A DNA stretch of 41,869 nucleotides from Candidatus Wolfebacteria bacterium. GTDB lineage: Bacteria > Patescibacteriota > Minisyncoccia > Phycocordibacterales > NVSU01. The position numbers and the translations under genes were made by a program. Under the pieces are notes generated by a model. It did not search any database, had not been told where the DNA came from, and worked only from the letters and a program-made list of their open reading frames with translations. Below are positions 1 through 41,869 of the stretch, piece by piece. Position 1 is the first letter of the stretch. Every line of letters starts with the position of its first letter. Location of the stretch: assembly GCA_002401345.1 (NCBI GenBank), contig NVSU01000010.1:82-41950 (forward strand), written 5' to 3'.

Positions 1-1329
1 AATAATTATGTGATTGATACAGATCTACCAAGTGGTATCATTTCAACAGTCAGTCCAAGTACAGATACGTCTCAAGTAGGAAATACAGTAAGACTTACTC
101 TTACTGAAGATGCTAATGAGACAGGATTAATACTTGCAGGAACCATAAATGGAGCTACGGGAACCAATGTAGTCGATAACGGAAACGGAACATATACAAT
201 TGATTATGTTATTACAACCGAAGAAACATCTGTTGCTTCAGGTGAACTCACTGCATCACTTACACTTACCGATACAGCCGGCAATGTATCTACAGCAATA
301 ACTTCAATTCCTGCCAATACTCTCATAATTGATACAACTCCGATTGTAACAGTGACAGGTGTTCTACCAGAACAAACTGGAGGGACAGTGTCCTCAGCAG
401 TATTTAATCCACCTACACCACCAGAGCCTGTTGTTATCGTTATAAGGGAAGGAGGATTTGGAGTTTCAATAAATGAAGGGGCTCCTACAACTCCAAGTCG
501 CGATGTAACACTCATGCTTCGTCTAGGCCCTGATACAAAAAGAATCGCACTCTCTAATACAACAGACTTCGAGAATGCCCTACAAGAGCCTGCTCAAGAA
601 ATAAAAGCATGGGATCTTTGTTCAGGTGCCATATGTGTGGATGGTGTCTATACTGTGTTTGCGAAATTCTTCACTCGATTTGGAATTGCATCCGAAACAA
701 TATTCGATACTATTACACTGATTAGTGATGGTGTCGTACCACCCACAATAGAACCTCTCTTCGCTACAAGTCTCGAGCGGGGAGATAGAGGAGACGACGT
801 CACACGATTACAACAGTTACTTGCACGTGACTCAACTATATATCCGGAAGGCATTGTCTCAGGATTCTTTGGAAGTCTCACCGAACGTGCAGTAGGACGA
901 TTCCAATTGAAAAATGAAGTACTGAGCTCGTCAGTAAGTGGGGGATATGAAAGAGTAGGACCACGTACACGAGCGAAGCTTAATGAGGTATTTGGAGGAG
1001 CGATACCAGTTATACCGATTACACCATCTCCAGTAGTAGTTGAACCACTCGTTCCGACTCTACCACCCATTACAGGACCTCTCTTCGCTACAAGTCTCCA
1101 GCGAGGAGATAGAGGAGATGATGTCACACGACTACAACAGTTACTTGCAGTTGATCCGTTTATATATCCAGAAGCTATTGTTTCGGGATTTTTCGGAAGT
1201 CTCACCGAGCGTGCAGTAGGACGATTCCAAATAACATATGGAGTCGTGAGCTCTCCAACAAGTGGAGGATATGGAAGAGTGGGGCCACGTACCAGAGCGA
1301 AGCTTCAGGAAATATATGGACAAAAATAA
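1..1329 (+). CDS. Partial secreted/surface protein: bacterial Ig-like repeat plus two C-terminal peptidoglycan-binding-like (PG_binding_1) repeats
   Basis: Frame is open to the window edge (NNYVIDTDLPSG...); two near-identical ~80-aa repeats (PLFATSLxRGDRGDDVTRLQQLLA...GFFGSLTERAVGRFQ...GPRTRAKL). Confidence 0.8.
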   Translation, partial: NNYVIDTDLPSGIISTVSPSTDTSQVGNTVRLTLTEDANETGLILAGTINGATGTNVVDNGNGTYTIDYVITTEETSVASGELTASLTLTDTAGNVSTAITSIPANTLIIDTTPIVTVTGVLPEQTGGTVSSAVFNPPTPPEPVVIVIREGGFGVSINEGAPTTPSRDVTLMLRLGPDTKRIALSNTTDFENALQEPAQEIKAWDLCSGAICVDGVYTVFAKFFTRFGIASETIFDTITLISDGVVPPTIEPLFATSLERGDRGDDVTRLQQLLARDSTIYPEGIVSGFFGSLTERAVGRFQLKNEVLSSSVSGGYERVGPRTRAKLNEVFGGAIPVIPITPSPVVVEPLVPTLPPITGPLFATSLQRGDRGDDVTRLQQLLAVDPFIYPEAIVSGFFGSLTERAVGRFQITYGVVSSPTSGGYGRVGPRTRAKLQEIYGQK

Positions 1330-1447
1330 ATAAAGCAACACGAATGTATTTTCACCAACTGAGATACTATTTTTCTATCCATGAGAGATAAAAACCTTTT
1401 ATATTAAAACTTGCTATATAGCTATATAGTTTATATAATTAACACAC

Positions 1448-1506
1448 GCGTCATAATTGTGATGATTCCTCGATAAGTCGAGACCAGCACAAGTGGCGTT
1501 TTTTTT
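1448..1506 (+). promoter_or_regulatory. Structured, T-run-ended hairpin element (terminator or attenuator) upstream of the sensor/pilus cluster
   Basis: GCGTCATAATTGTGAT...CTCGATAAGTCGAG...CACAAGTGGCG followed by T8; outer arms CGTCA/TGGCG and TTGTG/CACAA, inner hairpin CTCGA-TAAG-TCGAG. First 16 nt recur at 12710-12725 on the minus strand. Confidence 0.55.
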
Positions 1507-1661
1507 GTTGGAAATTTCTGAATCATAGATGTTATTGGTCGTTACATGCTAACGGAAAATATACATGACTTACATTAATTTTATTAAATTTTTGTCCACG
1601 AGGATTTGGATATTGAGGATAATGAAACAAAAGACAGTTACAATTTTTAAAATGTATCGTA

Positions 1662-2663
1662 ATGAGTGGGAATAAAAAAAATATAACAGTTATTATAGTT
1701 ATTATAGTTGGTGTTGCATTACTCGTAACATTTTTTGCATTACGTGTATATGCAAAGGAACGTATCGTAACTATTGGGATTGCGCGCTGGGTTTCAAATC
1801 CAGAATATGACAGAAATATTCAGGGATTCAAGAGTGGACTTGTGGATGCAGGATTCATTGAAGGTGTAAATATTAGATATATTATTGAAAATCCGGAAGC
1901 AGATAAAGCAGTACAAAGAAATATCATTCAATCCTTTATTGATAAAAAAGTTGATCTAGTATACTCACTCACCACACCAGGTACACTCATTGCTAAAGAA
2001 ATGATTACTGATACACCAATTGTCTTTTCTATTGTTACATACCCTGTAGAAGCAGGCATTATTGAATCAACTGAATCTTCAGGTAATAATCTTGTTGGAA
2101 CAAGAAATTATATTTCTGTATCAAGACAGTTCAATCAGATCACACGAGTAGTTGAAAATGCAAAGAATATTGCATTTATTCATCGTAAAGATGAGCCCAA
2201 TTCGGTTATTCAGGAAGAAGAGTTTGGAGATTATTTGAAAAAACAAGGAATTGAGATTTACGATGTTGCTGCAGTAACTCTTGATGACATACGATCGCGG
2301 CTTAGCCATCTCATTAATGAGATGGACGCATTGTATGCTGCGTGTGACACATTAATACAAAGTGGCGGAGAAGAGCTTGTGATTCAAATAAGTAAAATAT
2401 ACGGAAAACCGAGTTTCACGTGCAATAAAGACGGTGTATTAAAAGGAGCACTGATTGGAAATGTTGCTGACTTTTATAATATAGGAAAACTCTCAGGAGA
2501 TAAGGCAGCGCTTATTCTACGAGGAGCCAAGCCATCACAGCTTTTTACTGATTCACATAGGGGAGATTATCTTATGGTGAATTTGAATACAGCAGCAGAG
2601 CTGGGAATAGATATTACAAAAGATGTACTTAATGATGCAAAAGAAATTATATTGCATGACTAA
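1662..2663 (+). CDS. ABC transporter substrate-binding protein-like (DUF534/TrpX type), N-terminally membrane anchored
   Basis: N-terminal TM helix followed by TIGIARWVSNPEYDRNIQGFKSGLVDAGFIEGVNIRY... typical of ABC_sub_bind family; no ABC ATPase or permease nearby. Confidence 0.75.
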   Translation: MSGNKKNITVIIVIIVGVALLVTFFALRVYAKERIVTIGIARWVSNPEYDRNIQGFKSGLVDAGFIEGVNIRYIIENPEADKAVQRNIIQSFIDKKVDLVYSLTTPGTLIAKEMITDTPIVFSIVTYPVEAGIIESTESSGNNLVGTRNYISVSRQFNQITRVVENAKNIAFIHRKDEPNSVIQEEEFGDYLKKQGIEIYDVAAVTLDDIRSRLSHLINEMDALYAACDTLIQSGGEELVIQISKIYGKPSFTCNKDGVLKGALIGNVADFYNIGKLSGDKAALILRGAKPSQLFTDSHRGDYLMVNLNTAAELGIDITKDVLNDAKEIILHD

Positions 2664-2666
2664 TAT

Positions 2667-3542
2667 ATGAAAATTAGAACCAGAATACATATAAATGGAT
2701 TTGTTTCACTTATACTTGTTATTTTTCTTGGTGCATTATTTATTTTAGCTAGTCAGCAATTAAGGCGTGTTCAAGAAGTAAATGATATTGTTGATGAAAT
2801 AGTAGTAGGGGTATTTGAATTAAGTGTACTCACCAGTGAATACATAGCACATGGTGAAGAACACACTGAGATTGAGTGGCAGTTAAAACACGATACCCTT
2901 ACTGAAATTTTTGTATTAACAGAATTTAATGATCTTCTACAGAAGCGGGTTTTTGAACGGATAGGAAAGAGACATAATGAAATGAAATCGATATTTAATC
3001 AACTGTTAGAAAATCCCGAAAAAGAACTTGAAGCACGTCTTATTAGACAATTATCAGTCAAGTCACAGTCAATAGTTGTAGATGCACATATCTTTAGTGA
3101 AATCAGCAGAATTCAGGTATCACAGGGTCAACAACAAATTAATATTCTGACGATATTATTTATAAGTTTGCTTATTTTTATTTTGATTGGAAGTTCATTG
3201 TATGTATCAAATCTTGTTTCAATACCAATTGGAAAGCTAGTACAAGGAGCAGAAATAATCGGCAAAGGGAGCCTGAAACACAGAATTGATATTGACAGTA
3301 AAGATGAACTCGGTCAGCTTGCTGAGGCCTTTAATGAAATGACAATAAAACTAAAAAAATCATACTCTAACTTGGAGGGTAAAGTAATAGAAAAGACAAA
3401 AAAACTTGAGGAATCCAGGATGGAACTTAAAAAACAGATTGAGGATCTAGAAAGAGCTACCAAGGTAATGGTTGGTCGGGAACTGGAGATGGTGGAAATG
3501 AAAAAGCGGATTAATGAATTAGAAAGTGATACTAAAAAATAA
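2667..3542 (+). CDS. HAMP-domain membrane receptor without a kinase output domain
   Basis: Two TM segments, HAMP (SIPIGKLVQGAEIIGKGSLKHRIDIDSKDELGQLAEAFNEM), coiled coil ending RATKVMVGRELEMVEMKKRINELE, then stop. Confidence 0.75.
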   Translation: MKIRTRIHINGFVSLILVIFLGALFILASQQLRRVQEVNDIVDEIVVGVFELSVLTSEYIAHGEEHTEIEWQLKHDTLTEIFVLTEFNDLLQKRVFERIGKRHNEMKSIFNQLLENPEKELEARLIRQLSVKSQSIVVDAHIFSEISRIQVSQGQQQINILTILFISLLIFILIGSSLYVSNLVSIPIGKLVQGAEIIGKGSLKHRIDIDSKDELGQLAEAFNEMTIKLKKSYSNLEGKVIEKTKKLEESRMELKKQIEDLERATKVMVGRELEMVEMKKRINELESDTKK

Positions 3543-3555
3543 CTATAAATAGAGT

Positions 3556-5637
3556 ATGTTGAAACGTTTAAAAATTGAGACAAAATTAATTATCAGCTTT
3601 TTAATAGTTTCATTACTGGTTGTAGTGATCGGATATATATCTCTCAATGAAATAAAAAAAGTACAGGAGGCATTTGATGAAGTAATAAATATTCATAGTC
3701 CTCCTGGGCATGCAATTGAGAGTATGTTACAGCTTAGTTTAATACAGAGAAGACTAGTAGATCAATATACAATTTCGGAAAAGGAAACAATCTTACGACA
3801 ATACAATCAACTTAAAAAATTATTAATAAATGATCGTGAGGTGTTAGAGAGACACTATGTGGGCGATGAAGAAAAAAACGTATTGATAAATATGCGAAAA
3901 CAGCATACTGATTACAATGGCCTTATAGAAAGTTATTTTGCTCTATTTAATGAAAATCCGAATGATGTAAAAACATTGGATATAAAAAAGGTTGAAATAG
4001 ATGTGGTAGGTGATAAATTGATAGAATTTCACGATTCATTGTTTGCATTTAAAGAAAGCGATATTAGGGAATTAAAACATATTGCCGATACATCTGTCGA
4101 GAATGCCCAACGAAGAATATTAATCTTATTATTAGTATTTTTATTCTATTCTGTGATTCTTGGAGTACTTATTGCTAGATCAATTTCAAAGCCAATCAAA
4201 AAATTGAATGACGCAACAAAAATAATTGGTAAAGGTAACCTCTTTTATCAGATTAATATTAAGAATAAGGATGAAATTGGAGAGTTGGCAAGTGCATTTA
4301 ATCAAATGTCTGAGGATTTAAGAGAACGAGGTAAAGAAGTTAGAGAACAAGAAAAAAAGACTATTGAGAATGCTACTGAATTATCTAAAAAAATATCAGA
4401 CTTAGAAGCCATGCGATCTGCATTGTTAAATGTTACTGAAGATACAAATAAAAAAAGTGATAGATTGATCAAAGCTCACAAAGAATTAGAAGAGGCGAAA
4501 AGAAAATTTGAGGCGATTTTAGCGTCTATCGGAGACGCAGTGGTGGCCTGCGATAAAAAAGGAAATATAATACTCTTTAATGGTGTAGCAGAGGAACTTA
4601 CTGGATTTTCTGCCAAAGAAGTTATTGGTGGACATTATAGTGACTATGTCAGATTTGTGGAAGAAGATACAAATAAGCCTATTTCAGATTTGGTTGATAA
4701 AGTTATAAAAACTGGTATAAGAACAAAGATGGGCAGTCACACAATGTTAATCCATAAAGATGGACAAAAGATACCGGTGGCAGATATTGCTACTCCAATA
4801 AAGGAAATAAATGGTGATGTGATAGGATGTGTTATTGTTTTTCGTGATGTAATTCATGAATGGGAAATTGACAAAATGAAAACAGAGTTTGTTTCAGTAG
4901 CATCTCATCAACTTAAAACACCACTGACAGCGATTAGTTGGTTTGTGGAAATGCTGAATTCGGGAGAGGTAGGAGAATTAAAAGATAAACAAAAAGAATA
5001 TATGACAGACATTTATCAATCTAATAAGAGAATGATAACACTGGTGGATGACTTATTGAATGTGTCCCGACTTGAAACGGGTACACTTGAGATTAAAACT
5101 ACTCCGCTGCAATTTGAAAGAATAATTGAAAATACTATTAAAGACCATGAGGCGTTAATATCTCAAAAAAAATGTCACGTAATTTTTGAAAGACCCACCT
5201 CACCATTACCTGATATCTTATTAGATGAATCTTTAATCAGGCAAGTTGTGAGCAATCTCTTGAATAATGCCATTAGTTATTCAGAAGAGAAATGTACTAT
5301 AGTGATAAAATTAGAAAAAAGGAGCGATAAATACATTCTTAGTGTGTCAGATAATGGCATTGGTATTCCTAAAGATACACAGAAGTGGATTTTTCAAAAA
5401 TTTTTTAGAGCTGACAATGCTCAAAAAATACAAACAGAAGGAACCGGACTTGGTCTTTATATATCAAAGATGATCTTAGAGAATTCTGGAGGAAAAATTT
5501 GGTTCGAATCACCCTCATTAGTTAAAGATACCTCAGGAAAAGAAGAAAAATATTCGACATCATTTTATATCTCTATTCCTCTTGAGGGCATGAAACAGAA
5601 AAAAAGAAAAACAACATTGATAGCTAAAAAAATATAA
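3556..5637 (+). CDS. Membrane sensor histidine kinase (HAMP-PAS-HisKA-HATPase)
   Basis: HAMP, PAS (ILASIGDAVVACDKKGNIILFNGVAEELTGF), HisKA (FVSVASHQLKTPLTAISW), HATPase (NNAISYSEE, DNGIGIP, GTGLGLYISKMI). Confidence 0.93.
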   Translation: MLKRLKIETKLIISFLIVSLLVVVIGYISLNEIKKVQEAFDEVINIHSPPGHAIESMLQLSLIQRRLVDQYTISEKETILRQYNQLKKLLINDREVLERHYVGDEEKNVLINMRKQHTDYNGLIESYFALFNENPNDVKTLDIKKVEIDVVGDKLIEFHDSLFAFKESDIRELKHIADTSVENAQRRILILLLVFLFYSVILGVLIARSISKPIKKLNDATKIIGKGNLFYQINIKNKDEIGELASAFNQMSEDLRERGKEVREQEKKTIENATELSKKISDLEAMRSALLNVTEDTNKKSDRLIKAHKELEEAKRKFEAILASIGDAVVACDKKGNIILFNGVAEELTGFSAKEVIGGHYSDYVRFVEEDTNKPISDLVDKVIKTGIRTKMGSHTMLIHKDGQKIPVADIATPIKEINGDVIGCVIVFRDVIHEWEIDKMKTEFVSVASHQLKTPLTAISWFVEMLNSGEVGELKDKQKEYMTDIYQSNKRMITLVDDLLNVSRLETGTLEIKTTPLQFERIIENTIKDHEALISQKKCHVIFERPTSPLPDILLDESLIRQVVSNLLNNAISYSEEKCTIVIKLEKRSDKYILSVSDNGIGIPKDTQKWIFQKFFRADNAQKIQTEGTGLGLYISKMILENSGGKIWFESPSLVKDTSGKEEKYSTSFYISIPLEGMKQKKRKTTLIAKKI

Positions 5638-5644
5638 TAATTTT

Positions 5645-6067
5645 ATGCTCGATAAAAAATACAATATTTTAGTTGCTGAGGACGATAAATATCTTATGAA
5701 GGCCTTTAAAGATAAATTAGAAAGGGAAGGTTTTGGTGTGAATATTGCAGTAGATGGCGAGCAAGCAATACTAGAACTAAAAAAAGAACAACCTGATCTT
5801 ATTCTTCTAGATTTAGTGATGCCGATAAAAAATGGTTTTGAAGTTTTAGAGGAGATTAAATTGTCAGATGAATATAAAAATATTCCAGTAATTATTCTTT
5901 CTAATTTAGGACAAGGATCCGATATTAAAAAAGGTCTTGAATTGGGGGCTGTTGATTATCTTATTAAATCAGATTTTACCATTCATTCCATAGTAGAAAA
6001 AGTAAAAGAGCATTTAGTAAAGAAAGAATTAAAAAGCATGAATTATGAATCCCGTAGTAGAAAATGA
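5645..6067 (+). CDS. Response regulator receiver (CheY-like) protein; last residues encoded by an inserted repeat
   Basis: LVAEDDKYL...PDLILLDLVMPIKNGFEVLEEI...VIILSNLG...DYLIKSDF; C-terminus ESRSRK is read from the repeat beginning at 6050. Confidence 0.92.
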   Translation: MLDKKYNILVAEDDKYLMKAFKDKLEREGFGVNIAVDGEQAILELKKEQPDLILLDLVMPIKNGFEVLEEIKLSDEYKNIPVIILSNLGQGSDIKKGLELGAVDYLIKSDFTIHSIVEKVKEHLVKKELKSMNYESRSRK

Positions 6068-6180
6068 CATTAGTGGGATAGTATATTATTGATATGAACA
6101 ACATAATTCGAAACTTTATAAATAATTTAAATTTTGGTTCACATGCTCTTGAAGGAGCAATGCCATTTTTCACTACGGGA
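6050..6180 (+). repeat. TIR element unit 1 (TCCCGTAGTAG family), upstream of pilB
   Basis: TCCCGTAGTAGAAAATGACAT...ATGCCATTTTTCACTACGGGA; ends complementary 19/21; bounded by TGAA (6046-6049 and 6181-6184). Confidence 0.9.
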
Positions 6181-6184
6181 TGAA

Positions 6185-6317
6185 TCCCGTAGTAGAAAAT
6201 TACATTGAGAGAAATTTATATTTTATACATCATAATATGAATCGGAATTATACAAATAATAAAAAAAACGATGACGTATACGCTCCTCAAAGAGCTATGC
6301 CATTTTTCACTACGGGA
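6185..6317 (+). repeat. TIR element unit 2, tandem with unit 1; final A is the A of the pilB ATG
   Basis: Same ends as unit 1; followed by TGAA at 6318-6321. Confidence 0.9.
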
Positions 6318-8053
6318 TGAAAATAACGAGTGATACACTTAGGGAATTATTAATGAAGCCCGGTCATATAGCTGAGGTTGATTTTGAACTGGCGGTGAAA
6401 GAGTCAGAAAAAAAGAACACTTCACTAGAACGTTTTCTGGTCGAAAAAGGATTAATTTCAGATGTAAATCTTGGTAAAACTATTGCTAATGCGTTCGATG
6501 TTCTCTTTATTGATTTGCAAAAAACAAAAATTTCTGATGATTTATTACATTTTATACCTGAGGTGGTGGCTCGTACACAGCACGTTATTGTATTTGAGCA
6601 AGATAATGATCGTCTTAAGGTAGCCACATCTAATCTTGATAATTACGAATTTATTAATCTTCTTAAAAAAAAGACCGGACGAGCAATAGATGTGTATTAC
6701 GCAACACCGTTAGGTATAAAAGAGGCTTTAAAATACTACAGAAGTGATGTAAGAGATCAGATTAAAAATTTTATCAAGGAGTTGCAGATACATCCAGAGA
6801 ATGAAGAACACATTGTTACATTGGTAAATCTTTTTCTTGAATATGCTCACGATAGCAGGGCATCAGATATTCATTTAGAGCCATTAGAAAATAATGTGTT
6901 AGTTCGTTTTCGAATTGATGGAGTATTACATGAAATAGTCGAATATCCACGTACACTACATGAAAAGATTGTTTCAAGAATCAAAATAATGGCTCGACTA
7001 CGTACTGATGAACATGCAGCAGCGCAAGATGGAAGATTTAGTTTTTCTCCGGAGCATTTTGATCACTCAGTCGAAGATACAGCTACAGAGGTCTCTTGGA
7101 CATCAATCGCTAATAAGTTTGATGTACGGGTGTCTGTATTGCCAATTACCGATGGGGAGAATATTGTTATGCGACTTTTGACGGACAACTCACGAAGGTT
7201 ACTTCTCGAGGACTTGGGACTCTCGGAGGATGATTTGCAAACAATAACACGTGCAGCTATAAAACCTCATGGCATGCTTTTATCCGTGGGTCCAACTGGA
7301 TCAGGTAAAACAACGACATTGTATGGTATTTTACAGATCTTGAATACATCAGAGGTAAATATTATGACTATTGAGGATCCAGTTGAATATGACATGGAGC
7401 ATATTCAACAAACACAGGTAAACCAAAGTAAGAAACTCACATTTGTAACGGGCTTACGCTCAATCATCAGACAGGACCCTGACATTATTATGGTTGGGGA
7501 AGTACGAGATAAGGAAACAGCTGCAATTGCAGTTAATGCCGCAATGACAGGACACTTACTTCTTTCGACACTTCATTCAAATGATGCGGCAACTACATTT
7601 CCTCGTCTTATTGATATGGGAATAGAACCCTTTTTAGTTTCTTCTTCAATTAATGTAGTGATGGCACAAAGATTAGTGCGTAGAATCTGCCAGAAGTGCA
7701 GAATAAGCTATACCTTAAATGAAGAAGATTTGAAAATGTTAGAGTCTGAAGGTGAATTTCTTAAAATGGCCGAGCAGTTTTTTGAGAAAAAAGAATTTCT
7801 AAAATCGACCTTTTATAAGGGTGCAGGATGTAAAACGTGTGGTGATACAGGTTATAGTGGTCGAATTGGTATTTTTGAAGTATTAGAGATTGTTGAAGAT
7901 CTCCGCATTCTTATTTCTCAAAAAGTATCTGCTGATGTGATTGATAAAAAAGCAAAAGAACTTGGAATGACTCCTATGTTTTTTGATGGCCTCACAAAAG
8001 TATTTAAGGGAATTACTACTTTGGAAGAGATAATGAGAGTAATTAAAACATAG
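6317..8053 (+). CDS. pilB: Type IV pilus assembly ATPase PilB
   Basis: GspE N-domain, Walker A GPTGSGKTTTLY, Walker B/His box DPDIIMVGEVRD, tetra-Cys CQKC...CKTCGDTGYSGRIGIFEVL. Confidence 0.96.
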   Translation: MKITSDTLRELLMKPGHIAEVDFELAVKESEKKNTSLERFLVEKGLISDVNLGKTIANAFDVLFIDLQKTKISDDLLHFIPEVVARTQHVIVFEQDNDRLKVATSNLDNYEFINLLKKKTGRAIDVYYATPLGIKEALKYYRSDVRDQIKNFIKELQIHPENEEHIVTLVNLFLEYAHDSRASDIHLEPLENNVLVRFRIDGVLHEIVEYPRTLHEKIVSRIKIMARLRTDEHAAAQDGRFSFSPEHFDHSVEDTATEVSWTSIANKFDVRVSVLPITDGENIVMRLLTDNSRRLLLEDLGLSEDDLQTITRAAIKPHGMLLSVGPTGSGKTTTLYGILQILNTSEVNIMTIEDPVEYDMEHIQQTQVNQSKKLTFVTGLRSIIRQDPDIIMVGEVRDKETAAIAVNAAMTGHLLLSTLHSNDAATTFPRLIDMGIEPFLVSSSINVVMAQRLVRRICQKCRISYTLNEEDLKMLESEGEFLKMAEQFFEKKEFLKSTFYKGAGCKTCGDTGYSGRIGIFEVLEIVEDLRILISQKVSADVIDKKAKELGMTPMFFDGLTKVFKGITTLEEIMRVIKT

Positions 8054-8068
8054 ATTAAAAGAATATAT

Positions 8069-9121
8069 ATGTTTATTTTCAATAGAATTTCATCGCAAGA
8101 AAAAATGGATTTCATTAAAGGTCTATCCATAATGCTCAGAAGCGGTATTGCTATTGATGAGGCGTTGGTTTCTTTGGCGACACAGACAAAATCAAAAGTA
8201 TTCAGAAATTCTATTTATAAAGTGAAACACAGGGTCGAAATGGGAGTATCTCTTTCAGAGGCGTTTAATAGAGAACAAAACGTGTTTGGAAGTGTGTATA
8301 TTGGTTTACTTAAAGCTGGTGAGGCAAGTGGAACATTAGTTGAAAATTTATCTTTTTTAGCGGATTGGTTAGAGCGCAATCATAACTTACATCAAGAGAT
8401 ACGCGCGGCGATGTTTTATCCAAAATTTGTACTTGTTACTACATTTTTACTCGGAGGGGGATTGTCTGTGTTTATCTTACCCAGGCTCATACCTCTTTTT
8501 CAGCAGCTTCGTGTTGAATTACCACTAGCAACCCAACTACTACTATCTTTTTCTTTATTTATTGAAAAGTATTGGTACGCAGTTCTTGTTGGTATTATTT
8601 TACTAATTATAGGTCTTAGGTTTATAAGTAGATATAAACCTGTTCGAAGAGTGTTTCATTTATTACATCTTAAAACTCCATTTATAGGTGGTTTAATGAC
8701 TGACTATCAATTGGCACTTGTGTCACAACTCTTCTTTACTCTTTTCAAAAGTGGACTTTCTATTAATGAGTCATTGGAAATTACCGGCGAGGCAGTAACT
8801 AATATTCGCTATCAAGATTCAATTGAGAAAATCAGACAGAGAGTCTTGAAAGGTACCACTCTTTCATATGCGATGAGTGAGTATCCAAAACTGTATCCCA
8901 AAAATATGATACATATCATTGCGAACGGTGAGGAAAGTGGTACCCTGGATGATTCGTTCTTGTATCTGACCGAATTTTATTCAAAAGAGGTGAGCAATAA
9001 GGTAAAGAAGTTACCAATAATAATAGAGCCAATATTACTTATTGTAATAGCGATCGTGGTTGGATTTGTGGCACTTTCAATTATCACACCGATATATGAA
9101 TTAACACGAGGCATACGTTAG
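8069..9121 (+). CDS. pilC: Type IV pilus inner membrane protein PilC
   Basis: T2SF domains: LSIMLRSGIAIDEAL, GLLKAGEASGTLVENL, LFKSGLSINESLEI, IANGEESGTLDDSF. Confidence 0.94.
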   Translation: MFIFNRISSQEKMDFIKGLSIMLRSGIAIDEALVSLATQTKSKVFRNSIYKVKHRVEMGVSLSEAFNREQNVFGSVYIGLLKAGEASGTLVENLSFLADWLERNHNLHQEIRAAMFYPKFVLVTTFLLGGGLSVFILPRLIPLFQQLRVELPLATQLLLSFSLFIEKYWYAVLVGIILLIIGLRFISRYKPVRRVFHLLHLKTPFIGGLMTDYQLALVSQLFFTLFKSGLSINESLEITGEAVTNIRYQDSIEKIRQRVLKGTTLSYAMSEYPKLYPKNMIHIIANGEESGTLDDSFLYLTEFYSKEVSNKVKKLPIIIEPILLIVIAIVVGFVALSIITPIYELTRGIR

Positions 9122-9126
9122 TAAAT

Positions 9127-9555
9127 ATGAAAGGTTTTACCATATTAGAATTATTACTCGTTATTGGTGCAGTAATTATTATTTCTGCATTAACCATTCC
9201 TATAGGTGTGCGATTTTATCAAACTCAAATTTTGAATGAAACGACGAGCGATATCTTAGGCACGCTTCGACGTTCACAAAATCAAGCTGCATTTCAGAAA
9301 AACAACAGCGCATTCGGAGTGAAGATTTTATCTGATTCATATGTGTTATTTCAGGGCAATTCTTATGTAGGTCGGACTGTAACTGAAGATGAGAGCTTTA
9401 GTTTATCTGGCGGAATTACCATAAGTGGCATAGACGAGGTTGTGTTTAATAAATTAACCGGTATCTCGAGTACAACTGGCACGATCACAGTGACTTCTGG
9501 GAGTGATAGTCAAATTCTTAATATAAATGCTCAAGGTAAAATTGAAAGGCAATGA
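9127..9555 (+). CDS. Type IV prepilin-like protein (GspH/FimT-like)
   Basis: MKGFTILELLLVIGAVIIISALTIPI prepilin signal. Confidence 0.85.
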   Translation: MKGFTILELLLVIGAVIIISALTIPIGVRFYQTQILNETTSDILGTLRRSQNQAAFQKNNSAFGVKILSDSYVLFQGNSYVGRTVTEDESFSLSGGITISGIDEVVFNKLTGISSTTGTITVTSGSDSQILNINAQGKIERQ

Positions 9556-9980
9556 AATCAATGAATTCACAAAGTGGTCAAAGTTTAATAGAGGCAGTGA
9601 TTGCCATAAGCATATTTGTAATAGGAACAGTAACTATTGGTTTTTTAGTGATAGATGCAAATGTGTCCACTAGACAAGGCAGTGAGCGCACTCAAGCTAT
9701 ACTTTTGTCAAAAGAAGGCCTGGAAGCTGCACGCTCTATTCGGGACAATGACTTTACTAATCTAACAACAGGAATGCATGGTATTGCACTATCTAGTAAT
9801 AGATGGATTTTTTCGGGTACTTCGGACATACAAGATCAATTTATGCGACAACTCACGATCTCTGATGTTGAGAGTGATATAAAAAAAATTAAAAGTGTGG
9901 TGAGCTGGCAATTTTCTGAGTCACGAGAGAGTTCAGTGACATTGGTTCAATACTTTACAGATTGGCAAAAAGACAAATGA
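9552..9980 (+). CDS. Type IV prepilin-like protein (PilV-like)
   Basis: SGQSLIEAVIAISIFVIGTVTIGFLVIDAN; RQGSERTQAILLSKEGLEAARSIRDNDF motif. Confidence 0.8.
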   Translation: MKSMNSQSGQSLIEAVIAISIFVIGTVTIGFLVIDANVSTRQGSERTQAILLSKEGLEAARSIRDNDFTNLTTGMHGIALSSNRWIFSGTSDIQDQFMRQLTISDVESDIKKIKSVVSWQFSESRESSVTLVQYFTDWQKDK

Positions 9981-10008
9981 TGTATATATTTCGAACAATA
10001 TTATTTAT

Positions 10009-10068
10009 ATGATAGTTAATAAAGACAGTGCAGGTGTAGTTATTATTGAAACAATTTTTAAAATATGA
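10009..10068 (+). pseudogene. Possible truncated prepilin relic (19 aa)
   Basis: MIVNKDSAGVVIIETIFKI* resembles a prepilin signal segment (G-V-V-I-I-E-T); stop overlaps the next gene's ATGA. Confidence 0.35.
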
Positions 10069-10568
10069 ACAACAAAGGATTTACATTATTAGAATTTCTA
10101 ATTTACATTGGTCTTGTATCTATAATTTTAATTGTATTTGGGGCAATTGCATTAAATGTGTTTTCGAGTGAGGCAAAACTTAGTGCAATTGAAGAAGTAA
10201 GTCAAAATGCGCGCTTTACTATGGAAAAAATTGCCACTAGTGTACGAAACGCAGAGGTGATTAATAATCCGGATCAAGATATGTCTGCATCGAGTTTGTC
10301 ATTACAAATGGCGGACACAGTTCAAAATCCAACCATTTTTAATCTATTGGATGGTGTAGTAACGATCACAGAGGGAATAGGCAGTCCCGTTAATGTAACA
10401 TCCAGTGAAGTTAATGTAAGTGAGCTTATTTTTTCAAATCTTTCATATTCAGCCACTCCGGGCACAGTAAGGATTCAAATGACTGTGAAATTGGTTAATC
10501 CTGACAATAGACAAGAGTATAAGGTCGAGAGGACTTATTTTACAACGGCAAATATTAGAAAAAATTAA
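10065..10568 (+). CDS. Type IV prepilin-like protein (PilW/PilJ-like)
   Basis: MNNKGFTLLEFLIYIGLVSIILIVFGAIAL. Confidence 0.82.
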   Translation: MNNKGFTLLEFLIYIGLVSIILIVFGAIALNVFSSEAKLSAIEEVSQNARFTMEKIATSVRNAEVINNPDQDMSASSLSLQMADTVQNPTIFNLLDGVVTITEGIGSPVNVTSSEVNVSELIFSNLSYSATPGTVRIQMTVKLVNPDNRQEYKVERTYFTTANIRKN

Positions 10569-10972
10569 TGAAAAATAAAAAACAAAATGGATTTATTGCC
10601 CTCATTTCGGTATTAATAATTGGCTCAGTTGTACTTGTGATCAGTATAGGTCTTTCTTTACGTTCTGTCGGGGAAACAGATATGAGTTTAAACGAAGAAC
10701 TATCAAATCGAGCAGTTGCACTTGCTGATGCATGTTCAGAATATGCATTATTGCAAGTAAAAAATAAGAAAAAATATTCAGGAAATGAGTCTATACTAAT
10801 AGATGGAGATGATTCTTGTAGTATTCTTGAAATAGAAGTGCAAGGAAAACAAAATATAACAATCAACACACAGGCAACAGTATTAGGTTTTACAAGGAAA
10901 GTGAAAGTTGAAGCCAATCAAATTAAACCGACCATAGAATTAACTTCATGGAAGGAAGTAGCAGACTTTTAA
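10568..10972 (+). CDS. PilX-like minor pilus assembly protein
   Basis: QNGFIALISVLIIGSVVLVISIGLSLRSVGETDMSLNEELSNRAVALADACSEYAL. Confidence 0.7.
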   Translation: MKNKKQNGFIALISVLIIGSVVLVISIGLSLRSVGETDMSLNEELSNRAVALADACSEYALLQVKNKKKYSGNESILIDGDDSCSILEIEVQGKQNITINTQATVLGFTRKVKVEANQIKPTIELTSWKEVADF

Positions 10973-10990
10973 TATAATTTTTAATACTTT

Positions 10991-12124
10991 ATGATAAAAT
11001 TTTTTCAAAAAAAGATACCAATGGGAATAGATATAAGTGATCATTCGATTGAAGTTCTTCAATTAAATAAAAAAAGGGAGATTATGGCATATGGGAGAGC
11101 TATGTTAGAGGAGGGAATTATCAGAGACGGAAAAATTCTTAAAAAAGAGGAATTAGTTGCAATATTAAAAGACTTATTGAAAAATTCTCTTACGTATGCA
11201 AATACATCAATAAATAAAAACAATGAGAGACCACACGTCATACTTAGTCTTCCAGAGTCAAAAGTATTTATTCACTCATTTGAAGTACCTTTAGATATAG
11301 AGGGCGACGAGTTAATAAAATTAATTTCTAAAAAAGTTTCAAAAATTATTCCGTTTAATCTTGAAGAGTTGTACTGGGACTATACTATAACTCAGGGAAA
11401 AGAATCGCAGAGAGTGTTGTATGTGGGAGTAATAAAAGAAATTGCTGATGAGTATATTGACAGTATGGTCTTGGCAGGTCTTGAGCCTAAAGTTATAGAT
11501 ATTGAATCCATATCACTTCAGAGAGCATTATTGCCTTTGAATAATGAAAAAGCGACCACAATGATACTGGATGAAGTGCAAGTTAAAGATTATATGATTG
11601 TAGATATTGGGGCTCGTATTACAGCAATAAGCGTGTTTGATGATTCCAATATTCCTCGTGTGTCAGTAACTGTTCCCATGGCAGGTAATCAGTTTACAAC
11701 ACACATTGCTAATAAATTTAAAATAAATTACACTGAAGCCGAAAAAATAAAAAGAGATCTTGGTTTTGACTACGAAAGAAAAGACAATAATGCAGTATCT
11801 GTGTTACAGGAGAGTTTCCAAGAAATAATGGAAGAAATTAAACATGTGATTACGTATTATGAAAATGAATCGGGACATGTATTGAAAAAAATAATTTTGA
11901 CTGGAGGCTCAGCGCTTATTCCTAATGTAGATGAATATGTATCAGTAAATCTTGAGAAACCTGTAGTTATCGGTGATCCATTGCTACATATTAAAGATAA
12001 AAAAATATTAGATAGGAATTATCATCCATTATTGTTTGCAAATGTTATTGGTCTTGCATTGCGGGGTGTAACTGACGTATCTCCTCGTATAAATTTATTA
12101 TCTGATTTGCATCACTTGGAATAA
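10991..12124 (+). CDS. pilM: Type IV pilus assembly protein PilM (actin-like ATPase)
   Basis: MGIDISDHSIEVLQL, VDIGARITAISVF, ILTGGSALIPNV. Confidence 0.92.
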   Translation: MIKFFQKKIPMGIDISDHSIEVLQLNKKREIMAYGRAMLEEGIIRDGKILKKEELVAILKDLLKNSLTYANTSINKNNERPHVILSLPESKVFIHSFEVPLDIEGDELIKLISKKVSKIIPFNLEELYWDYTITQGKESQRVLYVGVIKEIADEYIDSMVLAGLEPKVIDIESISLQRALLPLNNEKATTMILDEVQVKDYMIVDIGARITAISVFDDSNIPRVSVTVPMAGNQFTTHIANKFKINYTEAEKIKRDLGFDYERKDNNAVSVLQESFQEIMEEIKHVITYYENESGHVLKKIILTGGSALIPNVDEYVSVNLEKPVVIGDPLLHIKDKKILDRNYHPLLFANVIGLALRGVTDVSPRINLLSDLHHLE

Positions 12125-12138
12125 GATGCGTTCCAGGA

Positions 12139-12167
12139 AATACTATCTTCCTCAAGAAGATAGTATT
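12139..12167. terminator. 12-bp hairpin between convergent pilM and pilin genes
   Basis: AATACTATCTTC-ctcaa-GAAGATAGTATT perfect inverted repeat; no strong T-run. Confidence 0.5.
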
Positions 12168-12179
12168 GATAATGGTGAA

Positions 12180-12659
12180 TTATCGTGTAACGCTAATTGT
12201 TTCGTTTAATTCAGCATCTGGTGCGGCTACTGTAATGCGACCATTAAGACTTTTTTTGATAGTGTATGCGATCCCATTGATTACACAGACTGTTGAACAT
12301 TGAGGATCCTTTGGTAGTGACACAACATAGAGCTCGTTATTTGTTAAGTCTGCTAGATTGATTAAACCTGTACATGAAGGTGCTCCTGTTGCACAAATCT
12401 CTGTAGTGCTTGTTGTAATGGCAGCCGGTAATGTACCTGTATTATCTATTGAATATTGATGTACTGCATTTAAAATTGTATTTATATTACTATGACGTTG
12501 TGCATTGCGCGCCTGAGCAAACTGCTGTGCAGGATTAATGGCAACAATCACAATTGACGCCAAAATAGCAATAATACCAATCACTAGAAGGATTTCAATC
12601 AGAGTAAAACCTTTTCGCAGGTTTACATTAAATTTTTTTCTATTAAAATATCTACGCAT
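12180..12659 (-). CDS. Type IV pilin
   Basis: LRKGFTLIEILLVIGIIAILASIVIVAINPAQQFAQARNAQRHSNINTILNAVHQYSIDN. Confidence 0.93.
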   Translation of the reverse strand: MRRYFNRKKFNVNLRKGFTLIEILLVIGIIAILASIVIVAINPAQQFAQARNAQRHSNINTILNAVHQYSIDNTGTLPAAITTSTTEICATGAPSCTGLINLADLTNNELYVVSLPKDPQCSTVCVINGIAYTIKKSLNGRITVAAPDAELNETISVTR

Positions 12660-12680
12660 GACAGCTAATATAAAAAAATA

Positions 12681-12725
12681 AAAAACGTCACATATGCCAA
12701 CAGATGTTGATCACAATTATGACGC
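12681..12725 (-). promoter_or_regulatory. Structured hairpin element upstream of the pilin gene sharing a 16-nt motif with 1448-1463
   Basis: Minus strand: GCGTCATAATTGTGATCAACATCTGTTGGCATATGTGACGTTTTT; outer arms CGTCA/TGACG, inner CAAC/GTTG, T-run. Confidence 0.5.
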
Positions 12726-12897
12726 TTTTTTATTTATTTCGTTAGCTATAGTGTATCATTCTGTTGTCAATATGGGAATATGAAACTGTGGAAAAGTATC
12801 ATAATGGGTTATAATAACTCACTATATATATGAAGAATATAGCTATGAACAAATTTTCTAAAAATAAAACATTAAAATTAATATATTTTTATTTACT

Positions 12898-14010
12898 ATG
12901 AGTCTTTCCATCGGAATCGTCGGCCTACCAAATGTAGGAAAATCAACTCTCTTTAACGCGCTTACTAAAAAGTGTGTTCCTTCAGAGAATTATCCCTTTT
13001 GTACCATTGAACCAAGTGTGGGTATTGTTCCAGTGCCTGATAAACGATTAGATCAGTTAAGTGAATTTTCTCATTCACAAAAAACTATTCCCGCAGTTGT
13101 AGAATTTGTAGATATTGCGGGACTAGTTGAAGGTGCAGCAAAAGGAGAGGGGCTTGGTAATCAATTTCTTTCTCACATACGAGAAGTTGATGCCATTTTA
13201 GAAATAGTACGAATTTTCCCATTGAAGGGCGGTGACGATGACATCACTCATGTATACGGAAATATTGATCCACTCAGAGATATTGAAGTCATCAATATGG
13301 AACTTATCCTCGCAGACCTTAATACTGTGAATAGGCGACGCGCTAATATTGGTAGACTCATAAAGCGATCAGACAAAGAAGCGATACGCGAAGATGGTGT
13401 ACTAGAAAAAATAGAGCACGCATTAGAAGAAGGAAAGTTGGCTTCATCTATTGAACTCACCAAGGAAGAATCTCCATACGTATCACAGCTCACACTTTTG
13501 ACCACAAAGCCAATTTTGTATGGACTAAATAAACGTGCAGGCTCGGATAATTTGGATAGCAGTGATCCTGAGGCATTTAAAAAGCTCACTGATTTTATTG
13601 AAGCAAGTGGTTCACGATATGTAGTTGTTGATGCGAAAATTGAAGATGAACTTAAGGAATTATCTGAAGAAGAACAAAAAGAATTACGAGAAGATTTTAG
13701 TGTTGAAAATGATGATGGAGTTAATGGACTTATAAAAGAAGGATATGAGTTATTGAAATTGATGACGTATTTCACCACTGGTGAAGACGAGTCACGCGCA
13801 TGGACAATACAACGTGATTCAACTGCTCCTGTGGCGGGTACTGCAATTCACAATGATTTTCAGGATAAATTTATACGAGCAGATATTATTAACTGGAAGA
13901 CATTAGTCGATGAGGGATCATATGCAGATGCAAGATCAAAAGGACTCATTCGCACTGAAGGGAAAGAGTATGTGGTGCAGGATGGTGATGTGATAGAATT
14001 TAAAATATAA
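12898..14010 (+). CDS. ychF: Ribosome-binding ATPase YchF
   Basis: GIVGLPNVGKSTLFNALTKK, VDIAGLVEGAAKGEGLGNQFLSHIREVDAI, TGS domain near the C-terminus. Confidence 0.97.
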   Translation: MSLSIGIVGLPNVGKSTLFNALTKKCVPSENYPFCTIEPSVGIVPVPDKRLDQLSEFSHSQKTIPAVVEFVDIAGLVEGAAKGEGLGNQFLSHIREVDAILEIVRIFPLKGGDDDITHVYGNIDPLRDIEVINMELILADLNTVNRRRANIGRLIKRSDKEAIREDGVLEKIEHALEEGKLASSIELTKEESPYVSQLTLLTTKPILYGLNKRAGSDNLDSSDPEAFKKLTDFIEASGSRYVVVDAKIEDELKELSEEEQKELREDFSVENDDGVNGLIKEGYELLKLMTYFTTGEDESRAWTIQRDSTAPVAGTAIHNDFQDKFIRADIINWKTLVDEGSYADARSKGLIRTEGKEYVVQDGDVIEFKI

Positions 14011-14081
14011 ACTCGATACTAATATACTAATGCATGCGAATGATACGAATAATACGAATTTTGTTGTAAAATAAAGGGATA

Positions 14082-14160
14082 ATGAAAAAGTATAACCACA
14101 AAGTTATAGAGAAGAAATGGCAAAAAATTTGGAAAAAGAGCGAGATCTATAAGACGAAGT
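14082..14160 (+). pseudogene. Diverged 5' fragment of leuS (first ~26 codons), preceded by leuS-like upstream DNA
   Basis: MKKYNHKVIEKKWQKIWKKSEIYKTK vs LeuS MKKYDHKKIEKKWQKEWIDKGIYKTE; upstream TTGTTGTAAAATAAAGGGATAATGAA matches TTGTTGTAAAATAAAGGAATAATGAA at 19331-19355 with one mismatch. Confidence 0.85.
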
Positions 14161-14164
14161 GCTT

Positions 14165-16684
14165 TTATAATTTTTGCATTATCTCTTGTATTTTTTCGGT
14201 AGCTTCTATATAAGAATCGGATTGTTTGAATTTTATTGGTTTACCAAAGGAGAGAGTGACTACTCCTCTTCTCCGAGGGAACCACTTCTCTGGGGGCAAA
14301 ATAGCCTGGACTCTGCTAACCTTAATCGGCACAATAAAAACGTTCATCTCAACTGCAATAAGCCCTGCCCCTCGCTTCAGCGGCAGGAGGACTTCAGTTT
14401 CACTCACTCGTCCTTCAGGATAAACCACAATAGACCAGTCCTTATCGAGGAGTTTTCCCATATACTCAAGTCCAAATTTTATATTTTCATATTCTTTGCG
14501 AGGAAATGGAAAAGAATTGAAAAAGAACTCTGTCAGCCCTGCAAGGTACCACAATTTTTCGTAAAGGACATCAACCGCAGCGGCAAAAGAAATCGTCTTT
14601 CGGATATGCGGAGGAAGGGTTTTCACCAACACCCCTGATTCAAGATAATGTGTGGGATGATTAGACATGAAGACAACTGGCAGGGGAAGATCTTTTATAT
14701 TCTCTTCCCCCCGAACCTCTATTTTCACAAACAGATGAAGAAGAGGAAAAACAATCAGTCGCTGTCCTATTTGCCTTAAAAAAGAAATGAGAGGAGAAAG
14801 AGGCCATCGTTTAAACTTAAGTTTTTCCTTCACTGGTTGTGCTTGTTCTATCATCTCCTCAAGCCCTCGCACAGTTGTTTTTTGAGTAATGGCTGCTTCT
14901 TCAATCTCTACTCCAAATTTCTCTCCAATTCTAGAAACTAATTCGATACGCAGGAGTGAGTCGAGGGTTAACTCTGGAACGATCTTTGTATTTTCGCGTA
15001 TTGTTAAAACAGAAGCCCCTGTTACGTCTGCCAAAAGACGCATCAATGGAGTTTTTTCTACCCCGATGGCTATCGGGGAAGGTTTTTTCTCTTTACTCTT
15101 CAACCACTTTAATACTTCCCCCTTTTTAACTTTTCTGGTAGCAGAGCGAGGAAAGTCTTCCTCTGGCCAAACCGACCAACCAGTAATTTGTTGATACAAA
15201 GCAAGCTTTTTGTTCGCCTCATTTATTATTTGTTTAAAGTGATTTGAATCCTTTTTATTAGTATCATTAGTATTCATTCGTATATTAGCATCGGTTAATA
15301 ATACAGCGTGGATCTCTATTCGGCCGCCTGACTTTTCTAGTCCTACCACACAACTGTCTTTGACATAAGGAATCTTATTAAGTTCAAACTCAATGTCTTC
15401 GGGGTAGACGTTTTGCCCTCCTGGGCCTAAAATCATGTACTTTTTCCTGCCTTTAATATAAAGAAAACCATCTTTGTCTAATGCTCCGATATCGTCGGTT
15501 TTAAACCAGTCATCAGAAGTAAATGATTCCTTTGTTTTCTCTTCGTCTTTAAAATAGCCTTGGAAAACGTTTGGTCCTTTCACCAGAATTTCTCCCTCAG
15601 AAGAAATTTTAACTTCGACGCCTGGCAGGATTTTCCCTACTGATACGGTGCGATGATCTTCATATGTATTTGTAGCTACCACAGGAGCAGTTTCAGTCAA
15701 TCCATAGCCCTGCAAGAGATCAATCCCAAGGGCACCCCACTTTTTCTCAAGCTCGGGATCGAGTGGCGCCCCTCCAGAGATTACGGTATGGAACCTGCCG
15801 CCGAATTTCTTAAGCACTGGCCTAAATAGCATCCGCTGCACCCATTTTGTTTTAAGGGTAGTGGCGAGAGTCATCATTTTGTCGAAGATTTTTTGCTTTC
15901 CCTTTTCTTTCGCCTGGGACTGGATTTTAGACATTACTATCTGCAAAAATTCCGGTACTGCGGCCATGGTTGTTATCCGATGTTCCTTTAAAAGATTTTG
16001 GATAGCTGTCGGAGAGTGGGAATAGAAAATAGGTACGCCCTCTCTGAAAGGCAGTAAAAATCCAATCACCTGTTCAAAAATGTGGCTGAGCGGCAAAATT
16101 GATAAAAATTTATCAGTTGGAGCGATGCGTGCCAGCTTTGAGATAACTTCAAGATTACTGCTGATATTTTTGTGAGTTAGTATTACTCCTTTGGGATCAC
16201 CAGTGGTTCCAGAGGTGTACATCAACTCGGCAACATCATTTTCTGTAATGTTTATTTTTTGTATGTTTTCGGAGACTTCAATATTTGACAATAATTCTGG
16301 AAGAAACTCAATATCATATTGTTTTAGTGTGGCAGGCAATTCTTGCTTATAATGCAGATGTTTAAAAATTATTTTTGCATCAGTTTGCTCGGAAATTTTT
16401 TTTACCGTTTCGCTTGTGCTTTGGATGTTAAGGGGTACTGGAATACAACCGCGCAAAAGGACTCCCCAAAAGACACAAATCCAGTAAGGCGAATTAGGTG
16501 CCAGGAGTAAAACCTTGTCGTCCTTTTTAAAGCCGCTTTTTTCTAAAAAGTGGCTTACTTTGAGCGATAATGTGTAGATATCTTTGTAACTAAGTGAAAC
16601 AGTGCGGTAACCCATCCGCATTACAAGAGCTTCCTTATCAGGAATTTCTTTTGCGTTTTTTATTAAAATGTCAGTGAGGAGCAT
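14165..16684 (-). CDS. Tri-domain acyl-CoA/ACP synthetase - acyl carrier (PP-binding) - PlsC-like acyltransferase (Aas-like)
   Basis: AMP-binding motifs (MYTSGTTGDPKGVILTH, GYGLTETAP), PP-site LTLDSLLRIEL, PlsC-like SNHPTHYLES and YPEGRVS. Confidence 0.88.
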   Translation of the reverse strand: MLLTDILIKNAKEIPDKEALVMRMGYRTVSLSYKDIYTLSLKVSHFLEKSGFKKDDKVLLLAPNSPYWICVFWGVLLRGCIPVPLNIQSTSETVKKISEQTDAKIIFKHLHYKQELPATLKQYDIEFLPELLSNIEVSENIQKINITENDVAELMYTSGTTGDPKGVILTHKNISSNLEVISKLARIAPTDKFLSILPLSHIFEQVIGFLLPFREGVPIFYSHSPTAIQNLLKEHRITTMAAVPEFLQIVMSKIQSQAKEKGKQKIFDKMMTLATTLKTKWVQRMLFRPVLKKFGGRFHTVISGGAPLDPELEKKWGALGIDLLQGYGLTETAPVVATNTYEDHRTVSVGKILPGVEVKISSEGEILVKGPNVFQGYFKDEEKTKESFTSDDWFKTDDIGALDKDGFLYIKGRKKYMILGPGGQNVYPEDIEFELNKIPYVKDSCVVGLEKSGGRIEIHAVLLTDANIRMNTNDTNKKDSNHFKQIINEANKKLALYQQITGWSVWPEEDFPRSATRKVKKGEVLKWLKSKEKKPSPIAIGVEKTPLMRLLADVTGASVLTIRENTKIVPELTLDSLLRIELVSRIGEKFGVEIEEAAITQKTTVRGLEEMIEQAQPVKEKLKFKRWPLSPLISFLRQIGQRLIVFPLLHLFVKIEVRGEENIKDLPLPVVFMSNHPTHYLESGVLVKTLPPHIRKTISFAAAVDVLYEKLWYLAGLTEFFFNSFPFPRKEYENIKFGLEYMGKLLDKDWSIVVYPEGRVSETEVLLPLKRGAGLIAVEMNVFIVPIKVSRVQAILPPEKWFPRRRGVVTLSFGKPIKFKQSDSYIEATEKIQEIMQKL

Positions 16685-16756
16685 AAATATTTAAATAATC
16701 ACTAATTATTAATCATTTATTGTTGGCTAAGGATTAAAGATTAAAGATCAAAGATG

Positions 16757-17092
16757 TTATTTTTGGTTTAGAAAAAATATTGTCACCGCTATCGCATAGT
16801 CTCCATCATGGCTAATACTTATGTCGTGGCTTAGTATCTTGCTGTGTACTTCTAATAGTTTGGCTTCTGGCCGCCCACTTTTGTTTTTAACAATTTCAAT
16901 TTCTTGCCAGTCTCCAGCCTTCATCTCTAGTGCTTTAATAACTGCTTCCTTCGCCGCAAATAATCCCGCTAGTGTTTCAATAGTAGGTGCGCCAGCTAAT
17001 TCATGCGGAGAGAAAATGGTATCTAATCTACCCTTCATTGATCTCTCAAATCTATTTATATCAACTATGTCGCAACCAGTTTTGACAATCAT
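16757..17092 (-). CDS. acpS: Holo-[acyl-carrier-protein] synthase (4'-phosphopantetheinyl transferase)
   Basis: MIVKTGCDIVDINRFERS...FAAKEAVIKAL...ISHDGDYAIAVTI; the ORF-track start at 17128 lies inside an inverted repeat, so the internal Met is preferred. Confidence 0.88.
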   Translation of the reverse strand: MIVKTGCDIVDINRFERSMKGRLDTIFSPHELAGAPTIETLAGLFAAKEAVIKALEMKAGDWQEIEIVKNKSGRPEAKLLEVHSKILSHDISISHDGDYAIAVTIFFLNQK

Positions 17093-17102
17093 ATATTTAA
17101 GT

Positions 17103-17136
17103 ATATATGGTTGCTCTGTGTGGAGCAACCATATAT
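17103..17136. repeat. Perfect 14-bp inverted repeat between divergent acpS and MFS genes
   Basis: ATATATGGTTGCTC-TGTGTG-GAGCAACCATATAT. Confidence 0.85.
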
Positions 17137-18361
17137 GATTACCTATATGATTACAAAAAAAGTTTTTTCATGGTCTTTATATGATTTTGGTAATACAGCT
17201 TTTTTAGCACTATTCATTACCTTCTTTTTCCCCATACTCATTAAAGTCCATTTGGGCGGCAATGAATTTCAAATTGGACTCGTAATGGGCTTATCAATAC
17301 TCGTAGCTGCTTTGTTTGTACCACTCATTGGAGCAATATCGGATGCCTCCGGAAAAAGAATGCCACTATTGATTGTCTTTACCATAATTACCGCTGCCGC
17401 AACTATCTTGGTTGGGTACTCTGGACTCATTCTTGCATTTATCATCGCGGCCATTGCAAATATTTCTCACAAAATAAGTTTTGATATCTATGATGCCAAA
17501 ATGATCGATATTGTTTCCCCCTCTTCATTTGGTTATCTTTCTGGCTTTGGGAATGCGGTTGGCTATTTTGGCACTATCGGCGCTTTGGCAGTTGCGTACC
17601 CGATCCTCTCCCACTTTGGCTGGGAAAGTCTAAGTGGAATCAGGGCAGTTTTTTGGGAAGCAGCTGCTTTTTATATCATTTTTTCTTTGCCACTCTTTTT
17701 CTTTGTGCCTGATAAAATCAAGCAAGTCAAAGTGGGATTTGTAAAAGCTTTTAAAAAAGGTCTAAAAGAAATTAAGCACACAATCGCTTCCTTGGTTGTC
17801 CGCAAGGCCGGTCGGCGCACATTTTCAACATTCTCCAGATTCTTGGCAGCTTCGTTTATGTACAACAATGGAATGAATACCGTTATCATATTCTTAGCTC
17901 TTTACGGCCGGGAGGTAATTGGCCTTGGTGTCCAGCAATTTTTCCCAGTTTTTGCTGCGATGGCACTTTCAGCTGCCGCTGGATCATTTTTGTTTGGGCG
18001 CCTTTCTGATAAATATGGACCGGTAAAAATGATCAAGGTGGCTCTCTCTATTTGGATTGGGGTTATTATTCTTCTTATCCTAATCACTTCTTATACCACA
18101 TTTCTTATCGTCGGCAGCTTAGGTGGAGTGGTGCTTGGCGCTATCTGGACACTCAATCGGCATATGGTTACTACTATTAGCCCCACACATAAAATTGCAG
18201 AATTTTTTGGATTTGAAGGTCTCACAGAAAAATTTTCTGGCGTTATAGGGCCAATAGTTTTTGGTTACCTTGCAATTACATTTGGCTACACCGAAGCCCT
18301 TATCTCTATTATTGTTTTCCTTATTATAGGATTGGCTCTTTTTAGGCCCATTAAAATATGA
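17135..18361 (+). CDS. MFS transporter, Atg22/UMF1-like
   Basis: SWSLYDFGNTAFLALFITFFFPI; 12-TM pattern; FGRLSDKYGPVKMI. Confidence 0.8.
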   Translation: MITYMITKKVFSWSLYDFGNTAFLALFITFFFPILIKVHLGGNEFQIGLVMGLSILVAALFVPLIGAISDASGKRMPLLIVFTIITAAATILVGYSGLILAFIIAAIANISHKISFDIYDAKMIDIVSPSSFGYLSGFGNAVGYFGTIGALAVAYPILSHFGWESLSGIRAVFWEAAAFYIIFSLPLFFFVPDKIKQVKVGFVKAFKKGLKEIKHTIASLVVRKAGRRTFSTFSRFLAASFMYNNGMNTVIIFLALYGREVIGLGVQQFFPVFAAMALSAAAGSFLFGRLSDKYGPVKMIKVALSIWIGVIILLILITSYTTFLIVGSLGGVVLGAIWTLNRHMVTTISPTHKIAEFFGFEGLTEKFSGVIGPIVFGYLAITFGYTEALISIIVFLIIGLALFRPIKI

Positions 18362-19284
18362 TAGCACTCAAAACTATTTCACTTGCCCTTGTCTTATTTT
18401 TTCTTTTTACCTCTCTCTGGGGATTTTATATTTCCATAAGACCGCCGAAGTTTACTTCCACTATCACTCCTGGAGATCTTGGTCTTGACTTTGAGGAGGT
18501 TTCATTTGTTACGAAAGATGGAATTAGACTCAGGGGATGGTTTATCCTTCGACAAGACTCAGGACAAGTCCCTCTCCAAACTGAAGAAGTCCCTATCGAC
18601 AAAATCGATCGAGGATCCACGATATCGCAGGGCGATATCGGGACAAAAACGATTATTCTTTTGCATGGATATCCGGCAGACAAAGGGAATATTTTACCCA
18701 CCATGTCTTTTTTGAATCAAACATATAACCTCTTTTTGTTTGATTTTCGTTACTTAGGTCAAAGTGGCGGCACGTATACAACAATTGGAGCTAGAGAAAC
18801 AGAGGATCTTAAGGCAGCAATTCACTATCTTAAGTCTCGTGATATAGAAGAAGTAGGCGTGTGGGGATTTTCTTTAGGTGGAGCAGTTGCTCTCATGACG
18901 GCTCAAGGGGCACCAGAGATAAAAGCGATTGTTTCTGAATCAAGCTATGCAAGCCTTGCTCTCTTGGCACCAGAACTTTATCGGATACCAATACTTAGAT
19001 ATCCACTTGGATATCTAAGCGGTCTCTGGGCAAAACTATTTTTAGGAATTAATACAAAGAAAGTCTCACCTGCCGCGGCAGCTAAAAATCTTACTATCCC
19101 CGTGCTTGTTATTCACTCAAAAAAAGATGACGTGATCCCTTTTTCCCATGCTGTACGTCTTCAAGAATCACTAGAAGATAATTCAAAAGCAGAATTCTGG
19201 TTTCAAGAAAACCTAAGACACGGTGAGTTCGATGCCGAATACCAAGCACGAATCCTCGATTTCTTCAAAAGAAATTTCAAATAA
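18358..19284 (+). CDS. Alpha/beta hydrolase (BEM46/YfhR-like)
   Basis: IILLHGYPADKGN, nucleophile elbow GFSLGGAVAL, IPVLVIHSKKDDVIPF, GEFD. Confidence 0.88.
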   Translation: MIALKTISLALVLFFLFTSLWGFYISIRPPKFTSTITPGDLGLDFEEVSFVTKDGIRLRGWFILRQDSGQVPLQTEEVPIDKIDRGSTISQGDIGTKTIILLHGYPADKGNILPTMSFLNQTYNLFLFDFRYLGQSGGTYTTIGARETEDLKAAIHYLKSRDIEEVGVWGFSLGGAVALMTAQGAPEIKAIVSESSYASLALLAPELYRIPILRYPLGYLSGLWAKLFLGINTKKVSPAAAAKNLTIPVLVIHSKKDDVIPFSHAVRLQESLEDNSKAEFWFQENLRHGEFDAEYQARILDFFKRNFK

Positions 19285-19355
19285 AATGTTTGATGTGATA
19301 AAAAATTTTAAATTTGAAATAAAGATTTTTTGTTGTAAAATAAAGGAATAATGAA

Positions 19356-19475
19356 TCCCGTTAGAGATCAGAACGTCATGTTTTATCTTTATGGTCAAAT
19401 AGATCAAAAAAACGGGAATGATTTTATTAGGTTTAATAGATTACGTCTACCTTAGGTAGACTATCTCTAACGGGA
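19356..19475 (+). mobile_element. TIR element (TCCCGTTAGAGAT), internally deleted GIY-YIG derivative, in the leuS start codon
   Basis: TCCCGTTAGAGAT...ATCTCTAACGGGA perfect ends; TGAA on both sides; interior reads MNPVRDQNVMFYLYGQIDQKNG.. like the GIY-YIG N-terminus MNPVRNDKVMFYTYVLQSQKDG. Confidence 0.88.
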
Positions 19476-21877
19476 TGAAAAAATATGATCATAAGAAAAT
19501 TGAAAAGAAATGGCAAAAGGAGTGGATAGATAAGGGCATCTATAAGACAGAAGATACTTCAAAAAAGAATTCATTTTATATTTTAGACATGTTTCCTTAT
19601 CCTTCTGGGTCTGGACTTCATGTGGGTCATCCGAAAGGATACATTGCAACTGATGTATATTCTCGAATGCAGCGAATGAAAGGCTTTAATGTACTTCATC
19701 CTATGGGGTGGGATGCATTTGGTCTGCCTGCTGAACAATTTGCGATAAAAAATAAAGTACATCCACGAATTGCAGTTGAAAAAAATGTTGCACGATATAA
19801 GGAACAGTTACAGATGATTGGACTGGACTATGATTGGTCGCGAGAAGTTAATACAACCGATCCTGAATACTATAAGTGGACACAGTGGACATTTTTAAAA
19901 ATGTACGAAAAAGGTTTGGCATTTGAGTCTGATGAGCCAATTAACTGGTGCGATGACTGTAAGACAGGATTAGCACAAGAAGATTTGGAAGATGGCGCAT
20001 GTGAGAGATGTGGAAATCCAGTTATAAAAAAACCACTCAGACAATGGGTATTAAAGATTACTGACTATGCTGATCGTATGCTCGAGGATTTGGAAGACCT
20101 TAACTGGCCTGAATATATTAAAGAATCTCAACGTAATTGGATAGGAAGATCTGAAGGAGCTGAGATTACATTTAAAATAAAAGATAGTGATCTTTCATTA
20201 GATGTGTTTACTACTCGGCCTGATACGCTTTTTGGAGCAACATATATGGTGGTCGCCCCAGAGCACAGCATGCTTACTGAATTAAAGTCTTCAATTGAAA
20301 ATTGGAGTGAGATTGAGACATATGCAAAGGACTCAGTAAACAAGACTGAGATTGAGCGCACTGCAGAAGGAAAAGAAAAATCAGGAGTTCAACTCATTGG
20401 TATTAAAGCTATTAATCCTGCGAATAATGAAGAAATTCCAGTCTGGGTTGCTGATTATGTATTACCTCAATATGGAACGGGAGCTATAATGGCAGTGCCT
20501 GCTCATGACCAGCGTGATTTTGAATTTGCGCAAAAATATAAGATTCCCATCATTATGGTTGTCTGTACACATTATCCGGCACACTCATGTCCTGTCCTTG
20601 AAGAAGCATATCCAGGGAAGGGTCATCTTGTATTCTCAGGAAAGTTTGATGGGATGGAATCAGACAAAGCAAAAGATAAGATCATCAAGTTTGTGAATGG
20701 GAAGAAGAAAGTAAATTATAAATTAAGAGATTGGGTATTTTCACGACAGCGCTATTGGGGTGAACCAATACCCCTTATTCATTGTGAGAAATGTGGAGTG
20801 GTTCCTGTGCCTGAAAAAGACTTACCAGTTAGACTTCCAGATGTAGAGAACTATGAACCAACCAACACGGGGGAGTCTCCATTGACATCTATAGATGAGT
20901 GGGTGAATGTGTCTTGTCCAAGTTGTGATGGTCCTGGAACACGCGAGACCAATACAATGCCTCAATGGGCTGGTTCTAATTGGTATTATCTCCGATACAT
21001 TGATCCACAAAATAAAGACGCGCTGATAGATTCAAAAAAAGAAAAAAAGTTTATGCCTGTAGATGTATATGTAGGTGGAGTTGAACATGCAACGCGACAT
21101 TTGATATATGCGCGATTTTGGCACAAATTCCTTTATGATATAAAAGTGGTGTCTGACAAGGAGCCCTTTATGGAGTTGCATAATCAAGGTCTTATATTGG
21201 CGGAAGATGGAAGAAAAATGAGTAAACGATGGGATAACACTGTATCGCCAGATGATATGATTGAGCGGTTTGGAGCTGATGCATTTCGTACATATGAAAT
21301 GTTTATGGGTCCATTTGAGAATGCAATCTCATGGAATACTGATGGTATGGTGGGAACGAGGAGATTTATAGATAAGATATGGAAACTTCAAGATAAAATA
21401 GTTGAAGAGGAAAATACCTCAATCGATGCGATTTTACACACAACTATACAGAAGGTAGAGGGTGACATTCAATCTTTTAAATTCAACACTGCAATTTCTG
21501 CTATGATGATTTTAGCTAATACATTAGAGGATGCAGTATCATTGAGTAAAAAACAATTCGAATTATTCCTTCGTATTCTTGCACCATTTGCTCCATATGT
21601 GACGGAAGAATTATGGCATGAGATCGGTAATAAAGAATCGATTCATGTAAATGAGTGGCCCTCATATGACACAAAGAAAATGAAAGTTGATCAGGTTACC
21701 GTGGTCCTGCAAGTAAATGGAAAAGTGCGTTCATCAATTGAAGTGACTGCAGGACGTAAAGAAAGTGAAATTCGCGAATTGGCACTTTCTGATGAAGTGA
21801 TAGAAAAATGGATCGACGGAAAAGAAATTAAAAAATTTATTTATGTCAAAGATAAGATAGTAAATGTCGTAGTATGA
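19475..21877 (+). CDS. leuS: Leucyl-tRNA synthetase
   Basis: MFPYPSGSGLHVGHPKGY, CP1 editing region, GRKMSKRWDNTVSP (KMSKR). Confidence 0.97.
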   Translation: MKKYDHKKIEKKWQKEWIDKGIYKTEDTSKKNSFYILDMFPYPSGSGLHVGHPKGYIATDVYSRMQRMKGFNVLHPMGWDAFGLPAEQFAIKNKVHPRIAVEKNVARYKEQLQMIGLDYDWSREVNTTDPEYYKWTQWTFLKMYEKGLAFESDEPINWCDDCKTGLAQEDLEDGACERCGNPVIKKPLRQWVLKITDYADRMLEDLEDLNWPEYIKESQRNWIGRSEGAEITFKIKDSDLSLDVFTTRPDTLFGATYMVVAPEHSMLTELKSSIENWSEIETYAKDSVNKTEIERTAEGKEKSGVQLIGIKAINPANNEEIPVWVADYVLPQYGTGAIMAVPAHDQRDFEFAQKYKIPIIMVVCTHYPAHSCPVLEEAYPGKGHLVFSGKFDGMESDKAKDKIIKFVNGKKKVNYKLRDWVFSRQRYWGEPIPLIHCEKCGVVPVPEKDLPVRLPDVENYEPTNTGESPLTSIDEWVNVSCPSCDGPGTRETNTMPQWAGSNWYYLRYIDPQNKDALIDSKKEKKFMPVDVYVGGVEHATRHLIYARFWHKFLYDIKVVSDKEPFMELHNQGLILAEDGRKMSKRWDNTVSPDDMIERFGADAFRTYEMFMGPFENAISWNTDGMVGTRRFIDKIWKLQDKIVEEENTSIDAILHTTIQKVEGDIQSFKFNTAISAMMILANTLEDAVSLSKKQFELFLRILAPFAPYVTEELWHEIGNKESIHVNEWPSYDTKKMKVDQVTVVLQVNGKVRSSIEVTAGRKESEIRELALSDEVIEKWIDGKEIKKFIYVKDKIVNVVV

Positions 21878-22161
21878 ATCCCGTACGAAATGATAAGGTT
21901 ATGTTTTATACATATGTGTTACAAAGTCAAAAAGATGGTAGGTTGTATACAGGTTATTCTAATAATTTACGGAAACGCGTTAAAGAACATAACGAAGGTA
22001 GTGCAGGATATACAAAAGGACGAGGTCCATATATATTAATTTATTATGAAGCTTGCATTGATGAGCAAGATTCAAGGTCGAGAGAAAAATATTTAAAATC
22101 AGGTAAAGGTAAACGTTATTTAAAGTCACGTTTAAAGCGTTTCCTATTTCGTACGGTATGA
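21874..22161 (+). CDS. GIY-YIG nuclease family protein
   Basis: YTYVLQSQKDGRLYTGYSNNLRKRVKEHNEG...SREKYLKSGKGKRYLKSRL; catalytic Arg and Glu positions present. Confidence 0.92.
   Translation: MNPVRNDKVMFYTYVLQSQKDGRLYTGYSNNLRKRVKEHNEGSAGYTKGRGPYILIYYEACIDEQDSRSREKYLKSGKGKRYLKSRLKRFLFRTV
21879..22158 (+). mobile_element. 280-bp TIR element carrying an intact GIY-YIG gene, in the leuS/murJ ATGA junction
   Basis: Left TCCCGTACGAAATGAT, right CCTATTTCGTACGGTA; TGAA at 21875-21878 and 22159-22162. Confidence 0.88.
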
Positions 22162-23849
22162 ATAAAATAATAAATTTGTTGAATCAAAAATATGGTAATG
22201 TAAATCAAGCCGCATTCGTACTGGCTTTTTTTGCGTTCTTTTCTCAAATTCTTGGAATGCTTCGAGATAGAGCACTTGCACACTTCCTTGGTCCGTCAGC
22301 TAGTTTAGATATATATTATGCAGCATTTAGAATCCCCGATTTTCTTTTTATCTCAATTGCATCGCTTGCATCTATTTATGTACTACTCCCATTCCTTGTT
22401 GATAAATTACGCGGAAGTGAAATAGCGACTCCAGAGGCACATTCCTTTTTTAATCAGATATTTACTCTTTTCTTGGCAGTGATGATTGGATCGAGTGTGA
22501 TCATATTCTTTCTCATGCCTCTACTTGCCCCTCTAATCGCACCAGGATTTTCCCCTGCAGACCTAAGTGAACTAGTCACTATCTCTCGATTCATGCTTCT
22601 TTCTCCTGTACTTCTTGGCCTCTCTAATCTAATAGGTTCAATTACTCAACTCTTTAAAAAATTCTTTGTATTTGCATTATCTCCTGTGTTTTATAATGTC
22701 GGGATTCTTTTTGGTATTATTTTCCTTTATCCGCTTATTGGTCTTAAGGGTATGGCGATTGGTGTCATTATAGGAGCGGGTCTTCATTTTGCGATTCAAC
22801 TTCCTGTGGTCATTGGTCATAAATTCATTCCTCGATTTACCTCCAAATTTAATTTTAAAGAGCTTAAAAAGATGGTTGCGATTTCATTACCTCGAACACT
22901 TGGTTTGTCTGTTAATAGTTTTGCACTTCTGGCAATTGTTGCGATGGCTTCATTTATAGGGGAAGGATCAATTTCAGTTTTTAATTTTTCATTCAATTTG
23001 CAGGCAGTGCCATTAACACTTGTAGGTGCATCATATTCAGTTGCTGCGTTTCCAACACTTGCTCAATTCTTTTCTAAAAACAATATCAAAGGTTTTGTAC
23101 AGCAAATCACTCATGCGGCGAAGCAGATTATCTTTTGGTCTATGCCAATTATGTTTTTGTTTATTATTCTTCGAGCTCAAATTGTGCGAGTTGTGCTTGG
23201 GTCAGGTTCATTTACATGGGACGATACTCGTTTAACAGCAGCAACACTTGCACTGTTTTCTATATCAATAGTGGGTCATGCACTTATATTATTGCTGGTG
23301 CGTGGATACTATGCAGCAGGTAAGACCACACGACCTGTAGTTATTAATGTATTTTCTGCGGGATTAATTGTAGTATTCGCATTTATCTTTTTAAAACTTT
23401 TCCAAACCTATCCAATGTTTCAATTTTTTATAGAATCACTGTTTCGAGTTGACGATATTCCGGGTACAGGCATATTAATGATGGCACTTGCATACTCTGT
23501 TGGTACGTTGGTGAACTTCTTTTTATTGTGGACTAGATTTAAAAAAGATTTTCTTAACAAAGAGATTATTGCTGACATTAGAAAAACATTTTTCCAAACA
23601 TTTGCAGCCGCATTCTTTATAGGATTTGTGAGTTATGTATTTCTTCTTTTATTTTCAAATGTATTTGATTTAGATACATTTTGGGGTATTTTTCTTCAAG
23701 GATTTCTATCTGGAATCATCGGAATTGCTGTAGGAGTGGTGATCTTAAAACTCTTTAAGAATGAGCAAATTAAAGAAGTTCAAGACACACTTCGTACTCG
23801 ATTCTGGAAGAGTAAAAAGTATGTGGTCCCGAGTCAGGAGGATTTGTAA
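22158..23849 (+). CDS. murJ: Lipid II flippase MurJ
   Basis: MVF/MviN family: FFSQILGMLRDRALAHFLGPSASLDIYYAAFRIPDFLF. Confidence 0.94.
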   Translation: MNKIINLLNQKYGNVNQAAFVLAFFAFFSQILGMLRDRALAHFLGPSASLDIYYAAFRIPDFLFISIASLASIYVLLPFLVDKLRGSEIATPEAHSFFNQIFTLFLAVMIGSSVIIFFLMPLLAPLIAPGFSPADLSELVTISRFMLLSPVLLGLSNLIGSITQLFKKFFVFALSPVFYNVGILFGIIFLYPLIGLKGMAIGVIIGAGLHFAIQLPVVIGHKFIPRFTSKFNFKELKKMVAISLPRTLGLSVNSFALLAIVAMASFIGEGSISVFNFSFNLQAVPLTLVGASYSVAAFPTLAQFFSKNNIKGFVQQITHAAKQIIFWSMPIMFLFIILRAQIVRVVLGSGSFTWDDTRLTAATLALFSISIVGHALILLLVRGYYAAGKTTRPVVINVFSAGLIVVFAFIFLKLFQTYPMFQFFIESLFRVDDIPGTGILMMALAYSVGTLVNFFLLWTRFKKDFLNKEIIADIRKTFFQTFAAAFFIGFVSYVFLLLFSNVFDLDTFWGIFLQGFLSGIIGIAVGVVILKLFKNEQIKEVQDTLRTRFWKSKKYVVPSQEDL

Positions 23850-23869
23850 GACTACGAATAGCGAATTTA

Positions 23870-24052
23870 TTACCCGCCGGAACGTACCGTTCGGTGCATT
23901 GTCTATGTTGTCCATAGGACCTTTCGTACGAAAGGTTCCATAGGTGAAAGAGGTTTTAATAATCTCTTTAGGTTCATTTTTGTCGATGGACACAAGGACG
24001 CCATCATAGAACTGCTTTAAACCCGAAAAGATATATTCTTTTCGGGTTTTTT
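23870..24052 (+). ncRNA. Candidate structured RNA: several consecutive hairpins ending in an intrinsic terminator
   Basis: Hairpins CCGgAACG/CGTTCGG (23877-23894), GGACCTTTCG/CGAAAGGTTCC (23917-23939), AAAGAG/CTCTTT, GATGG/CCATC, then terminator. Class not recognised. Confidence 0.4.
24022..24052 (+). terminator. Intrinsic terminator
   Basis: CCCGAAAAGA-tatat-TCTTTTCGGG TTTTTT. Confidence 0.85.
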
Positions 24053-24067
24053 GGTAGTATTGGGCGT

Positions 24068-25870
24068 ATGGACTTAAATAATATTAGAAACTTTTCAATA
24101 ATTGCCCATATAGACCATGGAAAATCAACTCTGGCAGATCGAATGCTCGAGCTTACCTCTACTGTGGAAGCTCGAAAAATGAAGGATCAGGTGCTTGATA
24201 CGATGGATCTTGAGCGAGAGCGAGGAATAACCATTAAAATGCAACCTGTTCGAATGGAATACACTCTTGATGGACACTCATATGTACTTAATCTTATAGA
24301 TACTCCAGGTCATATTGATTTTTCATATGAGGTGTCACGAGCGCTTCGTGCGGTTGAGGGATCATTGTTATTAGTTGATTCAACTCAAGGAGTTCAGGCC
24401 CAAACGTTCACCACACTCGACATGGCTCGGGAATTGGGACTTGTAATAATTCCTGTACTTACAAAAATTGATTCACCTCTTGCACGAGTTGATGATATTG
24501 CATTGGAGGTTTCAGAGCTTCTAGATGTTGATCCAGACTCAATTTTGAAAGTCTCAGGAAAAACAGGAGAGGGGGTTCCAGAACTACTTAAAGAGATAAT
24601 CAAAAAAATTCCGCCTCCAAAGATTTCTCTCCCAGAGATAACAACTCCACATTTCAGAGCACTTGTGTTTGATTTCGAATACTCTAGTCATAAGGGTGTA
24701 ATTGTATATGTGCGAGTACTTGAGGGAAGTATAAAGAGACATGATTCTCTTTTATTTAAAATAGCTAATGAAAAGTTTCTCGCTCAAGAAGTGGGAATAT
24801 TTTCACCCGAAGCTATCCCAAAGGATACTATTTCGGCTGGAGAAATTGGATACATTGTAACGGGTATTAAAAAGCCCGGTATTGCATCTGTAGGAGATAC
24901 TATTACATTAGCAAAGCATCCCTCTGAGGCACTTCCAGGATATATGAATCCAAATCCAGTAGTGTGGGTCTCCATGTATCCTGAAAGTCAGGATGATTTT
25001 ATGCTATTAAAAACAGCACTCGGGCGACTACGTTTATCTGATGCATCATTCTCATATGAGGAGGAATCATCGGGTCTTTTGGGAAGAGGATTTAGGTCTG
25101 GCTTTTTAGGAATGCTACATTTAGAAATAATAACTGAACGACTTAGAAGGGAATTTGGCTTAGATCTTGTAGTGACGACACCAAGTATCACGTATAAAGT
25201 TGAATATAAAAATGGCAAAAAAGAAAATATATATTCTCCACATATGTTTCCTGACGATGGATCAATTGTTCGAATAGAAGAGCCATGGGTAGTTATAAAA
25301 ATAATCACTCCTTCAGAATATATTGGTTCACTCATGCAGCTTCTATTTGACCACGAGGGAGAAGTTACAGACACTGAAGATTTTGGAGATAATAGAACAA
25401 CAGTTACAATATCAATGCCACTACGAGAGCTCATGCGTAATTTTTTCGATGAGTTAAAGAGTCTTACTTCAGGATATGCATCTATTTCATATGAAATTGG
25501 AGACTTTAAACAGGCCGATGTTACAAAGCTCGATATTTTAGTGGCAGATGAAGTTATACCAGCATTTTCCAAAATTGTTTCGACGCGAAAAGTACAAGAA
25601 GAGGCAGAAAAGACAGTTGAGAAACTTCACTTACATCTTCCGCGACAAATGTTTGTTGCTAAGGTCCAAGGACGAGCACACGGGAGAATTCTAGCATCAA
25701 AGACAATTAAAGCATTTAAGAAAGACGTGACCGCAAAACTCTACGGTGGAGATATTACAAGAAAAATGAAACTTAGAGAAAAGCAAAAAAAGGGAAAGAA
25801 GAAGATGAAAGAACGCGGGAAAGTGAACATTCCTCACAGTGTCTTTCTAAAAATGATGAAAAACGATTAA
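24068..25870 (+). CDS. lepA: Elongation factor 4 (LepA)
   Basis: NFSIIAHIDHGKSTLADRMLE, DTPGHIDFSYEV, LepA C-terminus (AKLYGGDITRKMKLREKQKKGKKKMK). Confidence 0.98.
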   Translation: MDLNNIRNFSIIAHIDHGKSTLADRMLELTSTVEARKMKDQVLDTMDLERERGITIKMQPVRMEYTLDGHSYVLNLIDTPGHIDFSYEVSRALRAVEGSLLLVDSTQGVQAQTFTTLDMARELGLVIIPVLTKIDSPLARVDDIALEVSELLDVDPDSILKVSGKTGEGVPELLKEIIKKIPPPKISLPEITTPHFRALVFDFEYSSHKGVIVYVRVLEGSIKRHDSLLFKIANEKFLAQEVGIFSPEAIPKDTISAGEIGYIVTGIKKPGIASVGDTITLAKHPSEALPGYMNPNPVVWVSMYPESQDDFMLLKTALGRLRLSDASFSYEEESSGLLGRGFRSGFLGMLHLEIITERLRREFGLDLVVTTPSITYKVEYKNGKKENIYSPHMFPDDGSIVRIEEPWVVIKIITPSEYIGSLMQLLFDHEGEVTDTEDFGDNRTTVTISMPLRELMRNFFDELKSLTSGYASISYEIGDFKQADVTKLDILVADEVIPAFSKIVSTRKVQEEAEKTVEKLHLHLPRQMFVAKVQGRAHGRILASKTIKAFKKDVTAKLYGGDITRKMKLREKQKKGKKKMKERGKVNIPHSVFLKMMKND

Positions 25871-25875
25871 AAAAT

Positions 25876-25899
25876 ACCCGCAGATTGCGGGTGTTTTTT
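25876..25899 (+). terminator. Intrinsic terminator after lepA
   Basis: ACCCGCAGATTGCGGGT followed by a T-run. Confidence 0.85.
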
Positions 25900-25914
25900 A
25901 ATGAATGAGGAGGT

Positions 25915-26022
25915 CTATTGGAAAAATGGACTGTAGAGTAAAATCATACTGACAATAACCAGTACTCCAATAATACTCCAAAAGGCCTTCATTCTCTTTT
26001 TATTTTTTTTACCTAAAAACAT
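25915..26022 (-). CDS. Small single-TM membrane protein (35 aa), absent from the ORF track
   Basis: MFLGKKNKKRMKAFWSIIGVLVIVSMILLYSPFFQ*: basic N-terminus and one hydrophobic helix. Confidence 0.65.
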   Translation of the reverse strand: MFLGKKNKKRMKAFWSIIGVLVIVSMILLYSPFFQ

Positions 26023-26087
26023 AATGTTCGTGTATACTATCTATATACTATACACTAAAACATTTTTTGGTATTTTTATCAAGTCCT

Positions 26088-26465
26088 ATGAATCTTTTCT
26101 TTAAAAAAAATACATTACACAAATTTTTTCACTCATGGATATTTCTTTCATCATTGCTTATTGTTGTGATCATTTTTTTTATGGGTGTCGTGGGTGCATA
26201 TAAAAAAAACAAAGAAGCTCGTGGAAATAAGAATATCGCATCAGAGCAAGTTGACCAGTTAGTTGAACGAGATGGGGAATTGACTGCACTTATAGACACA
26301 TTGCACACAGATGAGGGTATTGAGGAGTCTATAAGGGATAAATTCTCATTGGTTAAAGAAGGTGAGAAATCCATTGTAATAGTTGATGATCCAGCAACAG
26401 TATCACCTGATGAAGTGACCCAAAATCGTCGATCATTCATACAATTCTTAAAAGACCTTTTCTAA
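26088..26465 (+). CDS. Septum formation initiator family (FtsB/DivIC-like) protein
   Basis: Short N-terminal tail, one TM, coiled coil with REDGELTALIDTL; the ORF-track start at 26067 is TTG, ATG at 26088 preferred. Confidence 0.65.
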   Translation: MNLFFKKNTLHKFFHSWIFLSSLLIVVIIFFMGVVGAYKKNKEARGNKNIASEQVDQLVERDGELTALIDTLHTDEGIEESIRDKFSLVKEGEKSIVIVDDPATVSPDEVTQNRRSFIQFLKDLF

Positions 26466-26501
26466 CTTGCATATTTCCTTATTTTATATAGAATAGTAAC
26501 T

Positions 26502-26819
26502 ATGTCATTTGCAGTAATAGAAACAGGAGGAAAACAATACAAAGTCTCTGTAGGGGACTCTCTTCGTGTTGAGAAGCTCTCAGGACCTCATAAAGAGGGA
26601 GATACAATCACATTTGATAAAGTGATGATTGTTGATGATGGAAAGAACACTACTGTAGGAACTCCATATATAGATAAAGCTAAAGTAGAGGCAAGTTTTG
26701 AAGAAGAAGGAAAAGCAAAAAAAATATCAGTGATTCAATATAAATCTAAAAGTCGGCATTTCATAAATAAGGGGCATCGACAGCCATACACTAAAGTAAA
26801 AATTACATCTATAAAATAA
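26502..26819 (+). CDS. rplU: 50S ribosomal protein L21
   Basis: MSFAVIETGGKQYKVSVGDSLRVEKL...KSKSRHFINKGHRQPYTKVKI. Confidence 0.97.
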   Translation: MSFAVIETGGKQYKVSVGDSLRVEKLSGPHKEGDTITFDKVMIVDDGKNTTVGTPYIDKAKVEASFEEEGKAKKISVIQYKSKSRHFINKGHRQPYTKVKITSIK

Positions 26820-26820
26820 A

Positions 26821-26844
26821 AATCCCATGTATGGGATTTTTTTT
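26821..26844 (+). terminator. Intrinsic terminator after rplU
   Basis: AATCCCATGTATGGGATT followed by a T-run. Confidence 0.8.
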
Positions 26845-27472
26845 ATGATCGATTTTTCAATGCATTTCTAATTGTGTCGTCATCGGAATATTCAAGTTCG
26901 GTTCCCGTTGAAAGACCACGACCAAGTGTTGAGATTGTAATCGAAGTATTCTCAAGTAGGGGAGCGAGTAATTTTCGTATATAGGTATCAGTATTTTCAC
27001 CTTGAGGATTTAAAGAAAAGGCTAAGATGATTTCCTCGAGTTTGTTTTCAGTTATTAGTTTTTTAACTTTTGCGATTAATTCTTTTGAACGCACAAATTG
27101 TGAAGTGTTTTTTTCTATGATCGGCATAAGTCCTCCAAGTATAAAAAAATGACCTGAGTACATATTGCTTTGTGTGATGCTCTCATAATCAGCATCTTTC
27201 TCTACAATCATAAGAAGGCCTCTGTCAGTGTTAGGACTTGAGCAGGCTTCACATATGATTTCTTTTTGTGAAGCATTATTTACTATTGGGAAAAAACGAA
27301 AACATGAAGTACATTGATGCACTGTATTTTTGATAGTGGAGATAAGTGCTGATAATTCATTTATATATTCAGGATTCTTGCGAATGAGAAAATATACAAA
27401 CCGTTTAGATTGACGCTCTCCAATCCCAGGGAATTCTGAAAAAAATTTAGCTAGTCTTACAAGTGGATCCAT
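26843..27472 (-). CDS. recR: Recombination protein RecR
   Basis: LAKFFSEFPGIGERQSKRFVYFL, Cys4 zinc motif, Toprim, LSTLGRGLSTGTELEYSDDDTIRNAL. Confidence 0.95.
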   Translation of the reverse strand: MDPLVRLAKFFSEFPGIGERQSKRFVYFLIRKNPEYINELSALISTIKNTVHQCTSCFRFFPIVNNASQKEIICEACSSPNTDRGLLMIVEKDADYESITQSNMYSGHFFILGGLMPIIEKNTSQFVRSKELIAKVKKLITENKLEEIILAFSLNPQGENTDTYIRKLLAPLLENTSITISTLGRGLSTGTELEYSDDDTIRNALKNRS

Positions 27473-27474
27473 GA

Positions 27475-28863
27475 TTAAAATTCTTCATCCAATGGTGAAT
27501 TTGCATATGATTCCATTTGTTGAATATCACTCTTTTCCAGTGACATAAATGAAATAGTTTTCTCATCAAAATAGAGATCAACTTTTCCAGTCGGACCATT
27601 TCGGTGTTTTTCTATCATAATTTCGGCAATATTTTGCCGATCCGAATCCTCATTGTATTTATCTTCTCGATGAATAAACATAACTAGATCTGCATCCTGC
27701 TCAATAGAACCTGAATCTCGAAGATCAGAGAGTCGTGGCTTTCCTCCGCGTGATTCTACTGCACGAGAAAGCTGAGAGAGCGCGAGTACAGGAACATCAA
27801 GCTCACGCGCGAGAGATTTAAGAGATCGAGATATTTCTGTAACTTGATTGACCATGGAGTCATATGCCTTGCTTGTATGCATAAGCTGAAGATAATCGAC
27901 AACGATAAGTCCAAGCCCATGTTCGAGTTTTAGTCTACGTGCAACACCTCTCATTCGAGCGATCGAGTTTGAAGGGTGATCATCAATATAGATTGGTGCT
28001 TTGGAAAGTTTATCAAGTGAGTCTCGTATTTTAGAAAATTCGTTATCTGCACTTAAATTTCCTGTTCGTAATTTCCATGCGTTTACTTTTGCCTCTGATG
28101 CGAGCATTCTATCAACGAGTTGTTGTGAACTCATCTCAAGAGAGAAAATTCCCACAGGTATATTGTGGATTAATGCAGCATTGCGTGCAATATCGAGTGC
28201 AAGTGTAGTTTTACCCATACTCGGTCGAGCGGCTAATATAATAAGATCAGAGTTTTGTAGACCAGAGAGTAGTGTGTCTAAATCTTTGAATCCAGTAGAT
28301 ACGCCACGTAAACTTTCCTTTGATTCATGTAATTTTTCTAATCGAGTCCATGCCTCACTGAGCGTTTCTTTTATCCCAATAAACTTTTGACCCTTTGGAG
28401 ATTGAACTACGCTGAAGATTCTTTTTTCTGCTTGATCTAAAATATCGTCTATTTCATCTGCTCCTTGATTGAAACTAATTTTAGATACAAAATCCGCCGC
28501 CTCAATAAGACTTCGTAGTACATGTTTTTTTCGTACGATCTCTGCGTAATGTTTTATGTTTGTAGATGCAGGTACTGTGTCTACAATTTCAGTTAAATAA
28601 CTTCGTCCACCAACTGTGTCGAGAATCTTTTTTTCTTTGAGTCGAGATGACAATGATAAAAGGTCTATTGGCTCTCCTTTAGATGAGAGTTCTATCATGG
28701 TCTGGAATATTAATCTGTTTTTCTCTGCGTAAAATGATTCTTCAGAAAGAAGATCACCAATTTCAACAAGTGCTCCAGGACGAAGCATGATAGATCCAAG
28801 TACAGCTTTTTCTGAATCTAGGTCTTGGGGAGGTATTCTTGCGATGGAGATTTTTTGTGCCAT
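27475..28863 (-). CDS. dnaB: Replicative DNA helicase DnaB
   Basis: PPQDLDSEKAVLGSIML, ILAARPSMGKTTLALDIARNAA, VDYLQLM, LSQLSRAVESR. Confidence 0.97.
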   Translation of the reverse strand: MAQKISIARIPPQDLDSEKAVLGSIMLRPGALVEIGDLLSEESFYAEKNRLIFQTMIELSSKGEPIDLLSLSSRLKEKKILDTVGGRSYLTEIVDTVPASTNIKHYAEIVRKKHVLRSLIEAADFVSKISFNQGADEIDDILDQAEKRIFSVVQSPKGQKFIGIKETLSEAWTRLEKLHESKESLRGVSTGFKDLDTLLSGLQNSDLIILAARPSMGKTTLALDIARNAALIHNIPVGIFSLEMSSQQLVDRMLASEAKVNAWKLRTGNLSADNEFSKIRDSLDKLSKAPIYIDDHPSNSIARMRGVARRLKLEHGLGLIVVDYLQLMHTSKAYDSMVNQVTEISRSLKSLARELDVPVLALSQLSRAVESRGGKPRLSDLRDSGSIEQDADLVMFIHREDKYNEDSDRQNIAEIMIEKHRNGPTGKVDLYFDEKTISFMSLEKSDIQQMESYANSPLDEEF

Positions 28864-28890
28864 AAAATAATGAATGTTAGTGAATATATT

Positions 28891-29052
28891 TTATGAGCAC
28901 CCCGTACCAATTTTGTTTCTGCAACACCTCGCAAGGTGCGAGGCCGAATAGGCCAATCCTCGCTGGGCGCAGCACCTTGCCGCGGGATACTCTTATAATG
29001 TTGATAAATTATAGTAATTCTACCCGTCTTGCAAAATTTGGTTCTGGGGTAG
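28891..29052. other. Locally GC-rich, palindrome-dense divergent intergenic segment (dnaB/trpS)
   Basis: CCTCGCA-agg-TGCGAGG, GGCCgaataGGCC, GCAAGGTGC...GCACCTTGC, outer CTACCC...GGGTAG. Confidence 0.5.
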
Positions 29053-29275
29053 CCATGTAGTACACATTATCACAAAAAATGACTGAGTTGAAGGCGTCAA
29101 AAATGACCATATATGAATAAGCTGTTGGTACTATGTGGATTTAAGGATATGTTGCATGTACTCATAATTTATAAATGAGTGTGTGTTTTTCTTTATTAAA
29201 TGGTACTTGTTTGACCAGTAGTATTAAAGAGTATAAACCTTTGATTTACGTTCTTTAACGGGGTAGAATAGTTTC

Positions 29276-30304
29276 ATGGTTAAAAATAAGAAAACGGACT
29301 CATTTGATGAGAAGCGCGTTGTATTGACAGGGGATCGTCCTACAGGAAAGCTTCATTTAGGTCATTATGTAGGTTCATTGCTTAAGAGAGTTGAACTTCA
29401 GAATATTCATGATCAATATGTGATGATAGCTGACGTACAGGCACTTACTGATAATGCGGAGAATCCTGATAAGGTTCGCAGTAATGTCATTGAAGTAGCA
29501 CTAGACAATCTTGCGGTTGGAGTTGATCCGACAAAAACTACATTCTTCATTCAGTCAGAAGTTCCAGAGATTGCAGAATTGACTGTGTTTTTTTTAAATT
29601 TGGTTACGCTCGCTCGACTCAAGAGAAATCCAACAGTAAAGGATGAGATGAAGCAAAAGGGATATAAAGAAAATGTACCCGCTGGATTTCTTACCTATCC
29701 CGTGAGTCAGGCTGCTGATATTTTATTTTGTAAGGCAACAATTGTTCCAGTTGGTGAAGATCAGCTTCCAGTACTTGAGCAAGCAAATGAAATAGTACAT
29801 AAATTTAATTCACTCTATGGTGAAGTATTTGAAAAAATTGAACCCCTTATGTCCTCAACTCCTCGCTTAGTAGGTATCGATGGGAAATCAAAGATGAGTA
29901 AGTCGCTCGATAATGCAATTTATCTTTCTGATTCATCAGAGGTGATCGAGAAGAAAGTTATGCAAATGTATACTGATCCTGATCATATCCACGTAAACGA
30001 TCCAGGCAAAGTAAAAGGCAATGTGGTGTTTGAATATTTAGATATTTTTGATGAAGATAAAGATGAACTCAAAAAACTAAAAGCACAGTATAAAAAAGGA
30101 GGATTGGGTGATGTGGAAATAAAAAGGAGATTGATAGCTATACTACAAGATCACCTGGCTCCAATACGAGATCGACGAGAATATCTTGCCAAGGATCCAA
30201 AGAAAGTTATGGAAATATTAGAAGAGGGAACGAAGAGAGCTCGGGTTGTCGCAATTGAAACACTCAAAGAAGTACGAGAAGCAATGAGAATTAATTACTT
30301 TTAG
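29276..30304 (+). CDS. trpS: Tryptophanyl-tRNA synthetase
   Basis: [45 protein letters not shown]. Confidence 0.97.
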
Positions 30305-30346
30305 AAAAATAAGGAACGAATGAAATGAGTAACTATATTTTTCTAA

Positions 30347-30631
30347 CCCCAGTGAAATGATTTTAAGTCTATGAAAAAGTATTATTATATATATGTACTA
30401 CAGTCCCTGAGAGACAAGAAGTTATATATAGGATATACTAAGGACTTAAAATCAAGATTTGAGAATCATAATAAGGGGATGGTTGGATCTACAAAAGACA
30501 GACGACCACTTGAATTAATTTATTCTGAAGTATGTTTAAATAAAAATGATGCACTGCATCGAGAAAAATATCTAAAAACATACAAAGGTAAATTATTTCT
30601 CAGAAATCGTCTCAAATCTTATTTCACAGGG
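30347..30631 (+). mobile_element. Second, decayed GIY-YIG element between trpS and aspS
   Basis: Left CCCCAGTGAAATGAT, right ATTTCACAGGG. Codons upstream of the ORF (AAC CCC CAG TGA AAT GAT TTT AAG TCT ATG) align with AAT CCC GTA CGA AAT GAT AAG GTT ATG of the copy at 21877. Confidence 0.6.
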
Positions 30632-30634
30632 TGA
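30371..30634 (+). CDS. GIY-YIG nuclease family protein
   Basis: YYYIYVLQSLRDKKLYIGYTKDLKSRFENHNKG...HREKYLKTYKGKLFLRNRL. Confidence 0.92.
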   Translation: MKKYYYIYVLQSLRDKKLYIGYTKDLKSRFENHNKGMVGSTKDRRPLELIYSEVCLNKNDALHREKYLKTYKGKLFLRNRLKSYFTG

Positions 30635-30671
30635 TGATTACTATATTCGTTTCACTCATAAATAATCAATC

Positions 30672-32069
30672 ATGAAAAATAGAATTTATTTAAATACATT
30701 ACATGATCACATAGGGGAGGAAATCACCGTTGCAGGATGGGTTGATGTAAGGCGTGACCATGGAAAACTTATTTTTATGGATGTGCGCGATATGACTGAG
30801 AAAGTACAAATGGTGGCACTTCCAAATCACGTGGAAGCTCATGAACTTGCGAACACTGTTCGACCTGAATGGGTAATCGAAGTAACTGGTATCGTAAATA
30901 AGCGACCAGAGAAAATGATAAATGAAGAACTTCATAACGGTGACATAGAAATAGAGATTACATCCATAAAGGTTCTCAATGAGGCTGACACTCCAGCATT
31001 TGAAATAAGTGAAACTACTATAGGAGTAAACGAAGAAGCTCGAATGACTAATCGGTATTTAGATCTTCGTTCAGAGAGAATGCAGACTAATATTAAAAAC
31101 CGACATAGAGTAATGAAATTTGTTCGTAACTTTTTTGATAAAGAGGGATTTTTCGAAATTGAGACTCCACTGCTTACTAAATCAACTCCCGAAGGAGCAC
31201 GTGACTATGTTGTGCCGTCACGACTGGAGCCAGGACATTTCTATGCACTTCCGCAGTCACCTCAGCAGTATAAGCAACTTATCATGTCATCAGGATTTGA
31301 AAAGTATTTTCAGTTTGCTAGATGTATGAGAGATGAGGATACAAGAGGGGATCGACAGCCAGAATTTACACAACTCGATATGGAAATGAGTTTTGTTGAC
31401 CGAGATCAAGTGATGGATATAAATGAAAAAGTATTGATTGCATTGGTGAAGGAACTTTATCCTGAAAAGACTATTCAAGAAATTCCATTCCCTCGACTTA
31501 CACATAAAGAATCTATGGAGAAATATGGAACAGATCGACCGGACCTGCGAAAAGATAAAGATGATCCAAATCTTCTTGCATTTGCATGGGTGACAGATTT
31601 TCCTTTCTTTGAAAAAACAGATGATGGATCATGGACATTTACTCATAATCCATTTTCCATTCCAAAAGAGGAATTTATCGATGATTTATTAAAAGGAGAA
31701 AATATCGGTGATATTTTAACATCTCAATACGATATTGCCCTGAATGGAAGTGAAATAGGAGGAGGAAGTATTAGAGCCCATAAAGCTGACATACTTGAAA
31801 AGGTATTTGAGATTTTAGGTCACGATAAGAAAAAAATAAAAGAGGCATTTGGTCATATGATTGATGCATTTTCTTCAGGAACTCCTCCACATGGTGGAAT
31901 TGCCTGGGGATTTGATCGACTTATGATGATACTTCAAAATGAGCCAAATATTCGAGAAGTGATTGCATTTCCAAAGACAGGAGAAGGGAAGGACCTCATG
32001 ATGAACTCTCCCGCAGAAATAGAAGACGTACATCTCAAAGAACTTGGCATACAAATTAAGAAGAATTAA
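30672..32069 (+). CDS. aspS: Aspartyl-tRNA synthetase lacking the bacterial GAD insertion domain
   Basis: OB domain, class II motifs (LTKSTPEGARDYVVPSR, FARCMRDEDTRGDRQPEFTQLDMEMSF, GIAWGFDRLMMIL); 465 aa, with GTDRPDLR joined almost directly to FAWVTDFPFFE. Confidence 0.95.
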   Translation: MKNRIYLNTLHDHIGEEITVAGWVDVRRDHGKLIFMDVRDMTEKVQMVALPNHVEAHELANTVRPEWVIEVTGIVNKRPEKMINEELHNGDIEIEITSIKVLNEADTPAFEISETTIGVNEEARMTNRYLDLRSERMQTNIKNRHRVMKFVRNFFDKEGFFEIETPLLTKSTPEGARDYVVPSRLEPGHFYALPQSPQQYKQLIMSSGFEKYFQFARCMRDEDTRGDRQPEFTQLDMEMSFVDRDQVMDINEKVLIALVKELYPEKTIQEIPFPRLTHKESMEKYGTDRPDLRKDKDDPNLLAFAWVTDFPFFEKTDDGSWTFTHNPFSIPKEEFIDDLLKGENIGDILTSQYDIALNGSEIGGGSIRAHKADILEKVFEILGHDKKKIKEAFGHMIDAFSSGTPPHGGIAWGFDRLMMILQNEPNIREVIAFPKTGEGKDLMMNSPAEIEDVHLKELGIQIKKN

Positions 32070-32070
32070 A

Positions 32071-32096
32071 AAAAGCAGGACGAAAGTCCTGCTTTT
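32071..32096 (+). terminator. Intrinsic terminator after aspS
   Basis: AAAAGCAGGAC-gaaa-GTCCTGCTTTT. Confidence 0.88.
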
Positions 32097-32113
32097 GAAT
32101 ATATGCGATGAAT

Positions 32114-32431
32114 TTAATTCAATTGTGCCTTGATGACACCGCTTATTATCTCATCTCTACTTTTAGGAGCACGTTCAAGTTTTTGTGTCACTGTCTTACT
32201 AATCGCACTATTACACAGACACCATATATAGAATTGGGCTACTCTATCTAATGTATGTGGATAGTTTGCATCACAACGATAAGTTTTATTTCGTTCCTTG
32301 TGTTTTATTACGATCATAAGGATTGTGTTTCCTTTGTTTTTATTCTCCCCATATTCGACATGAAATCCCTGTTTTCTCCACTTTTCCATGAAGATAAGCT
32401 GTTTTCCATTTACATAATTTAGTAAATTCAT
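32114..32431 (-). CDS. Hypothetical protein (105 aa)
   Basis: Complete ORF MNLLNYVNGKQLIFMEKWRKQGFHVEYGENKNKG...; no recognised domain. Confidence 0.5.
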   Translation of the reverse strand: MNLLNYVNGKQLIFMEKWRKQGFHVEYGENKNKGNTILMIVIKHKERNKTYRCDANYPHTLDRVAQFYIWCLCNSAISKTVTQKLERAPKSRDEIISGVIKAQLN

Positions 32432-32536
32432 ATGAAAAATATTTAATGAACAACTCCGTTAGCTATCTAAACAATAGCATAAAATATTCTATATGTCAAT
32501 ATCTTAAGAAATTGAGAAATTGAGTACTATATACAC

Positions 32537-33325
32537 ATGGAAACAACTCCGTACAAAGTGAAAACTGATGCATTCGAGGGTCCGCTTGATCTTTTGCTTT
32601 CTCTTATTGAAAAGAGAAAACTATTTATAAGTGAAATATCACTCTCTGAAGTCACTGATGATTATATTTCATATGTGAGTGCATTGAGTGAAACATCAGA
32701 TGACGAGCAGTCTGGTGGGATTCGAATGATAGACACAACGTACTTTATAGTTGTTGCCGCGACACTCATTTTACTAAAATCAAAATCACTCCTTCCAAAT
32801 CTATCTCTTACTGATGAGGAACAATCAAGTATTGAAGATCTTGAGTTGCGCTTGCGAATGTATAAAAAAATAAAGGAAGCGAGTGTACTTGTAGGAGATA
32901 CATTTGGAACGCGTATTATATTTTCTAAACCATTTATCAAAAGTGACATCTCTGTCTTTGTACCATCTGATTCGATTACTTTGAATTCGATGACCCTTAA
33001 CGTAAAAGACGTATTAGGTAGAGTTCCTAAAAAAGAATATAAACCTGATGTAAGAGTTACCAAAGTTATAAATATAGAAGAGATGATGGACACACTGACT
33101 GAACGGATGAAGAAAAGTATAAAGATGAGTTTTAAGGATTTTTCGGGAGATGGATCGGGAGGAAATAATAAAGAACAAAAAGTGTATGCGATTGTAGGAT
33201 TTTTGGCATTATTAGAACTTGTTCGTCAGGGATTGGTCCATGCAAGTCAGCATGATACATTTGGAGAGATACAAATGGAGAAAGAATCACCATATAGTGA
33301 TGAATTAGAAGACAAGAGTGTATAA
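32537..33325 (+). CDS. scpA: Segregation and condensation protein A
   Basis: FEGPLDLLLSLIEKRKLFISEISLSEVTDDYISYV...VAATLILLKSKSLLP; FLALLELVRQGLV. Confidence 0.94.
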   Translation: METTPYKVKTDAFEGPLDLLLSLIEKRKLFISEISLSEVTDDYISYVSALSETSDDEQSGGIRMIDTTYFIVVAATLILLKSKSLLPNLSLTDEEQSSIEDLELRLRMYKKIKEASVLVGDTFGTRIIFSKPFIKSDISVFVPSDSITLNSMTLNVKDVLGRVPKKEYKPDVRVTKVINIEEMMDTLTERMKKSIKMSFKDFSGDGSGGNNKEQKVYAIVGFLALLELVRQGLVHASQHDTFGEIQMEKESPYSDELEDKSV

Positions 33326-33330
33326 TTAAA

Positions 33331-33740
33331 AGCACCTAGGCTCTAGCATCTAGCAACTAGCGCATATGATACGAAATTACAAAAATTTAGAAGTATGGAA
33401 GAAATCAATGGATCTAACAGTTGCTATTTATTCATTGACCGATATATATCCAAAGGAAGAAATATATGGACTTACATCACAAATAAGAAGAGCAGCAGTA
33501 TCTATACCATCAAATATAGCAGAAGGAAAATTAAGAGGAACTGATTCCGAATTTAAAAGATATCTTTTTATTTCTTTTGCTTCAGGAGGTGAACTGGAAA
33601 CACAATTAGAAATATCAAAACGATTACCAAAAACTAATGAACTTGATTATTCAAGGGTTGATTCATTATTAGAAGAAGTTATGAAAATGTTAAATTCTCT
33701 AATTTCAAAGCTAGGTGCAAGTAGCTAGAAGCTAGGAGCT
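33331..33740 (+). mobile_element. Candidate cassette: S23 four-helix-bundle gene flanked by CTAG-rich imperfect inverted repeats
   Basis: Left GCACCTAGGCTCTAGCATCTAGCAACTAGCGC vs reverse complement of right GCTCCTAGCTTCTAGCTACTTGCACCTAGCTT, 23/32 identical by hand alignment; lies between scpA and scpB. Confidence 0.6.
33366..33728 (+). CDS. Four helix bundle protein (S23 / 23S rRNA intervening-sequence family)
   Basis: MIRNYKNLEVWKKSMDLTVAIYSLT...YGLTSQIRRAAVSIPSNIAEGKLR...FKRYLFISFASGGELETQLEIS. Confidence 0.93.
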   Translation: MIRNYKNLEVWKKSMDLTVAIYSLTDIYPKEEIYGLTSQIRRAAVSIPSNIAEGKLRGTDSEFKRYLFISFASGGELETQLEISKRLPKTNELDYSRVDSLLEEVMKMLNSLISKLGASS

Positions 33741-33745
33741 AAACC

Positions 33746-34291
33746 ATGGATTTAGATTCAAAAATTGAAGCATTACTTTTCTATAAAGGAGAGCCAATGT
33801 CATTCAAAAAATTATCAGATTATTTAAAGGTGAAGCCGGCAGAAATTGTTGAGGCACTTTCTGTACTTCAGGATAAGTTAGAGGGGAGGGGATTGTCACT
33901 TGTTATAAAGGAACAGAAGGTGATGCTCGGAACAAATAGTGAAATGGGTTCATTGCTGGAGAGTATGCGCAAGGAAGAGCTCACCAAGGAGCTTAGTAAG
34001 GCAAGTCTCGAAACATTGTCGGTCATTTTATATAAAAATGGAGTTGCACGCGGAGAAATTGACTACATTAGAGGAGTAAACTCAAGTTTTATTCTTCGAA
34101 GTCTCCTTGTTCGCGGACTCATAGAGCGAGTCACTCACGCGACTGATAGCAGAAAATATATTTACAAGCCAAGTTTCGACTTGCTTACTCATCTGGGTAT
34201 AACTCGTATTGATGACTTGCCCGAATATAGTACTATTAAGGAATCATTAGAAGAGGAAATTAATACACAAGAGGAGGAAGATATTAATTAG
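33746..34291 (+). CDS. scpB: Segregation and condensation protein B
   Basis: KIEALLFYKGEPMSFKKLSDYL; ELSKASLETLSVILYKNGVARGEIDYIRGVNSSFILRSLLVRGLIER. Confidence 0.94.
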   Translation: MDLDSKIEALLFYKGEPMSFKKLSDYLKVKPAEIVEALSVLQDKLEGRGLSLVIKEQKVMLGTNSEMGSLLESMRKEELTKELSKASLETLSVILYKNGVARGEIDYIRGVNSSFILRSLLVRGLIERVTHATDSRKYIYKPSFDLLTHLGITRIDDLPEYSTIKESLEEEINTQEEEDIN

Positions 34292-34306
34292 CAATCAACT
34301 ACTAAA

Positions 34307-35491
34307 ATGGCAACTAAAAAAAAGAAATCTGTCAGCACTCGTGCAAAGAAAACAAAAACTGTCAGTGCAGAAAGCCCAGTCCAAAGTAATGGGAAAAAGA
34401 AATCAACTATAGCTCTCAAAAAAGTACACACTACTAAAAAGAAGCAGAGCCCTACAAAAAAACCTCTTACTTCTAAAAAAAGAACAACGCCTGTCTATAC
34501 TCGTGAGAAAACTCCCAAAAATAAATCAGGGATTTTAATTGATTCATTTTCTTGGTCCTTTGGCGGATTAAAGACGACTAAGTCTGAAAGAACACATCTT
34601 TCTCTTTTGTTACTTGTCGTAATATTGTCCTCATTTTATTTTGGAGGAATTTTTAAGGAGAAACAAATTCAGAATTCATTAAATGTTGCGGCAGTGGCCG
34701 CTGCAAATCCATTTGCAAATGTCGACCTTGAAGCAGAAGTTGCATATGTCTATGATGCAGAAACGGGAGAGCTCGTATATGGACTTCATGAAGACAAACC
34801 GTTGCCGATTGCATCTATTACAAAAGTTATGACCGCAATTGTCGCACTTGATGTACTCGAGGAAGACTCAGTCGTGACAGTAACAAGCAATGCTCTGGAT
34901 CAAGAAGGATACTATGCATTATATCTAAATGAAAAATGGAGATTGTCTGACCTTACAGAGTTAATGCTCATTATGTCATCAAACGATGCAGCACAAGCAA
35001 TTGCATTTGCATCTGATGCAAAAATGCGAGGAGTGGCATCATCATCATCAGTCGATGTATTCGTAGAAAGAATGAATGAAAAGGCTCGCTCTATTGGAAT
35101 GACAAATACAGTATTTGGAAATGCAACGGGACTCGACATAGGAGATGAACCCGGATCATTTGCTTCAGCAAAAGATGTGGTAGCATTGCTCAACTATGCG
35201 ATGGACACGCATCCAGATATTTTTAAAGTAACCTCAAAAGAAAATTCAACACTTACTTCACTTGATTTAATAGAGCACGAAATAGAGAACACAAATACAA
35301 TTCTAAAAACATTTAAAGGTATAACTTCATCAAAGACAGGTCATACGACACTTGCGGGAGGAAGCCTTGTTGTTGAATATAAAGCAGATAATGGAAGATC
35401 ATACGTAGTGTCTGTACTTGGCTCAAGTAAACAGGGACGATTTAGTGATATGCAACAACTACTCTCAGCCTCAGCAGCACTTTCTTTTTAA
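34307..35491 (+). CDS. D-alanyl-D-alanine carboxypeptidase-like serine hydrolase with a long Lys-rich N-terminal tail
   Basis: SxxK PIASITKVMTAIV, SSNDAAQAIA, KTGHT; ~95 aa basic tail before one TM helix. Confidence 0.9.
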   Translation: MATKKKKSVSTRAKKTKTVSAESPVQSNGKKKSTIALKKVHTTKKKQSPTKKPLTSKKRTTPVYTREKTPKNKSGILIDSFSWSFGGLKTTKSERTHLSLLLLVVILSSFYFGGIFKEKQIQNSLNVAAVAAANPFANVDLEAEVAYVYDAETGELVYGLHEDKPLPIASITKVMTAIVALDVLEEDSVVTVTSNALDQEGYYALYLNEKWRLSDLTELMLIMSSNDAAQAIAFASDAKMRGVASSSSVDVFVERMNEKARSIGMTNTVFGNATGLDIGDEPGSFASAKDVVALLNYAMDTHPDIFKVTSKENSTLTSLDLIEHEIENTNTILKTFKGITSSKTGHTTLAGGSLVVEYKADNGRSYVVSVLGSSKQGRFSDMQQLLSASAALSF

Positions 35492-35500
35492 TTTATAAAA

Positions 35501-35530
35501 AATAATCCCCACAATATTGTGGGGATTATT
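35501..35530. terminator. Perfect 15-bp-arm palindrome, bidirectional terminator candidate
   Basis: AATAATCCCCACAAT/ATTGTGGGGATTATT. Confidence 0.75.
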
Positions 35531-35562
35531 GGATATGTAATAACTTGTCGAAATATATAAAA

Positions 35563-35594
35563 AAATCTACTAGAGTGTAAACTCTAGTAGATTT
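35563..35594. terminator. Perfect 14-bp hairpin, bidirectional terminator candidate
   Basis: AAATCTACTAGAGT-gtaa-ACTCTAGTAGATTT. Confidence 0.7.
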
Positions 35595-35620
35595 ACTGTA
35601 AGTTATTTAAACAATGAAGG

Positions 35621-36304
35621 TTAAAAAATCTTTACATTATAGCACACCATATCACCTGTTTTTTCACTCTCCATTTTTGATTTGGAATTAAGCTCTTGAA
35701 GCTCGACCCCCATTGACTTTCTAAGGGTAGCTATTCTACGCATGCTTGCTTTGTATTCATTATCCGCATCGATTTTCTCACCTTCTATAAAGTTCTTTAT
35801 TGCTGCCTTAGCTAGAGCTCTCGTTTTTCCTCCTTTTTCTGCCTCAGCAACCTTCAGTGAACTTATTTGTAAACTATCGATCAACTCCTTTTTATCAGTT
35901 CTATGTTTTGCAGCTGCTTTATTTAAGTTATGGATACAATCGTTCCTAGACCTACCGAAGACAACAAATAGTTTCGATTTTTCACTGTTAGCCTGAACTT
36001 TGGTAAGACATTCATCTTTTTGCTTCTTATTAAGTACCTTCCACCTTTTTACCAGTTGGGTATTATACTCCTTGTAGGTTTTGCTACTATCTTCAGACCA
36101 GCGCTGATCATACTCTTCAAGCATTGATATCTGGACTTGATCTAAATAATTGTTTACGTTTATTGATTCAATCTCTTCAGATTCTTTCGATTCTTCAGTT
36201 TCGTCTTTAAACATATCTTCAAAAGATTGGCTTTTGACATCGCTAATGTTTCCAAAAAAGCTTATCACTAATAAAACGGTAATTTTAAGAATTAACTTTT
36301 TCAT
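35621..36304 (-). CDS. Hypothetical secreted protein
   Basis: Signal-peptide-like MKKLILKITVLLVISFFGNISDVKSQ followed by a charged, probably helical protein; no recognised domain. Confidence 0.7.
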   Translation of the reverse strand: MKKLILKITVLLVISFFGNISDVKSQSFEDMFKDETEESKESEEIESINVNNYLDQVQISMLEEYDQRWSEDSSKTYKEYNTQLVKRWKVLNKKQKDECLTKVQANSEKSKLFVVFGRSRNDCIHNLNKAAAKHRTDKKELIDSLQISSLKVAEAEKGGKTRALAKAAIKNFIEGEKIDADNEYKASMRRIATLRKSMGVELQELNSKSKMESEKTGDMVCYNVKIF

Positions 36305-36420
36305 TGTATTGGGTATTGTAAATGAACAAATAGATCATTTGGTTTATCACTTCATATTATCTTTCTGACCAAACTATAACAAAATTAAATATTTTGTCAA
36401 GACCTAAAGAATATGGCCTA

Positions 36421-36454
36421 ATTACGTTGAAAATAAACGTAATTTTGGTATTAT
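36421..36454 (+). promoter_or_regulatory. Sigma70-like promoter of the mraY-ftsW-murG region with overlapping inverted repeat
   Basis: TTGAAA (36427) - 16 bp - TATTAT (36449); ATTACGTT-gaaaata-AACGTAAT overlaps the -35. Confidence 0.5.
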
Positions 36455-36460
36455 GAGTAC

Positions 36461-37537
36461 ATGGAATTTACTCTAAGTCTTATAAAAGTATTTCTTCCAA
36501 CAGCCCTTGGTTTTATTGTTGGAATGGCCATCACACCACTATTTACTCATTACTTTTATAAATACAAGATATGGAAAAGGACATCCCGACTGGATGATGA
36601 AAGGAAGGAGGTAGAAGAGATATCTGCTGAATTTAAAGCTATTCATAACACTAGTGCTGAGCTCTCAACACCGCGTGCCGGAGGAATCATAATATGGATG
36701 AGTGTACTCATTACTATTCTAGTGATATTTTTGATATCAAAGCTGTATCCAACTCCAATCACAGAGAAATTGGATTTTTTAAGTAGAGGACAGACACTAC
36801 TTCCGTTTTTTGCGCTGATTGCAGGTTCACTCATCGGCCTTGTTGATGATTTGATGGCAACCTTTGTAAGGAAGGGAATATTCTTAAATGGATTTCCACG
36901 AAGAATGATGCTTGGCATTGTGACACTCATCGGTCTTGCGGGGGGATGGTGGTTTTTTACTAAATTAGATATATCTTCTATTGCAATTCCATTTAATGGG
37001 AATCTTGAACTTGGATTCCTGTTTATTCCTGTATTTTTGCTCGTAGTGCTGGCAACATTTTCTAGTAGTGTGATCGATGGGATTGATGGACTTGCAGGTG
37101 GAGTACTTGCGATTACATTTGCCGCATATGCATTTCTTGCGTTTTTTCAAAATCAAATTGATTTGGCAGCATTTAGTGGAGTCATCTCAGGAGGACTGCT
37201 TGCATTTTTGTGGTTCAATATTCCGCCTGCGCGTTTTTATATGGGGGAGACAGGAATGCTAGGACTTACAGTATCACTGGCCGTGATTGCATTTATGACA
37301 GACACAGTACTTCTCTTGCCGATCATAGCACTTCCTCTTACAGTTACTGCGCTTTCATCTGCATTGCAAATTATATCTAAAAAAATATTTGGCCCTAAGG
37401 GCAAGATATTTAAAGTGGCTCCTCTTCATCATCACTTTGAGTCACTTGGCTGGTCTCGTGAAAAGATAACAATGCGTTATTGGGTGATTTCAATTGTATT
37501 TGCAGTTATTGGAATTATAATCGCATTGATTTCATAA
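36461..37537 (+). CDS. mraY: Phospho-N-acetylmuramoyl-pentapeptide-transferase
   Basis: TPRAGGIIIW, GLVDDLMA, IDGIDGLAGG, MGETGMLGL, APLHHHFESLGWSREKI. Confidence 0.96.
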   Translation: MEFTLSLIKVFLPTALGFIVGMAITPLFTHYFYKYKIWKRTSRLDDERKEVEEISAEFKAIHNTSAELSTPRAGGIIIWMSVLITILVIFLISKLYPTPITEKLDFLSRGQTLLPFFALIAGSLIGLVDDLMATFVRKGIFLNGFPRRMMLGIVTLIGLAGGWWFFTKLDISSIAIPFNGNLELGFLFIPVFLLVVLATFSSSVIDGIDGLAGGVLAITFAAYAFLAFFQNQIDLAAFSGVISGGLLAFLWFNIPPARFYMGETGMLGLTVSLAVIAFMTDTVLLLPIIALPLTVTALSSALQIISKKIFGPKGKIFKVAPLHHHFESLGWSREKITMRYWVISIVFAVIGIIIALIS

Positions 37538-37538
37538 T

Positions 37539-38648
37539 ATGCGTGTGACGAACAAGCCAGTCGATAAGTTTTTCCTTGGTATTGTTATCACACTTATTTC
37601 TATTGGAGTACTCGTATTTGTATCTGCTTCATTAGGTATTCTTCCTAAAAATACCTCGAAGTTTTATGGAGTACTCTTTAATCAACTTGTGCTTGGATTA
37701 GGTGTTGGTATAGGAGCAATAATTTTATTTTCTAAAATACATTATAAATTCTGGAGAAAATATTCTTTTTATATTTTTTTGGGGGCGATCATCGCAACAC
37801 TGATGGTATTTATTCCAGGTCTCGGATTTACTCATGGTGGTGCACGTCGATGGCTCTCAATTGGTCCTGTATCGGTTCAACCTGTTGAATTTTTAAAAAT
37901 TGCATTCATTATATATTTTGCAGGATGGCTCTCATGGGTAAAGAACAGAGTGCATGTTTTTAAATTCGGAATTTTACCATTTGCAATTCTGATGGGTATT
38001 ATTGCTGCGGTCTTGTTTGTACAACCTGATACGAAAAATTTCCTCCTTATATTATTAGTAGCACTGGCAATGTTTGTCGCATCAGGAGTTAAATGGAAAT
38101 ATATTTTAGGATTGGTTGCAGTCGCACTTATTGGAATTATCATACTGGTTTCCATGAAGCCATACCTTCTCACCCGTGTTAAGACATTTGTGGATCCAAG
38201 CAGCGATCCAACGGGTGCGTCCTATCAAATTCAGCAATCACTGATCGCAATAGGATCCGGTGGAGTGTTTGGAAGGGGATATGGTCAAAGCATTCAAAAG
38301 TTTAGCTATTTACCAGAGCCTCAAGGGGATTCAATCTTTGCAGTTGTAGGTGAGGAATTCGGATTTGTTGGAAGTACATTTATTATTCTCCTATATGTAG
38401 TCTTCGCATTTCGAGGACTGCGGATCGCGTACAGGGCTCCAGATTTATTTAGTAGACTTCTCGTCACGGGAATTGTTATACTGATAGTGGCTCAGTCATT
38501 TCTTAATATTGCGTCGATAATAGGAGTGTTTCCATTGACAGGAGTACCGTTGGTATTCATGAGTCATGGAGGTACATCACTTCTCTTGTCTATGGCTGCA
38601 GTTGGAATAGTATTGAATATTTCTAGGTATCAAAAGAAAGTGAACTAG
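37539..38648 (+). CDS. ftsW: FtsW/RodA/SpoVE family glycosyltransferase (FtsW-like)
   Basis: GGARRWLSIGPVSVQPVEFLKI, LPEPQGDSIFAVVGEEFGFVG, GVPLVFMSHGGTSLL; sits between mraY and murG. Confidence 0.93.
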   Translation: MRVTNKPVDKFFLGIVITLISIGVLVFVSASLGILPKNTSKFYGVLFNQLVLGLGVGIGAIILFSKIHYKFWRKYSFYIFLGAIIATLMVFIPGLGFTHGGARRWLSIGPVSVQPVEFLKIAFIIYFAGWLSWVKNRVHVFKFGILPFAILMGIIAAVLFVQPDTKNFLLILLVALAMFVASGVKWKYILGLVAVALIGIIILVSMKPYLLTRVKTFVDPSSDPTGASYQIQQSLIAIGSGGVFGRGYGQSIQKFSYLPEPQGDSIFAVVGEEFGFVGSTFIILLYVVFAFRGLRIAYRAPDLFSRLLVTGIVILIVAQSFLNIASIIGVFPLTGVPLVFMSHGGTSLLLSMAAVGIVLNISRYQKKVN

Positions 38649-38674
38649 CAACTAGCAACTAGTATCTAGGAGCT
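38644..38674 (+). repeat. CTAG-rich repeat resembling the right end of the S23 cassette
   Basis: ACTAGCAACTAGCAACTAGTATCTAGGAGCT-AAACTATG vs AGCTAGAAGCTAGGAGCT-AAACCATG at 33724-33748. Confidence 0.7.
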
Positions 38675-38684
38675 AAACTATGAA

Positions 38685-38815
38685 TCCCGTAGTAGAAAAT
38701 GGCATTAGTGAGATATTATATTTTTGATATGAACAACATAATTCTAAACTTTATAAATAATTTAAATTTTGGTTCACATGCTCTTGAAGGAGCAATGCCA
38801 TTTTTCACTACGGGA
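38685..38815 (+). repeat. TIR element unit 1 upstream of murG (close copy of 6050-6180)
   Basis: TCCCGTAGTAGAAAATGGCAT...ATGCCATTTTTCACTACGGGA; TGAA boundaries. Confidence 0.9.
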
Positions 38816-38819
38816 TGAA

Positions 38820-38951
38820 TCCCGTAGTAGAAAATTACATTGAGAGAAATTTATATTTTATACATCATATATGAATCGGAATTATACAAATAATAAAAAA
38901 AACGATGACGTACACGCTCCTCAAAGAGCTATGCCATTTTTCACTACGGGA
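38820..38951 (+). repeat. TIR element unit 2 upstream of murG (close copy of 6185-6317); final A begins the murG ATG
   Basis: Same ends; TGAA at 38952-38955. Confidence 0.9.
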
Positions 38952-40081
38952 TGAAAATTTTATTTGCCGGTGGTGGAACCGGAGGACATTTTTATCCAAT
39001 CATCGCAATTGCTGAGAAGATCAATGAAATAATTGATAAGGAAAAGATTGTTAAATCTAAACTTTATTTTATGTCTGACACTCCGTATGACTCTGTAGCA
39101 TTGTTTGATCACGGAATTGAATTTAAAAAAGTTGAAACAGGGAAAATACGAATGTATTTCTCAATACAGAATTTTTTTGATATTATAAAAACTTTTTTTG
39201 CTGTCTTTAAGGCACTTTTTAAAGTGTATAGAATTTATCCTGACGTGGTGGTAGGGAAGGGAGGATATGCAAGTTTCCCTGCACTTATGGCGGCTCGAAT
39301 ACTTCGAATACCTGTGGTAATCCATGAATCAGATTCATATCCCGGTCGTGTAAATAAATGGGCTGGAAAATTTGCTGAGCGTATCGCAGTGTCTTTTGAT
39401 GAAGCCGCTCAGTATTTTCCTAGTGACAGAACTGCACACACTGGACAACCTATTAGATCAGAATTACTACAACCTTCTAGTGAGGGAATGTTTGAATACT
39501 TAAAGTTAGACCCTACTGTTCCTGTGATTTTAATACTTGGAGGCTCTCAGGGTGCAGAAGTTATTAATAATGTAATACTTTCAGCACTCCCTGAGTTATT
39601 AAGTAAATATCAAATCATTCACCAGACAGGGAAGAAACATTTAAAGAATTTAAATGTGCGTGCAGAAATGATTTTAACGGATAGTCCATATAAAGATCGA
39701 TACAAGACGTTTGATTTTCTCGGAATACTTGCGACAAAAATGGCAGCGGGGGCTTCGGATATTATTGTTTCTAGAGCGGGATCTCAATTATTTGAAATTG
39801 CGATATGGGGTGTACCATCCATCATTATTCCAATTACTCACTCACATGGAGATCATCAGGCGCGTAATGCATTTAACTATGCACGATCAGGTGCCGCCAT
39901 TGCGATTGAGGAATCGAACCTGCAATCACATATTTTGTTGCAAGAACTCGATAAGCTAATGAAGGACGATAAAAAAAGAGAGGAAATGAAGCAAGCTGCT
40001 AAAAAATTTGCCACTCCAGATGCAGCAGAAAAAATTGCACAAGAAATTGTGAACATAGCATTGAGGCACGAATCCCGTTAG
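38951..40081 (+). CDS. murG: UDP-N-acetylglucosamine--N-acetylmuramyl-(pentapeptide) pyrophosphoryl-undecaprenol GlcNAc transferase
   Basis: MKILFAGGGTGGHFYPIIAIAE, VVGKGGYASFPAL, HESDSYPGRVNK, ILGGSQGAEVIN, ITHSHGDHQARNA. Confidence 0.96.
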   Translation: MKILFAGGGTGGHFYPIIAIAEKINEIIDKEKIVKSKLYFMSDTPYDSVALFDHGIEFKKVETGKIRMYFSIQNFFDIIKTFFAVFKALFKVYRIYPDVVVGKGGYASFPALMAARILRIPVVIHESDSYPGRVNKWAGKFAERIAVSFDEAAQYFPSDRTAHTGQPIRSELLQPSSEGMFEYLKLDPTVPVILILGGSQGAEVINNVILSALPELLSKYQIIHQTGKKHLKNLNVRAEMILTDSPYKDRYKTFDFLGILATKMAAGASDIIVSRAGSQLFEIAIWGVPSIIIPITHSHGDHQARNAFNYARSGAAIAIEESNLQSHILLQELDKLMKDDKKREEMKQAAKKFATPDAAEKIAQEIVNIALRHESR

Positions 40082-40195
40082 AGATCATAATGTTATGTAT
40101 TTTAGATACATAATCAGAAATAAAAATGATAGTAAGTGGTATACTGAGATTAGTAATGACTTACGGAAATCTTTGATTTCCTATCTCTAACGGGA
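40073..40195 (+). mobile_element. TIR element (TCCCGTTAGAGAT), internally deleted GIY-YIG derivative overlapping the murG stop
   Basis: TCCCGTTAGAGAT...ATCTCTAACGGGA; CGAA on both sides (40069-40072, 40196-40199); interior reads VMYFRYIIRNKNDSKWYTEISNDLRKS, aligning with VMFYTYVLQSQKDGRLYTGYSNNLRKR. Confidence 0.92.
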
Positions 40196-40234
40196 CGAAA
40201 AATAATACTACTTTAATATAACTAAAAATATGAA

Positions 40235-40363
40235 TCCCGTAGTAGAAAATGACATTATGGGTTAAAAATAATACAATATGTATCACTTAAGTCGAAAATA
40301 TAAGTCATAAAAAAATAATGTACATGCGCTCCTCAAAGAGCTATGTCATTTTTCACTACGGGA
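40235..40363 (+). repeat. TIR element unit a upstream of gltX
   Basis: TCCCGTAGTAGAAAATGACAT...ATGTCATTTTTCACTACGGGA; TGAA boundaries. Confidence 0.9.
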
Positions 40364-40367
40364 TGAA

Positions 40368-40496
40368 TCCCGTAGTAGAAAATGACATTATGGGTTAAAA
40401 ATAATACAATATGTATCACTTAAGTCGAAAATATAAGTCATAAAAAAATAATGCACATGCGCTCCTCAAAGAGCTATGTCATTTTTCACTACAGGA
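40368..40496 (+). repeat. TIR element unit b, nearly identical tandem copy; final A begins the gltX ATG
   Basis: Differs from unit a at about two positions (T/C in aatgTacatg, G/A in CTACGGGA/CTACAGGA). Confidence 0.9.
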
Positions 40497-41839
40497 TGAA
40501 TACAGAAAAAAAAATTGTTACACGATTTGCACCTTCTCCAACAGGTTCTTTTCATGTGGGAAGTGCACGGACTGCACTCTTTAATTATTTATTTGCTCGG
40601 AAACATCATGGAAAATTTATCCTACGAATAGAAGACACTGACAAAGAACGTTCAAAAAAAGAATATGAGGAAGAGATTATCGACTCACTTTCATGGCTTG
40701 GAATTGATCATGATGAGATTCATCGACAGTCGGAAAGAACAGATGTATATAAAAAGTATATTCAAAAGTTGATTGATGACGATTTTGCATATATTTCTAA
40801 AGAGGAACCACAAGAAGAAGGGAAGCGAAGTGAGGTAATTCGATTTAGAAATCCACATAAGAAAGTTTCATTTAAAGATCTCATTTTAGGTACTATAGAA
40901 TTTGATACAACTGACTTGGGAGACTTTGTTATTGCAAAGGATATGGATACTCCGCTTTATAATCTCACCGTAGTAGTGGATGACTTTGAGCTGGGAATAA
41001 CACACGTAATACGCGGACAGGACCATATTTCCAATACTCCACGTCAAATACTATTATTGGAAGCAATAGGTGCTACAAGGCCTTTATACGCTCATATACC
41101 CCTTATTTTGGCCTCAGATCGCTCTAAATTGTCCAAACGACACGGTGCAACATCAGTACTTGAATATAAAGAGATGGGCTACATGTCAGAGGCATTTTTG
41201 AATTTCTTAGCTCTTATTGGATGGAATCCAGGCACTGATGAGGAGATCTTTTCTTTTGAACAGTTGATAGAAAAATTTGAACTTGAAAAGGTACACAAGG
41301 GAAGTGGAATATTTAATCCCGAAAAACTCGACTGGGTAAACAAGGAGCATTTAAAATTACTTACTGAGATTGAAATAGAAATTGCAATAAAGAAAGTACT
41401 ACCAAGTGAACTGAAACAGATCGAGGGATACTCTGAGGAAATATTTTCAAAAATTATTCCGATTGTCATTGAGCGAATTTCCAAATGGAGTGACATTGCG
41501 ACACTTGTAAAGGAGGGCGAGCTTGAATATTATTTTACTCAACCTTCATACGATTCAGCACAGCTTGTCTGGAAAAAAAGCACAGCCGAAGATGCAAAAA
41601 AATATTTAGAAAAAGTAATTGAACTACTTGAAACTATGAACACAGAAGATTTCAATTCATTGACTGTGAAGGATACATTATGGAGTTATGCAGAAGAGAT
41701 AGGGAAGGGAGATGTCTTGTGGCCAATGAGAGTTGCACTTTCAGGTAAAGACAGATCACCTGATCCGTTTATGATTTCCGAGGTCCTTGGAAAAGATGAG
41801 ACAATAAAAAGAATAAAAATTGCTATAGAAAAATTGTAA
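40496..41839 (+). CDS. gltX: Glutamyl-tRNA synthetase; true start 40496 rather than 40451
   Basis: MNTEKKIVTRFAPSPTGSFHVGSARTALFNYLFAR, RIEDTDKERS, SKLSKRHGATSV; the 15 aa upstream are encoded by the repeat. Confidence 0.95.
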   Translation: MNTEKKIVTRFAPSPTGSFHVGSARTALFNYLFARKHHGKFILRIEDTDKERSKKEYEEEIIDSLSWLGIDHDEIHRQSERTDVYKKYIQKLIDDDFAYISKEEPQEEGKRSEVIRFRNPHKKVSFKDLILGTIEFDTTDLGDFVIAKDMDTPLYNLTVVVDDFELGITHVIRGQDHISNTPRQILLLEAIGATRPLYAHIPLILASDRSKLSKRHGATSVLEYKEMGYMSEAFLNFLALIGWNPGTDEEIFSFEQLIEKFELEKVHKGSGIFNPEKLDWVNKEHLKLLTEIEIEIAIKKVLPSELKQIEGYSEEIFSKIIPIVIERISKWSDIATLVKEGELEYYFTQPSYDSAQLVWKKSTAEDAKKYLEKVIELLETMNTEDFNSLTVKDTLWSYAEEIGKGDVLWPMRVALSGKDRSPDPFMISEVLGKDETIKRIKIAIEKL

Positions 41840-41845
41840 ATAAAA

Positions 41846-41869
41846 AAACGCCCGAGTCCTAGGACTCGG
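41846..41869 (+). terminator. Terminator after gltX, cut by the window edge
   Basis: ACGCCCGAGTCCTAGGACTCGG, palindrome CCGAGTCCTAGGACTCGG. Confidence 0.7.

Follow-up and report, generated by a model that had tools for sequence, protein, structure and literature searches.

Introduction

Why a gene for a small protein of the S23 family should separate scpA from scpB, two genes that are usually adjacent, is the question raised by a stretch of 41,869 nucleotides from a Candidatus Wolfebacteria bacterium, here called the window, which corresponds to contig C11 of a genome assembly of 24 contigs and 0.9 Mb. Proteins of this family (PF05635/TIGR02436) are common, and annotations usually call them “four helix bundle protein” or “S23 ribosomal protein” and assign no function; we know of no catalytic domain in them. 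The original prediction, made from the letters of the window, was that this S23 gene is a mobile single-gene cassette with inverted, CTAG-rich ends. Here, we follow that proposal from the window to its genome, to its order and to other bacterial phyla.

The S23 cassette between scpA and scpB

The three genes of the junction were confirmed by profile matches, and their coordinates, together with those of the proposed element and its repeats, are collected in Table 1. The window S23 protein matches PF05635 at 9e-35 (119.5 bits, cut-off 33.8) and TIGR02436 at 1.3e-33 (115.5 bits, cut-off 24), and its relatives include proteins of Candidatus Yanofskybacteria and Nomurabacteria, which, like the small genome, points to a Patescibacteria/CPR bacterium. 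Its predicted fold is a four-helix bundle (pLDDT 91.3), with structural matches to 2gsc (TM 0.90) and 2rld (0.78–0.81), entries of five chains each, followed by the Avd protein of DGRs (4dwl, TM 0.76). Invariant residues of S23 are W11, Y22, Q39, R42, N50, E53, R57 and E76. S23 is the only open reading frame of the cassette, which therefore encodes no transposase, and an Rfam search of the window gave no match.

Table 1. Positions of the S23 element, its repeat arrays and the neighbouring genes in the window
Feature	Position	Strand	Basis or remark
Whole mobile element	33327..33743	+	TAAAAGCACC to GCTAAA; alignment with two deletion derivatives elsewhere in the genome
Left tandem-heptamer array (CTAG + NNN)	33331..33361	+	Inverted relative to the right array
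S23 gene, 120 aa, four-helix bundle, PF05635/TIGR02436	33366..33728	+	Profile matches; predicted structure and fold matches
Right tandem-heptamer array, inverted	33710..33742	-	Overlaps the 3' end of S23
scpA, upstream gene at the junction	32537..33325	+	PF02616, 4e-20
scpB, downstream gene at the junction	33746..34291	+	PF04079, 6.6e-37
Lone half-array of CTAG heptamers	38641..38675	+	After an ftsW-like gene; without a partner array and without S23

The imperfect inverted borders were also verified: the two arms (33331-33361 and 33710-33740) are 31 nt long and 77% complementary, a score unmatched at any other of the 1803 window positions tested at the same geometry. New relative to the original prediction is the heptamer periodicity of the arms, which are built of head-to-tail units with CTAG at 33336, 33343, 33350 and 33357 on the left, and with CTAG at 33711, 33725 and 33732 plus CAAG at 33718 on the right. 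The sequence CTAGNNNCTAGNNNCTAG, allowing at most one mismatch, has eight matches in the window, where 0.01 would be expected, with five in the arms of the cassette and three in the lone half-array, which is probably a solo end or a remnant. CTAG itself is, as had been supposed, under-represented in the window, if mildly so (59 observed, 72 expected), and the AAA noticed at both borders of the cassette is there, being uninformative as to target duplication. The right array overlaps the last S23 codons and supplies the stop codon (33726-33728), and it carries a GGAG (33735-33738) upstream of the scpB ATG, at a distance of 7 nt and not of 9 nt as first counted; the donation of a ribosome-binding site that had been suggested is not general, given that the right ends of the two deletion derivatives in this genome (...GATGCTAAAATATTTATG and ...GAGGCTAATATATG) lack GGAG.

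Three further places in the window were recorded. A GATTAAA half-array without S23 lies at 16725-16759, between a 4'-phosphopantetheinyl transferase gene and an AMP-binding/acyltransferase gene, and its repeat flavour matches that of another S23 lineage of the same genome (L002, below). Two tandem units of about 137 bp (38680-38955) lie after the lone CTAG array and before a murG-like gene; each is bounded by ATCCCGTAGTAGAAAAT ... ATTTTTCACTACGGGAT as imperfect palindromic ends, and they resemble a REP/BIME pair. Directly before aspS, a small GIY-YIG gene of 87 aa (30371-30634) has weak imperfect inverted flanks (...CGAATGAAATGAGTAACTATA / TATATTCGTTTCACTCATAAAT...) and is perhaps another mobile single gene.

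Copies and deletion derivatives in the same genome

The CTAG-array pattern is found at few places in this genome. Two short CTAG-type elements occupy two junctions of one operon on contig C4, and their alignment with the window cassette showed that both retain its ends together with the beginning and the end of the S23 reading frame, and that both lack an identical internal stretch of about 270 bp. The identical deletion indicates that one deletion founder reached two sites, and the array ends belong to the element, since they also border these internally deleted copies at other genomic sites. The borders given in Table 1 were inferred from the sequence common to both derivatives, so that the exact end base is good to within a few nucleotides. 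A further element of about 260 bp on contig C16 (L019) has both array ends around a decayed core.

Two more S23 genes of other lineages are present, one with GATTAAG-type repeats (L002) and one with AATTTTT-type repeats (L003). Three successive junctions of the secretion-like operon on contig C4 (L118, G000:C4:30000-44000) hold a derivative, an S23 gene and a derivative, in that order, the cassette being of the GATTAAG type and the two derivatives of the CTAG type, like the window S23.

Inverted tandem-repeat arrays around S23 genes in other bacteria

A PF05635 search of 98 genomes of the order, mostly metagenome assemblies, gave 91 S23 loci that were examined. Weak PF05635 matches on G008:C4, G018:C2, G023:C37 and G068:C9, which lie about 1 kb or less from reverse transcriptases, as expected of DGR Avd, were excluded from the S23 counts. 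The flanks of the 91 loci match themselves best at lags of 7 (0.637) and 14 (0.564), other lags giving 0.45–0.49 and control windows 350–540 bp further out giving 0.441 at lag 7. With an ungapped arm score, whose thresholds were set by eye and were the same for the controls, an inverted flank-to-flank match of at least 13 was reached in 58% of comparisons within elements and in 1.1% between elements (p about 1e-41), the outer windows giving 1.1% and direct matches 2.2%. The repeat is therefore specific to each element and common to its two ends.

The same was found beyond the order, in 58 loci from named genomes of Bacteroidota, Clostridia, Acidobacteria, Pseudomonadota, Fibrobacter, Verrucomicrobiota, Nitrospirota and others, where 76% reach the arm threshold (3.7% between elements) and the lag-7 self-match is 0.75 against 0.515. 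The threshold is missed by about 40% of the CPR loci and by 24% of those outside CPR, through decay, gaps or absence of arrays. One clostridial cassette (L142) has a near-perfect inverted match of 53 bp that includes a GC-rich part, GGGCGGGACACCCGCACCCGAT, beyond the heptamers.

The array unit consists of a conserved core and a variable spacer of 2–3 nt and is usually 7 nt long, periods of 8 and 9 occurring as well; some unit columns are conserved and others free in 57% of 115 elements at p<0.05 (combined p 4e-63). The unit register is matched between the arms in 22.9% of 96 elements at p<0.05, a modest effect from a selection-biased test. Repeat similarity rises with S23 protein similarity, none of 999 permutations being as strong. 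The general feature is inverted tandem heptamers whose sequence is element-specific, and CTAG was dropped as a defining feature, other S23 elements having other repeats.

Occupied and empty sites

The S23 insertions are scattered, and most of them lie after one gene's stop codon and before the start codon of the gene that follows. The scpA-S23-scpB order, whose conservation the original prediction had set against itself, did not recur, scpA and scpB being adjacent, on the same strand and free of S23 in 30 of 30 relatives, 13 of them with gaps of -11 to +14 bp. One scpA-scpB junction (L204) holds a 108-bp derivative with a different repeat (TAGTCTA), and a second (L208) seemingly does likewise. 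In the secretion-like operon, compared across eight genomes, each of three successive junctions may be empty (-1 to 14 bp), occupied by an S23 cassette, or occupied by a derivative of 90–204 bp, whose repeat flavour is usually that of the cassette in the same genome. S23 cassettes thus occupy different junctions in different species, which supports the mobility that had been proposed.

The clearest insertion was found in cyanobacterial plasmids, where S23 is present in Trichormus variabilis and Scytonema and absent from the plasmids of Nostoc linckia, N. carneum and Fremyella. The occupied and empty flanks are about 98% identical, the insertion is 424 bp long, and the empty site AAAAAGTAATTAAC becomes AAAAAGTAAT before the element and GTAATTAAC after it, that is, with a 5-bp duplication, which points to a staggered DNA cut but is one event, seen in two hosts. 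The Scytonema copy misses 14 bp, or two units, from its left array, and a truncated remnant is present at this site in a Nostoc plasmid (C052). Other candidate pairs were set aside: in Picosynechococcus, Nostoc C052, Aulosira and Calothrix the flanks were too diverged or differed by small replacements; a same-genus empty site (G089/G005) was not clean, with a short array remnant at the G005 site; and the “empty” Flavobacterium sites are occupied by short heptamer hairpins or other elements, so that no duplication is readable.

At the Flavobacterium junction that carries a cassette in some species, others hold short hairpins or a different S23 lineage. Two sets of loci in this genus (L317-L336 and L287-L316) describe a hot-spot junction, where S23 lineages, AAGANNN heptamer hairpins and other inverted-repeat elements are found according to species. 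Among the orthologous cassettes, both arrays switch together between clades, from GGTTCAAA to GGTTCTAA.

CRISPR operons are also interrupted, between cas6 and cas4 in Anabaena sp. 90 (L347) and between cas10 and cmr3 in Picosynechococcus PCC 7003 (L360), a relative being S23-free at each place, and such S23 genes could wrongly pass for CRISPR-associated genes. The left array of the Anabaena cassette has about 40 units, and its right array lies inside the annotated cas4 N-terminus. None of 40 non-CPR loci had S23 inside rRNA, and the phage records searched gave no match.

Discussion

Probably, the window feature is a copy of a mobile element whose sole gene is S23, whose ends are inverted arrays of short tandem repeats, and whose insertion as DNA is directed by S23. 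That both ends have one lineage-specific repeat, with conserved cores, suggests binding of the arrays by their own S23, and we propose that an Avd-like S23, pentameric by analogy, would bind the repeated cores of the two arrays, bring both ends together and direct their insertion as DNA, the strand transfer being carried out by S23 itself or by a host or trans-acting enzyme. Derivatives lacking S23 would be mobilised by a matching S23 supplied in trans. An insertion between two genes would be tolerated because it leaves both reading frames intact, often with a new stop codon from the array.

The cassette might instead be a passive passenger of a RAYT-like Y1 (HUH) transposase acting in trans, as REP elements are, with the role of S23 lying elsewhere, a reading we consider unlikely. 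Y1 transposases are present in the window genome (G000) and in most of its relatives, and in the order they accompany S23 conspicuously (40 of 45 genomes with S23, 19 of 53 others; OR 14.3, p=5e-8, uncorrected for phylogeny or for general mobile-element load); S23 has no known catalytic domain, and the derivatives fold as hairpins, which also count in favour of this reading. However, the Y1 genes are flanked by REP-like palindromes and not by heptamer arrays, a Y1 match is absent from 5 of the 45 S23 genomes of the order and from 6 of 18 non-CPR genomes with 1–5 S23 copies, and the repeats track the S23 lineage. To our knowledge, moreover, Y1 enzymes leave no target duplication, and the one clean case has 5 bp. 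DDE transposases (PF01609) were found in 13 of the 98 genomes, eight of them with S23, too few for a comparison. Somewhat less probable still is movement through RNA, with an Avd-like S23, a reverse transcriptase in trans, and arms that form an RNA stem as in the intervening sequences (IVSs) of rRNA. The resemblance of the S23 fold to Avd, the RNA stems of IVSs, which are cut by RNase III (PMC4990558), the good folding of the derivatives as RNA (z -2.6 to -7.1) and the frequent insertion within operons are in its favour; against them stand the lack of association between reverse transcriptases and S23 (p=0.54), the target duplication, and a plasmid copy antisense to both its neighbours. The arm mismatches show no G-U bias either (160 vs 189, p=0.13), which gives no support for selection of a sense-RNA stem.

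That S23 is an ordinary, non-mobile host gene surrounded by hairpin or regulatory repeats is very improbable and, as a general account, already contradicted by scattered positions, empty sites, the target duplication, several junctions with gene-less derivatives, and independent hits of the same junction by different S23 lineages. Its best case is Flavobacterium, where about 45 of 150 species keep an orthologous cassette at one site under strong purifying selection, with a median dN/dS of 0.118 among 29 orthologues; from this value it follows that the S23 protein matters, and such vertical persistence may reflect a host function of S23.

The DNA element directed by S23 can then be compared with known systems. 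The S23-encoding IVSs of 23S rRNA (Coxiella, Leptospira; PMC4990558), for which older proposals of mobility are cited in the same work, are its closest counterpart in anatomy: the Coxiella IVS has 428 nt (about 417 in the window), an S23 reading frame, a 28-bp terminal stem as inverted ends, three tandem GACAGAT heptamers before the reading frame, a heptamer number that varies between strains, and a 176-bp internal deletion of the reading frame in one strain. It differs in its position inside 23S rRNA and not between protein genes, and the S23 cassettes have element-specific arrays at both ends, empty sites and a target duplication. We therefore do not file the window element as an IVS; it seems to be an element of the same kind at a different location, and, given this common anatomy, the S23-encoding IVSs are probably the same elements landed in rRNA. 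Like insertion sequences and MITEs, the S23 cassettes have terminal inverted repeats, internally deleted derivatives and, in one case, a 5-bp duplication; unlike insertion sequences, they have no transposase gene, and their ends are tandem arrays whose unit varies by element, so that the window element is not a classical insertion sequence. REP/RAYT elements are likewise short, intergenic, repeat-ended and apparently mobilised in trans, and genomes with S23 commonly have RAYT-like genes, but REP ends are palindromic and some S23 genomes have no Y1. With the Avd of DGRs, S23 shares its fold and the pentamer, known for S23 from the homopentamer of X. campestris (PMC4990558), whereas the S23 cassette is a single gene with arrays and no adjoining reverse transcriptase; those of the window genome lie on contigs C17 and C10, not on C11, and the window element is therefore not a DGR. 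In the open literature, with subscription papers and preprints mostly outside our scope, we found no description of heptamer-ended S23 cassettes in general.

In summary, the same architecture with a lineage-specific repeat surrounds S23 genes in many bacterial phyla, apparently a type of mobile DNA that is widespread and has largely escaped notice. More tentatively, we propose that the S23 elements form a distinct class of mobile DNA across phyla, in which S23 would read arrays of 7–9 nt units and direct insertion without a known recombinase, the IVSs being its 23S members. Should S23 prove to be the only gene of a mobile element whose ends are defined, many annotated genomes could be reread, and the S23 genes in secretion and CRISPR operons would be explained as insertions and not as working parts. 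The long-open origin of the 23S rRNA intervening sequences would become directly testable, and, with repeat flavour coupled to protein lineage, a small pentamer related to DGR Avd may have a natural specificity code.
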